IMG/VR virus record: IMGVR_UViG_3300009788_000018 | Coordinates: 1 to 56,833 of that record | DNA from: a virus | Reading direction: 5' to 3' (one strand) | DNA: 56,833 nucleotides | Shown: piece by piece, positions 1 to 56,833 of the stretch | How the letters are laid out: every line of letters starts with the position of its first letter | How positions within the stretch are numbered: the stretch's first letter is position 1 | The notes under the pieces: generated by a model | Told to the model about the DNA's origin: nothing | Databases searched by the model: none | What the model saw: the letters and a program-made list of their open reading frames with translations, nothing else | Program-made: the position numbers and the translations under genes

Positions 1-833
1 TCAAACTTCCAGACACCTGCGTCAGCAGTATCTGTAACATACAAATTACCGTCATCATCTTGATGAACAGCACCAATTACAATTCCAGCACCTAAATCAA
101 TTCTTCCTGCAGTTCCCCAATCAGGGTCAAGTGTTCCATCACGAAGATGTTTATAGACGTACCGAGCTAAACTACCTGAAGAGGAACGAGAAAATCCTTC
201 AATACCCAACAATGATGCTGGAAAACCTTCAACCTCAAAAGTAAAGTTCGGAATCTGTTCGCTATTTCCAAGATCATACTCATCAAAATATGCACAGCAG
301 ATATGCTTATACTCAGCAAAATCTTTATCAATCACTGCACCTATCTGAGTATTATTAAACCCTGGAAAGACTGTGAAGGCATCTAGGTCAATCTCTGTCT
401 TACCTGCCCATGCTCTTAGTACCTGGGCTGGACCATGACAGATACCAATCATGAAGGACTTTCTAAATCTTGTTTCTGTAGTCTCTCCACCACTAGAACC
501 CCCTCCACCTTTTCCGCCTCCCCCACTGGAATGTTTTATTGTGTACGGATGAGTCTCGCCCAGGAAGATAACATTACCAGCAGCTAAGTCAGTTCCATAG
601 ACTATCTGGATAGGTCCGGTCTTCCCTGCGTTCTGCACAGGATAGGTAGCCATCTCTGGCATCTTAACATCACTGTTCGCTGGGAAGATAACGGTACCTA
701 GGAAGCCACCCGCCAAACCACCAAGAGCGTAACCCATCTTAGCTCCAGCAGGACCAGCTATCATACCACCAACGATAGCTCCACCTATTGTTAAGGCCAT
801 TCGGCCAAAAGATTTTCCGCTTTCACCACTCAT
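1..833 (-). CDS. Tail tip / baseplate hub protein, N-terminal part (gene crosses the window edge)
   Basis: This is the first 277 codons of a gene that continues at 56710 and ends at 53860 (1227 residues in all). The ATG at 833 overlaps the stop of the NlpC/P60 gene (ATGA), a tight translational coupling. The N-terminus is Gly/Ala-rich and hydrophobic (residues about 12-55), then a segment reading PVQNAGKTGPIQIVYG, a Gly-rich linker and a beta-rich region. Being last in the tape measure, DUF2460, DUF2163, NlpC/P60 order of lambda- and GTA-type tails identifies it as the J-like hub that meets the receptor. No stop codon interrupts the reading frame across the circular junction. The propeller-like insert starts near residue 241. 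Confidence 0.85.
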   Translation of the reverse strand, partial: MSGESGKSFGRMALTIGGAIVGGMIAGPAGAKMGYALGGLAGGFLGTVIFPANSDVKMPEMATYPVQNAGKTGPIQIVYGTDLAAGNVIFLGETHPYTIKHSSGGGGKGGGGSSGGETTETRFRKSFMIGICHGPAQVLRAWAGKTEIDLDAFTVFPGFNNTQIGAVIDKDFAEYKHICCAYFDEYDLGNSEQIPNFTFEVEGFPASLLGIEGFSRSSSGSLARYVYKHLRDGTLDPDWGTAGRIDLGAGIVIGAVHQDDDGNLYVTDTADAGVWKF

Positions 834-1279
834 TTATATTTGCTCATCTTTCTTTCGCTAAACCTATAAGTTTTTGTCCACCTAGTGGCATGCTCAGAGT
901 TTTCTAGATATCCATATTTGCATTTTTGTTTTGCTCGGCTGTGTACGAACAGACCATCCTTAATATAAATGCCTACATGTGCATTGCATTTTCCCCATTT
1001 AAAAACAACTATATCTCCTCTTTGGAGTTCAGAGTTTGGAACAAGATCTGCCACACGTTCTAACTGAGCCACAATAATTTCAGAAGCTCCAGCATGTAGA
1101 TTCCAATCCATTTTATATTGTGGAAGAGAATAGCTCTTTAAAAGTTTTAACTCTCTAGCAATACCAATTATAAGTCCTGTACAATCGCAACCTCTACGAG
1201 TCATACCTCTATGCCGATAGGGTATATCTAGCTTTTGCCATTCAATAGCTTTGTCTGCAATTTCTTTGCTAATATCCAT
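830..1279 (-). CDS. NlpC/P60 family cysteine peptidase of the tail tip
   Basis: 149 residues. It has the NlpC/P60 motif with catalytic Cys33 in DCTGL and His101 in CNAHVGIYI, at the spacing normal for the family, plus RGDIVVF just before the His region. Members of this family at this gene position in lambda-like and GTA-type tails cleave peptidoglycan peptides or help assemble the tail tip. The start overlaps the stop of the DUF2163 gene and the end overlaps the start of the hub gene, so it is translationally coupled on both sides. It is the only clear cell-wall hydrolase in the genome and could act at entry; whether it also serves in lysis cannot be told. Confidence 0.85.
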   Translation of the reverse strand: MDISKEIADKAIEWQKLDIPYRHRGMTRRGCDCTGLIIGIARELKLLKSYSLPQYKMDWNLHAGASEIIVAQLERVADLVPNSELQRGDIVVFKWGKCNAHVGIYIKDGLFVHSRAKQKCKYGYLENSEHATRWTKTYRFSERKMSKYK

Positions 1280-2337
1280 TACATAATCGTTTCTTGTACT
1301 TTAGGTATATATAGGAACCCCAGAAAGTTAGTTTCATTCTCAAACTTATTTCTACATGCTTCCAACGCTCGTTTATCACAACCCGGATAAACATTGTAAG
1401 TAACTGTATTCAGAATAGGTGTCTGGAAAGCTACGGCCATAGTAACTACTCCACCTGAGCTTAGTATGATCATACGTTTTTCACCACTATTAGCTCCATT
1501 GGTAATCTCCATCTCGCCCATCTCGTAAAAAGTTGTATCTTCAAGAGGAGTTCCGTTTACAGTAACTGCGTTACCACCCCCAGTTATTATTTCGTCATCA
1601 GCAAACTGTGTTGTATTCTCTACATACCAAATGAATCCAGAAGACGAACCAACATAGGAAATACCAACACATTTTCCATCTCCTGCTATACTACCTGACA
1701 AACTATCGCCAATCTCGACTGGGTTATCTGAGTCTCCTCCATCAAAAGCAACCTTGTATACTATAAGGTCTGTGTCGTTAACTGTGAAATTATCTGAAGC
1801 GTCAGAAGTAGCAGCACCTGCGTATGCATGATCAGCTTGAGTTAAAGCACAACCCGTATCGTAAAGAGTATAATTACAAGGCTCTTGGAATATCTGCCTA
1901 GGTACTTGGATATTAAGACTATCCAGAATAGACTTACAACTCAGAACTAAAATTGACCTATCAAATTTTACGTCACAGGTACCGATGAACAGAATTAACT
2001 CCATATTCTCAGCGTAAGATTGATCCCAGAAAATTCGCTTAACAGTTATCTGAGCATTATCTAAAGCATTTGACTGAACTATATCAAACAGTTCTCCTGT
2101 AATATTCTGAACTCTTATCTCTACTGAATCAACCTCTAGGTTTACATTGTTACTGATAGGACCTCGAGAGATTTGTTCATGGGCATAGGTATTAGAGCCA
2201 GCATCCCAAATAAGATCTCTCTGATGGGAAGTGTAATACAGAGTAGTCCCTGTCCGTAGCACTACGGTATAAAGCTCAGCGATCTTTAAACGTTTGGCAG
2301 TTAAGAAATTTATGAAGGCAGCAGCAGGATTTTTCAT
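1279..2337 (-). CDS. DUF2163 / BR0599-type baseplate protein
   Basis: 352 residues. The N-terminus (LKIAELYTVVLRTGTTLYYT) and the central VEIRVQNITGE pattern match DUF2163, and the C-terminus with GCDKR..C..KF.N..NFLGFLYIP matches the BR0599-type C-terminal domain. In gene transfer agents and lambda-like siphophages the equivalent protein is a hub subunit that joins the Dit-like ring to the tip. The C-terminal Cys pair could bind a metal or Fe-S cluster, as proposed for relatives. It overlaps the DUF2460 gene upstream by one base and the NlpC/P60 gene downstream, so all are one operon. Confidence 0.8.
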   Translation of the reverse strand: MKNPAAAFINFLTAKRLKIAELYTVVLRTGTTLYYTSHQRDLIWDAGSNTYAHEQISRGPISNNVNLEVDSVEIRVQNITGELFDIVQSNALDNAQITVKRIFWDQSYAENMELILFIGTCDVKFDRSILVLSCKSILDSLNIQVPRQIFQEPCNYTLYDTGCALTQADHAYAGAATSDASDNFTVNDTDLIVYKVAFDGGDSDNPVEIGDSLSGSIAGDGKCVGISYVGSSSGFIWYVENTTQFADDEIITGGGNAVTVNGTPLEDTTFYEMGEMEITNGANSGEKRMIILSSGGVVTMAVAFQTPILNTVTYNVYPGCDKRALEACRNKFENETNFLGFLYIPKVQETIM

Positions 2338-2963
2338 CAGTCAAGAACCTCCATTATGTCGATGTTCCCCGCGCTCCAAATATTTTTCACATTAGAAGAA
2401 TCAGTGTAAGCATCTATATCAAATCTGACTCTAAAGTAGAAACGATAGTGAGCAGTTATAACCGCCCCTGCTCCAGGAGCTCCACTAAATATAACAATCC
2501 CAGTCGTATCGTCTAGAGTATAGTCAGTGTCCTCTACCTGAACTACACCATCAATCTTAACCGTGGGTTGGCAAATAGTTCCTGGCTGGATATCTTTTTT
2601 ATCTTCATCCCAGGATTCGGCCTCACCTGGATAGTAAGTTTTGATAAGTTGGAAATCTGTCTGAGCCGCGATGGCAGTTATACTACACTCAGTAAAGTCA
2701 CATTCAGAATCCTCAGGATCTTCGAAGAGAAAGGATAGGTAACGTCCTTTTGCTCGATTAAATAGTTCTACCAACTTAGCAATCTCATCGCCAGTTAGAT
2801 TATTATAGGGTAAAGACCAATGACGTTTGGGTTGTTCCAGAAGTTGATTAGCTACCTCAGTTCCGGAATCCATCTCAACTATGTCAGTCCTCCACTCGAA
2901 GGTTCTTCCCAGAGGATAGTTATAGAGCTTATTATCAATAAAAGTATTTAGTAGTATATTCAT
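2337..2963 (-). CDS. DUF2460 / TIGR02217-type distal tail protein
   Basis: 208 residues. The signature is the pattern R.DIVEMDSGTE, KRHWSLPYNNL and LFNRAKGRYLSFLFEDPED, typical of DUF2460 proteins, which form the distal tail (Dit-like) ring at the tail-tube end. A beta-rich second half (TVKIDGVVQVEDTDY, then VITAHYRFYFRVRFD) is also usual. It lies directly after the tape measure gene with one base between them. The position and motifs agree, so the call is firm at family level. Confidence 0.8.
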   Translation of the reverse strand: MNILLNTFIDNKLYNYPLGRTFEWRTDIVEMDSGTEVANQLLEQPKRHWSLPYNNLTGDEIAKLVELFNRAKGRYLSFLFEDPEDSECDFTECSITAIAAQTDFQLIKTYYPGEAESWDEDKKDIQPGTICQPTVKIDGVVQVEDTDYTLDDTTGIVIFSGAPGAGAVITAHYRFYFRVRFDIDAYTDSSNVKNIWSAGNIDIMEVLD

Positions 2964-2964
2964 T

Positions 2965-5058
2965 TTATTGCCTTCTTCTAGATGGATTATTATTGTTCAT
3001 TTCTCTATCCATAACAGCGGCCAACATTTTACTATTATCACTTAAGAAAGCAAAGGTTCCTGGTCCATCTATAGCTGAGACGTTAATATTTATGATTGGC
3101 CTCCCCCGACCGACTTGATCCTTAGGTGTAACCTCTTCACCTTTCTGCAAGATCGCACCAAACTCGTCAGGGGCCAGTCCTTTATGCAAGCGAGGTAGAT
3201 AATCAGATGGAATCCCATTATGCCCTGACACGAATGTTGCTCCAATTTCTCCTAGACCCATACCAGTGGCTGCTTGAGCAGTTCCTGCAGCCATTACTTG
3301 TGGGCCTCCACCACCGAATAATCCAGCTAGTAAACCTCCAAAGCCAGCTCCTGCTCCTCCTGCTGCTCCTGTCATTTGTTGGCGGATCAACATTTCTGCT
3401 TGTACTCTAATCCACTCAGCCAACATATCAGAAGCCATCTGCATAAAGGATTGCTGAATACCATCGAATACATTAATTAATCCCTGCTCAAAAGTTATGG
3501 CCTTATTTCCTAAGTCCATAAAGACATCGCTTAGACTGGCTTGGATTCTGTTACCCGCTTGGTTCCAATGATTAGCAACACTTTGAGAAACTTCTTTCTG
3601 TTGGGCCTCAGCTTCTCTAAGCCTAGTAGCTTCAATTTGCATCCTCTCTTCAGCTTCTCCCTCGTTACCAAGTCCAGCATCTATTTCTGATAGACGGGCC
3701 ATCAACTTTTCCTGACTTCCAATTATATCGACGTTGGCGGCCTCTAGTATCTTCAATGAATTTTCTTTATATTCTTTCCAAGTCTTACCAGCAGTTTCAT
3801 TGAACCCAGCAAAAGTAGACTCAGTTGCTTCTTGCAACATTTGCTGTCTTGCTAAGTTTTGCATTATAAGATTATCAGCTCCAGCATAAAACTTCTTATA
3901 TCCAACAAGCAATCCCTCACTTTGTTTCTGAAAGAAGTTTCTTTCCTCAGGAGGTCTACCATATAATTGTTCAAACATATCTTCAGCTTTAGCAAAGCCT
4001 CCTCTCCCAGGACCGGCCATTCCTTTCTTTATAGCTTGGGCAATTCCTCGACCAGTTCTAAAAGCTACATCTATAGCGAGTTTTCCTCCCAGCTCAATAG
4101 TCTGAACAAACAAATCCCAGACTACTCCCCATCCAGCAGTAAAATCGTTTGTGGCGAAGGAAATCAGATCACCGAGAATATCTTTTATAAAACCTATATG
4201 GGCTACAACTTTACTGCTCATTATACCAATCTTTTCCTCGTTATCCACGGCCCATTGATTAATTTCTCTAGCAGTTTCTTTAATGGAAGAAAGGAAAGGT
4301 TTTCCAATTGCTTCAGCTACGTCACCAATCGCATTCCACATTTGTTTTAATGCACCACTTGCGGTATCGACGTCTTTAGCCATTCCACCGAACTGTCCTT
4401 CGAGTTCTGTCAAGATCAGATCTTGAGCTTTAGCTATTTGATTAGTGTCCATAAACTGTTGGACCATTTTCTTTTGCTGGTCAGTAAACTTGACACCCAC
4501 ACGACTTAATGCGGTCATACCGACCATAGGATCATTAAGAGCTTTACCTAATTGGATTGACGAAGCACTGAGATCAACAGTCCTACCAGTAACTGCTGCC
4601 ATACCTGTTGCCATGTCAAGCGTAGCCTCAGTTGCTCTTTGGAACACATCTCCTTTTATGCTTTTGAAAGTAAGCAGCATAGTTTGTAATGCGATGATTG
4701 ATTCATCACCAAACCTTGTTACCTTTTGTAGAGCTGCAGCTTGTTCTAGTAATTCTCTTTTGGTAAGTCCCGCAGCATGTTGTGTTGCTTTAAGAGTGAT
4801 GGCTAATCTTTTTTCAACATCCTCCTGCTTCATAGCCGCACGAGTTACTAAGAGGAAAGCTCCTGCTAATGCAAGTGCTCCAACCTTAGCAACTCGTACC
4901 ATCTTATCGAAAGCTGATTTGAATGAAGCAGACATTCGTTTGAAAGTCTTTTCTATTCTATCCACAGTCCTAGTGACTAAGCCTCTAGCTTTGTCTAGTT
5001 GGGCTTTGACCTTAGCAGAATCAAGTTTTAATTCGATGTCAGCGGTAAAGAAATTCAT
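2965..5058 (-). CDS. Tail tape measure protein
   Basis: 697 residues, the longest tail gene apart from the hub. The N-terminal third is helical with a hydrophobic segment (about residues 56-72, VAKVGALALAGAFLLV). A lambda-H/TP901-like region with GMTALSRVGVKFTDQQ and a Gly-rich C-terminal part (AGGAGAGFGG, GLFGGGG) follow. Tape measures set tail length and are ejected with the DNA; 697 residues would predict a tail of very roughly 100 nm by the usual 1.5 angstrom per residue rule. The ATG at 5058 overlaps the stop of the frameshifted chaperone product, as expected for the G-GT-H arrangement. Long plus-strand ORFs inside it are shadows. Confidence 0.88.
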   Translation of the reverse strand: MNFFTADIELKLDSAKVKAQLDKARGLVTRTVDRIEKTFKRMSASFKSAFDKMVRVAKVGALALAGAFLLVTRAAMKQEDVEKRLAITLKATQHAAGLTKRELLEQAAALQKVTRFGDESIIALQTMLLTFKSIKGDVFQRATEATLDMATGMAAVTGRTVDLSASSIQLGKALNDPMVGMTALSRVGVKFTDQQKKMVQQFMDTNQIAKAQDLILTELEGQFGGMAKDVDTASGALKQMWNAIGDVAEAIGKPFLSSIKETAREINQWAVDNEEKIGIMSSKVVAHIGFIKDILGDLISFATNDFTAGWGVVWDLFVQTIELGGKLAIDVAFRTGRGIAQAIKKGMAGPGRGGFAKAEDMFEQLYGRPPEERNFFQKQSEGLLVGYKKFYAGADNLIMQNLARQQMLQEATESTFAGFNETAGKTWKEYKENSLKILEAANVDIIGSQEKLMARLSEIDAGLGNEGEAEERMQIEATRLREAEAQQKEVSQSVANHWNQAGNRIQASLSDVFMDLGNKAITFEQGLINVFDGIQQSFMQMASDMLAEWIRVQAEMLIRQQMTGAAGGAGAGFGGLLAGLFGGGGPQVMAAGTAQAATGMGLGEIGATFVSGHNGIPSDYLPRLHKGLAPDEFGAILQKGEEVTPKDQVGRGRPIININVSAIDGPGTFAFLSDNSKMLAAVMDREMNNNNPSRRRQ

Positions 5059-5761
5059 TCGTTCAGCTCTCTTTCTATTCTAAAACATTGTAAGACTTGC
5101 TCAAAAACATCTCTGCTGTTTTCCTTGGATATATCGTTCATATCCATGATTATCTTAACAGCATTGTAGTCAAGTCCTAGCACTACACCAGATGGAGCTA
5201 TTCTTAATTGGTTCCGTACTAAGAAGTAAACTTCTACGACCTCAATATTTTGTTCATCAAGTTCAACAAAGCATTTTTCACAAGGAGGAAACGAAGTGGA
5301 ACCCCGATCTTCGTAAAGCTCCTGGCAAGCTTCGCAACTAGGTTTTTCTAATTGCCACCCGATGAACTCTCGGAGTTTTTTAATCTGGCATTCTCGAGAG
5401 TTTCGTTCACCGATACAAGGTTTTCAATGCAATCAGTAACAAACTTGCAGAAGTCGGTGCACTTCATCATGGCCTGTTTGTTTTCTCCAGTGCATTCCTG
5501 CTCTTTACCATCAAGCTGTATACCCTTCCAATTGGTAATACAGTAATCCCACGTCATGTGAGAAGCGGTCTTGGCATCAATATCAGAAGTTTCCTGCATA
5601 CGACCAGCGTGAGGTCGGCGTTTAACTTTAACAGTAATCTTCTCTATCCGCTTGGCCTCTTCAATACCTAGCTCTCTGAGACAGACACCACCTTTATCAT
5701 GGTCATCCTCGTCAAAGTGAAACCACTTGCCTTCGTTTTTTGAGCTAAAATTAATTCCCAT
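5055..5761 (-). CDS. Tail assembly chaperone, long form made by -1 ribosomal frameshift
   Basis: Reading the short chaperone ORF to 5375 and slipping back one base on the heptamer A AAA AAC (5381-5375) opens 106 further codons, ending TGA at 5057-5055, for 235 residues. The heptamer is in the required X XXY YYZ phase. The extension begins LREFIGWQLEKPSCEAC and has two CxxC pairs (CEAC and CEKC) that could bind zinc. It ends on the tape measure ATG. This is the classic lambda G/GT arrangement, in which G and GT coat the tape measure during tail assembly. No start codon with a good ribosome site opens the second frame by itself. Product ratio is unknown. Confidence 0.85.
5348..5761 (-). CDS. 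Tail assembly chaperone, short form (G-like)
   Basis: 137 residues, acidic N-terminus (FHFDEDDHDKGG), ending SSSGGN just after the slippery site. The start is set by AAAGGAG eight bases before the ATG. This is the zero-frame product expected to be made in excess over the frameshifted form. The gene lies between tail tube-type genes and the tape measure, where G-type chaperones always lie. It has no sequence resemblance that I can point to beyond layout and the frameshift signal. Confidence 0.82.
   Translation of the reverse strand: MGINFSSKNEGKWFHFDEDDHDKGGVCLRELGIEEAKRIEKITVKVKRRPHAGRMQETSDIDAKTASHMTWDYCITNWKGIQLDGKEQECTGENKQAMMKCTDFCKFVTDCIENLVSVNETLENARLKNSESSSGGN
5375..5381 (-). promoter_or_regulatory. 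Slippery heptamer A AAA AAC for -1 frameshifting
   Basis: On the minus strand the codons TTA AAA AAC form the heptamer A AAA AAC in the zero frame, nine codons before the short-form stop. A AAA AAC is among the most efficient -1 slippery sites. A -1 shift here joins the two chaperone frames without any stop. Confidence 0.88.
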
Positions 5762-5914
5762 CTTAAATCTCCTTTATTAGTTTGGGTTTCGGTTTGGTTA
5801 ATTATATACTCAGGTCAGGGACCTTCAGCATCCGGAGGCAGTCCCATCCTTCCCAAACCTTTTTCATCCGAATTTAGGAGTACAGAGTACCGACCTGAGT
5901 ATTTGTTCGTGCTA
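5762..5914 (-). other. Intergenic region with long-range inverted repeat
   Basis: 153 bases without a gene. An exact 11-bp inverted repeat, 5806-5816 (ATACTCAGGTC) and 5892-5902 (GACCTGAGTAT), encloses 75 bases. There is no T-run after the stem, so a simple terminator is unlikely. It could be an mRNA stability element setting the ratio of upstream structural protein to downstream chaperone. The ribosome site of the chaperone lies at the low-coordinate end. Confidence 0.5.
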
Positions 5915-6418
5915 TTAATCTAGACCTAACGCTACCAGGTCAAAGGTGACAGTTCCAGCAGTGGCGGCTGCCAGTTTCAGATTCTTGTTCGTGCTGGTAA
6001 CAATTCCAGCAGCAGTTGGATCTACCCAGAAGAATATTCCATTTGGTTGAATCACTATCGCATCAGTTGTACCGTTTGCAATAAGCAAGTCAAGCGATGC
6101 ACCACCCAGAATTTCCAGCGATAAAGTTGCATGCGTATTCTTAATATACAGCAGCTTTATTGCAGCCATGGTAAGAGCATTACCAAAGGCATCCACCAAA
6201 CTGCCACTAGCAAACAAGTCTAACGTTTCGCCTGTATCATCTGTAGACCTAGAGTCATGGAATAATACATTCGCCTGATTCGCTCCCGTTCCAAAGGACC
6301 AAGTAATCCCAGCATTGATAACTAGATCGTCGAGCACATTACTCAGATCAATAGAATCAGTATACTTGAGGTTAATACCCACATTGGTATTACCAGTTAA
6401 TCCACTTCCATTTGCCAT
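5915..6418 (-). CDS. Putative virion structural protein, beta-rich
   Basis: 167 residues, low in Lys and Cys, rich in Ala, Leu, Thr and Gly, with a beta-sandwich-like alternation (LYIKNTHATLSLEILGG, AIVIQPNGIFFWVDP). Proteins of this kind sit beside tail tube genes in many siphophages and are annotated as structural or decoration proteins. It has its own ribosome site (TTAGGAGACATAAAATG). The function is inferred from position and composition only. Confidence 0.55.
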   Translation of the reverse strand: MANGSGLTGNTNVGINLKYTDSIDLSNVLDDLVINAGITWSFGTGANQANVLFHDSRSTDDTGETLDLFASGSLVDAFGNALTMAAIKLLYIKNTHATLSLEILGGASLDLLIANGTTDAIVIQPNGIFFWVDPTAAGIVTSTNKNLKLAAATAGTVTFDLVALGLD

Positions 6419-6467
6419 TTTATGTCTCCTAACTTTTTAGATTATTAATTTTTAGTTTCAACTACGG

Positions 6468-6896
6468 TTAATATATGGCCTTCATCTTGCCACTTACCTT
6501 GAAGGTAGCGTTAAACGTTCCAGTGCCTGACTTGTCGTTATCAACATTGTTATACTTTGTACATGTAACATATGTAGCCGGAGTTGTAGTCGAATCAGGG
6601 AATTGATAAAACCCATCAGACTGACTAAGATACAATTTGAGGTCTGTGATCTGTTCCCCACTATCAAATTTGGTTTTTAACAATTGCTGACCAGCATCTT
6701 CGTCGATCAAGTAGTTTCCAGTAACAGTGATCTCACCTCCTTCGATCTGACCAGGAATATGAGTCATATGCTCATCACCAAACTCGGTATCTTCTAACAT
6801 AGTTCTAACCGCACCGGAGTTGGACCATGTAGTTGAACCACCTATTACAACAACCCCGATTAAAACTCTTCCTTTGTAACCTGCTTTTAACGTCAT
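6468..6896 (-). CDS. Major tail tube protein (probable)
   Basis: 142 residues. It lies between tail terminator-like genes and the chaperone pair, the usual place of the tail tube subunit. The fold pattern fits: an N-terminal short strand with GYKGRVLIG, a central EGGEITVTGNYLIDEDAGQQLL, and a C-terminal GTFNATFKVSGKMK that resembles the closing strands of tube proteins. Siphovirus tube subunits are often 130-250 residues. The neighbour at 5915 is the other candidate for a tail tube or decorating subunit. Confidence 0.65.
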   Translation of the reverse strand: MTLKAGYKGRVLIGVVVIGGSTTWSNSGAVRTMLEDTEFGDEHMTHIPGQIEGGEITVTGNYLIDEDAGQQLLKTKFDSGEQITDLKLYLSQSDGFYQFPDSTTTPATYVTCTKYNNVDNDKSGTGTFNATFKVSGKMKAIY

Positions 6897-6908
6897 GATC
6901 TGTCTCCT

Positions 6909-7376
6909 TTAAATACCCATTAAGTTATACAAAAATTTATTTGTAACAGCATGTGCAATTACGCCGTCGTATTCAAGTACACATCTGTATAATACATTAT
7001 ACTGCCATACCTTTTCTATCCTTGTTCTGACTGCTTGTTCTCTTACCAAAGAAACTGGTTGAAAGTTATCCATAAATACTAGATCGTGATAATCAAATCC
7101 CTGGCCCAAATCTTTATCACCTTTTAAAAGATTAAACAAAACTCCTATCTCTTTACCAGAGGACTTTTTACTGAACAGATTAAACTGAATTAGACAATCC
7201 TCAAAGTCTTCAGTAAACGTAAATTCAGGCACATCACTGATGATAGAAACTACACCGTAAGGAAATACCGCATCTGCTGGAGCTTCTGTATCATACAACT
7301 CTGTTAAGTGAGTTGCGCTAGTAGCCAGAGGATCTTCCTCAAAATGATCATGGATAGCTGTGAATACTTCATTCAT
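6909..7376 (-). CDS. Tail completion/terminator-like protein, copy 2
   Basis: 155 residues, paralogous to the next gene upstream (7379-7789). Both begin MNE(V/L)..AI..HF..DPL and share TEAP(A/S)DAVFPYG and a long identical core. Their size and place after the HK97 gp10-like gene suggest a DUF3168-like tail terminator, the ring that caps the tail tube below the head. This copy has a C-terminal extension after VWQYNVLYRC that the other lacks. Two terminator-like genes in tandem are unusual; they may form a mixed ring or have split roles (tail terminator and head stopper). Confidence 0.6.
   Translation of the reverse strand: MNEVFTAIHDHFEEDPLATSATHLTELYDTEAPADAVFPYGVVSIISDVPEFTFTEDFEDCLIQFNLFSKKSSGKEIGVLFNLLKGDKDLGQGFDYHDLVFMDNFQPVSLVREQAVRTRIEKVWQYNVLYRCVLEYDGVIAHAVTNKFLYNLMGI
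7091..7187 (-). repeat. 97-bp perfect direct repeat, unit 1
   Basis: Identical to 7504-7600, offset 413 bp, inside the second terminator-like gene. The sequences on both sides differ, so this is a patch of complete identity within older paralogues, as expected from gene conversion or a recent partial duplication. Confidence 0.9.
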
Positions 7377-7378
7377 AA

Positions 7379-7789
7379 TTATTCCACCTGGAATGTTGAA
7401 GAATAGTTAACTTCGTATTGCCATACCTTCTCTACTCGAGTACGAATAGATTCACCTCTTACCATACTGACTGCCCCATATCCAGTTATGGCCAGGTCCT
7501 TAAAATCAAATCCCTGGCCCAAATCTTTATCACCTTTTAAAAGATTAAACAAAACTCCTATCTCTTTACCAGAGGACTTTTTACTGAACAGATTAAACTG
7601 GATAATGGGGTTCTCAAAATCTTCAGTAAATGTAAAGTCCGGTGATCCTCCAATGATCGAGACTGTTCCATAAGGAAATACCGCATCCGATGGAGCTTCA
7701 GTATCGTACAAAGCAGTCAAGCTTGGAGTACCCGTGTTTAATGGGTCTGTCAAAAAATGACTTTGTATTGCGATAAGCAGTTCGTTCAT
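7379..7789 (-). CDS. Tail completion/terminator-like protein, copy 1
   Basis: 136 residues, the shorter of a tandem pair of paralogues. It shares the DUF3168-like size and layout (VFPYGTVSIIGG near residue 38, then FTEDFENPIIQFNLFS). The central part is identical to copy 2 at the DNA level over 97 bases while both flanks have diverged. It starts three bases after the gp10-like stop. Function is inferred from position between the neck genes and the tail tube. Confidence 0.6.
   Translation of the reverse strand: MNELLIAIQSHFLTDPLNTGTPSLTALYDTEAPSDAVFPYGTVSIIGGSPDFTFTEDFENPIIQFNLFSKKSSGKEIGVLFNLLKGDKDLGQGFDFKDLAITGYGAVSMVRGESIRTRVEKVWQYEVNYSSTFQVE
7504..7600 (-). repeat. 97-bp perfect direct repeat, unit 2
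   Basis: The partner of 7091-7187, inside the first terminator-like gene. Both units are in the same reading frame and encode the same core around LFSKKSSGKEIGVLFNLL. Confidence 0.9.
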
Positions 7790-7792
7790 TAT

Positions 7793-8098
7793 TTATCCTT
7801 TAGTAAATAACCGTTTTATCCTAGCCATGTTTGCCATCAGTGCTGGACGTAGAAAAGGTTGAGCTGCCATCTTAACCGTGCCCATCTCTATATGAGGAGC
7901 ATACTCTACGTTACTACCAACAACAGCCTTATTCTTTGTAACCTTGTGAGTAATACTACGTCTCAGCGTTCCCGTCTCTACAGGAGCTAATTGTTTAGCA
8001 GTACGTTCTACCATCAAGGCAGCTGTCTCTAGCTTCTCCTGGCTTTTTCTTTCTATCTCGGCCATAACCTTATCTGTGTTATCCATAATTTTAGCCAT
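7793..8098 (-). CDS. HK97 gp10-like head-tail joining protein
   Basis: 101 residues. The pattern KQLAPVETGTLRRSI, then VGSNVEYAPHIEMGT and AAQPFLRPAL is the family signature of HK97 gp10-like proteins, which act in joining head and tail. The gene lies between the head-tail adaptor and the tail terminator genes, its standard place. The start overlaps the end of the coiled-coil gene upstream. Confidence 0.85.
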   Translation of the reverse strand: MAKIMDNTDKVMAEIERKSQEKLETAALMVERTAKQLAPVETGTLRRSITHKVTKNKAVVGSNVEYAPHIEMGTVKMAAQPFLRPALMANMARIKRLFTKG

Positions 8099-8288
8099 CC
8101 AGCATATCCTCGATGTCGTTATGTAGCATAATACTTTCGTTATTTATACGGCTAAGAGTTTTTTCTAACTCATTTAACTCACCTCTAAAAGTAATAAGTT
8201 GTTGATGTAGTTCTTGAAGTTTTTTTCTTTTCTCTAACACTAATTTCTCAGCTTTTTCTTTTACTTGTTCTTCCTCGTTCTCAGTCAT
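8091..8288 (-). CDS. Small coiled-coil protein between neck genes
   Basis: 65 residues, almost entirely charged heptad-like helix (EEEQVKEKAEKLVLEKRKKL, then LHQQLITFRGELNELEKTL). No catalytic motif. It overlaps both neighbours by a few bases (8285-8288 and 8091-8098), so it is a real, coupled gene. It may assist neck assembly; no family is recognised. Confidence 0.65.
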   Translation of the reverse strand: MTENEEEQVKEKAEKLVLEKRKKLQELHQQLITFRGELNELEKTLSRINNESIMLHNDIEDMLDG

Positions 8289-8602
8289 GTCACTCCACCA
8301 ACCTTTCTTACCGTCAAAATCATATAACGATTAACCTCGTCAGGATTTGCAACATCTACAACTTCGTATCTAGTTCCATCGTACTCAATCATGTCTTCGT
8401 TGATAATGTCGATCTTACTACAATAGATCACGGCATCTCTGAAGTAAGAGTTTTTACCAAAGAATATTTTCTCAGTCCCTTTCTTCCAGTTAATACGACA
8501 AGGTACATCTTGATTAATGACGTTATGAACCTTAGTCCATCCACCTTGACCGTCGGGTACTCTGGCGGGTCTGAGTATATTGATTTTAGATTTATACTGC
8601 AT
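8285..8602 (-). CDS. Head closure / head-tail joining protein (SPP1 gp16-like)
   Basis: 105 residues. Starts with KINILRPARVPDGQGGWTK and continues with a small beta-barrel pattern ending DGTRYEVVDVANPDEVNRYMILTVRK (read in two parts around residues 70-98), typical of Phage_H_T_join proteins. These form the ring below the adaptor that closes the head after packaging. It overlaps the adaptor gene by 11 bases. Confidence 0.75.
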   Translation of the reverse strand: MQYKSKINILRPARVPDGQGGWTKVHNVINQDVPCRINWKKGTEKIFFGKNSYFRDAVIYCSKIDIINEDMIEYDGTRYEVVDVANPDEVNRYMILTVRKVGGVT

Positions 8603-9443
8603 TGATCAAACTCTTCTTTCTGATATATCTTCTAATCAATCGGTCGGCCTCATGAATACCCGTAAGATAAGTTTTCTGACCACGGTTAGCGGTAGCATCT
8701 CCAAGTTTATCAGAAACCAGATCATCATACTTAGTATAGAGAGTTCCATCATTCTCGAATCTGGCCATGATTACTGCAGCTTGTTGTATAGCCCTGGGAG
8801 TAGTAACCCATCCATAGGTACCAGTGACTGAGACATTCATTGTTCCCTTTGGGAAGAGTCCGCCTCGTTGCCCAGTCTGATAAACTAGTTCTGATAATGA
8901 AGCGAATATAAGATTCCCTGAAACAAAGACACCAGAATAGTCGCTGCTGTCTGTCCCATTCAAAGAAAGCGCATCATTATCTAGCTTAACTACTCCATAG
9001 TCCCCAGCAAGATCTGGTGTAACTCCTACCATTGAGATTAACCGAGCAACCTGTCCAGTAATAAAACCATGGGCTGTTGCATTTACCTGAACCGGATCGC
9101 TACCAGCCAAAGTAATACCCTCGATGGCTTGTGTTTGAGCAGTAACTAATGCTGCTTGGAATATGCTGCTCTTATCAAAAGCATACAGGTTATCCTGAAC
9201 AACCACTTCGTTAAGTTTAACTTCCGTTACACTCAGGATATCTGGATTCTGCTGTAGCCATAGACGAGATTTACCGGTACCATTCTTCACCACACTAAAC
9301 GCCTTAGCATAGAAGCAGTCACGAGTAAGCTTCTCAATCATCTCCTCGACTAGTTCTATGACAACAAGCTTATCTGGATCTGTATAACTAGTTGGCCAGT
9401 TATCCACGTCCGAATCTGTTATGTAGTTTCCTTCTGCCGACAT
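8592..9443 (-). CDS. Head-tail connector / adaptor protein
   Basis: 283 residues. The N-terminal helix pair (ELVEEMIEKLTRDCF) and the C-terminal helical region (TTPRAIQQAAVIMARFENDGT) match gp6/gp15-like adaptors that sit on the portal. The middle carries a beta-rich insert of about 110 residues (residues 105-190, with VQVNATAHGFITGQVARLIS) that resembles small Ig-like or decoration folds and makes the protein longer than the usual 100-200. It follows a small SAP-like gene. Confidence 0.7.
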   Translation of the reverse strand: MSAEGNYITDSDVDNWPTSYTDPDKLVVIELVEEMIEKLTRDCFYAKAFSVVKNGTGKSRLWLQQNPDILSVTEVKLNEVVVQDNLYAFDKSSIFQAALVTAQTQAIEGITLAGSDPVQVNATAHGFITGQVARLISMVGVTPDLAGDYGVVKLDNDALSLNGTDSSDYSGVFVSGNLIFASLSELVYQTGQRGGLFPKGTMNVSVTGTYGWVTTPRAIQQAAVIMARFENDGTLYTKYDDLVSDKLGDATANRGQKTYLTGIHEADRLIRRYIRKKSLINAV

Positions 9444-9446
9444 TTT

Positions 9447-9698
9447 TTAAATCCTCCCACAAGCCATTAGACCTGCTGCAGCTTCATTATCTTTCTTAAC
9501 CTGTGCCTTTGTTTTTCCAAGTTTGTTCGTTGGTTCTACTTTAGGTACAGTTTTCTGGGGAGCGTGTGCATCGTGGTCGGCGTAAGTTTCAAAGGCGATT
9601 CCTGCTTCACGAATTCGAGCTGATATCGCTATGTAACTTCCACTGGCTTTAACATTAAGTCTTTTGGCTTTATTTTGCAATTCTTTATAGGACAGCAT
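9447..9698 (-). CDS. Small SAP/HeH-like protein in the head operon
   Basis: 83 residues. The start LSYKELQNKAKRLNVKASGS followed by ISARIREAG resembles a SAP or HeH helix-extension-helix, a fold common in short phage proteins between capsid and adaptor genes. The C-terminal half is Lys/Pro-rich and disordered. It may bind DNA or cap the connector. It has a good ribosome site (AAGGAGAAACAAATG). Confidence 0.55.
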   Translation of the reverse strand: MLSYKELQNKAKRLNVKASGSYIAISARIREAGIAFETYADHDAHAPQKTVPKVEPTNKLGKTKAQVKKDNEAAAGLMACGRI

Positions 9699-9769
9699 TT
9701 GTTTCTCCTTAGCAAAATGCTAGGAAGAATCGTTTCCAATTCTCCCTAGCGGGTATCTAACCTTTATCT

Positions 9770-10339
9770 TTACCTGTCAACATAGTAACCAACGATAGTA
9801 ACTTCGAAGGCTCCAACTTCGGTAATCAAATCTACTGCGATAGCTCCGTTGGTTCCAAGAATTACTGCATCATGGAAATCAATTGGAGCAGCAAATGCCG
9901 TTGTTACTTGTGCGTTAACAGCAACCGGACTGTATACAGTCTCGATCGTGTTCGCTGCAACAAACACATTAGCAGATTCGTCAGCTTTAGCAATTGCAGC
10001 AGCTGCATCACCAAAAGCTGTGTTGAGGTTTTTACCAACCAACGCAGTTCCGGCCCACGTTACCACAGCAGGTAGATGCACCTTGATCTGACAAGCGGTA
10101 TCGGTCCACAGATACGCTCTTGAGATAACAAGGTTTCTACTGTCTGAAGTATTGGCTACCAGAAGAGCAGTATCTCCGGCGTCGATGTCAGCGTTGACCG
10201 CTGTCCATGCATACGCATCGCCTAACAGGGATGCTTCAGCGATTGCAGATTGTACCACCGCTCGTGAAAGCACCTGACCGCGGGCATTGACGTTAGCCAA
10301 GTTCCCTTCACTACCTAATATTCTAACATCATCTGACAT
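9770..10339 (-). CDS. Putative capsid-associated structural protein
   Basis: 189 residues, acidic, Ala/Val-rich and free of Cys except one. The beta-type alternation and lack of catalytic motifs point to a virion structural protein. Its position between two capsid-associated paralogues and the neck genes suggests a decoration or head fibre protein. The strong site AAAGGAGATTTAAAATG indicates high expression, as for the other virion genes. Family not recognised. Confidence 0.55.
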   Translation of the reverse strand: MSDDVRILGSEGNLANVNARGQVLSRAVVQSAIAEASLLGDAYAWTAVNADIDAGDTALLVANTSDSRNLVISRAYLWTDTACQIKVHLPAVVTWAGTALVGKNLNTAFGDAAAAIAKADESANVFVAANTIETVYSPVAVNAQVTTAFAAPIDFHDAVILGTNGAIAVDLITEVGAFEVTIVGYYVDR

Positions 10340-10377
10340 TTTAAATCTCCTTTATAATTCTAAACAGTTGGGAAAAC

Positions 10378-11208
10378 TTACAATCCCAAATCAAGGTTAA
10401 CAATACATGGTTCATCAGCGTCACCAACCCACATGACATCACCGTAACGATTTTCCAAAGTGACGCAAGGGCCACACGTGCCGTCTACTGCAGCAGTGGC
10501 TGGATGCGTTACTGGGAATCCAACTGAAACTGAATCGCCGGTATCTACAATTAGTGCAGCCGGACCTTTTGTCTGACTCCAATAATAATAAGATGCGGTA
10601 ATATCAATTAGCGGAACACCAATTGCATGAGCGGTTAGTCCTGCGGTTTTATCAACCACGATCGTATCCATGAAATTGGATTTGATAATTGAAATTTCTG
10701 AAGCTGCTGCAATCTCAGTGATGACCGCATCGTACAAAGTAACGAACGGTTCTGTAGCGTGAGAAGTATTCGTTTGAATACGATAACGCTGACCTATGCC
10801 AGCTCCTTTGCTACAGAGTAACCAACCTTCAGCCCATTCGTTTGCTACTGGTGCAGTTCCAGTTATCAAAACTGTTCCGCTTTCTACTCCTGCAAGTAAA
10901 CCGAAAGCAGTCTGTACTTCTTCAGTCCAGTCTGATGTGACGGCTTCTGCCTGTGCCATCTTTGCAATGCCAATACCTGCAGCACCAGCTTTGCAATAAT
11001 GAAATTCTGTACCGTCAACCATACGCAGTTTCGAGCCGATCAAAGCAAGTTGATCAATGCTTTCTTCATAAACGTTTGGTGCAGCATTCACAAACATACC
11101 ACCGGAAATAATGTTGCCATCTATGCCGTAATTAAACAGCCCGTGTACTAGCGTTGACAACGGAGTATTAACCGCTGTGCTTATGTCGCTTGGATTTGTC
11201 TTTGGCAT
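10378..11208 (-). CDS. Capsid-associated paralogue B
   Basis: 276 residues, paralogous to the gene at 11251-12096. Both share MPK.(D/N), a middle GTVLIT..A..AN..A(D/E)GW(L/M)(V/L)C(N/S)KGAG(I/L)GQ core, a YYYWSQTKGPAA/YYFWAQTKGPAA match and the C-terminal NLDLG. Such pairs next to the major capsid gene are usually virion structural proteins. The common C-terminal (C.(V/I)NLDLG(L/Y)) may be the capsid-docking end. Role as decoration or head fibre is inferred. Confidence 0.65.
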   Translation of the reverse strand: MPKTNPSDISTAVNTPLSTLVHGLFNYGIDGNIISGGMFVNAAPNVYEESIDQLALIGSKLRMVDGTEFHYCKAGAAGIGIAKMAQAEAVTSDWTEEVQTAFGLLAGVESGTVLITGTAPVANEWAEGWLLCSKGAGIGQRYRIQTNTSHATEPFVTLYDAVITEIAAASEISIIKSNFMDTIVVDKTAGLTAHAIGVPLIDITASYYYWSQTKGPAALIVDTGDSVSVGFPVTHPATAAVDGTCGPCVTLENRYGDVMWVGDADEPCIVNLDLGL

Positions 11209-11250
11209 AACTATTTTCCTTTCAATCTAAACAACGATTTTAGTTATACC

Positions 11251-12096
11251 TTAGTAACCAAGATCAAGGTTAATAAGACAAGTTTCATCGCCAGTTGCAA
11301 TTGACATAGCTTTACCGTAATGACCTTCAAGGGTAGTAGCAACACCAACTGTACCAGCAACACCATTTGTGCCAGGTGAACCAACAGGCTCACCAATTGT
11401 AATGGTATCACCACTATCAACCGTCATAGCAGCTGGACCTTTTGTCTGTGCCCAGAAGTAATACTCTGCAGTAACTGCGAGCAACGGAACACCTGCTGGC
11501 GGAGCGGTAAGTGTGGTTACCGGAGCAACGATCGTATTCCTGAACGGGCTCATAACTAAAGTAATCTCTGAAGCTGCAGCGATGGCTGTTTGAACTGAGA
11601 ATCCGCTTTTCAAAGCAATCTCAATGATGGTTGCATGTGATCCACTAGTCAGAATTGGGAAAGCCTGTCCCAGTCCTGCACCTTTGTTACAAACCATCCA
11701 TCCATCGGCGAATAAGTTTGCAGCTGGTGTAGCTCCGGTAGTGATGAGCACCGTACCAGAAGTATCTCCAGCAGACCATCCATACGCTGTTTGAACTTCA
11801 TCGATATAGTTAGAAACTTCAGCTGGTGACTGCGTCATCAAAGCTTTGCCAAGAGCAACCGCACCAGCACGGGAGTAATGAAATTCCCTACCGGATTCTT
11901 TCTCGACTAACTTTGAACCCAAAACACAATTCTGCGTTACGCTTTGAGCGTAGACACTTTGAAGCTCGGTCTGCCCGACTAACAGACCACCCTGTACGAT
12001 ATCATTATCGATACCATGTGCAAACGCTTGCTGGAGAAGTTTCCCTATTGGCGAAAACATATCTCCATCCATATTGGCTAAATCTCTTTTTGGCAT
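11251..12096 (-). CDS. Capsid-associated paralogue A
   Basis: 281 residues, the partner of 10378-11208 and closer to the capsid gene. The two proteins are diverged but collinear over their whole length, so they arose by tandem duplication. The N-terminal part (GKLLQQAFAHGIDNDIVQGG) corresponds to STLVHGLFNYGIDGNIISGG in the partner. No enzymatic motif. Likely an abundant virion protein, given the ribosome site AAAGGAGACTGAAATG. Confidence 0.65.
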   Translation of the reverse strand: MPKRDLANMDGDMFSPIGKLLQQAFAHGIDNDIVQGGLLVGQTELQSVYAQSVTQNCVLGSKLVEKESGREFHYSRAGAVALGKALMTQSPAEVSNYIDEVQTAYGWSAGDTSGTVLITTGATPAANLFADGWMVCNKGAGLGQAFPILTSGSHATIIEIALKSGFSVQTAIAAASEITLVMSPFRNTIVAPVTTLTAPPAGVPLLAVTAEYYFWAQTKGPAAMTVDSGDTITIGEPVGSPGTNGVAGTVGVATTLEGHYGKAMSIATGDETCLINLDLGY

Positions 12097-12124
12097 TTCA
12101 GTCTCCTTTGACTTTTACATTTTA

Positions 12125-12451
12125 TTAACTTTTTTTACTGCGTTTCTTTTTCTTTGAGAACTTCTTCTTAGAAGTTTTTTTCTTTTTGGACACCTTCTTC
12201 TTGGCGACCTTTTTATAAACCTTCTTTTTGGAAGTCTTCGTAACTGACTTTCCTATGACCTTGATGTCTACACCGAAGATCTTATCAAACTCGTCAGCAA
12301 CTTCTTTGCTGTCAGTTGTGATCGAACCATTCTTAGGAACCTCCCAAGTTTGTCCATCTACGTAGACTGACTTGGTGTTCATATAGTTCGTGATCTTATA
12401 TGACTGCTTAGAAACCTTCTTCTTTGCAGTTTTTTTCTTTTTCTTAGTCAT
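12125..12451 (-). CDS. Lysine-rich basic protein with histone-like tails
   Basis: 108 residues. A folded core (SYKITNYMNTKSVYVDGQTW, acidic EVADEFDKIFGV) is flanked by Lys-rich tails: KKKKKTAKKKVSK at the start and repeats of the SKKK type (KKTSKKKFSKKKKRSKKS) at the end. The composition resembles histone H1-like tails. It lies directly downstream of the capsid gene, so it may be packaged and neutralise DNA or line the capsid. The same tail style recurs in several early proteins of this genome. Confidence 0.6.
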   Translation of the reverse strand: MTKKKKKTAKKKVSKQSYKITNYMNTKSVYVDGQTWEVPKNGSITTDSKEVADEFDKIFGVDIKVIGKSVTKTSKKKVYKKVAKKKVSKKKKTSKKKFSKKKKRSKKS

Positions 12452-12492
12452 AAGACTACTCCTTTATTAGTTTGGGTTTTTAAAACTTACTG

Positions 12493-13599
12493 TTAATTGT
12501 TAGCAGAAATCATCGATCCCGCTGTGAGAAGCTTTCTAGCAAGTACACAGGCGTTAATGTTTTCGATAGCAACATCGGCTCTCATGCTATAGAACCAATA
12601 AGTAGCCTCATCGGCTGCCATCCTCTGAGACTCGATCTTGATATCGCGCTGCATACCAATGATCAAGTTATTGTTCGGAGTAAGCAGAACGTCTGTATAT
12701 GCTCCACCGCTGGAGGCTTCAGTTGCCTGAGCGCCGCCATCCATTGTAATAGGCATGTTAGGAGCCGATACGATTGGCACCATACCATACTGCATCATGT
12801 CGCCCTGTAACAAAGCAGCGTCACCCAGCTGAGTGTTGCGAGCACTAAGTGCTTCAACATAGTTCTGAGTAACATTGTCGTTGTTGTAGAAGCTTAGATT
12901 TTTCAGACCGACAGTTTTGTACTTCGAAGGTAACGTCTGAAGAATCTTGTTATACTTAAAGTCCCAGTTGTATGGAGCTGAGTTCGATACCATCGCGACT
13001 TTTCCGCCTTCAAGAGTGAAGGTATCATCATCTGTAGCGTCTAGCACAAATGATCCACCAGAAACATCGTTGAAGAATGCATCGCCATCAGTATCACCGT
13101 TAGCAATACGATAACGCCAGCCATCCCACAAGCTACGAATATCGGTATCACCATAAGCGTTACCTGAACCAGTATCACCTGTCCAATACGCAATATCCAG
13201 TTCATTAGCGATCTGTTTGGCAACCATCTGCATGATATGGTCAACAAATTGATCGCCTTCGATGTTATCTTCAAGGTCATCATCAAAGATTGCGACACAG
13301 CCTCGAACCTTTTTGCTAACCAGCTGGATATTGTTCTGAGACAAAGTCTTCAGATAATCAGCCTGGCTGAACGTGGCTCCCGGATGCAAGAATGCACCGG
13401 TACCCAAACCAAGGGCACGGATATTCTTGGTTTCTTTATTCATCTTGACAATCCGAGCTTTACCCTTCATGACAGACTCATCAACGATGTAGTCCAGAAA
13501 TCGATCAGCCTCTTCTGCTGCAAGGTCGATATTCGGAAGACTAATCATCTTCGTGATCTGCTCTTTCTTGCTTAACATTGTTCTATTCGATCTTCCCAT
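12493..13599 (-). CDS. Major capsid protein, HK97 fold
   Basis: 368 residues, of usual size. After the scaffold and protease genes it has an N-terminal helical arm, then KARIVKMNKETKNIRALGLG, a NIQLVSKKVRGCVAIFDDDLEDN stretch (read in two parts around residues 92-113), and a helical spine region with QMVAKQIANELDIAYWTGD, typical of HK97-fold capsids with a separate prohead protease. The C-terminus has the P-loop-like DVAIENINACVLARKL. Ribosome site AAAGGAG is strong. No T-number can be inferred. Confidence 0.85.
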   Translation of the reverse strand: MGRSNRTMLSKKEQITKMISLPNIDLAAEEADRFLDYIVDESVMKGKARIVKMNKETKNIRALGLGTGAFLHPGATFSQADYLKTLSQNNIQLVSKKVRGCVAIFDDDLEDNIEGDQFVDHIMQMVAKQIANELDIAYWTGDTGSGNAYGDTDIRSLWDGWRYRIANGDTDGDAFFNDVSGGSFVLDATDDDTFTLEGGKVAMVSNSAPYNWDFKYNKILQTLPSKYKTVGLKNLSFYNNDNVTQNYVEALSARNTQLGDAALLQGDMMQYGMVPIVSAPNMPITMDGGAQATEASSGGAYTDVLLTPNNNLIIGMQRDIKIESQRMAADEATYWFYSMRADVAIENINACVLARKLLTAGSMISANN

Positions 13600-13673
13600 T
13601 ATAAATCTCCTTTGTTATCTAAACTTAACTAGATTTTAACTTGTTAACTTGTTAATTTACTAACTAACTTATG

Positions 13674-14339
13674 TTAGACCTGGAAGGATGGCCACTTGGT
13701 ATCGCTCTTCTCGATTCCTTCTTCGTCGTCATCGTTATCATCCTGGTCAGTGATACTCTTCTTGACGCCAGTTTCCTTCTCGATAGTTGCCAGACGTTTA
13801 CCGATAGCTTTCAGGCTCTTAGCAAGATCGGTATCTTCACCTTCGCCTTCGCTCTTACCTTCAAGCTTAGCAAGCTGTTTAGTAATACCTTCGAGCGTCT
13901 TGGCAAGAGCATCATCACCAGTCGCTGCTTCGCCTTCTGCTCCCAGTCCTTCAAGCTGTTTGCTGATACCAGCAAGGGCTTTAGCCAAAGGATCATCTTC
14001 GGCATCATCAGCCTTTTCCTTCAAAGAAGGAACCAACGACTTGAGTGTGTTCAAAGCGTCAGTGATCTTTTTCATGGTGTCCTTTGAAAGCTTGGCACCA
14101 GCTTTTGCAACATGCTCGTTACCTTCTTCTGCAACTGTTCCAGGTACAAACTGGACAGCCTGCTTGGCAATAAGTCTGACAGCACCTCTCAAATCATCCG
14201 GAAAATCTCCGCGATATTCGTTGATAGTACCTAACGCCTTAGTGATCTCACCGACCTCTGCAACCTTTTCGAAGTCGATAGTAATATCTTCACCGAAATA
14301 GTCCTGTAATGCTTTTTCAATGTCCTTGTTTACCTTCAT
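13674..14339 (-). CDS. Nested in-frame scaffold product (internal start)
   Basis: Within the scaffold gene the sequence AAAGGAG (14354-14348) stands eight bases before an in-frame ATG at 14339. The product would be 221 residues, starting MKVNKDIEKALQDYFGED and keeping the coiled-coil repeats. Nested scaffold genes translated from inside the protease or scaffold frame are established in lambda (C and Nu3). The ribosome site is as strong as those of the main late genes and encodes KGDS in the longer frame. Confidence 0.65.
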   Translation of the reverse strand: MKVNKDIEKALQDYFGEDITIDFEKVAEVGEITKALGTINEYRGDFPDDLRGAVRLIAKQAVQFVPGTVAEEGNEHVAKAGAKLSKDTMKKITDALNTLKSLVPSLKEKADDAEDDPLAKALAGISKQLEGLGAEGEAATGDDALAKTLEGITKQLAKLEGKSEGEGEDTDLAKSLKAIGKRLATIEKETGVKKSITDQDDNDDDEEGIEKSDTKWPSFQV

Positions 14340-14711
14340 TTTTGAATCTCCTTTACTTAGATAGAAAGTTTCGGAACGGCTAAAGCCATCATCGCCTTCG
14401 ACAAATTTGGAATAAGAAATTGATACAGCTCTTGAATCGTCGCCATCTCCATAATAATACATGGAGAAATCTCGAAGATTTTTAAGCTCTTCCTTATTAA
14501 CCGATATCTTTGTTCCACCGATTGTTCCGTCCGTATCTATCACCATGTTAATTTTCTTTTTTAACTTCTTAGATTTACTTCCTGCAGGTTTATCTTCGCC
14601 AGCAGCTTTGAAGAATAAGAACTTCTTATTGTTCGCAGCTTTATCTACGAGAGAAACCTCTTGTATATCTAGGTCAGTTAATTCACGTGCTTTTTTAGTT
14701 ATCTCGGCCAT
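13674..14711 (-). CDS. Capsid scaffold protein with XkdF-like N-terminal segment
   Basis: 345 residues. Residues 1-35 (LTDLDIQEVSLVDKAANNKK) match the segment found in XkdF-type proteins. The rest is charged and helical, with repeats of the type DDALAKTLEGITKQLAKLEG around residues 240-310 that suggest coiled-coil scaffold. It lies between the protease and capsid genes, the position of the scaffold. It contains a second, in-frame start at 14339 with a perfect ribosome site, so a 221-residue scaffold core may also be made. The plus-strand ORF of 201 codons opposite it is a shadow. Confidence 0.7.
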   Translation of the reverse strand: MAEITKKARELTDLDIQEVSLVDKAANNKKFLFFKAAGEDKPAGSKSKKLKKKINMVIDTDGTIGGTKISVNKEELKNLRDFSMYYYGDGDDSRAVSISYSKFVEGDDGFSRSETFYLSKGDSKMKVNKDIEKALQDYFGEDITIDFEKVAEVGEITKALGTINEYRGDFPDDLRGAVRLIAKQAVQFVPGTVAEEGNEHVAKAGAKLSKDTMKKITDALNTLKSLVPSLKEKADDAEDDPLAKALAGISKQLEGLGAEGEAATGDDALAKTLEGITKQLAKLEGKSEGEGEDTDLAKSLKAIGKRLATIEKETGVKKSITDQDDNDDDEEGIEKSDTKWPSFQV

Positions 14712-14720
14712 TATTATCTC

Positions 14721-15839
14721 CTATGACGTTTTAGCATAACCAGCCATTGAGAACCCAGTCAGATCTCCATCTTTTATGGCCTTCCAAATTTTCTTATCAA
14801 GAACTCTAACGGCCATTACCCATGAACCTTTCTTGATAGTCTGCGAAGCCATTTCAAAATCTGTGGGAGCTATATAGCTTTCCAATACTTTTACCTTGAC
14901 TTTCTTACCTTTGTGCATCACCTTGAACGACTGCACCTTTTCCATAAATCCGTATGCAGCCTTTCGAATCTCGACCTCATTGGCTATGTCACCTTGAGCG
15001 TCCTCCTCGTCTGGTTCATACACTACACCATAAACAACTTGTTCATCCTTATCTGCTTTATCAAAAAGATAAACAGACACGTCCTTCTCAAATACTAATT
15101 CGTTCTTAATATCCTCGATAAGCTTCTCGGCATTCTTCTGAACCTTTTTCTTTATGGTCTCAGATAGTTTGCTTTTACTTATCTCGGGTAAAATACTTTC
15201 CAGTCGATCTATATCTACAGCATTATCTTTATTCATATAAGGGAAATATCTTTTCATTCCAGACATCCCCCGTTTAGTAATATACAAGAAAGCTTCATCG
15301 GGCAATGCCTCGATATATTTCTTAGCCCACATCTTCTTACGTTTCTTAGGAGCCACCTTTTCAACTTCTACAATTGCCGTTTTAGTTTTAGCTTTTAATA
15401 CCAAATCGTACAAAGGAATGTAAGAAACTTCGCACTTTGAAACAACCACATCAGTTATTGTCTCAGGTGTAAATTCTTCAACCACCTGAATAGCTTTTTG
15501 CATAGTGGCTCCTTCTGCTGGTAGGGACATATAGTCTTTAATAACAACAATATCTTCCAGGTCTGTCACATCCAGCCCGAATGTTCTAGCTGTCATGACC
15601 TTTTTGAATACAGCCTTGTCAATCTTGCTCGTGCTTTTCGTAATATCTCTGGAGTTCATTTCAGTTAAGCAGAGACGGTAGTTCTTAAGAAAAGTACTTC
15701 GATCAAGACTACCAACAACTGCAACGTCATTGCCTTCGAAATTCTTATCCCACAGCTGAGTGAATCGAAGCTTGAGAATAAGTAACTCTTTATCTTTTGA
15801 CTTAGTCAATTTGATTTTGGTAACTTCTTCTATTCTCAT
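14721..15839 (-). CDS. XkdF-type prohead protease
   Basis: 372 residues. The C-terminal third (from about residue 265) matches the XkdF putative serine protease: VVYGVVYEPDEEDAQGD, FKVMHKG with a His, VLESYIAPTD with a Ser, then KKGSWVMAVRVLD and GDLTGFSMAGYAK at the end. The first 190 residues are a separate unknown domain with a basic KKRKKMW segment. It probably processes scaffold and capsid proteins during head maturation. The scaffold gene follows after nine bases. Confidence 0.78.
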   Translation of the reverse strand: MRIEEVTKIKLTKSKDKELLILKLRFTQLWDKNFEGNDVAVVGSLDRSTFLKNYRLCLTEMNSRDITKSTSKIDKAVFKKVMTARTFGLDVTDLEDIVVIKDYMSLPAEGATMQKAIQVVEEFTPETITDVVVSKCEVSYIPLYDLVLKAKTKTAIVEVEKVAPKKRKKMWAKKYIEALPDEAFLYITKRGMSGMKRYFPYMNKDNAVDIDRLESILPEISKSKLSETIKKKVQKNAEKLIEDIKNELVFEKDVSVYLFDKADKDEQVVYGVVYEPDEEDAQGDIANEVEIRKAAYGFMEKVQSFKVMHKGKKVKVKVLESYIAPTDFEMASQTIKKGSWVMAVRVLDKKIWKAIKDGDLTGFSMAGYAKTS

Positions 15840-16108
15840 TTTTTCACGCTTTCCTTAATTTCCTTAATGTTATCGTCGATCGTACCTATCTTGGTATTAA
15901 TCGATTTTATATCACCTTGAATACTACTAACTTTTTGGTCAGTAGCTTTTTGATCAACCTTAACTTCATCAACCACTTCTTTATTTCGTTTCACATCACC
16001 AGACAGAGTAGCCCAAGCTATACCTACAGCAAAGATAATAACCACTAGCTCAATCAACAGTTTGAAACCAAATCCAATATTCTTTTGAATAGCTTGTGTA
16101 GGTGTCAT
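15836..16108 (-). CDS. Membrane protein with coiled-coil tail (XhlA-like)
   Basis: 90 residues: one membrane helix (about residues 14-36, FKLLIELVVIIFAVGIAWAT) followed by a long charged helix with heptads (SSIQGDIKSINTKIGTIDD). This layout resembles XhlA-type holin accessory proteins, although XhlA usually has the helix at the C-terminus. It might help lysis. It overlaps its neighbours by 4 bases on both sides. Confidence 0.55.
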   Translation of the reverse strand: MTPTQAIQKNIGFGFKLLIELVVIIFAVGIAWATLSGDVKRNKEVVDEVKVDQKATDQKVSSIQGDIKSINTKIGTIDDNIKEIKESVKK

Positions 16109-16287
16109 ACTAATATCTCCTCTAGTGGTTTAAATAATAGTTTCTCTTCTCTGAAGGTTTTATTATGACTGATAACTCCATTCCATATCTCTTCAGGAAT
16201 ACCGTCCGGAAAAGCTTCACAGGTAGGTTTATTATAGTCACCATTAAAACGTTCGCACAGAACACATTGTACATTTCGTAGTTTCAT
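16105..16287 (-). CDS. Small Cys-containing protein
   Basis: 60 residues with CVLCERFNGDYNKPTCEAFP, three Cys that could bind a metal, then IPEEIWNG. Short proteins of this type (CxxC..C..FP.GIP..I) are frequent next to portal and MuF genes, but their role is unknown. The start overlaps the stop of the MuF gene by one base. Confidence 0.6.
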   Translation of the reverse strand: MKLRNVQCVLCERFNGDYNKPTCEAFPDGIPEEIWNGVISHNKTFREEKLLFKPLEEILV

Positions 16288-17858
16288 TATTTGATCCCCG
16301 CTATTCTCATAACCTTGGCCGCTTCTTTTGAAAGTCTACCTGTGCGAAACTGAACAAAAGCCTCAGCGAATAACTCGTGGCTACTCTCTGCAGCATACTT
16401 TCCTATTTGTTTTTTGACAGCCGTCTTGTTCATCTTCAGCATCCAGTAATCAAACAGTTTTCTTTGAGTAGCTTTAGGTAAGGTCCTCTCTAATACATGA
16501 CCAAACTCATGAGTGGATAAGTCGACAGGTGTCTTTGAAGCCCACCATTTCTTTTTATGTAAGACCTTAGCAACATCTTCCATATCGAACTTAGCTTTTG
16601 ATCCGAACCACTTTGAACTAAAGGTTATTTGGGACTTTCCTTTGGGCAGGTCCGTAACTATACCCATCGAGTCTCCATCTCCACCATCAAGTTTGCGCAT
16701 AACCTTGTTATTACCCATACCAGCTCTGAACTTACCTTTGGTCTTTGGATATTGACTGGCCAAGAAGTTTAGCTCTTCTTCAACTTGATCTTTGAATACA
16801 GGGTCCATTCCCTTCAGATTAATATTCTTAGAGCTTAGCGGTTTAGCCGTCGAGGCAGGTTTGACAGTTGCTCTGGCAGGGGCAGTTCTCTGTGAACCTC
16901 CAACATGGCCAAGCTTCCTTAATGCCCTTCGTATTTTTCTCTTCTCTGCCGGATCTGTTTCCTTTCCTAACTTCTTTAACAGTCCTCCAACATGATCTGC
17001 TCTCACGGCCTTAGGTGGAGAACTAGCCTGTATTGCTTTATCGTTTATAACGGGTAGCATAACACATCGACAGTTAGGATGTACTGGTATAAGAGTGGCA
17101 GCTTCTTTTGGAGGATAAGCATTACCATCTAACTCTCGGCACTCAGAAGAAGTTTCAGCATCATCAAATATACTGAATTCTAATTCCTTTACTCCAAGAT
17201 CTTCCATCCCTTTGGAATAACCAATATTCTGAGCTCTAGCTGTTTCAGTTCGAGCAATAGACTGAGTTCTTTGGCGATGAGTCTTAGCTGCATATCGATC
17301 TGTCCTCTTGTCTATATCCTTTGCAGTAAGGTTAGGAAACTTCTCTTTATCACTAAGCCTTTCACGAAAGTTAATGACGGATTCGGTCTGTCTTCCAGTC
17401 AGTCCAACTATAGGTCGAAGCTCCCTGGAAATTTTATCCATCGATTTACCATCTTTAATACCCTGACTAATGTAAGTGCGAACACCTTTCTTAGTTTCAC
17501 CGTTTACCTCTCTAACCATCTCGGCCGTAAACTTGTTAGCAGCCTTTACTGACTCAGGATTAAGTATATCAAAACTACCCTGTACCTCGAACATTTTATA
17601 AGCTTCTTTACCACCAGAGTTCATGATCTGCAATGTCGTAGGTCTGACAATCTCTTCTCCACCATCTTGAAGGAACTCCCAGTCTATGACATTACCAGTA
17701 ACATCCTTCTGGAATTTATTACGAAGGGTAGTATTGATCTCCTTGATAGTAAACGCAAACCATCTCTGTATCGTTTCCGTATAGATAACCTGATTACGCT
17801 TAGATAATCTATACAACGTATTGTGCAGAGCATTAAATTTTCTTATACAGGTTTGCAT
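16287..17858 (-). CDS. MuF-type head protein fused to HExxH metallopeptidase
   Basis: 523 residues, with three parts. Residues about 1-275 are a MuF-type minor head protein: helical region, then IARTETARAQNIGYSKGM and the HPNCRC pair. Residues about 290-325 carry the LRKLGHVGG module shared with four early proteins. Residues about 350-523 form a gluzincin-like peptidase with His450-Glu-Phe-Gly-His454 and a downstream Glu in ELFAEAF (Glu495 or Glu499) as third ligand. MuF proteins enter the capsid near the portal and can carry C-terminal effector domains, so the peptidase is probably packaged. Portal, DUF1353 and lipoprotein genes precede it. Confidence 0.78.
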   Translation of the reverse strand: MQTCIRKFNALHNTLYRLSKRNQVIYTETIQRWFAFTIKEINTTLRNKFQKDVTGNVIDWEFLQDGGEEIVRPTTLQIMNSGGKEAYKMFEVQGSFDILNPESVKAANKFTAEMVREVNGETKKGVRTYISQGIKDGKSMDKISRELRPIVGLTGRQTESVINFRERLSDKEKFPNLTAKDIDKRTDRYAAKTHRQRTQSIARTETARAQNIGYSKGMEDLGVKELEFSIFDDAETSSECRELDGNAYPPKEAATLIPVHPNCRCVMLPVINDKAIQASSPPKAVRADHVGGLLKKLGKETDPAEKRKIRRALRKLGHVGGSQRTAPARATVKPASTAKPLSSKNINLKGMDPVFKDQVEEELNFLASQYPKTKGKFRAGMGNNKVMRKLDGGDGDSMGIVTDLPKGKSQITFSSKWFGSKAKFDMEDVAKVLHKKKWWASKTPVDLSTHEFGHVLERTLPKATQRKLFDYWMLKMNKTAVKKQIGKYAAESSHELFAEAFVQFRTGRLSKEAAKVMRIAGIK

Positions 17859-18289
17859 TATACTCTAATAACCTTTCCACGATGATCATTCCCAGGAAGC
17901 GAAGCTTTCTTACCAAATCTACGGATAAAGAAATACCAAAGTTTAGCTCTTAGTTTACTCATTCCATCTTCAAGACAAAGCTCGATAAGATATTTATCGG
18001 CCATAGCTCTAAACATACTTCGAGTTGAGTCAGTAAGAGGACTTTCCCTTAACACTTGATAAAGAACATCATGTACTAATGAACCACGATAATTTGTTTT
18101 ATCATCCCAAGTTGGACCGCTTGCGCCATCCCAAGCATAACCTTTCTTAATAGCTAACTTGCTCTTACGTAAAAAGAAATACTCATGTTGATATTCCAGG
18201 CCCAAGTCAAATCCTGGAAGTGTATGATCTTGAACCTCTTTGACCCTATACTTATAACCTTCAAGTTTTTCAAAAGTTAATTTGCTCAT
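17858..18289 (-). CDS. DUF1353 family protein
   Basis: 143 residues. The DUF1353 signature is present: GYAWDGASGPT near residue 57 and an HD pair in GSLVHDVLYQVLRE near residue 78. The family is widespread in phages near portal and lysis genes; its activity is not established, although a hydrolase role has been suggested from the conserved D and H residues. The stop overlaps the start of the MuF gene (both at 17858). Confidence 0.7.
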   Translation of the reverse strand: MSKLTFEKLEGYKYRVKEVQDHTLPGFDLGLEYQHEYFFLRKSKLAIKKGYAWDGASGPTWDDKTNYRGSLVHDVLYQVLRESPLTDSTRSMFRAMADKYLIELCLEDGMSKLRAKLWYFFIRRFGKKASLPGNDHRGKVIRV

Positions 18290-18291
18290 CT

Positions 18292-18663
18292 TTAGTTACC
18301 TTTCTTAGAAGCACGACCACCCATAATAGCATTACCGAGAATGGAACCAAGAGCTATCCAAGTCACAGGATCTTTTTCACGGCCCTTTAGTTCTTCGATC
18401 TTTTCAACCACTTTAGGTTTGACTGTTATAACACCATCAATATTAGCCACACCTTCCTTTAGCCTGGCGGTCTCAACGTTAAGTTCATTTACTGCTTCGA
18501 TAAATTCTCCTTGTGCATTATCAGACATTTCCTTCATAGCAGCTACGCCAGTTCCGAATCCTACAACAAAAGACTCTTCGACACATCCTACCAGGAGCAA
18601 ACCCAAAACAAGCACTACTAAATAAACTACTAGTTCTTTTGCAACAATACCTTTTCTATTCAT
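18292..18663 (-). CDS. Putative lipoprotein, possible outer spanin subunit
   Basis: 123 residues from the ATG at 18663, which overlaps the portal stop (ATGAATAG); an upstream start at 18732 would overlap the portal by 77 bases and is less likely. A hydrophobic segment VVYLVVLVLGLLLVGC ends in a lipobox, so Cys at about residue 27 would be lipidated. The remainder is helical with a second hydrophobic stretch near the C-terminus (VTWIALGSILGNAIMGG). It could be an o-spanin-like lysis protein or a superinfection exclusion lipoprotein. Confidence 0.55.
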   Translation of the reverse strand: MNRKGIVAKELVVYLVVLVLGLLLVGCVEESFVVGFGTGVAAMKEMSDNAQGEFIEAVNELNVETARLKEGVANIDGVITVKPKVVEKIEELKGREKDPVTWIALGSILGNAIMGGRASKKGN

Positions 18664-20077
18664 TTTCTTCTTCCCCACTTTCTTCTTCAAGTTCTGGTTC
18701 GCCCAACGGTTCATCTGGTTCTCCAACCTCAACGAAGCTAGTTCCCATATAGAACTTGTCTCCTCCTGAATAAGCAGGAAGACCTAATTCAACTCTAGCC
18801 TCGTTAGGAGTTAGCGTACCATTTTGAATTTGCTTGTTTGTTCGTTCAACCTCAGCATCATGGTCTCTAGTGTCAATCTCGTTGAATTGGAATGTATACA
18901 CATCTGAACCAATGAGCTTGTTCATTATGTCAGACAGATCAAGCTGTAGCGGTTTAACTACAGACTGAACATAGATCTTGTTAGCTTCTTCTGCGACGTT
19001 ACCTCCAAGCTTACCAACAATTCTGACACCTATCCTTTCAGGTGGCATCGAGAAAGAGATAAGAATGTGTTCTCGTCTAGTTTGTTCGTATAACTTGAAG
19101 CTGGCCTCCTTTACCTCCTTACCTAAAGGAGTGTAATGGAACTTACAGTTATCAGGCTGAGTAATAACCAACGACTTGTGTCCGTTCTCAGCACCTTTCA
19201 GATTAGCGTTCAAGAATTCAGTGACAGTCTTATCAGAGCCCTCTTCCCACTCACCTTCAAGAACGATGATGGCAGAGGGTACTCCATAGTTTTCAAAGAA
19301 AGCTAGGTTGTAATCTCGTAAACCGATCATAGCCATTATATCGCCAGTAGCAGCTATTGAATTAGGCACTCCATAGTAATCAGACTTAGGGTAATACTTC
19401 TTAAAGAAGATCATCTCATTAGCCTTAGTTCTGAAGCTTAAACCTTTTCCTTCTTTACCTTTGTCCTTACCATCTTTCCAGGCTATGTCCTTTTTAGATC
19501 CAAACTTCTTGAACCATACCTTCTTCTGGCCTCGAACCTGGACATACTTTCGATTAGAGATATGAACTCGAAGAGTCTGAGCAGGAACTTGATAGATCTC
19601 AGCTACCTCGCCCTTCTTGTTCTTAACTATTTCTAAACCAAACCAGCCCATCGAACCCCAGTCGATTAGAAGCTTATTAAGGATAGTGCGTAAAGCTTCT
19701 TCCTCGTTAGGTTTGGTCAGGAACTCATTTATCCTAGCGAGCTCAGTCTTGCTCTCTGACTTACCTTCCTTCAAAGTTATATTCCAGCCCAGTCCTGCTA
19801 CGTCAATAGCTAATTGATTGACGCATCTATATAGGATAGAGTTGGATTCATACAAGTTGAGCAACACTTCTGGCCGATAAGGAGGAGGAACTAATTGATT
19901 GCTCGCCATCCAGGTCTGCTTCTGTTTAAGCTGTTTAGAGTTAGTATCATTCACCTCTATCTCAGCAGACTTAAGAACCTCGTATGGAAAGACTCCTTTG
20001 TCAGTCTGGATAAATACCTTGCCCTTTGGTATATCAGGAAGAATAGACTTTTCTATTTTCTTTTTTGATTTAGCCAT
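18656..20077 (-). CDS. Portal protein
   Basis: 473 residues from the ATG at 20077, which has AGAGGA eight bases before it; a TTG two codons earlier is less likely. Family features: YESNSILYRCVNQLAIDVAGL at residues 80-100 (shown in part), the stem helix region with FSMPPERIGVRIVGK, and the usual C-terminal NGTLTPNEARVELGLPAYSGGD segment of phage portals. An acidic Glu-rich tail ends it. It makes the dodecamer at the packaging vertex. TerL lies just upstream, MuF just downstream. Confidence 0.88.
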   Translation of the reverse strand: MAKSKKKIEKSILPDIPKGKVFIQTDKGVFPYEVLKSAEIEVNDTNSKQLKQKQTWMASNQLVPPPYRPEVLLNLYESNSILYRCVNQLAIDVAGLGWNITLKEGKSESKTELARINEFLTKPNEEEALRTILNKLLIDWGSMGWFGLEIVKNKKGEVAEIYQVPAQTLRVHISNRKYVQVRGQKKVWFKKFGSKKDIAWKDGKDKGKEGKGLSFRTKANEMIFFKKYYPKSDYYGVPNSIAATGDIMAMIGLRDYNLAFFENYGVPSAIIVLEGEWEEGSDKTVTEFLNANLKGAENGHKSLVITQPDNCKFHYTPLGKEVKEASFKLYEQTRREHILISFSMPPERIGVRIVGKLGGNVAEEANKIYVQSVVKPLQLDLSDIMNKLIGSDVYTFQFNEIDTRDHDAEVERTNKQIQNGTLTPNEARVELGLPAYSGGDKFYMGTSFVEVGEPDEPLGEPELEEESGEEENE

Positions 20078-20351
20078 TATCAATATCCTCTAAGGGAACC
20101 GTCTGTCCTTTTAGTTCATGAAAACAATCATTCAAAAATTGTATCTTACCATCTTTAACAAAACTGTGACACCTGCTTTTAGGATCATCCTTATTAACAA
20201 GCATTGATGGAGTGAAGGTTGGGTTTTCCAAATCTCCATTAAATTTCCATCTGCTTAAATCAAAAGCATGTCCAGTTTTACAACCAGGGCAAAAGATAAG
20301 TACTGAGTGGTTCTTAACTTTTTGACTGTCTAAGTAATAAGCTATAACCAT
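20070..20351 (-). CDS. DUF6527-like protein
   Basis: 93 residues. Conserved features are CPGCKTGHAFDLSRWKFNGD near residue 21, PTFTPSMLV and CHSFVKDGKIQFLNDCFHEL, the pattern of DUF6527 phage proteins. Four Cys and two His suggest a small zinc-binding fold. The last codons overlap the portal start. Role unknown; it is often found near packaging genes. Confidence 0.65.
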   Translation of the reverse strand: MVIAYYLDSQKVKNHSVLIFCPGCKTGHAFDLSRWKFNGDLENPTFTPSMLVNKDDPKSRCHSFVKDGKIQFLNDCFHELKGQTVPLEDIDNG

Positions 20352-20354
20352 GAC

Positions 20355-20651
20355 CTAAGCTTCTTGCTGTCCATGTCCTGTGTACAGTTTCGGTTTTGTT
20401 GGTACATCGATCTGACTCTTCGGCTCGATGATAGTAACCAAGAGAATCATTTCAGTATCAACCACCATATATGCGTTTGGATCTTTATTTTCTACATAAT
20501 CTTGAGCACAGAAAGACTTGATTGGATTGGGACCCCAAATATCCTCCCGCATTTTTCTTGCCATCTTTGGAGCAGATAGTTCATCGAAGCCCATCATAAT
20601 TTGTTGGCCATTTTTTAACATTACTGCTATGTTAACATTCTTAGCACTCAT
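20355..20651 (-). CDS. Hypothetical protein between TerL and portal
   Basis: 98 residues with no recognised domain. N-terminal KNVNIAVMLKNGQQIMMGFD reads as two beta strands; a hydrophobic strand MILLVTIIEP follows near residue 70. The ribosome site AAAGGAGAGTTGCAATG supports the start. Likely a small accessory protein of the packaging region. Confidence 0.6.
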   Translation of the reverse strand: MSAKNVNIAVMLKNGQQIMMGFDELSAPKMARKMREDIWGPNPIKSFCAQDYVENKDPNAYMVVDTEMILLVTIIEPKSQIDVPTKPKLYTGHGQQEA

Positions 20652-20665
20652 TGCAACTCTCCTTT

Positions 20666-21967
20666 CTATGCAGCTATTACACTGCCTTTCTTTCTCTTAC
20701 CATCAGTTGAGTATATAACATATCTGGTAACGTCCAGAGTATGGTCATCTTTCCCTACCGGAATATCAGCAGGGTTTCTTTTGTTAGTTCCCTTAGGATA
20801 ATGATAAGAAGGAAACTCACGACAGGTATTTCTACAAGTGTTGAAAATGTACAGGCTCGGCTTTTTATTCTCTTTAACCTTTAGCTTAGATTGTACCAGC
20901 TCAATACCACGAGCGATATCTTTATGAGCACACCTAGTCGGAATGCCCGCCTTCCTCATGTCAGACCTGTTCTCTGCATTCTCAGGATCTGCCCAGTTAG
21001 CTAGATACTGCTCTTTACCACTGAGACGTTTAACGTTAATGATATGTTCTTGAATACCAGTTCTGGCTTGGTAGTACTCACGGAAGACGTACCAGTTCTC
21101 GTCCTTATCCTTCGCCATCCATAGACAACAGAATGGATTAGTAAAGCCAAAGTCAAATCCCCTGTACAAACCCCAACCCTCAGGAATCTCAAATGGCTTG
21201 ATAACATGGACCGATCTACTAAAGGTACTGTACACTGCACCATGGAAGGATGCGAACTTACCTTCGATTCTAGTTGTCTGTGTTTCGGCAGGCCAACCAG
21301 CGATAAGCTTATCTATTCTAGCATCTGCGATATAACCGCCTCGGCTTTTTCGGTTAGAGTTCAGATTAGCATAGAACACCTCATCTGTGTCAGGCAGATC
21401 TTCGATTCGTTCTTCTAGTTCAGATTGTGGCAGAACAGGCGTCATAGACCAAGAGATATATCCTTCTTTGACTAATAGCCTTGCTTGGATCTCGTCGAAT
21501 ATACCAACAAAATCATGATGGCATTGTTCATCACAGTAACAGGAGTCAATTGCTCTACCCTGGAATAGTTCACGGCCTTGATTAAAAGCTTTGAACTCGA
21601 TCTTGTGACCATTCTTTAAGAAGACTTTTCTAGGTACCTTATCTTGACCATAAACTATATTAGCAATATGATGTTTAGGAATAAGTTGCTCTAGGTTATC
21701 AGCCCAGAGAATATCTCGGACCTGTTCCCAGGATTCAATACAACACCAGTGTGTTCCTTTACGAATATTCTTATAAGGATGAATGTTTAAAACAACCTGA
21801 GCAAGATCGATCATATTAGTATGAGTCTTACCAGACTGGTTTCCGCCAAAGAACCACTTAATGTCAGCGTTCGACTTATGGAAGTCACTCTGTGTGGTAT
21901 CATCTTCCAATGGTTTATATAAAGCTAGTTTAGGTCCTAGCCACTTTATCTGGGTAGTCGTTAACAT
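20666..21967 (-). CDS. terL: Terminase large subunit
   Basis: 433 residues. ATPase: Walker A GGNQSGKT near residue 40 and Walker B with acidic pair in IDSCYCDEQ near residue 141. Nuclease: GFDFGFTNPF (first Asp), the DPENAENRSD region, and KDDHTLDVTRY (last Asp) in the RNase H-like order. It packages DNA into the prohead and cuts the concatemer. The size is typical. The gene precedes the portal in the same operon. A small subunit candidate lies upstream at 24617-25009. Confidence 0.92.
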   Translation of the reverse strand: MLTTTQIKWLGPKLALYKPLEDDTTQSDFHKSNADIKWFFGGNQSGKTHTNMIDLAQVVLNIHPYKNIRKGTHWCCIESWEQVRDILWADNLEQLIPKHHIANIVYGQDKVPRKVFLKNGHKIEFKAFNQGRELFQGRAIDSCYCDEQCHHDFVGIFDEIQARLLVKEGYISWSMTPVLPQSELEERIEDLPDTDEVFYANLNSNRKSRGGYIADARIDKLIAGWPAETQTTRIEGKFASFHGAVYSTFSRSVHVIKPFEIPEGWGLYRGFDFGFTNPFCCLWMAKDKDENWYVFREYYQARTGIQEHIINVKRLSGKEQYLANWADPENAENRSDMRKAGIPTRCAHKDIARGIELVQSKLKVKENKKPSLYIFNTCRNTCREFPSYHYPKGTNKRNPADIPVGKDDHTLDVTRYVIYSTDGKRKKGSVIAA

Positions 21968-23064
21968 TACGGAGCAGTAAGACCTCCAAGTACATTATTG
22001 ATGCTACGTATATTTTCGGACTCAGTATTAGTCATCTTCTGAATGAGCAGGATATCTCCCGTTGTCTTATGCTTATACTCTAACTGCCAAGGAGTAGTGT
22101 CAATGTTGATTATCTTGTTAGCATTAAGTAAGTCCATTATCAATTCGCTTGTTCGGCCACCATTATTAAAAAAGGTTTCAAAGTTCTGACCTGTCTTCTC
22201 AGTAAGCTCAGTTCCCTTAATGGCTTGAGTTTCAACACAGACCATAGGAAGCATAACATAAGCAGAAGTTGTGTCTGGTACAATATCCCAATCATCATCA
22301 GCAGGTAAAGTTGCTACTTTAGTTGTTCCATTGTAACCAATAATTCTCTTAACTTGATCTTCCCCAGTACCAGAGCGAATGAATACCATTTGGTTTCGAT
22401 ACACATCATCTTGATCTGAAGCTAACGCATTAAGTGTTATAGTAGTAGCAGTTCCCCCTTGAGCAAGACCTTCATTAACGTGCTCTCTACCAGGGTCACT
22501 TATAATAATAAATTCACTGTCATCGGCGGGATTGACCTTCCAATTGCGATCAACCGTTGCAGTTTTATTTGTACCATTGTATTGATATATTAATCTACTT
22601 TGACCTTTACCTGTTCCTGCGATAATACATACTCTACCAGGATCATAAGCACCATTAACTGCAGAAGCATCAACATCGAATTGAATTTGATTGTTACCAG
22701 TGCCCGGACCACGTGCAAGTTCATTTCTAATAACATGAGCGGCTACAGTCCGTAACCTTCTTCCAGCAGAGGTCGGTATATTATGAGTTGAGGCAGTAAG
22801 AGGAGCATCCCATATAATGTTCTCAGCTTCCTTATAGATACTACCATTTCCAAAGTTAACTCCAGCAACAGCAGGTTTGATTACATCACCTGGTTCTATA
22901 GTGATAGATCCAAGATTAGCATAAAGATTAAGGTGATCCGTATCGCTAAGAGCAACTGCAGTCTGACTATCTCTGATGGTCAAGTCAGGTTTGTAGATAG
23001 CAGCAGTAACTGTCGCTAATCCTGATACTGGATATACGACTACAATTTCTAGCTCATTAGCCAT
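21967..23064 (-). CDS. Putative virion structural protein
   Basis: 365 residues, beta-rich. Two similar segments, with GRVCIIAGTGKGQSRLIYQY (about residue 143) and QMVFIRSGTGEDQVKRIIGY (about residue 226), followed by GT.K.AT(V/L)....W, look like internal repeats of a fibre or tip domain. N-terminal ELEIVVVYPVSGLATV resembles a start domain of fibre proteins. It is separated from the other virion genes by TerL and portal, perhaps a head fibre or whisker. It overlaps the TerL start by one base. Confidence 0.55.
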   Translation of the reverse strand: MANELEIVVVYPVSGLATVTAAIYKPDLTIRDSQTAVALSDTDHLNLYANLGSITIEPGDVIKPAVAGVNFGNGSIYKEAENIIWDAPLTASTHNIPTSAGRRLRTVAAHVIRNELARGPGTGNNQIQFDVDASAVNGAYDPGRVCIIAGTGKGQSRLIYQYNGTNKTATVDRNWKVNPADDSEFIIISDPGREHVNEGLAQGGTATTITLNALASDQDDVYRNQMVFIRSGTGEDQVKRIIGYNGTTKVATLPADDDWDIVPDTTSAYVMLPMVCVETQAIKGTELTEKTGQNFETFFNNGGRTSELIMDLLNANKIINIDTTPWQLEYKHKTTGDILLIQKMTNTESENIRSINNVLGGLTAP

Positions 23065-23242
23065 TCTTAATTTCTTCCTCTACCTTATGCTGCTGATTAA
23101 GGTTTAACTGTAAAGCGGTCTTGGTCCGGTTAAGATCTAAGATAAGGGTCTCACGTTTTTTGAAAAGATCATTACCAGCCAATTGTAGCTTTGTCAGTTT
23201 CTTTTTTAAAGGATTCTCAGTTTTCTTTTTCTTCTTCGCCAT
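23057..23242 (-). CDS. Small Lys-rich coiled-coil protein
   Basis: 61 residues from the ATG at 23242, preferred because AAGGGA lies eight bases upstream; an ATG two codons earlier is too close. It begins MAKKKKKTENPLKKKL and continues as a helix rich in Lys, Leu and Gln. No known family. It overlaps the next structural gene by a few bases. Confidence 0.55.
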   Translation of the reverse strand: MAKKKKKTENPLKKKLTKLQLAGNDLFKKRETLILDLNRTKTALQLNLNQQHKVEEEIKNG

Positions 23243-23260
23243 TAGCATATTCCCTTAAGA

Positions 23261-23443
23261 TTATTTATCGAATTCTCTAAGAAGCGATATTAGAGAAGTC
23301 CTTCTATCCTGGAATCTTTTATCTATGGCTGCTTTCAAAGATAATATCCTAGCGTTAAGCTTAGATAGTTCAGTTTGAACATCTGCCTTAGCTATGTCCT
23401 TTGTTTCTCTTACCGTGTTGTCATCTATCCGTTCTATAGTCAT
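23261..23443 (-). CDS. Small helical protein
   Basis: 60 residues, almost all predicted helix (SKLNARILSLKAAIDKRF). No recognised family. It has a ribosome site AAAGGAAATGATATG and lies between two structural genes, so it may be a coiled-coil accessory of those proteins. Confidence 0.55.
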   Translation of the reverse strand: MTIERIDDNTVRETKDIAKADVQTELSKLNARILSLKAAIDKRFQDRRTSLISLLREFDK

Positions 23444-23456
23444 ATCATTTCCTTTG

Positions 23457-24617
23457 TTATGCTGACTGCCTGACTAGTCCCATATTTTGTAGCGCAGTTA
23501 TAACGTTGTCAACCGTTGCTCCACCACCTGTGGCAAGGACTTGTTGTACAATAGGAGTCACTCCCCAAAACGATAATTTATTAGACGAATTGAGTCCTAC
23601 TCTTCCTCCCGTTGAAGTTCCAAATATAATATTGTCTCCTTCACCAAGTTCTATATCCACACCAAATTGAACTCTATTTGCACCAGCATTGACTACAAGT
23701 GCATTAGCATCACCATTTGTTTCTACTCTGAAGTCAATATCTTGAGAATCATCATTGAAAGAAATCTCATCCTTACCTATTGTCATAAGACTATTAGCAC
23801 TGTGGTCACTAATTAAGAATCTACCATACAAAGCAGTGACTCCTCCCCTGTTACCTAAAGTTATATCCATATCGCCACCTGGTCCATAACTACCTACTAT
23901 TGGAATTGATCCATCGCCGGTTACTATTGTTACGCCTCCACCCTGCCCACTCGGAGCTGATGTAGAACTTCCACAATTAACTTCCAAACAAGAAGCAGAA
24001 ATATTTGATGCGTCTGGTTGATTAATGGTAAGAGTTTTAATTACTACATCAGCACCTGCCATATCAACATCACCACCAACTTCTAAGTCATTCCATATTC
24101 TTAAATCTCCAACCATTGAAGTATTATCAGGCATTAATCTTATTTCCAAACTATCTATAACGGCACTACAAGAATCAAGTGCACGAGTTGCTTGTAGTTG
24201 GGGATTAGTTGTGGAACCAGCTACCTCATTTACAAAATAAGTTCCAGGACTTTTGAATTGTCCAAGAGAAGTTCCGCCCACTCTCAATCGTAAGTTTCCT
24301 GTCGTACCTGTTGTTAGTGAAGAGATTATAATTTTTGCAGAATATCTTCTGCCTGCAATTATTGGTACTGATGGGTCTGGTTGTAACGTTTGTTCGTTAC
24401 CAGTTGCAGTAATACTTGCTTGCCCACCGGACACCGACCATGGTGCTGCGAATGACCAAGCATCAGCATCATCAAATGAATAATCTATAATTTCTTCCGC
24501 TCCAACAAAACAACCACTTCCGTCTGTACGAAGATTCTGAGTAGCATCAGTCCAATCGATATGTTCATTGACAACATAGCCAGCAATAAAATCATGATGT
24601 ACGGTTTCAATAAGCAT
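23457..24617 (-). CDS. Putative fibre / virion structural protein
   Basis: 386 residues. A jelly-roll-like N-terminal half (WSVSGGQASITATGNEQTL, RRYSAKIIISSLTTG) is followed by beta-solenoid-like repeats and a C-terminus with GRVGLNSSNKLSFWG and VDNVITALQNMGLV. This C-terminal pattern is common at the end of phage fibre or tailspike-type proteins. It could bind cell-surface glycans. It lies at the start of the late operon, far from the tail genes, so head fibre is also possible. Confidence 0.55.
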   Translation of the reverse strand: MLIETVHHDFIAGYVVNEHIDWTDATQNLRTDGSGCFVGAEEIIDYSFDDADAWSFAAPWSVSGGQASITATGNEQTLQPDPSVPIIAGRRYSAKIIISSLTTGTTGNLRLRVGGTSLGQFKSPGTYFVNEVAGSTTNPQLQATRALDSCSAVIDSLEIRLMPDNTSMVGDLRIWNDLEVGGDVDMAGADVVIKTLTINQPDASNISASCLEVNCGSSTSAPSGQGGGVTIVTGDGSIPIVGSYGPGGDMDITLGNRGGVTALYGRFLISDHSANSLMTIGKDEISFNDDSQDIDFRVETNGDANALVVNAGANRVQFGVDIELGEGDNIIFGTSTGGRVGLNSSNKLSFWGVTPIVQQVLATGGGATVDNVITALQNMGLVRQSA

Positions 24618-25009
24618 TATTTGTAACGCTCCAATAATTCCTCTTGAATGGCCTTTGCGACTTCATCTTCCATAGAAGCTTCAAAATTAGCCATAACACC
24701 TTCAATTGATTTAAGGTCTGGCAGGAGTTTCTTCATCAAAGCGATCATCACTGTTTTATCCTCATATCCTTTTTTAACAAAGGTTGAAAGCAAAGATTCA
24801 CCCTTCTCTACTTCAACCTCTTTGATAGCTTCCATTAATTCCTTGATGGAGTATTTGTTTTTACTCCCCTTAGGACGACCTTTAGCATTAAGACAATGTC
24901 CTGGCATGATATGTCCAAGATGATCCCTTTCTGGAGTGCTATCTGTGAACACTTCCTTCTTGAAGGTCTTCTTGCTATACTTGCTTTTTGGTTTGTACTT
25001 CGGAGGCAT
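24617..25009 (-). CDS. Candidate terminase small subunit
   Basis: 130 residues. The N-terminus is basic (MPPKYKPKSKYSKKTFKK), followed by GRPKGSKNKYS, a motif of many phage proteins with a small DNA-binding helix upstream of TerL, and a helical C-terminus that may oligomerise. The position upstream of TerL in the same operon supports a small terminase role. Three small or structural genes lie in between, which is unusual. A general DNA-binding protein is the alternative. Confidence 0.5.
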   Translation of the reverse strand: MPPKYKPKSKYSKKTFKKEVFTDSTPERDHLGHIMPGHCLNAKGRPKGSKNKYSIKELMEAIKEVEVEKGESLLSTFVKKGYEDKTVMIALMKKLLPDLKSIEGVMANFEASMEDEVAKAIQEELLERYK

Positions 25010-25352
25010 ATCCCATACCTTTAAAAATAAAGTTAAGAAGTAATATCATGGGACCATCAAACATTCGATTTATGTTTTTGCTCTAGCTACTGATCTTAGT
25101 TCGAGCAGCACTTAATACAAAATGAATAAATGGTCCCCTAATACAACCTCTTAACTTTTTAATTACCCAAATCCTTCTGCGACCTTAGAACCCTTCTGCG
25201 CTTATCCTCGAGTTCTTTACAAGCATAATATATACGACAAGCAGCACTTTAGCAGGTATATTCCGCACTAATTCTACGGTATTGGATATGGTGTGTCCAT
25301 GGTATGGTAGCCTATGGTATAGGCACAACAGGGAATTTATTTGGTAATCTCG
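25010..25352. other. Non-coding region with short repeats, between RuvC-like and small terminase-like genes
   Basis: 343 bases with no gene on either strand. It contains an 8-bp inverted repeat GGGACCAT / ATGGTCCC (about 25049 and 25130), two copies of CCTTCTGCG (about 25172 and 25192) and two of AGCAGCACTT (about 25105 and 25240). Repeats just upstream of a candidate small terminase gene are what a packaging (pac or cos) site would show, but no site is proven. Confidence 0.45.
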
Positions 25353-25871
25353 TTACTTGTTGAGATTCATCAGGAAATATCGGCCTACTCCTACTGCATC
25401 AGCCTGGTCGGGTTGGGTAATTGTTATCCCGAAGGTACGTTTAATACGTCTCTGTGTGTCTTCCTTTTTGGTGTTCCCTTTCCACTTACGTACCCCCAAT
25501 AGATGGACCTTACAACCCATCCTTTTAGCTCCCATCCTTATGCTATGCACTACAGCGGTCAGTTTAAGAACGGACCCTGAGTTATTTGCACCTTCTCCTT
25601 TTTCAGTACCTATAAAGATCGCAGGTTCCTCTATTACTACTATATCAATACAGTATTCCTTGATAAGGCTATGGACATCTATTAGGAGTATATCCATGCG
25701 CTGCATCCAGTCAAGGCTTTTGTTCTTTATCTGAAATACTCCACTGTCCATATACTTGTATCGGGTCTGTCCTACGTTAAATATGGCCCATCCTAGGTTT
25801 TCAGTACCAGGATCTATTGCAAGTAGCTTACGTATTATTTTAGGGTTCTTTTTCTTGTATTTTGGTGGCAT
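25353..25871 (-). CDS. RuvC-like Holliday junction resolvase
   Basis: 172 residues. RNase H-like fold with the RuvC acidic set: LAIDPGTENLGWA (first Asp), VVIEEP (Glu), and the C-terminal QPDQADAVGVG (Asp pair). It would resolve branched DNA before packaging, which fits its place as first gene of the late arm. The basic start MPPKYKKKNPK is very like the start of the small terminase-like protein (MPPKYKPK). A sigma70-like promoter at 25922-25950 lies 50 bases upstream. Confidence 0.85.
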   Translation of the reverse strand: MPPKYKKKNPKIIRKLLAIDPGTENLGWAIFNVGQTRYKYMDSGVFQIKNKSLDWMQRMDILLIDVHSLIKEYCIDIVVIEEPAIFIGTEKGEGANNSGSVLKLTAVVHSIRMGAKRMGCKVHLLGVRKWKGNTKKEDTQRRIKRTFGITITQPDQADAVGVGRYFLMNLNK

Positions 25872-25921
25872 TTGTAAATTCCTTAATTTTCAGTCCTATT
25901 AGTGGTTATCCTCTTTAGCGT

Positions 25922-25950
25922 ATTATAAACGAAGTAATTCTATAAGTCAG
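25922..25950 (-). promoter_or_regulatory. Late-arm promoter, sigma70-like
   Basis: On the minus strand: -35 CTGACT (25950-25945), 17-bp spacer, -10 TATAAT (25927-25922). A start near 25915 would transcribe the resolvase and the rest of the late arm. It matches the early promoter in its CCTGAC start and spacing. Confidence 0.65.
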
Positions 25951-26302
25951 GAAAAAACCTTCGTATGGCAGATCGTGTAATTAAATAGTTACATACACCA
26001 TGTTTTTACGTACGAAGGTGTACGAAGGTTTTATTCAATCCTATAAGAATTGCATTTAAAATAGGTCAAAAGAATCAAAGCTCTGTTTCTCTTCATAAGT
26101 CTATATTATATATATCTATATATATATATATCTATATTGGTTTATTTATTTATATTATATGATGAGCAGTATAGTAATAAGTTATAGGGGGGTAAGTTAC
26201 CTCCTTCGGGGACCTAAGAGGAAGAGGACAATTGCATTGTAAGCTGTTATATAGCCTAATATCCTGTATATACGCTCATCTCACAAAATAAATAAATAAA
26301 TC

Positions 26303-26331
26303 CTGACATATTTAATCCCTTATGGTATACT
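26303..26331 (+). promoter_or_regulatory. Early-arm promoter, sigma70-like
   Basis: -35 CTGACA (26303-26308), 17-bp spacer ending TTATGG, -10 TATACT (26326-26331). The start would be near 26338. The same arrangement, with the TTATGG extension, recurs at 48253-48281. Confidence 0.75.
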
Positions 26332-26386
26332 ACGGATGGACACCAAAATGGTGCAAAAACGAGTATATATAGGAAACAAGTGTATC

Positions 26387-26692
26387 ATGGAAAATACTGC
26401 CAAAAATACTGATACCCCCAAACGAGGGGAGCCACTTAGCTTTACTGCCAAAGATATTGACAAGCTCGACAGAGCGGGAAGAGTACTTGAATTTCAGCAA
26501 CCTCATCCATCAGGAGGTAACTGTCGAGTTCAGATCTCTATGAAAAAGGCAATTGAATTCGCAAAGCAAGTTCATCCTAATCAATACGAATCAGATGAAG
26601 ATGCTTTGGAAGATTTTAAGACTATTCATTGGGCTTACTGGACTGAGCCTTGGAAGGGAGCAAAACATGAGAAAAGTGGTAATAGAGAATAA
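26387..26692 (+). CDS. First early gene, hypothetical
   Basis: 101 residues from the ATG at 26387 with AGGAAAC upstream. A more upstream start at 26336 would precede the predicted transcription start, so it is rejected. It is a charged soluble protein with GNCRVQISMKKAIEFAKQVH in the middle and Trp-rich IHWAYWTEPW near the end. As first gene after the early promoter it may target the host. No family recognised. Confidence 0.6.
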   Translation: MENTAKNTDTPKRGEPLSFTAKDIDKLDRAGRVLEFQQPHPSGGNCRVQISMKKAIEFAKQVHPNQYESDEDALEDFKTIHWAYWTEPWKGAKHEKSGNRE

Positions 26693-26879
26693 CATAATAA
26701 AGGAAGCAGGTACTCAGGGCAAACCTATACTGTGCTGCAACCATATAGGTTATCCTTGTAATAGTAAATGTGCTGTATATCTAACTCAGGCCAAGACAGG
26801 TCAAGACCAAACCATGGGTCCTTCTGGTCAGGTGGCTTACTGTAATCTAGCCAAGTGTATAATTGGCTGGTTTAGTTAG
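26667..26879 (+). CDS. Small Cys-rich protein
   Basis: 70 residues from the ATG at 26667, preceded by AAGGGAGC; the longer ORF upstream overlaps the first gene too far. It has six Cys (PILCCNHIGYPCNSKCAVY, YCNLAKC) suggesting zinc or Fe-S binding. Unknown role in early infection. Confidence 0.6.
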   Translation: MRKVVIENNIIKEAGTQGKPILCCNHIGYPCNSKCAVYLTQAKTGQDQTMGPSGQVAYCNLAKCIIGWFS

Positions 26880-26915
26880 AAACCATTTTCTAAGGTATAT
26901 AAAGGAAGCAATGCT

Positions 26916-27122
26916 ATGCCTGAAAACGCTACACTATCAAAGCTGGCTATCAAGCAATGGAGAGTTGTCCTTTGTCGGACCTATCCTAATTGCTATAAGG
27001 CCGAATCGCCATCTGGTGGTAACGAGACCTGGAAGTATAAGAAGACTCGTAAAGAAGCCCAAGATCTGTGCGATAAAATGAACGGGAAGCTGGAAAAGTT
27101 TTTGAAAGGAGAGTCTGTCTAA
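26916..27122 (+). CDS. Small basic hypothetical protein
   Basis: 68 residues, with KQWRVVLCRTYPNCYKAESP and a helical Lys-rich end (KKTRKEAQDLCDKMNGKLEK). AAAGGAAGC precedes the ATG. Its TAA overlaps the next ATG (TAATG). An overlapping ORF in another frame (26863-27081) lacks a ribosome site. Confidence 0.6.
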   Translation: MPENATLSKLAIKQWRVVLCRTYPNCYKAESPSGGNETWKYKKTRKEAQDLCDKMNGKLEKFLKGESV

Positions 27123-27325
27123 TGGAGACGGAACACACAATCAAAAAAGATGACTATGTAAAGGTCACGGATGGTAAACCTATCAATGCTCGATATAAAG
27201 GCAAGATAGGAAAAGTGGTAAGTGTACATCCTAGAAGTAATATGTACCTCCACATTTCTTTCAAGGGATGTGGACTATCAGATCAAGGTTTTAAAGAATG
27301 TGAAGTTGAAAAACTAAACTGTTAG
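27122..27325 (+). CDS. KOW/SH3-like small protein
   Basis: 67 residues. The pattern DDYVKVTDG....ARYKGKIGKVVSVHP followed by a beta strand resembles a KOW or Tudor-like barrel, which binds RNA or protein. It begins inside the previous stop codon. Two later proteins (37126 and 50587) carry related barrels. Confidence 0.5.
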   Translation: METEHTIKKDDYVKVTDGKPINARYKGKIGKVVSVHPRSNMYLHISFKGCGLSDQGFKECEVEKLNC

Positions 27326-27335
27326 GGAGAAAGCA

Positions 27336-27734
27336 ATGAACTACGTACTTAGAATACTAGAGAGGACTCTGCCCTCGTCTATCTCGGCTAATCCAGACCG
27401 GGTAAGACACTACTGGGTATTGGAGAATAGCAGAGGAGACTTTATCTGCCGGAGTTTCAATGGACGTTCCAGAGGAGCTAACTGGGGCTACAAACATAAG
27501 TCTATTGCTGTTACTGCGGCTAAACGGTTCATGAAGAACTGCCTCGGAGACCACTACGTAAGATTGGTTGAAGGCTACTATCCCGATAACAAAGGAAAGC
27601 TGATTGGTGGTAAGAACATGACCAAACGACGAAGAGCCAAGAGTCAGAAATTTGACTACAGCAGTTTAGTCCACGCGAAACCTAGTGTTAAGGTCAAGAA
27701 ACCATCAGGTGGGAGAGGAGTTACCGAAAGATGA
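27336..27734 (+). CDS. Hypothetical basic protein
   Basis: 132 residues with a folded N-terminal half (HYWVLENSRGDFICRSFNG, HKSIAVTAAKRFMKNCLG) that looks like an alpha/beta domain and a Lys/Arg-rich C-terminal tail (TKRRRAKSQKFD). Preceded by AGGGAGAAAGCAATG. The tail suggests nucleic acid binding. Its stop overlaps the next ATG. Confidence 0.6.
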   Translation: MNYVLRILERTLPSSISANPDRVRHYWVLENSRGDFICRSFNGRSRGANWGYKHKSIAVTAAKRFMKNCLGDHYVRLVEGYYPDNKGKLIGGKNMTKRRRAKSQKFDYSSLVHAKPSVKVKKPSGGRGVTER

Positions 27735-27880
27735 AGAAACTACTTATACTTATATTACTCAGCTTTTTAATATCAGGCTGTGTTGAAAATATCGGTACTT
27801 ATCAAAGAACTCCCACTAAGTATTATCGAACTTACACCTTACCGAGTGGGCGAACGTTAATCGAAGAACTAACTTATTAA
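27731..27880 (+). CDS. Small lipoprotein
   Basis: 49 residues. It begins MKKLLILILLSFLISGC, a lipoprotein signal with LISGC lipobox, so the mature part is only about 33 residues (VENIGTYQRTP...). The ATG overlaps the previous stop by four bases. It could act in superinfection exclusion or lysis. Confidence 0.7.
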   Translation: MKKLLILILLSFLISGCVENIGTYQRTPTKYYRTYTLPSGRTLIEELTY

Positions 27881-27893
27881 AGGAGTAAGGCAA

Positions 27894-28433
27894 ATGAGTA
27901 CAGAACTAGCCAAACAAATAGTGGACAGATTTAGTAGATTGGGACATCGACTTTCAACCCACAACATGAGATTTAATCTTTGCCAGAACATTCCAAATCA
28001 TGACCTCCTTGAGTTTATTGAATTTGTGCTCGATGAGTCAGCCAAAGATGAATCGGCTAAAACTGTTGAAGAAACAACTGCAGATTCTATGCTAGAGATA
28101 GGACAACTGTCCGACGAAATAACTAAGCTATTAACAGATCTTCGTTTTCAGCTTGTTATAGGACATGATGTAGTTCCTCCTGAGTTAATTACCAGGATTG
28201 ATAGTTTAGTAATCAAACCAACTCCCAAGATAAAAGACAAAGTAAAGATTATGTATCTGGGGGCGAATGATCAACGCAATCTCCATCCTAAATACTTAGG
28301 TGAAGAAGGAGTTGTTGTAGGCATAAAGGTTGAGTTGGATTATCCTTATCCTTACTACGTCCAAGTTCCAGGAGTACCTATCATGCAGTTCCAAGCAAAA
28401 GAACTTGAGATCATAAAGAAAGGAGTCTCATGA
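27894..28433 (+). CDS. Hypothetical protein with C-terminal barrel
   Basis: 179 residues. The N-terminal 110 residues are helical and acidic; the C-terminal 65 (KDKVKIMYLGAND, LGEEGVVVGIKVELD, YYVQVPG) look like a small beta barrel of the KOW/Tudor type. It has the recurrent early ribosome site AAAGGAGTAAGGCAAATG. Confidence 0.6.
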   Translation: MSTELAKQIVDRFSRLGHRLSTHNMRFNLCQNIPNHDLLEFIEFVLDESAKDESAKTVEETTADSMLEIGQLSDEITKLLTDLRFQLVIGHDVVPPELITRIDSLVIKPTPKIKDKVKIMYLGANDQRNLHPKYLGEEGVVVGIKVELDYPYPYYVQVPGVPIMQFQAKELEIIKKGVS

Positions 28434-28720
28434 AGTATCAAATTCTGCTTAACATAGTGATCGTTATCTGGCTCTTTACTATTGAGAGACGGTTGAAACT
28501 AATTAATGCTGGCTGTTCTGCAGCTTGGCTGTTTACACAACGTTTATATCGTGAAGTATTCGGAACTACTGAGGACGAGAATGAAAAGTACAATAAACCT
28601 TGTCCTCACAATCCTGAAGTGATGTGTGTACAAATGCCTATCGATGAGGAGATAGATGATACTAACTGTCATGCATGTCCCGAAAAAGATGGGCAGAAAG
28701 AAGGAAGTAATGATGAATAG
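28430..28720 (+). CDS. Single-pass membrane protein with Cys-rich tail
   Basis: 96 residues: hydrophobic N-terminal helix (YQILLNIVIVIWLFTIERRL), then a soluble tail with CPHNPEVMCVQMP and NCHACPE, five Cys that could form a small metal site. It overlaps the previous stop by 4 bases. One of three membrane genes in a row. Confidence 0.6.
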   Translation: MKYQILLNIVIVIWLFTIERRLKLINAGCSAAWLFTQRLYREVFGTTEDENEKYNKPCPHNPEVMCVQMPIDEEIDDTNCHACPEKDGQKEGSNDE

Positions 28721-28937
28721 GATAATAGAAGATATTTGTATGGTTGGATTAGCTTTGATTGTAGCGAGCTTTTCTATTGGTGGAGCTTTGCTTTTTGTGT
28801 TTAAAGAAGTTCTTACCGAGAGATATCCAACCCCTCCACTATGGTTGTGGCAAGCTTTAATAGGAGCTCTAGCTATATACGCACTTCTATTTATTGCTGT
28901 TATAATTTGCAGGTGCTTTGACCAACAAGAATTCTGA
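28713..28937 (+). CDS. Two-helix membrane protein
   Basis: 74 residues from ATG 28713 (AAGGAAG five bases upstream); ATG 28710 is an alternative. Two hydrophobic segments, ICMVGLALIVASFSIGGALL and ALIGALAIYALLFIAVIIC, enclose a short loop with PTPPLW. Size and shape fit a holin or an exclusion protein, but it lies in the early arm. Confidence 0.6.
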   Translation: MNRIIEDICMVGLALIVASFSIGGALLFVFKEVLTERYPTPPLWLWQALIGALAIYALLFIAVIICRCFDQQEF

Positions 28938-28949
28938 AAGGACCGAAAA

Positions 28950-29195
28950 ATGATACCGATGATTGAAAACGTTGTGACTATCACAATGGAAGTGATATTC
29001 TTTGGTCTACTGATAATCTTGTGTGTTGGAGTTGTAGTAATCCGGGCAGCTGCAACCATCTACTGGAAAGATCGCTGTCATCGTTGCAAAGCTAAGAACA
29101 GTCTACGATGGACAAAAGAATTCATAGATGGTCAGATGGAAGATATCCCCAAGTGTATGGAATGTAACGACGAACTTTATTACCAACTACCATAA
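28950..29195 (+). CDS. Membrane-anchored zinc-ribbon protein
   Basis: 81 residues: N-terminal membrane helix (VIFFGLLIILCVGVVVIRAA), then CHRCKAKNSLRWT and CMECNDELYY, a four-Cys zinc ribbon. Preceded by AAAGGACCGAAAAATG. Unknown role at the membrane. Confidence 0.65.
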   Translation: MIPMIENVVTITMEVIFFGLLIILCVGVVVIRAAATIYWKDRCHRCKAKNSLRWTKEFIDGQMEDIPKCMECNDELYYQLP

Positions 29196-29209
29196 GGAGT
29201 AGCCTTCGG

Positions 29210-29698
29210 ATGATTAAAGATTCTGATATCGCAAAAAAATTAAAGCCCTCTGAAGTTGAAGAAATAGTTGAGTTATTAGGACAAAACTTTAGATCCGAAA
29301 TTATGGCCAGAATGAATCCTGTCCTATCTCCACATGATTATGCTGACTACTATGCAGTGGCTATTCAAAAACTTGATAAAGTACGTGAACTTCTATTCGG
29401 CTCAGATTGTATGGTAGAGATGGGTTATAAGTGGAAGTTATTAAAAAAGGAAGAGTCTAAGAAAGAAAAGAAGAGCAAGAAAGCTAAGAAAAAGTATTCT
29501 AAGAAAAAGAAATACTCTAAAAAGAAGAAGATAGATAAATGGCAAGGTTTTAAAGATAATGTATATGATGATGGACCCTCAGAAGATAGTCAAATACACA
29601 AGCTGACTAAGAAACTAAAGCGGGCGACAGATCCGGCGGACAAACGTAAAATCCGCAAACAGTTAAGGAAATTAGGACACACAGGTGGCACACGATAA
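29210..29698 (+). CDS. Lys-rich protein ending in the LGHTGG module
   Basis: 162 residues. An N-terminal helical domain (LKPSEVEEIVELLGQNFR) is followed by a Lys-rich linker of the type KKYSKKKKYSKKKK (about residues 85-105) and the shared C-terminal module KRKIRKQLRKLGHTGGTR at the very end. The module is the same as in the MuF protein and three proteins at 48.6-51.6 kb. Possibly DNA-bound or packaged. Confidence 0.65.
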   Translation: MIKDSDIAKKLKPSEVEEIVELLGQNFRSEIMARMNPVLSPHDYADYYAVAIQKLDKVRELLFGSDCMVEMGYKWKLLKKEESKKEKKSKKAKKKYSKKKKYSKKKKIDKWQGFKDNVYDDGPSEDSQIHKLTKKLKRATDPADKRKIRKQLRKLGHTGGTR

Positions 29699-29814
29699 TG
29701 ATTAGAAAATTAATGGTTCTACGATTACGGTTCTTTCTATTGCTCGGAGCGATAGAGCTAAGAATTCGTTTTGGCAAACCTCTAGGAGGTACACGACAAT
29801 GGAATTCATGTTAA
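29698..29814 (+). CDS. Small basic hydrophobic protein (possible)
   Basis: 38 residues, beginning in the previous stop (TAATG). It reads MIRKLMVLRLRFFLLLGAIE followed by a basic end, like a small membrane peptide, and its last codons overlap the next gene. It may instead be only a spacer that carries the next ribosome site. Confidence 0.4.
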   Translation: MIRKLMVLRLRFFLLLGAIELRIRFGKPLGGTRQWNSC

Positions 29815-29996
29815 GAACAGCCGCAGCAATGTTAAATTGTGAGCAGAGTCAGCTACACCCTGACTTTGTTAAATACTTGGGAGAGATCCAGAGTCTGGTA
29901 TTTCAAGTAGAGGGTCGAATAACAAGCAGACAGATCGTAGCTCCTGCCATAGTTAACTGGCAACATCTTACTGGAGAGAAAGCAAAGGTAATCTGA
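29799..29996 (+). CDS. Small hypothetical protein
   Basis: 65 residues, helical (AAAMLNCEQSQLHPDFVKYL). AGGAGGT lies eight bases before the start. The end overlaps the next ATG by one base. No family recognised. Confidence 0.55.
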   Translation: MEFMLRTAAAMLNCEQSQLHPDFVKYLGEIQSLVFQVEGRITSRQIVAPAIVNWQHLTGEKAKVI

Positions 29997-30262
29997 TGGC
30001 CAAGAACACTAAGATAAATATAAAGACCGATATACCTTATCGATGGAGTGAGCGAGGTTATGATGAGAGTATTAATGATTGTGTTTTAGCCTCAGACGAT
30101 CTGTGGTACTTAGCAGTACTAGGTGAGCTTGCGGCTGATATCTCCGAGGTTACAGGCGACCCTGTTATCTCAGATCAAGATCTTGTTAACTTTTATAACG
30201 ACGCTACAGGCATAAGTAGCGAGTGGGAAGAAGAAGGAGACGAAAATGAGACAGAGTTTTGA
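29996..30262 (+). CDS. Small acidic hypothetical protein
   Basis: 88 residues with a basic start and acidic end (SEWEEEGDENETEF). No motif known. It overlaps the following lipoprotein gene by 17 bases. Confidence 0.55.
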   Translation: MAKNTKINIKTDIPYRWSERGYDESINDCVLASDDLWYLAVLGELAADISEVTGDPVISDQDLVNFYNDATGISSEWEEEGDENETEF

Positions 30263-30521
30263 AACTGCAGTAGCAGGGATAGCCACGCTTATAATAGTGG
30301 TGCTTATAATCTTGGGGCTGTATTTTAGTTCAGGATGTGCTCCTGAGTCCAGAAGTTTAGTTCCCAGGACTCAAGAGCAAAAGGTACAGTCATTCATACG
30401 TATTTTCACAGATCCAAATATGGCACCCATATTGCGTCATCTTCGAATAAAACAGATGGAAGCTATCATGGAAAAAGAACTTGAAGAGCTCGACCGTGAG
30501 CGGGCTTTGAACACAATCTAA
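30246..30521 (+). CDS. Membrane or lipoprotein, small
   Basis: 91 residues: hydrophobic helix (VAGIATLIIVVLIILGLYF) followed by SSGC, a lipobox-like site, then a helical charged tail. The ATG sits inside the previous gene after AGAAGGAGACGAAA, a strong ribosome site. It could be an anchored periplasmic peptide. Confidence 0.6.
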   Translation: MRQSFETAVAGIATLIIVVLIILGLYFSSGCAPESRSLVPRTQEQKVQSFIRIFTDPNMAPILRHLRIKQMEAIMEKELEELDRERALNTI

Positions 30522-30537
30522 TGAAAGGAGCAAGGCA

Positions 30538-30780
30538 ATGCCAAAGCAACAAAACAAATTTGGAGCAAAGAAGCTGGCTATGAAACAGTCTAAACGAGAC
30601 AGGGAGAAAGTTAAAGCTATCGCTAAGGCTGACGCTTTAAAGCCCATCGGAGGAAAGTGCCCTGAGTGTAAGCTGCGTATTCGTACCAATGATATGGGTA
30701 AGCATCGGGCAGGTATTAGTCATATTCGTCGTGTTGGTGTGTCGACGGATCGCACAAAGTACGGCGGCGGTCACAAATGA
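30538..30780 (+). CDS. Small zinc-finger-like basic protein
   Basis: 80 residues, basic start (PKQQNKFGAKKLAMKQSKRD), then CPECKLRIRTNDMGKHRAGISH, a CxxC..HxxxxxH zinc-finger pattern. Probably nucleic-acid binding. Its start carries the recurrent early site AAAGGAGCAAGGCAATG. Confidence 0.65.
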   Translation: MPKQQNKFGAKKLAMKQSKRDREKVKAIAKADALKPIGGKCPECKLRIRTNDMGKHRAGISHIRRVGVSTDRTKYGGGHK

Positions 30781-31271
30781 ACTGGGCTAAAGTTGATATA
30801 ACTATCGATCGACAGGTAAGGAAACTATGCTTTAAACCTTATCCAGGACATCGTCGAGGTTGTCCTAACTTTGGTAAGAAGGCAGGCTGTCCTCCTCAGG
30901 TACCTATGATCAATGAGCTATTTGATTTATCTCAGCCTGTCTGGGCGATCTGGAACATCTTTGACTTTGCAGCACATTGTGATAGGATGAGGGAAGCCCA
31001 TCCAAATTGGAGTAAGCGTCAGGTCGAATGTTGTCTATATTGGCAGCCGACCGCTAGGAAACAATTGTTCAGTACCTCTGTAGAGTTTTTACAGGAGCAC
31101 AAAGACCTTATGGTTATCTCTTGTCCTGAAGCCTGCGGAGTAAATGTCACGAAAACTATGTTAGATATTGGTCATGAATTAGAGTGGCCCCCTACAACAA
31201 AAACTTATCAAATACTGTTGGCAGGAAGTCGAATTAATAAATCTGTAAGAAAAAGGAGATCGCCATGTTGA
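30777..31271 (+). CDS. Cys-rich metal-binding protein (DUF2284-like)
   Basis: 164 residues with GCPNFGKKAGCPPQVP near residue 28, ECCLYW near 77 and SCPEACGVNV near 120. The CP...GCPP pattern resembles DUF2284-like predicted metal-binding proteins. It may hold an Fe-S cluster. Role in infection unknown. Confidence 0.5.
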   Translation: MNWAKVDITIDRQVRKLCFKPYPGHRRGCPNFGKKAGCPPQVPMINELFDLSQPVWAIWNIFDFAAHCDRMREAHPNWSKRQVECCLYWQPTARKQLFSTSVEFLQEHKDLMVISCPEACGVNVTKTMLDIGHELEWPPTTKTYQILLAGSRINKSVRKRRSPC

Positions 31272-31675
31272 ATAGAAGAGAAGTATTGAAAGGAATAACC
31301 TTAGCTGCCCTTTTCCCTAGCCTGGGAATTAAAAGGATAGGAGGGTTGGTTTCTGCCCAGGGTGGAGTAGTTAGTTTAGGAAGCACGGCTGGACTTCTCT
31401 CCAATCCTGGATATATCTTGTATGACCTCGTAAAGAAGTGGATACCAGATGACAAGATAGATCATAAGGCTTTTGAAAACCTGATTAAAGATTGCTCAAT
31501 AGAGATAGACACAGGGGATATTCCAACCACCAGTTCTATTGACGCTATAGTTTTTCTTGGTCAGGAGACTAAGCATGTCGTTTGGTTTGATGGTTCCGAC
31601 AGGGGTAAGATGAGTGTAATGCCCGAACGAAAAGCTAAAGACTTATTTGATAAGGATGGACATCGCTATGCCTAA
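31265..31675 (+). CDS. Protein with Tat-like signal peptide
   Basis: 136 residues. The start MLNRREVLKGITLAALFPSL is a twin-arginine-like signal: NRREVLKG followed by a hydrophobic stretch. The mature part is soluble, with SSIDAIVFLGQETKHVVWFD. AAAAAGGAGATCGCC precedes the ATG. A phage protein exported folded by the host Tat system would be unusual; the hydrophobic stretch is short, so this stays tentative. Confidence 0.55.
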   Translation: MLNRREVLKGITLAALFPSLGIKRIGGLVSAQGGVVSLGSTAGLLSNPGYILYDLVKKWIPDDKIDHKAFENLIKDCSIEIDTGDIPTTSSIDAIVFLGQETKHVVWFDGSDRGKMSVMPERKAKDLFDKDGHRYA

Positions 31676-32114
31676 GTATAAGAAAATAACTTCCTTCAGA
31701 GGGCAGTACTTCTTTCTTAGCAACTTTGCTAGAAGTCCAATCGTGCATAATGGACACTTCTATCCGTCTGCTGAGCATTTATTTCAGACTATGAAAGCAA
31801 CTGATGATGAGCATCGAGAATATATCCGAACAGGTAGAGATGCCAGGGAGGCAAAATATCGAGGCCGACTTAGTCCGTTACGAGATGACTGGGAACAAAT
31901 TAAGGATGCGATAATGCTTCTGGTTGTTCTCGCTAAGTTTAATAGTAATCCTGGGTTGGCTAAGAAACTTAAGGCCACAGGAAATGCTATATTAATCGAA
32001 GAGAATTATTGGCACGATAATTATTGGGGGAACTGTCTCTGTGCCAATTGTGAAAATAAGCAACCTCACAATATGCTGGGTAGAATTTTAATGAGAGTTA
32101 GGAGAACACTGTAA
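31668..32114 (+). CDS. NADAR (YbiA/DUF1768) family protein
   Basis: 148 residues from the ATG at 31668; a TTG seven codons earlier is less likely. Family features: FRGQYFFLSNFARSPIVHNG, YPSAEHLFQTMKA, ALL-helical core with KFNSNPGLAKKLKATG, then LGRILMRVR. NADAR enzymes cleave ADP-ribose or N-glycosidic bonds and relatives reverse nucleobase ADP-ribosylation. In a phage this could undo host ADP-ribosyl defences or recycle NAD. It starts within the Tat-like gene end. Confidence 0.8.
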   Translation: MPKYKKITSFRGQYFFLSNFARSPIVHNGHFYPSAEHLFQTMKATDDEHREYIRTGRDAREAKYRGRLSPLRDDWEQIKDAIMLLVVLAKFNSNPGLAKKLKATGNAILIEENYWHDNYWGNCLCANCENKQPHNMLGRILMRVRRTL

Positions 32115-32587
32115 TGGGTAGAAAATCGATACACCAAAAAAGTGCTATACTCAAAGCTTATAAAAAAGTAAAGTCTGTAAAAAGAATGGCTTTTCTTCTT
32201 AAAGTGACTGAAGCTACAGTGCATAACTACTTGAAGAAGTATAAGTTTAAACCTTTCGAGACTGAGACTGACGAGGTTTCTTTTGATGTGGCTAAAGCTT
32301 ATACCTACGATACTACTACCAGAGACCTAGTTCGTAAGTTTGGTTACTCAGTTGGAGGTATACGATATCACTTGGAGAAGTTTGTATTGTTTCCCCTGAA
32401 ATACAGGCTTACTGAAGATTGGACTCCTCCTAAGAAGATACAACATATTAAGGTTATCAATGCTCTGATAGCCAGGGATACCGATGATCCCCGAGATTTG
32501 GTAGGTTTACCAGGATTATCTAATAAGCTGATAGATGAGTATTGGTCTGGAGCTACAGGTAAAACTCTGAAGGATTACGACGAATGA
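32114..32587 (+). CDS. HTH-type DNA-binding protein
   Basis: 157 residues. Two helix-turn-helix-like units are visible: KVKSVKRMAFLLKVTEATVH near residue 20 and TYDTTTRDLVRKFGYSVGGI near residue 65. Probably a regulator or recruited DNA-binding factor. The start overlaps the NADAR stop. Confidence 0.55.
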   Translation: MGRKSIHQKSAILKAYKKVKSVKRMAFLLKVTEATVHNYLKKYKFKPFETETDEVSFDVAKAYTYDTTTRDLVRKFGYSVGGIRYHLEKFVLFPLKYRLTEDWTPPKKIQHIKVINALIARDTDDPRDLVGLPGLSNKLIDEYWSGATGKTLKDYDE

Positions 32588-32940
32588 AGAAGATAGGTAT
32601 AGTTGGATCTAGAAGAAGGAATACTACCAAAGATCTTATACGGGTCGAGGACACCTTCTGGGATATCTATGAAGATGATGATATTATCGTCAGCGGAGGT
32701 TGTCCTGAAGGGGGTGATCGCTTTGCTGAAATAATTGCTTCTCAACATGAGATACCTATTATTATCTTTAAGGCAGACTGGTCAGTAGGGCGACATGCTG
32801 GATTTTTAAGGAACACAGATATAGCAAAGGGTTCTGACGTTCTAATAGCTTGTGTATCGGGCGATCGAACAGGTGGGACCGAAGATACAATTTATAAGTT
32901 TAGAGGATTTTATCCAGAAGGGAGAGTAGTATTAGTATGA
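32584..32940 (+). CDS. SLOG-like (DUF2493-type) protein
   Basis: 118 residues. Rossmann-like SLOG pattern: MKKIGIVGSRRRN, DIIVSGGCPEGGDRFAE, RHAGFLRNTDIAKGSDVLIA. SLOG proteins bind nucleotides or NAD-derived signals. Its placement close to the NADAR gene suggests a small NAD/ADP-ribose-related group. It overlaps the HTH gene by 4 bases. Confidence 0.7.
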   Translation: MKKIGIVGSRRRNTTKDLIRVEDTFWDIYEDDDIIVSGGCPEGGDRFAEIIASQHEIPIIIFKADWSVGRHAGFLRNTDIAKGSDVLIACVSGDRTGGTEDTIYKFRGFYPEGRVVLV

Positions 32941-33101
32941 ATGAAGACTATTGGAAAAGACGAGAAGCATTAGATAAAGCTTGGAGAGATGCTCCTCGCG
33001 ATGTGTTAATGGGCGGGGCTCTTGCTCTAATAATAATAATAATATGTGGTAGCGTAATAGGATTACTTAGCATAGCTATTATGGATTATATCACAAAGTA
33101 A
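32937..33101 (+). CDS. Small membrane protein
   Basis: 54 residues, missed by length filters. The start overlaps the SLOG stop (ATGA). Soluble acidic/basic start (NEDYWKRREALDKAWRD), then a membrane helix with ALALIIIIICGSVIGLLSIA. Unknown role. Confidence 0.65.
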   Translation: MNEDYWKRREALDKAWRDAPRDVLMGGALALIIIIICGSVIGLLSIAIMDYITK

Positions 33102-33114
33102 GGGAGACTTAGAG

Positions 33115-33351
33115 ATGGACCCTATAAAATTTGAATCAATGAACAAAACTTTTGCAGAGGATCAACCTCAATATATACCGCTGCCAGTCTTCCAAGACCC
33201 AGATGGCCGAGTGACCAGCGTTTGGAAACCGACCGACGAGGAGAAAAAGATAATTGCAGAAGGTGGTATGATCTGCTTGTGTCAGAGTACTTTTAATCAG
33301 CCCTTACAACCCGTGAACTTATGGGCTGCCGATGTTAAAGAAATAGAATAA
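33115..33351 (+). CDS. Hypothetical protein
   Basis: 78 residues with PQYIPLPVFQDPDGRVTS and a C-terminal MICLCQSTFNQPLQP. No motif recognised; likely a small beta protein. AGGGAGACTTAGAGATG precedes the start. Confidence 0.5.
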   Translation: MDPIKFESMNKTFAEDQPQYIPLPVFQDPDGRVTSVWKPTDEEKKIIAEGGMICLCQSTFNQPLQPVNLWAADVKEIE

Positions 33352-33364
33352 GGAGATTTACAAG

Positions 33365-33883
33365 ATGGAAATGTACGAAGAGATGATGTTAGAATTTCAC
33401 AAAGCGTTCGAGGTACCCATCGCCGCATGTCCTGCCTTGCTACCTGCTGAAGCTGCACTGAGGAGGATAACTCTTATAGAATCTGAGGCAGGTGAACTAG
33501 GTGATGCGTTTCGAGAAAAGGATTTGGTAAAAGCTGCTGATGGTATTGGCGACCTTCTTTACGTTACGTTTGGTACTGCAGTTGAGATGGGCTTACCAAT
33601 AGACGAGATCTTTGCTCAGATCCATAGATCGAATATGACCAAGGTCTGTAAAGATGGAAGTCTGTTAAAAGACGCTGGAGGTAAAGTTCTTAAGCCTGCT
33701 ACCTATGAGCCTGTAGATCTTAGCTGGCTACTTAAGAACAGAGATCGTGATCTTGATGACCCACAATCTCCTTCAAATGGTTACATTTGCCAGGATTGTC
33801 AGTACTACGCTTCTGTGAACTGTAAGTCTGGTTCTGGTGAGTTATGCAAGATATTCACATTAAGAGCCTTTAACTATAGATGA
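33365..33883 (+). CDS. MazG-like NTP pyrophosphohydrolase
   Basis: 172 residues. MazG/PRA-PH all-alpha core: LIESEAGELGDAFREKDLVK with the ExxE..E pattern near residue 38 and AADGIGDLLYVTFG with GDLLY near 58. The C-terminal part has four or five Cys (ICQDCQYY, VNCKSGSGELC). MazG-like enzymes clear abnormal NTPs or ppGpp-related signals. Start AAGGAGATTTACAAGATG is strong. The stop overlaps the helicase start. Confidence 0.78.
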   Translation: MEMYEEMMLEFHKAFEVPIAACPALLPAEAALRRITLIESEAGELGDAFREKDLVKAADGIGDLLYVTFGTAVEMGLPIDEIFAQIHRSNMTKVCKDGSLLKDAGGKVLKPATYEPVDLSWLLKNRDRDLDDPQSPSNGYICQDCQYYASVNCKSGSGELCKIFTLRAFNYR

Positions 33884-35298
33884 CAGTACAGCAAGTACAA
33901 GTTAGAAGAGTACATCCATACAGAAAGTTTATGCCTCATCAGGTAAAGGCGATGGCCTTCTTGAAAAAGCTAAACGGTTGTGCTGGATTGTACATGGCTT
34001 GTGGAACTGGTAAGACCTTAGTAGTCGCTAGATATGCTAGGTTCCGTATGCCTGCTCTGATAATCTGTCGGAGAGATGACTACTTCACCTGGCAGAAAGA
34101 ACTGGCTTTAGAGGGAGTTCCTGGAAGCGATGTATTCTTACTACAGAATGCCAGGCAAGAACTACCTCTTGATCCACGCTGGGCCATCATAACGTATGGA
34201 CAGGTTAGGAATGCCAGGATTTTCCGTTGGATTAGACACATGCTTTGGAAGGTCACTGCCGCTGATGAATCGCATACTATTAAGAGATGGAAAGCTCAGC
34301 GAACTAAAAAGGTGATAGCAGCTACTAGGCATATACCCCATAGGATTGCTATGACCGGAACACCTATCACGAATACTCCTGGCGATGTTTACACGCAGTC
34401 CTTATTCGTAGATAATGGTAGAACGTTTGGTAACAACTGGTGGAAGTTTAAAAAGAAGTATTATATTCAGTCAGGTCCTGGATGGTATCTGAAGCATAAC
34501 TCCAAGGATCTTATCGCTAATAAACTTAGCAAGATGTCTTTCTACGTTCATGAGGACGACGTACTTAATCTTCCTCCTGTTCGACGGTTGACTAAATCAG
34601 TTCGTATGTCAGGACAACAGAGGCATCTTTACAGGAAGATCTGGTCAGATTTTGATGTAGTGATACCAGGCCGAAAGATCGTGGAGCTTAATCATGTAAT
34701 ATCTCAGTGTATTAAGAGTAGACAGATTGCTTCGGGTTTTATCTATGATGAAAACCATAAAGCTATATGGATGAAATCTCCTAAGCTTGATTTGTTATTA
34801 TCGATGTTGAAAGACGAGGATTACTTCAAGTACAAAGAGAAGATCGTTATATGGTGCGCTCATTCGGCCGAAATATTTAAGATAACTTCAGAAGCTAAAG
34901 CTTTGGGAGTTAAATCAGTAACCTTTGGAGGACATCTAGATCCAGACCAAAAGATCGAGGCTCGACAAAGATTTGAAGGTGATAAAGCTATCAAGCTATT
35001 TATTGGTCAGGTAGATGCAGGAGTAGGAATGAACGAACTTGTCGTAGCTGACACGGCTGTATATTTCTCTAACTCTTCTCGAGTAGTATCGCGTCAGCAA
35101 TCTGAGTTGAGAATACGTAGGAAAGGTTCAGAAGGTCATAAGTCTATAACCTATTGGGATTTTGTCTCAGAGGATTCAATCGACGTTACCATATTGGAAG
35201 CTCTCAGGCAGAATATCTCTCTCGCTGACTATATAACCGCCAGAATTAACATGGGAGATTCGCTTTCTCGCATTCTCAATCTGGTAGCTTACAAATAG
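33880..35298 (+). CDS. SNF2-type DEAD/DEAH-like helicase
   Basis: 472 residues. Motif I ACGTGKT near residue 43, motif II DESH near 128, motif III TGTPITN near 158, and motif VI region QQSELRIRRKGSEGH near 405. Two RecA-like domains of normal SNF2 size. It probably remodels replication or recombination DNA. It begins four bases before the MazG-like stop. Confidence 0.85.
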   Translation: MTVQQVQVRRVHPYRKFMPHQVKAMAFLKKLNGCAGLYMACGTGKTLVVARYARFRMPALIICRRDDYFTWQKELALEGVPGSDVFLLQNARQELPLDPRWAIITYGQVRNARIFRWIRHMLWKVTAADESHTIKRWKAQRTKKVIAATRHIPHRIAMTGTPITNTPGDVYTQSLFVDNGRTFGNNWWKFKKKYYIQSGPGWYLKHNSKDLIANKLSKMSFYVHEDDVLNLPPVRRLTKSVRMSGQQRHLYRKIWSDFDVVIPGRKIVELNHVISQCIKSRQIASGFIYDENHKAIWMKSPKLDLLLSMLKDEDYFKYKEKIVIWCAHSAEIFKITSEAKALGVKSVTFGGHLDPDQKIEARQRFEGDKAIKLFIGQVDAGVGMNELVVADTAVYFSNSSRVVSRQQSELRIRRKGSEGHKSITYWDFVSEDSIDVTILEALRQNISLADYITARINMGDSLSRILNLVAYK

Positions 35299-35350
35299 AA
35301 TAACTTGATATATAATAAAAAATTAATCAAAAAGGAAAGGAGTAAGGCAA

Positions 35351-36397
35351 ATGGCAAATTCATTGTTAATAGTAGAAAACCCATTTGAGAAGCCCCCTAT
35401 AATTCCTAAGAGATTTGGTTGGTCGTACTCTACTCAAAAGCTTTTTAGGAAATGTAAGCGCAAGTTCTTCTGGACCAAGATATTTAGGTTACGATCACGG
35501 AGAGAAGCTGCTCCATTGGTCATCAGTAGTGCTGGACACGAAGGTCTAGAACTATGGTATCGTTTTCCAAAAGTACGAATGAGGAAAGTGGCTGACCGGA
35601 TTGTCAAAGAGACTAAAGCTAGGCTTGAAGGTAACTCTCGTTTTTATAACCAAGATGATTATGATAGCTTGATGATCTTGTTAGATACCGTCACAGGTAT
35701 GCTGATGGGCTATGCTAGTCATTACGCCAGTGACCGAAAGAGATGGAAGATCGCTAAGGAAGGTGTTGAAGCGTGGTTCGATATCAATATGGGCCGATTC
35801 GACTACAGAGGTAAGATAGACTTGCTTCCTATCATCAACGGTAAGCAACGGGTGATGGATCATAAAATCATCAGTAAACTTGATGGAGCTTTTATAGAAG
35901 CTCTTCCAATGGATGGACAGTTGAGAAGTTATCTGCTAGGAACTAGAAGAGGTTTAAACCTTCAACCTAAGCAGGTTACTTACAATATGATCAAGAAGTG
36001 TAAACTAAGGAGGAAGTCCAACGAGTCACTTAAAGAATTCTCTGACCGAATTCAACTTGATTATATGAACAGAGCTGAATTCTACTTCCATCGAGAAACT
36101 CTTACATTTACCAAAGCTGAGATAGCTAACTTCGTGTACAGTTTAGAAACAACTAACGCTGAATACGAATGGCTCCTTAGCAGAATGGATAATCCTCTTG
36201 ATCCACAAGAGTGGCCAGAGGCAGATCATAACTGTGGAGAGTTCTTTAAGACCTGTGAATTCTTCTCCCTTTGTCACGAGGGCTTAGATCGTGGAACAGG
36301 TCAATTATTTTGCCAATATAATCCGGAGAAGAAAAATGCCACCAAAAAGAAAAAAGTCGTCAAAAAAGGTAAAGGTAAAGGCAAAAAGAAAAAGTGA
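35351..36397 (+). CDS. PD-(D/E)XK nuclease with Cys cluster
   Basis: 348 residues. RecB/Cas4-like: YSTQKLFRKCKRKFFWT start, GHEGLELWY, RGKIDLLPI with the first Asp and MDHKI with D-x-K, then QLRSYLLG. The C-terminal C..F..TC..FSLCH and FCQYNP may form a 4Fe-4S site. Lys-rich tail. It would process DNA ends in recombination with the following RecA-like ATPase. Confidence 0.82.
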   Translation: MANSLLIVENPFEKPPIIPKRFGWSYSTQKLFRKCKRKFFWTKIFRLRSRREAAPLVISSAGHEGLELWYRFPKVRMRKVADRIVKETKARLEGNSRFYNQDDYDSLMILLDTVTGMLMGYASHYASDRKRWKIAKEGVEAWFDINMGRFDYRGKIDLLPIINGKQRVMDHKIISKLDGAFIEALPMDGQLRSYLLGTRRGLNLQPKQVTYNMIKKCKLRRKSNESLKEFSDRIQLDYMNRAEFYFHRETLTFTKAEIANFVYSLETTNAEYEWLLSRMDNPLDPQEWPEADHNCGEFFKTCEFFSLCHEGLDRGTGQLFCQYNPEKKNATKKKKVVKKGKGKGKKKK

Positions 36398-37172
36398 GAT
36401 TGTACTACCAACCGATAGATCAGTAATAGCTCAGACTATCTTTGACCATATCATCATGGTGTACGGTCCTCCAGGTGTGGGCAAGACAATGTTCATCGAC
36501 AGTTTGGCTGATCAAGTTTTCTTCATTAGCACAGACCGAGGAACTCGTTACCTATCAGCTCGTAGGTTAGAAGCTCATAACTATGAGCAGTTAGATGCGA
36601 TCGTAAAGAAACTAGAGTCTGAGTTTAAAGCTGGTACTCTTGCTTACGACCTTGTCTGCCTAGATCATGTTGACGACATCTGTCTTATGGTCGAAGAGTA
36701 TACCTGCGATCAACTAGGTATAGAAGCTCTGGGTGATGTAGGTTTCGCCAAGGGTTGGAAGGCATATAAGAAAGGTATCTGGACCATCCTGCAAAGGTTG
36801 TTAAAGATTAACGTTGGAGTAGCGCTTATCTGCCACGAGCGGATTACAACTATCAGGACTTCAGTCATGGAGACTGAACGAACAATGCCTGATATAGGTA
36901 AATCTGCCAGCAAAGTGCTAGTCCCAGTTTGTGATATTGTAGGTTACTGCGGATTTAAGATTATGAAGGAAGGAGGTAAGCGTAAACAGGTCCGCATTAT
37001 TCGTACCAAGTGTTTAGAGTCTATCTATGCTAAGGATAGAACAGGACGTAAAAAACCAGTCGATGGTTTTGAATTACTAAATGGCGAAGCTTTCGCCGAA
37101 ACTTTTAAGAAAGGGGCCAAGAAACATGGCAAGAAAAAAAAGCGCAAAGGCAAAAAAGTCAAAAAAGGCTAA
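36336..37172 (+). CDS. RecA-like AAA ATPase (Sak4-like)
   Basis: 278 residues from the ATG at 36336, which follows GGAGAAGAAAA; the upstream ORF start has no ribosome site. Walker A GPPGVGKT near residue 44, Walker B DLVCLDHVDD near 108. Lys-rich ends on both sides. Family like Sak4/AAA_24, single-strand annealing or recombinase. It overlaps the nuclease upstream and the ssDNA-binding gene downstream. Confidence 0.75.
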   Translation: MPPKRKKSSKKVKVKAKRKSEIVLPTDRSVIAQTIFDHIIMVYGPPGVGKTMFIDSLADQVFFISTDRGTRYLSARRLEAHNYEQLDAIVKKLESEFKAGTLAYDLVCLDHVDDICLMVEEYTCDQLGIEALGDVGFAKGWKAYKKGIWTILQRLLKINVGVALICHERITTIRTSVMETERTMPDIGKSASKVLVPVCDIVGYCGFKIMKEGGKRKQVRIIRTKCLESIYAKDRTGRKKPVDGFELLNGEAFAETFKKGAKKHGKKKKRKGKKVKKG

Positions 37173-38346
37173 AGCCAAAGATGAGCACGGGCTGGGCTCA
37201 GTAAATGAACAGCTGGATTCTGTGTTTGAAGAATCCTGGGAAGGTGTCGATGCTTATACTTTTGATGACACTCCCGATGGCAGCTATCCTTCTAAGTTAG
37301 TTGGTGCCAACATTAACAACGCTAAGTCTAGCGGACGTTTGCAGTGCTCTTGGGAATGGATTATCGTATCCGGTGACAACAAAGGCCGGCATATCTTTAT
37401 CCATCAGGGTCTCAATACCGAAGATGCTTTGGCTTACTTCAAGGGCAGCTTAGCTCGCCTTGGTCATGAAGAGCCAAGCTCCAAGAAGAAACTGCTGGCT
37501 ACGTTGGAAGAGATGGTAGAAGGACCTACCTACGCTGTTGTACGTCTGGCAACTAAGAAGAAAAAGGTTGATGGTGAAATGGTTGAGCAGCAGAACAGCC
37601 GCATCATCAAGGCTTTGGATTCTGACGAGGTCGAGGATGAACTCGATGACGAAGCAGCAACTGCCAGTGGCAGTGTTGAACCGGATGCCGAAGAGCCTGA
37701 AGAAGAAGGCGAAGAAGAAGGCGACGACTGGGCTAAAGGTGATCGTTGTGTAGTTGATATTGATGGTGCAGATTTTGCTGGTAAGATCACGAAGATCGGT
37801 GATGAGAATGCTACTGTCAAATTCGACGACGGCGATGTTCAGGAAATTGACATTGATGATCTCAAGGAAGAAGAGCCCGAAGAGGAGCCCGAGGAAGAAG
37901 CCGAAGAAGAAGCCGAAGAAGAAGGCGAAGAAGAAGGCGAAGATTGGGCCAAGGGCGACCGCTGCTTAGTTGATATCGACGGTAAAGACTACGCCGGTAA
38001 GATCACAAAGATCGATGACGAGAATGCTAACGTCACGTTTGATGATGGTGACAAGCAGGTAATCGCTATTGACGACCTCAAGGAAGAGGAAGCTGAAGAA
38101 GAAGGCGAAGAAGAAGGCGAAGATGAAGATGAAGTTCCTCCATGTGAGCTGAAGAGCAAGAAGCTCAGCTCCGCCGAAAAGAAGGAGACTAACAAGCTGG
38201 CAAAGGAATACAGCTTCTCTCCTGACGACTTCGACAGTTCAGCTAAACTACTTTGTGAGATCGGCGACTATTCCGGTCTGAGTGGTAAGTTCAAGAACCC
38301 AGCTGCTTTACTCAAAGCGATCAAGGCAGCAATAGCGGAAGATTAA
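37126..38346 (+). CDS. ssDNA-binding DUF669-like protein with two Tudor-like repeats
   Basis: 406 residues from ATG 37126 (AAAGGGG upstream). An OB-fold region of the DUF669 type lies at about residues 30-165 (GRLQCSWEWIIVSGDNKGRH). Then two near-copies of a Tudor/KOW-like unit of about 50 residues (WAKGDRC.VDIDG....GKITKI), each after a Glu-rich stretch. The end is acidic, usual for SSB-type partners. It likely coats replicating ssDNA and recruits proteins by the acidic tail. Confidence 0.75.
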   Translation: MARKKSAKAKKSKKAKAKDEHGLGSVNEQLDSVFEESWEGVDAYTFDDTPDGSYPSKLVGANINNAKSSGRLQCSWEWIIVSGDNKGRHIFIHQGLNTEDALAYFKGSLARLGHEEPSSKKKLLATLEEMVEGPTYAVVRLATKKKKVDGEMVEQQNSRIIKALDSDEVEDELDDEAATASGSVEPDAEEPEEEGEEEGDDWAKGDRCVVDIDGADFAGKITKIGDENATVKFDDGDVQEIDIDDLKEEEPEEEPEEEAEEEAEEEGEEEGEDWAKGDRCLVDIDGKDYAGKITKIDDENANVTFDDGDKQVIAIDDLKEEEAEEEGEEEGEDEDEVPPCELKSKKLSSAEKKETNKLAKEYSFSPDDFDSSAKLLCEIGDYSGLSGKFKNPAALLKAIKAAIAED

Positions 38347-38349
38347 TCT

Positions 38350-40335
38350 ATGATTACTTCATTAGTCAGATATATAAAAAAGAATGTTAATCCTGAAGAG
38401 TACTACAGGTCAATCTTTCCTGATATTACTTGGCCCACTGGGAGTGACGAGACAAAAGTAAAGTCTCCATTCGTGGAAGAGACAATACCTAGTCTTTCCA
38501 TTAACAGAGATACAGGAGCGTGGTATTCTTTCTGTGCATCTGACGAACAGGGCGGCAACTCCATTGTTTCTTTTCAAGCAGCATACGAAGAGTATTCTGA
38601 TGGAGAAGCCGCCCGCGCTATTTTTCACAAGTTTGTTCATCCCATTATCCCTGATAGTCAGATCCGTAAATGGGTTAGAAAGTTGTACCAGACTCCTAGC
38701 GTTATGCGGTATCTTCGTAAAAGACATTTGTCTAAAGCTAAAATCATACAATACAAAATTGGATGGAACGGCAATAGAATTATAATGCCTGTCTATAATG
38801 AATTTGGATTATGCGTCAGTGCTCGAATGTGTAATCCTAAAGCCAAGGCCAAGGTAATTAACTACACCTCAAAGAATGAGACTCGGTCCTATGGTAGTCC
38901 TACAATGCTATATCCTTTGAAGGTTTTGATGGAAGCCCCCGAGGATGAACCTATCTATATCTGTGAAGGCGAATGGGACATGTTTGTTTTACTTTGTATG
39001 GGTCTATACGCTGTTACCTCATCCTCTGGAGCTAAGACCTGGCCTAGTCAGTATAATGAATTGTTCCGTGGAAGAGATGTAATAATTGTTTATGACAATG
39101 ATGAACCAGGTAAAGAGGGAGCCAAAAGAGTATGTAAACAACTTCTGAATATAGCCAAGAGTATACGACAATTGGAAGTTCCTAAGAAGTATGGTAAAGA
39201 TACTACTGATTACGTTACCAAGAAACCTGCTATGCGTAAAAAATCGGCCTGGGAAAATTGGACATCCAAGGCTAAAACCTTAGTTGATAATCCCGACGAG
39301 TTAATTACTCCGCAGGATGAAGCTATAGAAGTTTCCTTAGACCAAGCAAGTAAGTCGGATTGGTATGGACAGAGAATTTCAATCGAAGCTTTAATCACTG
39401 GAAAAGATCATGCTCCTTATCTATTACCTAAAAGGTTTAGGATTAGTTGTAGTGATAGTTGTGATGATTGTCCTATTGCGAATAGTGATAAAGGATTTAG
39501 AGATTATGATCTGGAATTAGATAACACTATTGTTCTTCGCATGTTAGATACTCCCTACGATACTACCAGAAGAAGATTGCTAAATCGAATTGGTATTACC
39601 AATACTCAGAATTGCAAAGCCAAGGTTGATTATCTTAAAACCTTTAACGTAGAGCATGTCATGCTAATTCCAACTTTAGATTCTGAATCTAAGGAATATG
39701 TTGTAAGAGCTGCTTACTATATTGGCCATGGTTTACGAGCGAATAAGGCTTATCGATTCGAAGGATCAATGACCAACTCTCCGAAAGACCAACACGTTAT
39801 TTACCTGTTCGATAAAGCTAAGCCTGTCCAGGACGAGATCGAAACCTTTGAGCTAAGTACTGAGGTCAGAAAGAAGCTGATTAGATTTAGACCAAAGAAG
39901 ATAAGCTATCTGGCTAAGATGCAGAGTATAGCTGATTGGCAGTCTCGAAATATAACTAAGATCCTTGATCGTCCCGACTTACATATGGCTATAGATCTTG
40001 CCTTTCATTCAGTTCCATCATTTTGGTTTAACAAGGAATACATACACAGAGGCATGTTAGATATATTAGTGCTAGGAGATACTCGTTGTGGTAAAGGGTA
40101 TGTTACAGAAAGACTCAGCAAGTATTATAAGCTAGGAGAAATTGCCTCGGGTGATAACTGTAGCTTTGCGGGACTAGTAGGTGGGTTACAACAGTTAGGA
40201 AATAACTGGAGGATTACTTGGGGATTACTTCCGTTAAATCACAGACGTCTGGTTGTTATAGATGAAGCTTCAAGTCTCGAAACAAAAGAAATTGGTCGAC
40301 TTAGAGGATTAGATCTGAAGGAGTGGCCGAGATAG
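38350..40335 (+). CDS. Primase-helicase, N-terminal part (primase, TOPRIM, Walker A/B)
   Basis: 661 residues. N-terminal region looks like a CHC2 primase zinc domain whose Cys ligands are lost (KSPFVEETIPSLSINRDTG). TOPRIM follows: ICEGEWDMF and VYDNDEPGKEGAK. The C-terminal AAA+ core has Walker A GDTRCGKG and Walker B LVVIDEASSL. The frame stops 17 codons after Walker B, and the rest of the ATPase continues at 40323 in the -1 frame. It primes and unwinds at the fork. Confidence 0.8.
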   Translation: MITSLVRYIKKNVNPEEYYRSIFPDITWPTGSDETKVKSPFVEETIPSLSINRDTGAWYSFCASDEQGGNSIVSFQAAYEEYSDGEAARAIFHKFVHPIIPDSQIRKWVRKLYQTPSVMRYLRKRHLSKAKIIQYKIGWNGNRIIMPVYNEFGLCVSARMCNPKAKAKVINYTSKNETRSYGSPTMLYPLKVLMEAPEDEPIYICEGEWDMFVLLCMGLYAVTSSSGAKTWPSQYNELFRGRDVIIVYDNDEPGKEGAKRVCKQLLNIAKSIRQLEVPKKYGKDTTDYVTKKPAMRKKSAWENWTSKAKTLVDNPDELITPQDEAIEVSLDQASKSDWYGQRISIEALITGKDHAPYLLPKRFRISCSDSCDDCPIANSDKGFRDYDLELDNTIVLRMLDTPYDTTRRRLLNRIGITNTQNCKAKVDYLKTFNVEHVMLIPTLDSESKEYVVRAAYYIGHGLRANKAYRFEGSMTNSPKDQHVIYLFDKAKPVQDEIETFELSTEVRKKLIRFRPKKISYLAKMQSIADWQSRNITKILDRPDLHMAIDLAFHSVPSFWFNKEYIHRGMLDILVLGDTRCGKGYVTERLSKYYKLGEIASGDNCSFAGLVGGLQQLGNNWRITWGLLPLNHRRLVVIDEASSLETKEIGRLRGLDLKEWPR

Positions 40336-41189
40336 TTAAGATTATTCGAGAAACTACTCAGGCTAATACCAGAATAATATGGTTAGCTAATCCACGAAGC
40401 GGAAGACCTATGGCCACCTACAATACTGGAGTTGAGGCTGTGAAGGAATTGATTGGAGCAGTGGAGGATGTTAGTAGGTTTGACTTTGTTCTGACCGTAG
40501 CTTCAAACGAGGTGCCTAGTGAAGTTATAAATGCTCCAGCTTTGTACGATACTAGTGATAAAGATAAGTTTCCAGCCGAGCTTTGTCAGGCTTTAATCTT
40601 GTGGGCTTGGTCCAGATCTCCTAGTCAAATTGTCTTTACTGATAAAGCTACCAAAAGGATAATTGAGAAATCAGTAGAGTTCGGCAATACCTACTCCTCA
40701 GTTATTCCTTTAGTGCAAGCTGAAAATATCCGAATTAAAATAGCCAAGATTAGTGCAGCAGTAGCCGCTAGAGTTTTTAGTACAGACAAATCCTTCGAAA
40801 AATTAATCATCTCATCTAAGCATGTTAACTGTGCTACTGAGATCTTAAAATCGTTTTACAATAAACCAAGTATGGCCTATAACTTATTCAGCCAGACCAC
40901 AGTCGCTGCTTCTAGAATTGAAAAACCTCAGGTGGTTGATAAGAGTATACAGATGTTGAGTACTGATGAGTTGACAACAATCACAGGTCTGCTTGAAATG
41001 CATAGAATTAATTCTGATACTCTGGCTGATTACGTGGGAGATCCGGCTACAGCTAAATCTCTGATAGGCGAGTTAGTCCAGCACAGATGTTTAACTCGAA
41101 TAGAGGGTACCGGTTGGTACATTAAGAATGCAGGCTTTACTAAACAGCTGCGTAAAAAACAAAAAACTTTATCCAAGAAGGTGAAATAA
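40323..41189 (+). CDS. Primase-helicase, C-terminal part (sensor and lid) after a frame change
   Basis: 288 residues from GTG 40323; the frame is open from 40305. It begins GVAEIVKIIRETTQANTRII, exactly what follows Walker B in related helicases, then WLANPRSGRP (sensor 1) and a winged-helix-like end. AGGAG touches the GTG with no spacing, so independent start is poor. Either a programmed -1 shift, a genuine split, or a one-base assembly error. Confidence 0.75.
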   Translation: MAEIVKIIRETTQANTRIIWLANPRSGRPMATYNTGVEAVKELIGAVEDVSRFDFVLTVASNEVPSEVINAPALYDTSDKDKFPAELCQALILWAWSRSPSQIVFTDKATKRIIEKSVEFGNTYSSVIPLVQAENIRIKIAKISAAVAARVFSTDKSFEKLIISSKHVNCATEILKSFYNKPSMAYNLFSQTTVAASRIEKPQVVDKSIQMLSTDELTTITGLLEMHRINSDTLADYVGDPATAKSLIGELVQHRCLTRIEGTGWYIKNAGFTKQLRKKQKTLSKKVK

Positions 41190-41191
41190 AA

Positions 41192-41479
41192 ATGAAGATT
41201 CAATTAGGAACCATTCGTAGGATTCTTTCCACTGGATTCAAATCATGTCCTAGATGTGGACATAAACATATAAGAGCTATTCTTACATGGGGAGATAAGT
41301 TTAATTCCTGTGGTAAAGACAAGAGGTGGTATTACGTAGATGTTAAATGCAGAGATAAGGAATGTGGAGTAGTATTACATAAAAGTAAGTGTGTAGGAGG
41401 GGGATTTTTAAATCCTGGTGTGCTTAACTGGTTCAGACTGATGAGAGATCATTGGAACGAAAGACCTGTAGAAAAATAA
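41192..41479 (+). CDS. Small zinc-ribbon protein
   Basis: 95 residues. SCPRCGHKHIRAILTWGDK near residue 20 and CRDKECGVVLHKSKC near 55 give two CxxC-like pairs, a zinc ribbon similar to Lar-type proteins (the ending RDHWNERP is also Lar-like). Lar proteins can alleviate restriction, but the match is by pattern only. Confidence 0.6.
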   Translation: MKIQLGTIRRILSTGFKSCPRCGHKHIRAILTWGDKFNSCGKDKRWYYVDVKCRDKECGVVLHKSKCVGGGFLNPGVLNWFRLMRDHWNERPVEK

Positions 41480-41500
41480 CTTTATCTAAAGGAGAACGAA

Positions 41501-41971
41501 ATGTCTGAGTATTTAATGAACGAACCTTGTGATGTTTTCAAGGTCATCCAGCAAATCGAAAAGCAGGATGTCAAAAAACATAAGAGCCAAACCTGGTTGG
41601 ATGTATTACAAAGTATACTAAACGTGGCTAGGCTTAGAATCTTGGATAACGAGCCGGTAAAGTGGGAGGCTCTTTTCTTACAGGCCGGAGCTGTTGTTAC
41701 CGAGATCCTGACTGATCATCGCTTTAACAGGATGAACTTTGCTAAGTTCCTGTTACAGAAACACAAAGCGTATGGAATGGAACCGTTGGTGGCTTGGAGA
41801 GAGCTTGGTATTCTTGTCCGATTAACCTCCAAGGTAGGCCGGATTCATACTATTAAGGGTGATGAGGCGATTGATCTTGGAGATGAATCGATGCAGGACA
41901 CACTCAAAGACAGCCTTGGTTATTGTATTTTAGGATTCCTCTTATGCATACGGCTCAAAGACGAAAGCTAG
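41501..41971 (+). CDS. Nmad1 / DUF1599-like protein
   Basis: 156 residues. The C-terminal region KFLLQKHKAYGMEPLVAWRE, GILVRLTSKVGRI, DTLKDSLGYCILGFLL matches the DUF1599 domain, also named nucleotide modification associated domain 1. Such proteins occur with enzymes that build modified bases. AAAGGAGAACGAAATG precedes it. The neighbours are TSCPD, dUTPase and TS-like genes. Confidence 0.7.
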   Translation: MSEYLMNEPCDVFKVIQQIEKQDVKKHKSQTWLDVLQSILNVARLRILDNEPVKWEALFLQAGAVVTEILTDHRFNRMNFAKFLLQKHKAYGMEPLVAWRELGILVRLTSKVGRIHTIKGDEAIDLGDESMQDTLKDSLGYCILGFLLCIRLKDES

Positions 41972-42297
41972 AGAAGACTCGGATAGGTATTACTCAAAAA
42001 GGTAAAGTAGCTAACATGGAGTACTACGCTACTGTGAACTTTTTTAAGGACACCACTGAACCTGGCGAGATCTTTATCAAGATCGCCAAGGAAGGTTCAA
42101 CTATAGCCGGACTGATAGATGCTCTTGCTATTACTATTAGTGTAGCATTGCAGTACAGTGTTCCTTGGGAAATACTTGGAAAGAAATATCTGCAAACTAT
42201 ATTTGATCCTAGAGATGACGAAGCTAGTTCATTGGTTGATGGGATCACTAAAACCATAGACGAAGTTATTGAGATAAGAAAGGAGTTGATCAAGTGA
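41944..42297 (+). CDS. TSCPD-domain protein (ribonucleotide reductase-associated)
   Basis: 117 residues from ATG 41944; this start keeps the family N-terminus RRKLEKTRIGITQKGKV, which a later ATG (42016) would lose. TSCPD features: YYATVNFFKDTTEPGEIFI, KIAKEGSTIAGLIDALAI and LQYSVPWE. Stand-alone TSCPD proteins resemble the C-terminal domain of class II ribonucleotide reductase. No reductase is visible in this genome, so it may act on the host enzyme. It overlaps the Nmad1 gene by 28 bases. Confidence 0.75.
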   Translation: MHTAQRRKLEKTRIGITQKGKVANMEYYATVNFFKDTTEPGEIFIKIAKEGSTIAGLIDALAITISVALQYSVPWEILGKKYLQTIFDPRDDEASSLVDGITKTIDEVIEIRKELIK

Positions 42298-42968
42298 ATA
42301 TCGACGACGTAACAGACCAAGTTGAAATACCTGGCAACCCAGTGATTAGGATCTTCGCTCTTCAAAGGGTACTGCAGTCCAAGTACCATCACATCGAAGT
42401 GGCGAATGGAATTAACTATCCTCTTGCACCTTGGAACATTGATGACAGTGCTGTTCAGTATATTCTCAAGGATATATTCTGGCGCACTACTGAGGAACTC
42501 TGTGAAGCTATGGAGGTTATACCTAGCGACTCAGATTTTGCTAACTGGAAAGCTCGGTGGGGGGTTAATTCTGATCTCAGGCATTTCTTCGAGGAACTGG
42601 CTGATGCTCTGCACTTCCTGGTCGAAGCTTCAATCATAGCAGAGATGAACGAGAACGAGATCGAGATTGCTATCTGTCCTATCCTTGATGAGCCAGTTGT
42701 TTTTAATTGTAATGATGACTTCGATGCCAGGTTACTTGTAGCGGAAGTAATCTTTAGTCTAGGTCTAGCCGCCAACACCTTGAAGAATAAGCCATGGAAA
42801 CAAACTCAGATGCCAACTGACAAGGACAGGTTCCAAGCAAAGCTTCTTACGGCTTGGCAGGACTTTGCGACAATGTGGAACGAGATGGGCTTCTCTCTGG
42901 CTGATATATTCATTCTATACACTCGGAAGCATACTGTTAACACGTGGAGACAGGAGACGAACTACTAA
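42294..42968 (+). CDS. Dimeric all-alpha dUTPase-like pyrophosphatase
   Basis: 224 residues. Metal-binding pairs TEELCEAME near residue 63 and FFEELADALHFLVE near 96, the pattern of the dimeric dUTPase/MazG superfamily. It would hydrolyse dUTP (or dCTP) to the monophosphate to supply the TS-like enzymes. It overlaps both neighbours. Confidence 0.72.
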   Translation: MNIDDVTDQVEIPGNPVIRIFALQRVLQSKYHHIEVANGINYPLAPWNIDDSAVQYILKDIFWRTTEELCEAMEVIPSDSDFANWKARWGVNSDLRHFFEELADALHFLVEASIIAEMNENEIEIAICPILDEPVVFNCNDDFDARLLVAEVIFSLGLAANTLKNKPWKQTQMPTDKDRFQAKLLTAWQDFATMWNEMGFSLADIFILYTRKHTVNTWRQETNY

Positions 42969-43765
42969 TGAATAAATCATATCCCAACTTAACTATGCTA
43001 GCCAAAAACCTGCTGCCCTCCTTATTGGAGGACCGTGACTGTGCAGGTAAAGTTAAATCTAACGCTTATCACAGATTCAACATGATGTTCAGAACCAAGA
43101 CCTGTGAGTATAACGTGGACCTGGGAAAGGAAACCGGGTTTTCTAAATCCCGCTGGACAAGGCTGGTGAATCAGTATGTTGATAAGTCAAGATTAAAAGC
43201 CTTTGTTAAGGTGGCCAAGAAATTGGATAATCAGTGCAGTGCTTCTATGCTATTCAAATCCATCATGGGCAAAAGGCTTAATCATCAGTATGGGAACTGT
43301 CTGCTCAGCATAACTTATTGCGATAACACCATTACCTTACTCAGTAGAACTTGTTATGCAGGGTACATGTCGTTCTTTGATATTGCTCTGGCCCATAAGA
43401 TAGCTGAGAAGATAGGTGATCCTAGTAAGATCAAGTTCAGGTGGTATGTTGTAGACCTACAGGTAAGCTATCTGCGATCTCTCCAGGTTATCTTTCTGAA
43501 TAAGAAATTGATGACTAAGTTAAAGCGTCTGCATAAAAAGCCAAAGTCTATCTTCGAACGAGCTCCGATGCCGTGGCAAAGAGTAGCTGGAGTTTACAGA
43601 AGAAGATTCCTGTATCATTATAAAAAATCAGGAATGAAGATGTTAGCTGAAGCTAAGTATGGTCCAGCCAAACGCTATATCGAAAAGTGGTTCTATCTTA
43701 CCGGTAGGCTTAAACCAAAAAATGGTTATCCTAAATCTTTTACACTGAAAGATATAAAGCTATGA
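42968..43765 (+). CDS. Degenerate thymidylate-synthase-fold protein (tentative)
   Basis: 265 residues from ATG 42968 (TAATG). The segment SRTCYAGYMSFFDIALAHKI lines up without gaps with the E. coli TS stretch from Arg166 (RSCDVFLGLPFNIA), again with Asp at position 177. The catalytic Cys and His207 are not clearly preserved. It may be a partner or substrate-binding paralogue for the ThyA-like enzyme at 44043. The rest is basic. Confidence 0.45.
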   Translation: MNKSYPNLTMLAKNLLPSLLEDRDCAGKVKSNAYHRFNMMFRTKTCEYNVDLGKETGFSKSRWTRLVNQYVDKSRLKAFVKVAKKLDNQCSASMLFKSIMGKRLNHQYGNCLLSITYCDNTITLLSRTCYAGYMSFFDIALAHKIAEKIGDPSKIKFRWYVVDLQVSYLRSLQVIFLNKKLMTKLKRLHKKPKSIFERAPMPWQRVAGVYRRRFLYHYKKSGMKMLAEAKYGPAKRYIEKWFYLTGRLKPKNGYPKSFTLKDIKL

Positions 43766-44046
43766 AAAAGACTAAGGTAGTTCATATTAAAAGATGTAGA
43801 TCTCCAATAATAGTAGCGATTGACCGTACTACTATATTTGGAAGTCGCTTCCCTCTTAGTCGATATTCTCGTGGGGAATCAATTAAGAGATACAAGGAAT
43901 ATTTCTATGCAAGGCTCGAGTCAGACCCTGCCTTCAAAGCGGCCGTTCATAAATTAAAAGGATGCTTACTTGGGTGTTGGTGTAAACCTAAAGCTTGTCA
44001 CGGTGATATCATAGTAGAATATTTAGAGAAAGGACAAACGAAATGA
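43762..44046 (+). CDS. DUF4326 family protein
   Basis: 94 residues. SRYSRGESIKRYKEYFYARL followed by KGCLLGCWCKPKACHGDIIV gives the DUF4326 signature with CWC..KACHGD. Widespread in phages; function unknown, but it is often near nucleotide genes. It overlaps both neighbours by 4 bases. Confidence 0.75.
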   Translation: MKKTKVVHIKRCRSPIIVAIDRTTIFGSRFPLSRYSRGESIKRYKEYFYARLESDPAFKAAVHKLKGCLLGCWCKPKACHGDIIVEYLEKGQTK

Positions 44047-44825
44047 GGATCTATACAAATCTGTTTGAAGCAATGCGAGAAACCGAACGAGATCTTATGG
44101 AGATGGGTATCGAGGTTGCTTCAAATACAATGCAGGACAAAAATGTTAAGGGAAATTCCGACTACATTACAAAAGAAGTCCAGGGATATGCTTTCAAACT
44201 TGTCAATTGGAAGTGGGATGGAGAGATGGCCAAAAGAGTTATGGAATACTTCTTCAAAGAAAAAGGCGGCGCTGTCTTAACTTATGTTCTGGCCGAACTC
44301 AGAGATCGAGTTTCAGGTGTAGCTACTAATCCAGGCCAAGCTTATACACATCGAAAAAATGTATGGGATGAATTCTTACACAATGGTAAGTTCGCCTATA
44401 CCTACAGCGAACGACTAGCTCCGCAGATAAAAACCATCCTGGAAGAACTGGTACAGAATCCTGAGTCTCGTCAAGCTATTCTGAATATACATAGCAATAT
44501 CTGTCCAAGTATACGTAACCTAGAGCATACCGGACTTGGTATTAACCTGATAGAAGGTAGTGCTGACCTGGCTAACCGGGGTGGCGGTGGTCGTATCCCT
44601 TGTAGTATGTACTATCAAATCATGGTCCGTAAAGGAAGAGTTGACCTGATTTACACAATGCGCTCCTGTGATTTGCTTACGCATTTTCCAGTGGATATTT
44701 GTCTTGCTGCGTTAATGCAGGACTGGTTCGCAGATCAACTTGGCTTGGAGATAGGTATGCTGACTTATTTTGCCGGCTCGCTCCATGCTTATAATAAGGA
44801 TCTTAAAGTGAGAGGAATATTTTAA
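44043..44825 (+). CDS. ThyA-family enzyme with dCMP-type active site
   Basis: 260 residues. Catalytic Cys187 (PCSMYY), Arg207-Ser (MRSCD), Asp218, His248 and Tyr250 have exactly the spacing of E. coli TS Cys146, Arg166, Asn177, His207 and Tyr209. Asn177 is replaced by Asp (FPVDIC), the residue change that shifts TS from dUMP to dCMP, as in T4 dCMP hydroxymethylase. So it may be a dCMP hydroxymethylase or methylase. ThyX next door would make dTMP. Structure-based proof is lacking. Confidence 0.75.
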   Translation: MRIYTNLFEAMRETERDLMEMGIEVASNTMQDKNVKGNSDYITKEVQGYAFKLVNWKWDGEMAKRVMEYFFKEKGGAVLTYVLAELRDRVSGVATNPGQAYTHRKNVWDEFLHNGKFAYTYSERLAPQIKTILEELVQNPESRQAILNIHSNICPSIRNLEHTGLGINLIEGSADLANRGGGGRIPCSMYYQIMVRKGRVDLIYTMRSCDLLTHFPVDICLAALMQDWFADQLGLEIGMLTYFAGSLHAYNKDLKVRGIF

Positions 44826-44826
44826 A

Positions 44827-45810
44827 ATGAAGTTAATGAAACCAAAAGTTGAACATCTCGATTGCACTGGCGATCCGCTGGTAGTAATCGAAAGAGCAGG
44901 TCGAACCTGTTACAAAAGTGAAGATAAGATCACAGACGAGTCAGCGCCAAAGTTCGTTAAGATGTTGCTAGATCGAAAACATCATGCTATGATCGAACAT
45001 GCTAGTCTTGTCTTCAGTGTCAGTAATTTCTTGTATAATCGGTTGATAGCATTGCAAGATCCTTACAGAGACCATATTTCTCTGACTCGTGAAGCGCATG
45101 GTTGTATTCTTTCAGGAAACGTCAGAGCGCTCAGAGATATCTGCGAAGATACTGAGGTTGACACGCATGTCAGAAACTCGATAGCCATAGCTGCTGGAGA
45201 TGTAGTTCCTATGCTATTCACAGGTTTCCTTGAGTTGCCGCTATCAAGAAAGAACTGTATGGCCGCTATCTATTCCGGTGAGCTTACCCAGATGGAGCAG
45301 ATTGCCCATCAGTACTTCTCCTATCGAGTCATCTGTGATCGTGGCGTAACTCACGAGATAGTTCGGCATAGACCTTTCAGTTATGGTCAAGAGAGTTCGA
45401 GGTATTGTAATTATAAAGGTGGAGTAACCTTTATCATACCTCCATGGATGGATCTTTGCGAAGGAGACTACGAAGTAGACGAGAACGTGGAGTGGTTCGA
45501 GATAGATAACGAGACAGTGTCAGTCGATGACCTTAATGGTCAGACGGTTAAATGGCTGGCTTCATTATATGAATCTGAGTCTACCTATCAAGCTTTGTTA
45601 GAGCATGAAGGATGGACTCCTCAACAGGCACGATCAGTATTACCTAACAGTCTCAAAACTGAGATCATCATGACTGCTAACCTTCGCCGATGGGATCACT
45701 TCTTTACAATGAGGTGTAGTAAATACGCCCATCCTCAGATGCAGGAAGTTGCTAACATGATCTGGGAAGATATGCAAAAAAGAGTTTTGTGGTTACCTGA
45801 TTACTATTAA
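44827..45810 (+). CDS. thyX: Flavin-dependent thymidylate synthase ThyX
   Basis: 327 residues. The ThyX motif RHRPFSYGQESSRYCNY near residue 183, and a C-terminal RRWDHFFTMRCSKYAHPQMQ region that is typical. It uses FAD and methylene-tetrahydrofolate to methylate dUMP. It is larger than the usual 220-260 because of an extra segment near residues 105-150. It follows the ThyA-like gene by one base. Confidence 0.9.
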   Translation: MKLMKPKVEHLDCTGDPLVVIERAGRTCYKSEDKITDESAPKFVKMLLDRKHHAMIEHASLVFSVSNFLYNRLIALQDPYRDHISLTREAHGCILSGNVRALRDICEDTEVDTHVRNSIAIAAGDVVPMLFTGFLELPLSRKNCMAAIYSGELTQMEQIAHQYFSYRVICDRGVTHEIVRHRPFSYGQESSRYCNYKGGVTFIIPPWMDLCEGDYEVDENVEWFEIDNETVSVDDLNGQTVKWLASLYESESTYQALLEHEGWTPQQARSVLPNSLKTEIIMTANLRRWDHFFTMRCSKYAHPQMQEVANMIWEDMQKRVLWLPDYY

Positions 45811-45824
45811 GAAGGGAGCGTGAA

Positions 45825-46274
45825 ATGTTTAATGATGATAGACCTAAACGTAGGAATATCTATATGAGGTTTGCTTTGGATTGGGCAGGTCGAGCTTTGT
45901 GTAAGCAGGATAATCGAGCTGTAGGTTGTGTGATCACTACCGAAGATATGAGAGTAACTTTGGCCACAGGCTACAATGGTCCACCTAAGCAACTAGGTAA
46001 TGACGCTTGTCGTAATGAGAAAGGTAACTGTGGCTGTCTTCATGCTGAAGCCAACGCGATTGCTATGGTAGATGGACGAATACCAAACAAGATCATGTTC
46101 GTAACGATGTGTCCTTGCGAAACTTGTGCTACTCTCATTGCTCAGAGCAATATTACCAAGGTTTTTTATTACCAAGATTATCGGAATAAAGCTGGTTTAG
46201 AAAGATTACAAGCATGCGGAATAGACGTAATAAGAATAAACGATCTAGGTTGCTCCCGCCCTTACCTTGTCTAG
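45825..46274 (+). CDS. dCMP deaminase
   Basis: 149 residues. Zinc motifs CLHAEANAIAM (HAE) near residue 66 and MCPCETCATLI (PCxxC) near 95. It converts dCMP to dUMP for ThyX. If the ThyA-like enzyme uses dCMP, the two compete. GAAGGGAGCG precedes the start. The end overlaps the polymerase ORF by 61 bases. Confidence 0.88.
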   Translation: MFNDDRPKRRNIYMRFALDWAGRALCKQDNRAVGCVITTEDMRVTLATGYNGPPKQLGNDACRNEKGNCGCLHAEANAIAMVDGRIPNKIMFVTMCPCETCATLIAQSNITKVFYYQDYRNKAGLERLQACGIDVIRINDLGCSRPYLV

Positions 46275-48256
46275 AAGGTAACGTAGTTGCAATTGATACC
46301 GAGACTACGGGTTTAAATCCGTATGACAATGGTGTTCACGACAAGTTCGGGAATGCTTCAGGAGCTCGTATCTTTTGCTGGAGTTACAAAACTAGCAAGG
46401 GTGAGTGGGGCTTCATGCTAAAGAATCCTCGGAACATTCGTTGGCTAAAGCGATTGATGAATGACCCTACTAAGCATATAGTATTTCAAAATGCTAAGTT
46501 CGATTTAAAGATGCTTTCCTTCGAAGGTCTCGATGTCCTTAGTCTTAAGGCAGACATCCATTGCACGATGATCCTATCCAAGGTACTGGACTCAGTAGAG
46601 AAGCGTCACAATCTGAGGTTCTTGGCCAGGAAGCATCTTGGCTGGACCACCGAAGATAAAGACGAGATTGAGTACTGGTTGAAAACTAATAAGCGGAGCT
46701 TTACCAAAGAGCATGGACGATCTCCAAACTTTAGAGATGCCCCTCTTAGTCTAGTCAAGGACAGAGTTAGGTGGGACACTGAAGCTACATTGGAAATCTT
46801 TGGAGTGCTTTATCCTCGAGCTCGCCGCATCTGTAACGAGCTTTACGAAACAGAACGGCATTTACTCTTTGTCTGTCTGGACATGGAAAGTACGGGAGTG
46901 TTGATTGATATAACCCGAGCTAGAGAGTTAAAGGCCGAAGCCCAGATTACCTTGGATAGAATCAAAGCTGACTTGGATAAACTGATATGTCCTCTTACCT
47001 TCGAGAAGAAAAAGAAAGGTGAGATGATAAAAGTAACTGTAGATGAGTTTAATCCTGGTAGTAGTGCTTTGCAGTTACCGGCAGCTTTCGAGAAGCTAGG
47101 AATTCCATTAAAGTATAAGACCAAACCAAAGAAGAACCACAAGACAGGTGGTAAGACAGGAGGAGGTAACTGGGCCTTCGATGAATACGCAATGATCCGC
47201 TATGTGTCTGAACCATTGGTGGATGTCATTCGAGATTCAGGAGAAGAGGGCTGGCCAGGAGATAAGTTTTACAGGGCTGTTAGGAAAACTGTACGGAAGC
47301 ATAAACTAAATAAGCGAGAGTTGCTACCACCGCTGATTTTAAAATATAGGCAGCTCTCGAAGATGATCTCTACTTATTATGATCATTTCATCAACGACTG
47401 CTTGGACGTACATTTCACACCTGCTGGTATAGAAATAGGAACGATACACTGTAAGTTTAATCAGAGTACAGCTATGACCGGAAGGTTTAGTTCATCTGAG
47501 GTTAACCTACAAAATCAGCCTAGAAAACTTGGGCCTCGCGAATGCTTTATTACCAGGAACGGTCGGAACCATTATCACTTCGACTATGATCAGATAGAGA
47601 TGAAGATGTTTGTTCACTTTGCCGAAGATACCAAGATGGCTGAGGCAATCAAAGATGATATTCATGCACACGTAGCTGCAGAAGTATATAACATTCCTCT
47701 CGAGGAGGTAACCTCAGAAAGAAGGAAGCGAGCAAAGGGAGTTAACTTTGGAATTATATATGGCTCAGGTCCTGCCACTATGGCCGAGACTTTAACTAAG
47801 AAAGGCTTACCAACTACAGTAGCCCAATCAACTAGACTAGTTCTGGGTTACCATAAGAAGTTCCCATCTGTTCAACGAACTGTTCGTGAACTGAAGCAAG
47901 ATCTGAAACAGAAAGGCTATGTTACAAATCCATTCGGCCGTAGGTATCGGATCAAACTGAAGTTTGCATATAAAGCTTTGAACTATATGTGTCAAGGTAC
48001 TTCGGCAGACCAGATGAAAAAAGCTATGGTCGATATTTGGTATTGGTTGAGAGAGAATAATCTGAAGAGCAAGATGATCCTGACTGTACATGATGAAATA
48101 GTACTAGAGGTTCCACCAGTCGAAGAGAGACTTGTGCTGCCTAAGGTTAAAGCAATCATGGAAGACCTGGAAACTTACTTTGTTCCTATGACCGTATCAG
48201 TAGAGAAGGTCGCCATGAACTGGAGTAAAAAAGAAAAAATTAAACTTGCAGCCTGA
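46214..48256 (+). CDS. Family A DNA polymerase with 3'-5' exonuclease
   Basis: 680 residues. Exonuclease motif I AIDTETTGL near residue 30, motif II FQNAKFDLKML near 95. Polymerase motif A HFDYDQIEMKM near 458, motif B RRKRAKGVNFGIIYG near 507, motif C LTVHDEIVLEVP near 625. Phe follows Asn in motif B at the E. coli Phe762 position. No 5' nuclease domain. The start overlaps the deaminase; the ribosome site is weak, so a downstream start is possible. The stop lies inside the next promoter. Confidence 0.9.
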   Translation: MRNRRNKNKRSRLLPPLPCLEGNVVAIDTETTGLNPYDNGVHDKFGNASGARIFCWSYKTSKGEWGFMLKNPRNIRWLKRLMNDPTKHIVFQNAKFDLKMLSFEGLDVLSLKADIHCTMILSKVLDSVEKRHNLRFLARKHLGWTTEDKDEIEYWLKTNKRSFTKEHGRSPNFRDAPLSLVKDRVRWDTEATLEIFGVLYPRARRICNELYETERHLLFVCLDMESTGVLIDITRARELKAEAQITLDRIKADLDKLICPLTFEKKKKGEMIKVTVDEFNPGSSALQLPAAFEKLGIPLKYKTKPKKNHKTGGKTGGGNWAFDEYAMIRYVSEPLVDVIRDSGEEGWPGDKFYRAVRKTVRKHKLNKRELLPPLILKYRQLSKMISTYYDHFINDCLDVHFTPAGIEIGTIHCKFNQSTAMTGRFSSSEVNLQNQPRKLGPRECFITRNGRNHYHFDYDQIEMKMFVHFAEDTKMAEAIKDDIHAHVAAEVYNIPLEEVTSERRKRAKGVNFGIIYGSGPATMAETLTKKGLPTTVAQSTRLVLGYHKKFPSVQRTVRELKQDLKQKGYVTNPFGRRYRIKLKFAYKALNYMCQGTSADQMKKAMVDIWYWLRENNLKSKMILTVHDEIVLEVPPVEERLVLPKVKAIMEDLETYFVPMTVSVEKVAMNWSKKEKIKLAA

Positions 48257-48281
48257 CAAATAAAATAGCTTATGGTATATT
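48253..48281 (+). promoter_or_regulatory. Promoter of the terminal early cassette
   Basis: -35 CTGACA (48253-48258), 17-bp spacer ending TTATGG, -10 TATATT (48276-48281). It shares the CTGACA, spacing and TTATGG with the first early promoter at 26303. The polymerase stop codon overlaps the -35. Confidence 0.72.
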
Positions 48282-48287
48282 AATATC

Positions 48288-48417
48288 TAAGCTGACTTAG
48301 GAAACAGTAGTTGTTAATCAAGGAGGTGATCATGAAATATCGGAAACAGTAGTCCAAGGATGGAAGAGGGACCCTGCCACTATGCAATTTGCCTTGCTCC
48401 GGTGGTGGGGTTTTTTT
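48288..48417 (+). ncRNA. Short leader RNA with full anti-16S Shine-Dalgarno and six-residue ORF
   Basis: Predicted from the promoter start (about 48288) to the terminator T-run. It carries AAGGAGGTGATC at 48320-48331, the complement of 12 nt of the 16S rRNA 3' end, and an ORF ATG..TAG at 48332-48352 encoding MKYRKQ. The element GGAAACAGTAG occurs at 48300-48310 and 48342-48352, on both sides. Possible attenuator leader or ribosome-binding decoy RNA. Confidence 0.55.
48371..48417 (+). terminator. Intrinsic terminator / attenuator
   Basis: Stem 48371-48380 with 48402-48411 (10 pairs including two G-T), followed by seven T to 48417. It ends the short leader; read-through would reach the 48637 gene. 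Confidence 0.72.
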
Positions 48418-48636
48418 ATGTCCTCATCGGAACCGCACGCAGCAGGCATACCCATGATAGGCCGGATTAAGTTATTTTTGAACTATTTTTCTGTGTAAGT
48501 CTTTTATTTACAATGACTTAACATAAATTTTGGTCCAAAAATGGTATTTTTATGGCTATAGGAGCCCTTATCCTATATAATTTACATGTACCTAATAGGG
48601 GCCGACGATATAAACCTTATTTAAAGGAGCAAGGCA
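48418..48636 (+). other. Untranslated region with hairpin related to the 52.5-kb repeats
   Basis: 219 bases without a gene. At 48494-48522 it has GTGTAAGTC and GACTTAAC arms around an AT-rich loop, similar to but shorter than the 29-bp repeats at 52541 and 52613. It ends in the recurrent AAAGGAGCAAGGCAATG site. Confidence 0.45.
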
Positions 48637-49041
48637 ATGAATCAGGTAACAAACTTATTACAGAAGTTGGCAAAGGCTAAGACCGCAACTGAGAAGAGGA
48701 GCATCAGGATTCGTCTTCGAAAGCTTGGCCACATCGGAGGGACTCGAGGTAAGGTCGTCGAGCCTAAACCTAAAAAGGAATTAACCAAAAAACAAAAGGA
48801 AAGTATCGGTAAACACAATGACGAAGTAACTCGTCGAATTAAATCCGGAGAGTATCGGGTTGACTTTTCAAATACAGGAGGGAGCAATAAAAAAACTTGT
48901 TGGAACTGTCAGAAATACAAATCTTGCCGTAGGAGTTTAAAAAAGAATAATATCAATCCAAAAGATCCTAGCAATGAAGCTATTAAGTTATGTTCAGTTT
49001 GGCGCCTGAACAAAGAAAGGAGCAAGGCAAATGGTAAGTAA
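48637..49041 (+). CDS. LGHTGG-module protein with Cys-rich domain
   Basis: 134 residues. The module is at the N-terminus here (residues about 5-37, RSIRIRLRKLGHIGGTR), then a Lys-rich linker and CWNCQKYKSCRRSLKK near residue 88, with a fourth Cys near 125 (KLCSVWRL), a possible Fe-S or zinc site. Recurrent early start site. First gene of the terminal early cassette. Confidence 0.65.
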   Translation: MNQVTNLLQKLAKAKTATEKRSIRIRLRKLGHIGGTRGKVVEPKPKKELTKKQKESIGKHNDEVTRRIKSGEYRVDFSNTGGSNKKTCWNCQKYKSCRRSLKKNNINPKDPSNEAIKLCSVWRLNKERSKANGK

Positions 49042-50305
49042 AAATAAAAAGGTCAGTAAGAAGAAGCCGTCCCCAAAACCAACACTTCTTACTCACACTG
49101 AGGACAACGTCCTATTCATCGACGAGATCAAGGTTCCTGACAAGTGGAGTCCTGCTACCGATACCTTAGACAAGCTACTCAATCAGGCTGAGGTACTTGC
49201 TAAAACTGAGGGGGCCTTGTCGATCAAGATCAATGTCAAAGGTAAACTGAGCAAGTCCATAGCTGAGAGGCATAAGTTTAAGGAGATAGGAAAGCTCCCT
49301 ACCAAGCCTGTCACTTACATCATGAAGCGGAACCTTAACTTCGAGGCCAGGGCAGAGAAACCTATCAACCCTAAGTACAGAACACCGACTCAGCTTATCG
49401 AAGCTATCACCAAGGACCTACAACAGTTAATGAACCGGTCAGAGGATATTACTGATATAGGTCACGAGGTAGTAGCAGCTGAGAAGACTTCCAAGATACT
49501 GTCTCGCCGGTCAGCCAACGGGAAGTACTCGCTTAATCCTCACAGGTTCCACCGACTGATACTCGACGAGATATCAGGCTCTGGCCTTGGCCGCTTAGTT
49601 AAAGAGGCCCTGAAGGATAGGCCTGACCTTAAGGTTTTAAAAACAGACGAGGAAGATATTAAGGAAGGTAAGAGAAGACGCAAGAGTATCCTGGCCGGCA
49701 ACATGGCCAAGGAGCTTAAGGTACAAGCCAAGGTAATACTGAAGCAGATGGACGCCGACGTCAACGGCTTAGTATCTGATAGACAACTGATGATGAGTTG
49801 TAAGGCTGAGGTGGCCAGGACGGCTAAACTAGTAGTTAACAATTTAAAGGAAATGGAAACAAGTTTAGATAACTTAGAAAAATGGAAAGGGGTAATTCAA
49901 AACAGGTCAAGGGTATTACGTCTTCATAGACGAAAAGAGATAGCACTAAGCGAGAAGATCTTCGGTGATAGCCCTGCCGAACTAACTTCTAAAAAATCCA
50001 CAAGGGCTGACAAAGGAGATTCAGAAATGGCAAAGAAAAAAGTAAAGAAAGCAAAGAAGGCTGCACCAAAAGGGAACATCAAGGAATTGATCGCCAAGCT
50101 TGGCAAGACAAAGGACCCAACCGAAAAACGTAAGATCCGTCAGCAGCTGAGGAAGCTCGGTCACACCGGTGGACTCGGTCAGGGAGCCGGTCGTCCTAAG
50201 AAGAGCAAGAAGAAAACTTCCAAGAAGAAAACCAGCAAGAAGGTTAGCAAGAAAGCCAAGAAGGCTAAAGGCAAGAAGAAGTATTCCAAGAAGGCTAAGA
50301 AGTAA
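49031..50305 (+). CDS. Large basic protein with LGHTGG module and histone-like tail
   Basis: 424 residues. Residues about 20-120 look like an alpha/beta fold; 120-310 are helical and charged; about 350-385 carry the module KRKIRQQLRKLGHTGG; the last 40 are SKKK-type Lys repeats. The start overlaps the previous gene by 11 bases and has AAAGGAGCAAGGCAAATG. An internal ATG at 50027 with a strong site would make only the basic C-terminus. Confidence 0.65.
   Translation: MVSKNKKVSKKKPSPKPTLLTHTEDNVLFIDEIKVPDKWSPATDTLDKLLNQAEVLAKTEGALSIKINVKGKLSKSIAERHKFKEIGKLPTKPVTYIMKRNLNFEARAEKPINPKYRTPTQLIEAITKDLQQLMNRSEDITDIGHEVVAAEKTSKILSRRSANGKYSLNPHRFHRLILDEISGSGLGRLVKEALKDRPDLKVLKTDEEDIKEGKRRRKSILAGNMAKELKVQAKVILKQMDADVNGLVSDRQLMMSCKAEVARTAKLVVNNLKEMETSLDNLEKWKGVIQNRSRVLRLHRRKEIALSEKIFGDSPAELTSKKSTRADKGDSEMAKKKVKKAKKAAPKGNIKELIAKLGKTKDPTEKRKIRQQLRKLGHTGGLGQGAGRPKKSKKKTSKKKTSKKVSKKAKKAKGKKKYSKKAKK
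50027..50305 (+). CDS. Nested basic protein (internal in-frame start)
   Basis: 92 residues from ATG 50027. AAAGGAG at 50012-50018 lies eight bases upstream. The product MAKKKVKKAKKAAPKGN... has the module and the Lys tail only, a histone H1-like protein. The ribosome sequence and its peptide KGDS(E)M repeat the nested start of the scaffold gene. Confidence 0.6.
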   Translation: MAKKKVKKAKKAAPKGNIKELIAKLGKTKDPTEKRKIRQQLRKLGHTGGLGQGAGRPKKSKKKTSKKKTSKKVSKKAKKAKGKKKYSKKAKK

Positions 50306-50412
50306 GAGCCGAAACCTGTCCTTACTTAAAAGGGCAGGTCTGTCAGGTTGGTAACTGGCATTGATAAGGTAGCCAAAGAAATAACTATAACTTTTAGTTA
50401 AGGAGTAAGGCA

Positions 50413-50568
50413 ATGACAATTCTAACTGAGGCCGATACAGATCTGCATGAAGAAATTCTTGATCGGGTAGAGAAAGAAAGTTTTAGGGATTTTAATTTTA
50501 TTGATGAAGAAACTAAAGCTATGATCCATGAAGAAGAAATGTTCAGATGGATTCATACATTTTGTTAA
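50413..50568 (+). CDS. Small acidic protein
   Basis: 51 residues, strongly acidic (EADTDLHEEILDRVEKES), with C-terminal FRWIHTFC. Start site AAGGAGTAAGGCAATG. Its acidity among very basic neighbours suggests a partner or inhibitor for them. Confidence 0.65.
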   Translation: MTILTEADTDLHEEILDRVEKESFRDFNFIDEETKAMIHEEEMFRWIHTFC

Positions 50569-50586
50569 GAAAGGAGCAAGGCAAAA

Positions 50587-51558
50587 ATGGCAAAGAGTAT
50601 ACAATGGAAAAAAGATGACCGTGTAATGGTAGACTTTGGAGAGGAGTTCTTCAAAGGAACCATTACTAAACTAGTAAGGCAGGGAGCTAAAGTACACTTC
50701 GATGATGGTGAGACCCACGATATAAAATGTTCCAAGCTAGTAAGGCTTAGAGCTAAGAAGCAGAACCTTGGTTCTAAAGCAAAGGCCAGAACCAAAGAAG
50801 AAGCAGGAGGACAAGGTTTTACTCAGTACGTGGTAAAGTGGGATGGTGTTAACTTTAAAGTTAAGGCTGATGAGGGCGAGTTTTATGGATGGTGGAGAAA
50901 GATCCGGGTAAAGGACAGTGACGAGTCAGGTTACGGTGTTGATATCATGGTACGGTATGAAAATCACATATATAATGTAGAGTCCATCCGATATCTTATA
51001 GAAGATCCAAGGGATGATCTGGAATCTCTAAACGCTGATATCTGTGCTGCCATCAATAAGTGGTTCCACTACAAATGTAAAGGTACTTTCGACACTATCA
51101 AAGATCTTCAGCAACGAGCGGAGAAGCCTATGATCAGGGTCTCCCAACTATCAACGATCGACCAGATGATCATTGACCTGAAGGCCTACCGAGATACTGC
51201 CCTGCGGTGTGGTGGTCGTAGGACCATGGCCCTTGAGGGGGATAATCCTGACACCGAACCTAGCATGAGAATTGAGATAGACCTATCTGCTCAAGCTGCG
51301 ACCATGAAGGGCAGTAGAGTTCCACCCGTAGGTGAAGGACTGCTATTCGACAACGTAGCTAAGGACATATCCAAAGGAGGCAAGAACCGAAAGGCTATGT
51401 CAACTAAGGTGGAAGGTAACTCGGATAACATCAAGGGTATTCTTAAACGGCTAGAGAAAACTACTGATAAGGCAGAGCGACGTAAGCTCCGAGGCATTCT
51501 GAGAAAGATGGGCCACACCGGTGGAACAAGAAAGAAAACTAAGAAGGGCAAGAAGTAA
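50587..51558 (+). CDS. Tudor-like and LGHTGG-module protein
   Basis: 323 residues. Residues 5-58 (KDDRVMVDFGEEFFKGTITK, VHFDDGETHDI) form a Tudor/KOW-like barrel like the repeats of the ssDNA-binding protein. The middle (about 75-215) is an alpha/beta region with QYVVKWDGVNFKVKADEGE. The C-terminus has the module RRKLRGILRKMGHTGGTR and a Lys tail. AAAGGAGCAAGGCAAAA precedes it. It joins two modules seen separately elsewhere. Confidence 0.65.
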   Translation: MAKSIQWKKDDRVMVDFGEEFFKGTITKLVRQGAKVHFDDGETHDIKCSKLVRLRAKKQNLGSKAKARTKEEAGGQGFTQYVVKWDGVNFKVKADEGEFYGWWRKIRVKDSDESGYGVDIMVRYENHIYNVESIRYLIEDPRDDLESLNADICAAINKWFHYKCKGTFDTIKDLQQRAEKPMIRVSQLSTIDQMIIDLKAYRDTALRCGGRRTMALEGDNPDTEPSMRIEIDLSAQAATMKGSRVPPVGEGLLFDNVAKDISKGGKNRKAMSTKVEGNSDNIKGILKRLEKTTDKAERRKLRGILRKMGHTGGTRKKTKKGKK

Positions 51559-51598
51559 ATAACTGGATAGTACCAACCTTATTACTAGGAGCAAGATA

Positions 51599-51715
51599 AT
51601 GAAAGAAAAGAAACGAACTAAAGGTATGGGCAAAGCAAGAAGACTTAGAAGTTTGTTTGGTAAGAACTTCCGTCGAGCACTGAAGTCAATGAAGTTTGAA
51701 AGATTAGTTGGTTAA
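51599..51715 (+). CDS. Very small basic protein
   Basis: 38 residues, Lys/Arg-rich (MKEKKRTKGMGKARRLRSLF, ending RLVG). Start site TAGGAGCAAGATAATG fits the cassette pattern. Probably nucleic acid or ribosome binding. Confidence 0.6.
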   Translation: MKEKKRTKGMGKARRLRSLFGKNFRRALKSMKFERLVG

Positions 51716-51752
51716 ATCAGAAACTAAAATTTTATGTTAAAGGAGCAAGACA

Positions 51753-51986
51753 ATGGCAAAGACAAGTAAAAAGAAAACATCAAAGAAGGACAGAGCACTG
51801 AGTATAACTACCGATGATGGTTACCTTGTAGTTAAGATCCCGTTGAACGACGAGCCGTTCCCTCTTTCCAAATCGGAGAAGAGTCAGGTGATCGCCACTA
51901 CCCATGGTAACGCTACTACGGATCTGAGTCTCAACGGCACACCTGTAATCTTGGGCCTCAATGCTTATATTAAGAATAATAAGTAG
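51753..51986 (+). CDS. Small hypothetical protein with Lys-rich start
   Basis: 77 residues: MAKTSKKKTSKKDRALSITT, then a beta-type region with DGYLVVKIPLNDEPFPLSKS. Start site AAAGGAGCAAGACAATG. No family recognised. Confidence 0.6.
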   Translation: MAKTSKKKTSKKDRALSITTDDGYLVVKIPLNDEPFPLSKSEKSQVIATTHGNATTDLSLNGTPVILGLNAYIKNNK

Positions 51987-52038
51987 AGGTGTCTTAGAGA
52001 AAAGGGATAACCTTCTGCTTTTCATCACCCTCCTCCGA

Positions 52039-52070
52039 AGGGTCGGGCTTTACAATAGCTCGGCCCTTTT
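52039..52070 (+). terminator. Intrinsic terminator
   Basis: Stem 52039-52049 with 52057-52067 (11 pairs, two G-T), 7-base loop, TTTT to 52070. It ends the basic-protein cassette. Confidence 0.78.
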
Positions 52071-52111
52071 ATTTACATCGAATTTACTAACTTCTTTTTA
52101 AGGAGATTTTT

Positions 52112-52483
52112 ATGAAGTACGTATTACTAATTGTAATTGCATTGGTTGCTTTGTTTGCGACCTTTACAATTACTGACCAAGCTCAGCCCGTAGAGGTTAG
52201 TGAGCTTGCGATGGACTTGTCGCCCCCGATGAGTGCTATCGAAATTGATTGCCTTGAATTAACATTCGAGCAGTTAATACATATTGGAAAGCTATTGATT
52301 GTTACAAACATGCTTTCGGATATGACATTGCAAAATGCAAATAGACTATATCGAATCGAAACTATGGTAGGAACAGCGAACACCATCGCGAGCATCTTTG
52401 CGGTGAACATTGGTTTTGATCACAGCAACCAAATTACTATGGAAAATATATTACGCATATCGGCGCCGATCAGGTTATTGTAG
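52112..52483 (+). CDS. Exported hypothetical protein, last early gene
   Basis: 123 residues with a signal peptide or anchor (KYVLLIVIALVALFATFTIT). The rest is helical with QLIHIGKLLIVTNMLSDMT. It stands between two terminators with AAGGAGATTTTTATG; no promoter of its own is evident, so it is expressed by read-through or an unseen promoter. Base usage looks slightly different from its neighbours. Confidence 0.6.
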   Translation: MKYVLLIVIALVALFATFTITDQAQPVEVSELAMDLSPPMSAIEIDCLELTFEQLIHIGKLLIVTNMLSDMTLQNANRLYRIETMVGTANTIASIFAVNIGFDHSNQITMENILRISAPIRLL

Positions 52484-52505
52484 CAGGACCTAACAGATCA
52501 GCAAT

Positions 52506-52537
52506 AAAGCCCGATCATTAACTTGGTCGGGCTTTTT
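52506..52537 (+). terminator. Intrinsic terminator at the end of the early arm
   Basis: Stem 52506-52517 with 52524-52535 (12 pairs, one mismatch or G-T), loop TTAACT, T-run to 52537. On the minus strand the run of A/T is shorter, so it may also weakly stop late transcripts. Confidence 0.8.
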
Positions 52538-52540
52538 ATG

Positions 52541-52569
52541 TGTAAGTGCTTGTAAACAAAGGACTTACG
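52541..52569. repeat. 29-bp direct repeat, unit 1 (hairpin-forming)
   Basis: Identical to 52613-52641. GTAAGT at one end and ACTTAC at the other can pair, with inner TTGT/ACAA. Confidence 0.88.
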
Positions 52570-52612
52570 AAGATATATCGGATATGGCCCTGAGAAAAAT
52601 CAGTTAAATCGA

Positions 52613-52641
52613 TGTAAGTGCTTGTAAACAAAGGACTTACG
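52613..52641. repeat. 29-bp direct repeat, unit 2 (hairpin-forming)
   Basis: Second perfect copy, 72 bp after the first; a diverged relative is at 48494-48522. Confidence 0.88.
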
Positions 52642-52786
52642 TTACCAGGTAAAAACACCCCCTTGTGTTACCTCCCCCGAGCGGTTAAATCCTCTCAGCT
52701 AGGAGCTCAGGAGCCCAGAAATTACATTAAAACAGGCCCTGAATACGTTATGTCCAGGACCCATTATACATGTACCAAATATCAGA

Positions 52787-53194
52787 CTATGCGTCGTATT
52801 CGTAACCAAAGACGTCCACCACGCAGGTGGCTGCTCCTGTGGTCTCAGCAGTAGTAATCTCTACACCAAAGGACTCAGCCGCATCCAGGACTAACGAAGC
52901 TATTGGAGTTGCGTTTGGTATAGGCTGCATGATCAGGGCCTCGTCAGCAAAGCCTGCTCCAATGTTTGTAAAGGTTTGATCACCAAGGAATTCATTACAG
53001 TCCCCACCTGTCCTACCCAGAGTAATTACCGCTTCATCTACGGCTTCATCAAAGTCTCGAGCCACGACCATGACAGGTACTGCTTGTTTTCCAGCGGGAA
53101 CAGTAAAGACGGAAGTTTCTGTGTCCGCTGCCTGGGTCAAGTCTACGGTAACACTACCGAGTAAAGCTAATGTTTTTTCTTTTCCTCTTGCCAT
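52787..53194 (-). CDS. Putative virion structural protein, last late gene
   Basis: 135 residues, beta-rich (LLGSVTVDLTQAADTETSVF, PAGKQAVPVMVVARDFDE), acidic, resembling small tail or decoration proteins. The site AAAAGGAGATACACAAATG is strong. Last of the late arm. Confidence 0.6.
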   Translation of the reverse strand: MARGKEKTLALLGSVTVDLTQAADTETSVFTVPAGKQAVPVMVVARDFDEAVDEAVITLGRTGGDCNEFLGDQTFTNIGAGFADEALIMQPIPNATPIASLVLDAAESFGVEITTAETTGAATCVVDVFGYEYDA

Positions 53195-53233
53195 TTGTGT
53201 ATCTCCTTTTAATTTACAAGTTTAGGTTTAGAT

Positions 53234-53419
53234 TTAAGCCCAGCCTAAGACCTCTCCATCATAGATGAGCAGTTCGGTGTCGTCCCAAGTTAAAGGATTT
53301 GAAGCTTCAGCTATCACTCGATCAACTGTCTCCAACATTCCATTGACGCCAGCTCCCCAGTTACCAGATCCTGTATCGAGCAGGGGGAACAAATAGTTTT
53401 CGGTATACGCTATTGTCAT
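53234..53419 (-). CDS. Small tail fibre-like protein
   Basis: 61 residues. NYLFPLLDTGSGNWGAGVNG followed by LETVDRVI is the pattern at the start of many phage tail fibre proteins. Here it stands alone, perhaps a short fibre tip or the remnant of a longer fibre. Confidence 0.6.
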   Translation of the reverse strand: MTIAYTENYLFPLLDTGSGNWGAGVNGMLETVDRVIAEASNPLTWDDTELLIYDGEVLGWA

Positions 53420-53428
53420 TTTATTCTC

Positions 53429-53863
53429 CTATCTTATAAGTGCTACATATTCAATAAAACTATCGTCTGCTGGATTCCCAGCCGATGGATGATAGTGTCT
53501 TGCAGTCACCCCACCAATATTTGATATATAATTTGGGGAATTTGGAACGTCTATCAAACGATAATCCATTCCATTACTCGATTCAATTGTAATCTGAGTG
53601 TCCCAGCTACCTGTAACACAATTATACAATTGAAATTCGATATAGTGATTCCCATCATAGTAAGCTTTAAAGGCTAGTCCGGAAAATCTAATTATATTTA
53701 CAAAGAAAATCTTGAACCTTTGCCCCGGAGTACCGGCCGCTTCGGTTATATCAAATGAATTTCCATCGTTAAGTACTTGAAGGTCAGTAACTGTACTTGA
53801 TGAAGTGCCTTCAAGCAGCTCAACAGAACTGGCGACCGTGTGATTTTCTGGTATTAGTTTCAT
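53429..53863 (-). CDS. Putative receptor-binding or fibre protein
   Basis: 144 residues, a compact beta-sandwich-like protein (FSGLAFKAYYDGNHYIEFQL, TQITIESSNGMDYRLIDVP). It lies after the hub, the usual place of receptor-binding proteins. Overlaps the hub stop by 4 bases. Confidence 0.5.
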   Translation of the reverse strand: MKLIPENHTVASSVELLEGTSSSTVTDLQVLNDGNSFDITEAAGTPGQRFKIFFVNIIRFSGLAFKAYYDGNHYIEFQLYNCVTGSWDTQITIESSNGMDYRLIDVPNSPNYISNIGGVTARHYHPSAGNPADDSFIEYVALIR

Positions 53864-56833
53864 ATCTTCTCAATCGTAATAGTTCTACCCTCTGGAGCAG
53901 CTAGTGTTCCTCCAGGAGTTAAGGTTAGCTTGACAGTATTATTTCCAGACCTATCTGCTACTGGTATTAATAAGGCTAAAGGATCACCGATGCCATTTAT
54001 ACTAAGGGTTGTTTCTAAAATATCAGTTCCATCAATCTGCTCGAGTAAAGCAGTTATAGTTTCGATCATTTCTTCTTTTACAAAAGCTCCCCATAGTACT
54101 GAATTAAATCCCCCGACATTATAGCCCGATTGTCTGCTACACCAATTCCAATCAATAACCACATCATCTGTTGTATAGGTTGAGTACCCTTCTCTATATC
54201 TTATCCTCATCAGTGAGACAGGCAATGGTCTTTGATGAATCCCAAGTATAGTATGAGAAGAACTTGATACATCAGATATATCTTGTACATTATTTCCATA
54301 GAAGGTTAAAGCTTTTATAAAAACTGTTCGACCTATGTCTGACTCTGGGTAAGCTATGTTATAATCGACAGAGAGTGTTTTGAAAGTAGATCCAGGTCCA
54401 TGAGCTACAGGTTCAGTATTGAACAATCCTCTCATTAACTCAGATACTTCCCAAACTCCAGATCCTATCTCAGTTGAAACCTTGTAACCAATTACTTCAT
54501 TACCAATTAGGGCGATCTGTTTGTTCGAGAAGAAGTCGGCATCAGTAACAGTTGTGAGGTCAGTAACTATTCCTATATCTACCAAAAATGATTCATCTAC
54601 TTTGTGTACAATAGCAGTATGAGCATGCAGGCTAGAGGTCAATGTTCCCTGGCTATTAGAATCTCCACCTGTTACTCCATCGATCACTGCTTTGCCAAGT
54701 AGCTCGTACGATACATCATCATAGCTTCTGTAAACGTACCAGCCATTTGTATATATGTTCGTAGGAATCAGACTGAGGAAGAGAACAGCTGAGGTTCTAT
54801 GTTCAGAGTAAGCATACAAAGGAGAGGCTAGCAAATCTGTAAAGTCCGGATCGGGTATATGCTCAGTGTCCTGACCACGATAGCTAGTAAGATCGGGGTA
54901 CATATACGGTTGATCCTCAACTGCCTCTACTTGTAAACTCTTACCATCTTTAGCTTCAGAGATATTCAATATCCTGATTCGCTGGTTAACTATCTGACCT
55001 CCATCACTTAATGTACCTACATCACCTACCTCAACTAGCATATCATTATATGATAACACAAAAGCATAGTTTGAAAATCTGTAGAGAGCTTCGAACAACA
55101 TACGAAATGTAGTTCTCTGAGCTAGATTAGAATTCTTTATACCAGATAGATTGATTGTCTGCTTAACAATTTTATTTCTTTGCCGGATATCTGTTTCATC
55201 TTTAGCTACTGCAACCCCATTATCATATTCAGCAGACCTGTTCATCCATGCAACTTCTATCCGATTCTTGGTATCACTGTAAGGTCTCTTAGTAACTTGA
55301 ACTGGAGGTTTATTCTTTACAGTAGCTAAGTTATCTCTAGTTATAGTAAAGGTAGAGGAATCATTTCTGAAAACTCCAATGTTGATCTTACCCTCTGACA
55401 TAAATAGGTAGCCCTGGAAATGGCTGAGAACAAAATCAATATAATCTAGGACAGGCTTCTGTTCTTTTAATACAAAGCTGAACAACAAATCATTTGAGTT
55501 GCAGAAGTTTTCAATTCCATCAAAACTATCAGCATTTACAAAGCTGGTTGAGATCCCTGCTCCATAAATATTATTGGTCAGAAGATCGTAGATCAAGGTA
55601 GCTGGATTTAGATCTGATGCATAAGACTGAGTCACACGAGCTGGAAATTCGTGCATATAATATGAGGACGATGGACCTTCATAATCAGTTGACCAATCAG
55701 GGTCAATTGCTCCGGTGTAAGGATTAAATCGTTGCCATTGTTGTGAACCACTTAGACTATTTATATACAACCATCCTTTGTAGTATTTGCATATAATTCT
55801 TTGAATATTTTTATCACCAAGATTAGTAGTCCAAGCAATTGTTCCGTCTGGATTTAATTTCCTGATAAAACTAAAATCAGATACTGCTCCTGAGAATGAA
55901 CCGCTAAAGAAAAGGCTTCCATCAGGACGAACATCAAATCTATCACGAGTTGAAGCCCAGTTGTGGGGAATTTCTCCACTAGCTAGTCCGGCAGAACCAT
56001 CACCAAAAGTTCCGTAGCCAGTATCTAATTCAAGGCTTTCTGTTACTTCTCCAGTTAGAGGGTCAGTTGAGAATGATATCGTCAGTTTAGTAATAGCATT
56101 ACGCCATTCTCCGCTATAATTTTTTAAGGTATTCATGCAATAAATGTTACCTACGCTATCCTGTCGCATTCCAAAGCAATCATCGTTGACGGAATAAGTT
56201 GGACCATTTACGAAAGAGTATGCCGTCCCATCGTTTCCCCAACTAGTATCAATCGAACCATCGTCGGTATTTATCTTAACTAGATTGTAGATAATCTCTG
56301 AGCCTAGATTAGCATGGCGATTACAATAGTTTCCGGCCAGCAACATTTTCTTTTCATTGTCAAAGAATAATCCCTCAAAAATATTGTGTGGAAGTTTAAA
56401 ACCAACAACGGCGGCAGGTGGGCTTTCAGAATGAGTTCCCCATGCACTAACCCAATCATTATCCCACGTTATCAAATCCCAGTTTGCATCAGGAGCTGGT
56501 CCTGCATTAAAATTATCAACATAATTCCATAGCTCATTACCTTCAGAATCAAGCTTTCTTATCCCAGCAGCACAAGAAAAGAATGTGCTGTATCTATTGT
56601 CAGCCCACCACATAAGATAAATATTTCCTTCTCGGTCAACTCGTATGTTATTAGCACCATCTTCATGGGCGGTTGGATTATCCCAATGCCAAAGTTCTAC
56701 CCCATCTGGGTCAAACTTCCAGACACCTGCGTCAGCAGTATCTGTAACATACAAATTACCGTCATCATCTTGATGAACAGCACCAATTACAATTCCAGCA
56801 CCTAAATCAATTCTTCCTGCAGTTCCCCAATCA
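53860..56833 (-). CDS. Tail tip / baseplate hub protein, main part (continues at 1-833)
   Basis: In the unit genome this gene runs from 833 through 1 to 56710 and down to 53860: 1227 residues. Residues about 241-625 contain repeats such as DGNLYVTDT..GVWKFDPDG, REGNIYLMWW..GIRKLDSEGNE and PDGSLFFSG..FIRKLNPDG, an NHL/PQQ-like beta-propeller. From about 635 the J-like hub follows (NPATLIYDLLTNNIYGAG, NEI..AWMNRS..., VEVGDVGTLSDG), then fibronectin-like domains. Bases 56711-56833 repeat 1-123. Likely the receptor-contacting hub. Confidence 0.85.
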   Translation of the reverse strand, partial: DWGTAGRIDLGAGIVIGAVHQDDDGNLYVTDTADAGVWKFDPDGVELWHWDNPTAHEDGANNIRVDREGNIYLMWWADNRYSTFFSCAAGIRKLDSEGNELWNYVDNFNAGPAPDANWDLITWDNDWVSAWGTHSESPPAAVVGFKLPHNIFEGLFFDNEKKMLLAGNYCNRHANLGSEIIYNLVKINTDDGSIDTSWGNDGTAYSFVNGPTYSVNDDCFGMRQDSVGNIYCMNTLKNYSGEWRNAITKLTISFSTDPLTGEVTESLELDTGYGTFGDGSAGLASGEIPHNWASTRDRFDVRPDGSLFFSGSFSGAVSDFSFIRKLNPDGTIAWTTNLGDKNIQRIICKYYKGWLYINSLSGSQQWQRFNPYTGAIDPDWSTDYEGPSSSYYMHEFPARVTQSYASDLNPATLIYDLLTNNIYGAGISTSFVNADSFDGIENFCNSNDLLFSFVLKEQKPVLDYIDFVLSHFQGYLFMSEGKINIGVFRNDSSTFTITRDNLATVKNKPPVQVTKRPYSDTKNRIEVAWMNRSAEYDNGVAVAKDETDIRQRNKIVKQTINLSGIKNSNLAQRTTFRMLFEALYRFSNYAFVLSYNDMLVEVGDVGTLSDGGQIVNQRIRILNISEAKDGKSLQVEAVEDQPYMYPDLTSYRGQDTEHIPDPDFTDLLASPLYAYSEHRTSAVLFLSLIPTNIYTNGWYVYRSYDDVSYELLGKAVIDGVTGGDSNSQGTLTSSLHAHTAIVHKVDESFLVDIGIVTDLTTVTDADFFSNKQIALIGNEVIGYKVSTEIGSGVWEVSELMRGLFNTEPVAHGPGSTFKTLSVDYNIAYPESDIGRTVFIKALTFYGNNVQDISDVSSSSHTILGIHQRPLPVSLMRIRYREGYSTYTTDDVVIDWNWCSRQSGYNVGGFNSVLWGAFVKEEMIETITALLEQIDGTDILETTLSINGIGDPLALLIPVADRSGNNTVKLTLTPGGTLAAPEGRTITIEKI
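56711..56833. repeat. 123-bp terminal overlap identical to 1-123
   Basis: Exact repeat of the first 123 bases inside the hub coding sequence. This is most simply an assembly overlap showing that the contig closes to a circle of 56,710 bp. It is not evidence for a physical terminal repeat. Confidence 0.93.

Follow-up and report, generated by a model that had tools for sequence, protein, structure and literature searches.

A predicted small RNA unit downstream of the DNA polymerase gene

The DNA analysed here, called the window throughout and taken at its full length, comprises the 56,833 bases of a phage record. The tape-measure, portal, terminase and head genes are found on the minus strand and the replication genes on the plus strand. 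ORF 46214-48256 encodes a family A DNA polymerase, and directly 3' of it lies a predicted RNA unit composed of the following features:

48253..48281, plus strand: sigma-70-like promoter-like site, CTGACA-17-TATATT, agreeing with the consensus at 10 of 12 bases, the -10 being extended by TG; consensus match only
48300..48311 (copy 1) and 48342-48353 (copy 2), plus strand: direct repeat GGAAACAGTAGT, from the repeat search
48320..48331, plus strand: strong Shine-Dalgarno sequence AAGGAGGTGATC of a mini-ORF; single exact copy in the window
48332..48352, plus strand: mini-ORF MKYRKQ, with ATG at 48332 and TAG at 48350-48352
48365..48417, plus strand: terminator hairpin of the predicted sRNA, with a 17-bp stem that includes the A/U run
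48389..48400, plus strand: antisense loop TTGCCTTGCTCC, part of the terminator loop; its exact reverse complement is GGAGCAAGGCAA

The hairpin, with a short flank included, has a minimum free energy of -27.6 kcal/mol (z -3.15), while the 5' part of the unit folds no better than its shuffles (z 1.43). Within the loop, the fold prediction pairs the guide bases UUGC with an upstream GCAA, forming an inner helix, and leaves UUGCC and UCC unpaired. The mini-ORF ends 12 nt before the terminator stem. Regarding the own promoter and terminator expected of a trans-acting sRNA, the intrinsic terminator is present and the promoter is predicted from its consensus match.

An earlier note on this DNA had described the region as a promoter, a 12-nt match to the 16S rRNA tail, a six-residue ORF and a strong terminator, and all of these can be recognized at the coordinates listed above. 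Measured against what we take to be the 16S rRNA tail, the complementarity of AAGGAGGTGATC spans 12 nt, compared with a maximum of 7 nt at the 81 predicted gene starts. The accompanying statement that normal ribosome sites of this phage use only AAAGGAG is wrong, as illustrated by AGGAGGT at 29799. The note also overlooked that the terminator loop and a downstream gene start form a perfect inverted match over 12 nt. As a prediction, the short, separate regulatory RNA of some 130 nt that it put forward has good support.

Complementarity between the terminator loop and gene starts

The complement of the loop, GGAGCAAGGCAA, is an extended ribosome-binding site (RBS) which stands immediately before start codons of the phage's own genes. 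Seven gene starts (ORFs 27894, 30538, 35351, 48637, 49031, 50413 and 50587) are complementary to the loop when no more than one G-U pair is allowed, and an eighth (ORF 51753) has one mismatch with it:

27882..27893, plus strand: target RBS GGAGTAAGGCAA (one G-U) of ORF 27894-28433, 179 aa
30527..30538, plus strand: target RBS GGAGCAAGGCAA of ORF 30538-30780, 80 aa
35339..35350, plus strand: target RBS GGAGTAAGGCAA (one G-U) of ORF 35351-36397, PD-(D/E)XK exonuclease
48626..48637, plus strand: target RBS GGAGCAAGGCAA of ORF 48637-49041, 134 aa, basic; perfect 12-nt match, from the repeat search
49019..49030, plus strand: target RBS GGAGCAAGGCAA of ORF 49031-50305, 424 aa, basic C-terminus; 14 contiguous pairs
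50402..50413, plus strand: target RBS GGAGTAAGGCAA (one G-U) of ORF 50413-50568, 51 aa
50573..50584, plus strand: target RBS GGAGCAAGGCAA of ORF 50587-51558, 323 aa, Tudor/KOW-like N-terminus and basic C-terminus
51742..51753, plus strand: possible target RBS GGAGCAAGACAA (one mismatch) of ORF 51753-51986

The targets thus lie on either side of the terminator, the upstream ones at 27.9-35.4 kb and the downstream ones at 48.6-51.8 kb. When the whole window was scanned, allowing either G-U pairs and no mismatch or one mismatch, all 8 sites other than the loop itself (whose minus-strand copy was counted as a ninth) were located at start codons.

Several controls were used for evaluating how often such complementarity arises by chance. 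A first control, based on 11-mers with one G-U pair and all internal starts, was abandoned: other stretches scored equal to the loop or higher (9 against 7 in the window, and 10 in the relative G007), and it was replaced by a 12-mer control because it was too permissive to discriminate. In the latter, each 12-mer outside the start regions was considered, and the genes with a complementary start (at most one G-U) were counted once each. The loop ranks first in the window and in its nearest relative R1, with 7 genes in both cases against 3 for the next 12-mer (an independent one in the window), and in the relative G006 (6 genes, next 3). No excess was found in four other records: a single target is present in each of G004 and G005, and G007 and G008 have loops that are not leading. 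When the 635 start regions of the window were ranked by duplex energy, the seven lowest were those of the same seven target genes. At least 10 contiguous Watson-Crick pairs are formed at 7 of these 635 starts, the next best start reaching 9. The corresponding counts are 9/473 starts in R1, 1/1219 in G004, 1/156 in G005, 6/561 in G006, 2/672 in G007, 1/982 in G008 and 4/1066 in G010; two of the four starts in G010 are clear ribosome sites and the other two may be chance. The G004 target ranks only fifth by duplex energy, in a GC-rich genome.

As a further control, 188 hairpin calls at 158 polymerase loci (1.36 Mb in all) were surveyed, and loops with a start complement of at least 11 nt occur only in loci of the window's polymerase family, once as a second hairpin (L381/L382). 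The exact 17-mer of the RBS was also looked up in other viral contigs: out of 55 rows, 54 loci were checked (the remaining row being L120), and only one of them, L136 from the G004 record, also had the antisense 12-mer.

Presence of the unit among related phages

Relatives were gathered through polymerase searches in IMG/VR, in which near-identical records were merged, as were the two halves of R1; this gave 13 further records (14 with the window) with a polymerase at least 47% identical in the best segment. Among isolated phages, no close relatives were found by DNA or for the 323-aa target protein; the polymerase matches isolated phages only below 60% identity, and its relatives in bacterial genomes are only about 30% identical. 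In one of the relatives, L004, the DNA polymerase (463-3393) carries an in-frame insertion of about 300 aa, which judged by eye reads like an intein.

A terminator-like hairpin after the polymerase with a loop fitting a gene start is present in 8 of the 14 records. The fit extends over 11-14 contiguous pairs in the window, R1, G004, G005, G006 and G010, and is weak in G007 and G008, the candidate in G008 having 9 contiguous pairs only and not being specific. In the other six records (L004, L380, L384, L386, L388 and L413), some of which are fragments, the loop-start match is missing: L004 has a mini-ORF and no hairpin, and L380 has a hairpin with no loop match. The hairpins of R1, G004, G005, G006, G007, G008 and G010 are comparable to that of the window, although the T run after the stem is weak in G004. 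Those of G004, G005, G006, G007 and G010 come after the polymerase region, the one in G006 at 907 nt 3' of the polymerase, beyond an extra ORF. Promoter-like sites were found upstream of the hairpin in the window, R1 (which retains CTGACA-17-TATATT), G005, G006 and G007, while the search returned no good site in G004, G008 and G010. The single targets of G004 and G005 lie just downstream of the hairpin, whereas G006 also has a distant target.

The 5' part of the unit is far less constant. In R1 the counterpart of the 12-nt 16S match is AAGGGAGTTGATC, so that the match is lost, while the MKYRKQ peptide is retained there with its stop codon changed from TAG to TAA; the direct repeat GGAAACAGTAGT shows no conservation in R1. 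The 16S match and the mini-ORF are absent from most other relatives, and no mini-ORF with a strong Shine-Dalgarno sequence was seen in the stretches examined of G004, G005, G006, G007 and G010. Other mini-ORFs do occur at the same place: very strong Shine-Dalgarno sequences precede a five-codon ORF in L004 (3510-3545, MNKLL) and a two-codon ORF in L212 (7290-7315, MK), right after the polymerase and with a layout like that of MKYRKQ. The mini-ORF is dispensable for the hairpin arrangement, and the 16S match was rejected as the functional core of the unit since R1 loses it and most other hairpins lack such a leader. Strong ribosome sites act as 5' stabilisers in leaders of phage SP82 and B. subtilis; our guess is that the strong Shine-Dalgarno sequence and mini-ORF are perhaps an added 5' part of this kind in some lineages.

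Joint change of the loop and the gene starts

Three clear loop/start codes can be distinguished among the relatives. In the first, the loop GCCTTGCTCC is found together with GGAGCAAGGC starts in the window, R1, G004 and G005, and imperfectly in G007, where the loop ends in CCCC. The second is that of G006, in which the loop TTGCGTTGCTCC accompanies six GGAGCAA(C/T)GCAA starts; GGAGCAACGCAA is the RBS form corresponding to a loop of this type, and no GGAGYAAGGCAA is present in the G006 record. The third is that of G010, with the loop TTCTTGCTCCTA and two AGGAGCAAGAA starts which are, besides the loop, the only copies in 53.6 kb. The stems are almost entirely different among the phages, and the complementarity of the loops is retained.

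Every loop was scored against the target set of every phage in a loop by RBS matrix. The G006 loop scores 12.4 against its own targets and 6.8-7.0 against the others, and the G010 loop 11.5 against its own and at most 9.5 against the others. By contrast, the G007 loop, which has an A-C mismatch with two of its three sites, reaches only 9.5 on its own targets, which are better fitted by the loop of the window (12.3), and the G008 loop (9.0) fits its own sites no better than those of other phages. Overall, 24 of the 40320 reassignments of loops reach the real matrix score.

A comparison at shorter distance is provided by R1, for which the nucleotide identity with the window is 71-88% depending on the stretch. 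The nine bases upstream of the start are 89-100% identical for the 8 target starts, against a mean of 79% (range 22-100%) for 25 other starts, nine further starts having been dropped as unalignable. In the R1 start of ORF 30538, a C to T change preserves pairing through G-U, and another change costs one pair. Two traits expected of a trans-acting sRNA are seen here: the loop is complementary to several mRNAs whose genes lie elsewhere, and compensatory change has taken place. What these sequence comparisons show to be kept, and in two relatives jointly altered, is the loop together with its complementary ribosome-binding sites.

Proposed mechanism and alternative explanations

Considering the above, we find it likely that the unit encodes a phage sRNA whose terminator-loop guide pairs with shared ribosome-binding sites and represses a phage regulon in trans. 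Given the match of its loop to seven gene starts, and the joint alteration of loop and starts in some distant relatives, the RNA probably turns off several viral genes in concert. The predicted RNA would measure about 130 nt in the window and about 60-80 nt in several relatives, these lengths being derived from the promoter-like sites. Its terminator loop would serve as a guide for the extended RBS, that is the Shine-Dalgarno sequence and the spacer up to the start codon; the UUGCC and UCC bases left unpaired in the fold could start the pairing, which would hide the Shine-Dalgarno sequence and the start codon from the 30S subunit, so that the marked genes would be repressed together, in trans. 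By analogy with known antisense RNAs, a loop covering the Shine-Dalgarno sequence, the spacer and part of the start codon is expected to block initiation. What the sequences show is the anatomy of the unit, the 12-nt complementarity with seven gene starts, its conservation, and the parallel alteration of loop and targets in two relatives; the production of the RNA, its pairing in the cell, its repressive effect and the timing of its action are what we infer.

Action in trans is the simplest reading because the targets are located both upstream and downstream of the terminator. A hairpin acting only in cis, whether by forming the 3' terminus of the polymerase operon or through its loop folding onto gene starts of the same mRNA in read-through transcripts, would agree with its being a terminator placed after the polymerase gene, as well as with the single targets immediately downstream in G004 and G005. 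However, one cis transcript ending at the terminator would not reach both groups of window targets (27.9-35.4 kb and 48.6-51.8 kb), as they are on opposite sides of it. The distant target in G006 and the own promoter-like sites of several phages also speak against a purely cis-acting element, which we therefore consider improbable. Even less credit can be given to the idea that the shared spacer is a protein-binding site or a copied RBS, with the inverted copy in the hairpin due to chance or descent and without any pairing function. The motif stands at many starts and could have spread through gene copying, and a basic motif is common to several of the target genes, but the loop and several targets changed jointly in G006 and G010, and the loops are retained where the stems diverge. 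As no start codon follows closely after the motif on the opposite strand in G004 or G010, the hairpin is not simply an inverted gene start.

The earlier note had proposed another role for the unit, namely an attenuator sensing ribosome supply or a decoy occupying anti-Shine-Dalgarno ends, on the basis of the six-codon ORF and the 12-nt complementarity to 16S rRNA. The match does exist and greatly exceeds in length those at other starts, the peptide is retained in R1 despite the altered stop codon, and strong Shine-Dalgarno sequences with mini-ORFs also exist in L212 and L004. Yet the 12-nt match is lost in R1, and no such mini-ORF was seen in the examined stretches of G004-G007 and G010. Nor was the leader ORF over mutually exclusive terminator and anti-terminator structures, typical of a peptide- or ribosome-sensing attenuator, found here: no anti-terminator arrangement is seen, since the mini-ORF stops 12 nt short of the stem and the 5' part folds like its shuffles. 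Neither role is supported, both are in our opinion very unlikely, and the trans-acting sRNA is the reading retained below.

Comparison with known regulatory RNAs

No match to any RNA family, c4 included, was obtained with Rfam at the gathering score over the whole window. At E up to 5, positions 48240-48660 gave five chance-level families of eukaryotic or archaeal type and no phage or bacterial small-RNA family. In the open-access literature, outside of which most subscription papers and bioRxiv lie, we found no report of this RNA family or of a phage RNA reading a shared RBS code. The nearest known phage system is the c4 RNA of P1 and P7, whose loops, in the section of a review that treats it, pair with the ribosome-binding region of the ant mRNA and block translation, and which is important for the heteroimmunity between P1 and P7 (PMC12197685). 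The window RNA is c4-like in that it would be phage-encoded with a loop complementary to the ribosome-binding region of a phage gene. It differs from c4, described in that section with one target mRNA, in that its loop fits seven starts over 24 kb, in that the guide is located in the terminator loop, and in that no antirepressor family appears among its eight scanned target proteins, whereas the target of c4 is the antirepressor ant. The same review lists P22 sar and lambda OOP as phage RNAs controlling phage mRNAs through pairing, sar interfering with the initiation of ant translation, and portrays phage antisense RNAs as mostly directed at one phage mRNA each (PMC12197685). Unlike sar and OOP, presented there with a single target mRNA each, the window RNA has its locus away from most of its targets.

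Among bacterial sRNAs, LhrC, RsaE, RNAIII, SprD and FsrA carry C-rich UCCC motifs pairing with Shine-Dalgarno regions of mRNAs, and in LhrC one of the pairing motifs is in the terminator loop, according to the part of PMC4132741 concerned with these motifs. As opposed to these host-encoded sRNAs, the window RNA is encoded by a phage (their sequence relation having been compared through Rfam only), and its predicted pairing takes in the spacer as far as the start codon, with specificity for a subset of the phage's genes. The window offers a case in which one RNA and a multi-gene phage regulon are indicated by sequence evolution alone, with compensatory change between one RNA loop and several gene starts simultaneously. 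It suggests that the spacer between Shine-Dalgarno sequence and start codon can carry regulatory information, and would represent a compact natural design, with one guide loop silencing every gene that has the chosen RBS barcode.

Target proteins and hammerhead ribozymes

The targets comprise an exonuclease, basic proteins, a Tudor-like protein and small proteins of no recognized type. A family scan of the eight target proteins identified the product of ORF 35351 as a PD-(D/E)XK exonuclease; the other 7 of 8 had no family match, and no antirepressor family was found. The basic proteins have a family motif like KRxxRxxLRxLGHxGG and lysine-rich tails, and are encoded at 48637-51558 of the window as well as in L120, L188, L195, L382 and L212; the products of ORFs 48637, 49031 and 50587 have no Pfam or PHROG match. 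Proteins of the 50587 type carry the target site in several relatives. Modelling gave an N-terminal barrel (mean pLDDT 67, pTM 0.32) for which KOW and Tudor domains were the top hits in the PDB, no hit having an E of 0.001 or below.

Type II hammerhead ribozymes (RF02276) are located about 20 nt 5' of target RBSs in three relatives, the targets concerned being those of R1, G007 and G008, with a further copy in the window:

L120, 3136-3200: hammerhead, above gathering score
L195, 7564-7633: hammerhead, above gathering score
L212, 9436-9507: hammerhead, above gathering score
Window, 50307-50378: hammerhead copy with core changes, scoring 32.3 (cut-off 37)

Type II hammerheads flanking phage genes are already described in the relevant part of PMC3088659, and the ones found here may trim target mRNAs. 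A wider and more speculative picture, which we regard as rather unlikely, is that of a private, drifting code in which a 7-nt barcode between Shine-Dalgarno sequence and AUG would mark the regulon and be read by the terminator-loop RNA. Phages sharing a code would silence one another and those with other codes (G006, G010) would escape, which would create immunity groups as in P1/P7, and the hammerheads would trim some target mRNAs just 5' of the barcode.

Finally, the stretch between the hairpin and the first gene of the cassette (48420-48600) contains repeated inverted motifs of the GTAAGT...ACTTAC kind, and the stretch is conserved between the window and R1. Comparable stretches are found in L187 (8090-8350), L188 (7930-8130) and L195 (6540-6750), and the stretch could be an origin or operator region.

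Follow-up and report, generated by a model that had tools for sequence, protein, structure and literature searches.

The window, i.e. the whole stretch of 56,833 nucleotides analysed here, encodes five proteins which each carry one copy of a module of about 35 residues, consisting of two predicted helices and a GHxGG tail (Table 1). The earlier note had claimed five copies on otherwise unrelated proteins, and translation, tblastn and profile search located all five close to where it had placed them. A tblastn search of the window record with the 35-aa consensus returned the same five copies and one weak extra match (E 0.2). To avoid circularity a profile was built from 23 copies of other phages only, with neither the window nor its close relative included. 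Searched against the six-frame ORFs of the window, this left-out profile found exactly five proteins (E 1e-17 to 4e-13, 45-60 bits); the next-best ORF reached 5.6 bits, and shuffled ORFs (ten per ORF) did not exceed 13 bits. Because a profile without the window lineage picks only these five proteins, their similarity reflects homology and not chance. The carriers are indeed otherwise unrelated: in tblastn searches against the related contigs non-orthologous carriers match only over 29-53 aa, at the module.

Table 1. Carriers, module copies and predicted internal product in the window. Bit scores are those of the profile with the window lineage left out.
Feature	Position	Strand	Evidence
MuF-effector head protein, 523 aa	16287-17858	-	PF04233 1.8e-13; phrog_3517 9e-25; weak ATLF 0.0024
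Module copy 1, internal, MuF head domain on one side, zincin-like (HEFGH) domain on the other	16890-16994	-	profile iE 9e-16; 53 bits
162-aa protein, Lys-rich block then copy 2	29210-29698	+	translation; L007 orthologue retains the module
Module copy 2, C-terminal end of the 29210 protein (GHTGGTR-stop)	29591-29695	+	profile iE 5e-16; 51 bits
134-aa protein, module and Cys-containing C-terminal part	48637-49041	+	translation; orthologue in G002
Module copy 3, N-terminal	48643-48753	+	iE 2e-15; 45 bits
424-aa protein, family C, bears copy 4	49031-50305	+	homologues in G002, G003, G013
Predicted internally started family C product, 92 aa	50027-50305	+	in-frame ATG, AAAGGAG upstream
Module copy 4, internal, followed downstream by GRPKK and a Lys-rich tail	50075-50182	+	iE 1e-17; 59.5 bits
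323-aa protein, family B, bears copy 5	50587-51558	+	alignment of 7 homologues; structure model
Module copy 5, near C-terminus	51427-51537	+	iE 1e-14; 48.5 bits

Three details of the first description have to be corrected. The copies of the window are 39-64% identical, so that a difference of "only a few residues" was too strong, and the D-P of the proposed pattern is dispensable, the fixed core being L11, R24, L27, R28, G31, H32, G34 and G35 (numbering of alignment A8). Of the Lys-rich tails proposed for four of the five carriers, translation bears out those of the 49031 and 50587 proteins, while in the 29210 protein the Lys-rich block precedes the module, the 48637 protein is mildly Lys-rich and the MuF protein has no such tail.

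Proteins carrying the module

That one carrier is a head protein was correctly recognised before, and the same pattern is seen again in the relatives. The 16287 protein passes the curated Phage_Mu_F cut-off (51.6 bits vs 29.6). In its C-terminal part the HEFGH motif is visible, and the ATLF match is weak (18 bits, cut-off 27.4). The MuF carriers share one layout: the MuF domain is followed by the module and this by an effector that varies between phages. The module stands directly after the MuF domain in the window, G003/G006, G004, G005, G012, G013 and G014, and in G020 it also lies inside an 878-aa frame. The effector is zincin-like in the window and an ADP-ribosyltransferase in G003/G006, G004 and G005; G013 stays below the cut-off, and in the MuF protein of G012 no effector was recognised after the module. 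The MuF protein of G014 belongs to a second, dissimilar lineage (phrog_241, E 1e-114) without a tblastn match to the window MuF at 1e-5, and here too the module follows the MuF domain. In three clade members (G011, G015, G016) the MuF protein has no module, which is thus not essential for MuF. Two MuF proteins of relatives have additional features: that of G012 (L069:8249-10201) contains an intein-like insertion (PF14890, 1.7e-10) within the conserved HPNCRC motif, and that of G003/G006 (L047:9292-12516; 1,075 aa) has two tandem modules and ADP-ribosyltransferase-like regions.

Proteins of family B consist of a Tudor/KOW-like N-terminal domain, a clade-specific core and the C-terminal module. 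Foldseek matches to Tudor/KOW extend over about 50 residues of the N-terminal domain in the predicted model, and in G003 and G013 an extra zinc ribbon is placed in front (L046:10292-11413, L102:4310-5386). The family C gene adjoins the family B gene, and its product has a Lys-rich tail. The 48637 (family D) and 29210 (family E) proteins were found only in the window lineage. The other carriers in the relatives are mostly small and often Lys-rich, and one of them (in G014) has a Tudor domain. Most module carriers are encoded near DNA polymerase A. Taken together, the SNF2-like ATPase, the Tudor-like proteins and the H1-like Lys-rich tails (window 33880-35298, 37081-38346, 50587-51558) resemble a chromatin tool-kit.

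A predicted internal start in family C

An in-frame ATG with a Shine-Dalgarno-like site, usually opening MAKK, precedes the module by 7-26 codons in all eight family C genes counted (G000, G002, G003, G007, G013, G014, G015, G020). Of these, G000 and G002 count as a single lineage, and the assignment of G007, G014, G015 and G020 to the family relies less on sequence than on position and architecture. The start arrangement of the window thus recurs in the seven others. As a background, such starts occur in 61 of 4,567 27-codon stretches in long ORFs (1.3%), under a slightly stricter definition of the site. G016 and G017 have an equivalent start ahead of the module in a short ORF, while the module ORFs of G018/G019 have none within 30 codons. 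Judged from these sequences, the family C gene is predicted to yield a second, C-terminal short product. In the window this product of 92 aa would contain 37 Lys, 4 Arg and 3 acidic residues and would be histone-H1-like.

Conservation and predicted structure

In 32 aligned copies, a count which leaves out G012, L11, R24, L27, R28, G31, H32, G34 and G35 are near-invariant and D16 at the start of helix 2 is also conserved, while the remainder varies. The net charge of the aligned copies ranges from 0 to +12 with a median of +7, so that some copies are near neutral. AlphaFold2 predicts for the 32 copies helices at positions 2-13 and 17-29 with a pLDDT of about 92 and a tail at 50-63; in the model of the 50587 protein the hairpin of copy 5 comprises residues 279-291/295-307. 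The GHxGG tail is conserved yet predicted to be unstructured, as expected for a ligand-contacting element, which suggests that it makes contact with a partner. Degenerate copies of the module are present in G011, G014, G015 and G020.

The module copies of the window are old. When codons for the same residue are compared pairwise among the window copies, the third base agrees in only 67 of 186, i.e. the synonymous sites look randomised. The copies have therefore diverged long ago and been maintained by selection, and a recent duplication or gene conversion is ruled out by this comparison. Copies within a genome were not significantly more similar to each other than copies of different genomes (p 0.09), and therefore we do not claim concerted evolution.

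Distribution among phages

Relatives were found by degenerate-motif and profile-guided scans of IMG/VR followed by profile searches. The module occurs with 1-5 copies each in about 15 distinct uncultured phage contigs or contig groups, an approximate number as some of the short contigs may be fragments of one phage. In a near relative of the window (L007 and L008, metagenome 3300024265) the counterparts of the 29210, 48637, 49031 and 50587 proteins are orthologues which still bear the module.

Nearly all longer contigs possess the replication block of the window (SNF2-like protein, primase, PolA and neighbours), mostly at 30-65% identity. The head genes are distributed differently. The portal, terminase or MuF of the window is common to G003, G004, G005, G006, G012 and G013, while G011, G014, G015 and G016 do not share these genes or share them only remotely, and G018-G020 gave no match to the window portal, terminase or MuF. 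The fixed residues of the module are thus retained across phages that have the replication block in common, but whose head genes show no recognisable relationship. The sole long contig without the replication block is G012 (56 kb), which has a head cassette as in the window; a search with the long ORFs of nine module-bearing phages found no replication relative in it. Its single module, in the MuF protein, is a decayed copy, with ESSKISRALRKLGHKGG as helix 2 and R24 lost. Although only one case, G012 fits a partner associated with replication rather than with the head.

Within the replication block of the window, the primase/helicase frame is broken at 40290-40345 (genes 38350-40335 and 40323-41189) by a one-base difference from G001, where it forms one ORF of 945 aa; it is a single long ORF in other relatives too. 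The break is either an assembly error or a real variant. The nearest cultured primases, from Bacillus and Microbacterium phages, have about 30% identity and are therefore too distant for a host assignment.

Searches outside the clade

Neither the module sequences nor the whole non-MuF carriers gave a tblastn match in 50,697 cultured-phage records; only the MuF domain has relatives there, and a profile search of ten cultured phages with a related MuF found no module. Two strict-motif scans of 84,980 species genomes of bacteria and archaea gave no confirmed copy; the negatives for cultured phages and prokaryotes reach only as far as the motifs are sensitive, and cultured phages with related primases were searched with phrog_25824 only. 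A literature search for the motif strings of the module found none.

The statement that no named domain is like this one agrees with our searches, as Pfam, PHROGs and PDB gave no convincing match. The best hit of a profile search of the PDB was a designed protein (E 0.11), the best Foldseek match to the module fold had an E of 2.5 and is not convincing, and in Pfam no DNA-binding family exceeded the cut-off and no NUMOD matched. A similarity to the C-terminal domain of Lsr2, which we had presumed, was not recovered by Pfam and PDB profiles. phrog_25824 matches 11 of 21 modules weakly, but control searches of E. coli, B. subtilis, Caulobacter and Corynebacterium also match at E<=1; therefore this model does not define the module. 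With Smoothelin (PF12510) the 29210 protein reaches 13.2 bits among the window copies, below the cut-off of 23, and one relative (L054) lies just above it (23.8 vs 23.0 bits). We conclude that this is a real small module of one phage clade, which is new to the libraries searched.

Possible function of the module

Since the element stays the same while the proteins around it differ, its partner should be constant too, and here this partner follows the clade and not the head cassette. Such a partner could be phage DNA, a replication protein or a host factor; a capsid part would fit less well. Because the companion parts are of nucleic-acid type (Tudor/KOW folds, a zinc ribbon, Lys-rich H1-like tails), DNA (or RNA) is the best single guess. 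Of the functions considered in the earlier note, a helical element that binds DNA would agree best. That all copies address one partner, that this partner is DNA and that the module serves in tethering is what we infer. Our best explanation, favoured tentatively and at somewhat less than an even chance, is a docking module peculiar to this lineage, which probably ties its carriers to phage DNA. One phage lineage would have attached an autonomously folding module of about 35 residues to several unrelated proteins. Its two short helices would pair as a hairpin in which helix 2 presents the fixed Arg face (R24, R28), and the GHxGG loop at the end would probably become ordered on the partner, most likely phage DNA or a complex on DNA. 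The Tudor/KOW, Cys-containing and H1-like short proteins might thus be anchored at the phage nucleoid or where replication takes place, while the effector on MuF would stay attached to the genome inside the head and during ejection.

The location of most carriers near DNA polymerase A counts for docking to DNA, and G012, with the head cassette, without a detectable replication block and with its decayed copy, is one case in the expected direction. Against it count that fixed Arg residues and GHxGG fit a protein partner equally well, that the module matches no known DNA-binding domain in sequence or fold, and that the MuF proteins of G011, G015 and G016 do without it. As some copies are near neutral, bulk electrostatic DNA binding would not be the whole story. 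The main rival is accordingly docking to one specific protein, either a phage replication protein or a host protein, and not to nucleic acid. It would account for the fixation of R24, R28, H32 and the glycines rather than of general basicity, and a partner encoded in the replication block would be found throughout the clade but not in G012, where the copy has decayed. The near-neutral copies, the fixed residues and G012 place a protein partner close behind DNA; however, the domains that accompany the module and the Lys-rich tails speak for nucleic acid, and we regard a protein partner as unlikely, if worth serious consideration.

A tag for virion packaging or ejection, loading internal proteins into the head as the T4 capsid targeting sequence does, would explain the module just after the MuF domain in the phages named above and within the 878-aa frame of G020. 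The presumed delivery of MuF effectors together with the DNA (PMC5576092) would agree with such a tag. However, MuF is already a head component, so that a tag should be unneeded, and it is absent from the MuF of G011, G015 and G016. Moreover, most carriers are encoded beside DNA polymerase, outside the head cassette, and the copy of G012 decayed despite the same head cassette. The same fixed residues are kept in phages without recognisably related head genes, which also weakens the capsid-binding tag considered in the earlier note, and the N-terminal position of T4-type targeting is not shared by carriers with N-terminal, internal and C-terminal modules. A packaging tag is in our view rather improbable. 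The predicted two-helix hairpin and the several carriers per genome would also allow copies to pair and cluster their carriers, but conservation peaks in the Arg face and the GHxGG tail, and G012 has a single copy only; self-association seems quite improbable. Cleavage after Gly-Gly had been suggested as well; it might free effectors or mature head proteins, and the MuF module does lie exactly between head domain and effector, with a nearly invariant GG pair. In many carriers, however, GG comes so close to the C-terminus (2-6 residues; GGTR-end, GGAK-end, GGLGS-end) that a cut would remove almost nothing; another carrier has the module at its N-terminus, and a structured hairpin with an Arg face would be superfluous. 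We give very little credence to cleavage, and still less to the idea that the similarity is accidental or compositional, or that the searches overlooked a known domain: the hairpin part resembles Smoothelin, with one relative over the cut-off, but the match is limited to about the first 28 positions without GHxGG, and the scores of the left-out profile far exceed those of the shuffled ORFs.

If the module does tether proteins to phage DNA, it might act, as we suggest with still more reserve, as a lineage-wide address label which brings MuF effectors, H1-like and Tudor/KOW proteins to the phage chromosome and so links ejection, compaction and replication. One module on up to five unrelated proteins per genome, clade-wide and including MuF effectors, is unusual. 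DNA tethering would offer a testable answer to how delivered effectors and the set of SNF2, Tudor and H1-like proteins act on the incoming genome, and the module would then be a short tag for directing proteins to phage DNA.

Comparison with known systems

The T4 capsid targeting sequence, an N-terminal element removed by the prohead protease, is likewise one short element on unrelated phage proteins. The present module differs in its N-terminal, internal or C-terminal position and in its retention in phages whose heads differ. The NUMOD modules of phage homing endonucleases are small and helical, occur on various phage proteins and are thought to bind DNA. The module is also small, helical and appended to various phage proteins, but it is found outside endonucleases, including on head proteins. 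With Smoothelin it shares a hairpin with an acidic turn and a basic second helix (best module E 7e-6); however, the match covers about the first 28 positions, and Smoothelin is a eukaryotic cytoskeletal family without GHxGG.

MuF polymorphic toxins (Jamet et al. 2017, PMC5576092) combine a MuF head domain at the N-terminus with an effector that varies at the C-terminus, as the MuF carriers do, and their effectors include ADP-ribosyltransferases and metallopeptidases. Here, in contrast, a fixed 35-aa module stands between both parts and is also found on non-MuF proteins; the words linker and motif are absent from the main text of that paper. Two in-frame products from one phage gene have a precedent in endolysins (PMC9430671), which resemble family C in the predicted long and C-terminal short product, but family C is not a lysin, and its shorter product would be Lys-rich and carry the module. 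Phage proteins with portable modules are already known; new to the libraries searched are this module itself, its placement between MuF and effector and the predicted, internally started H1-like product.
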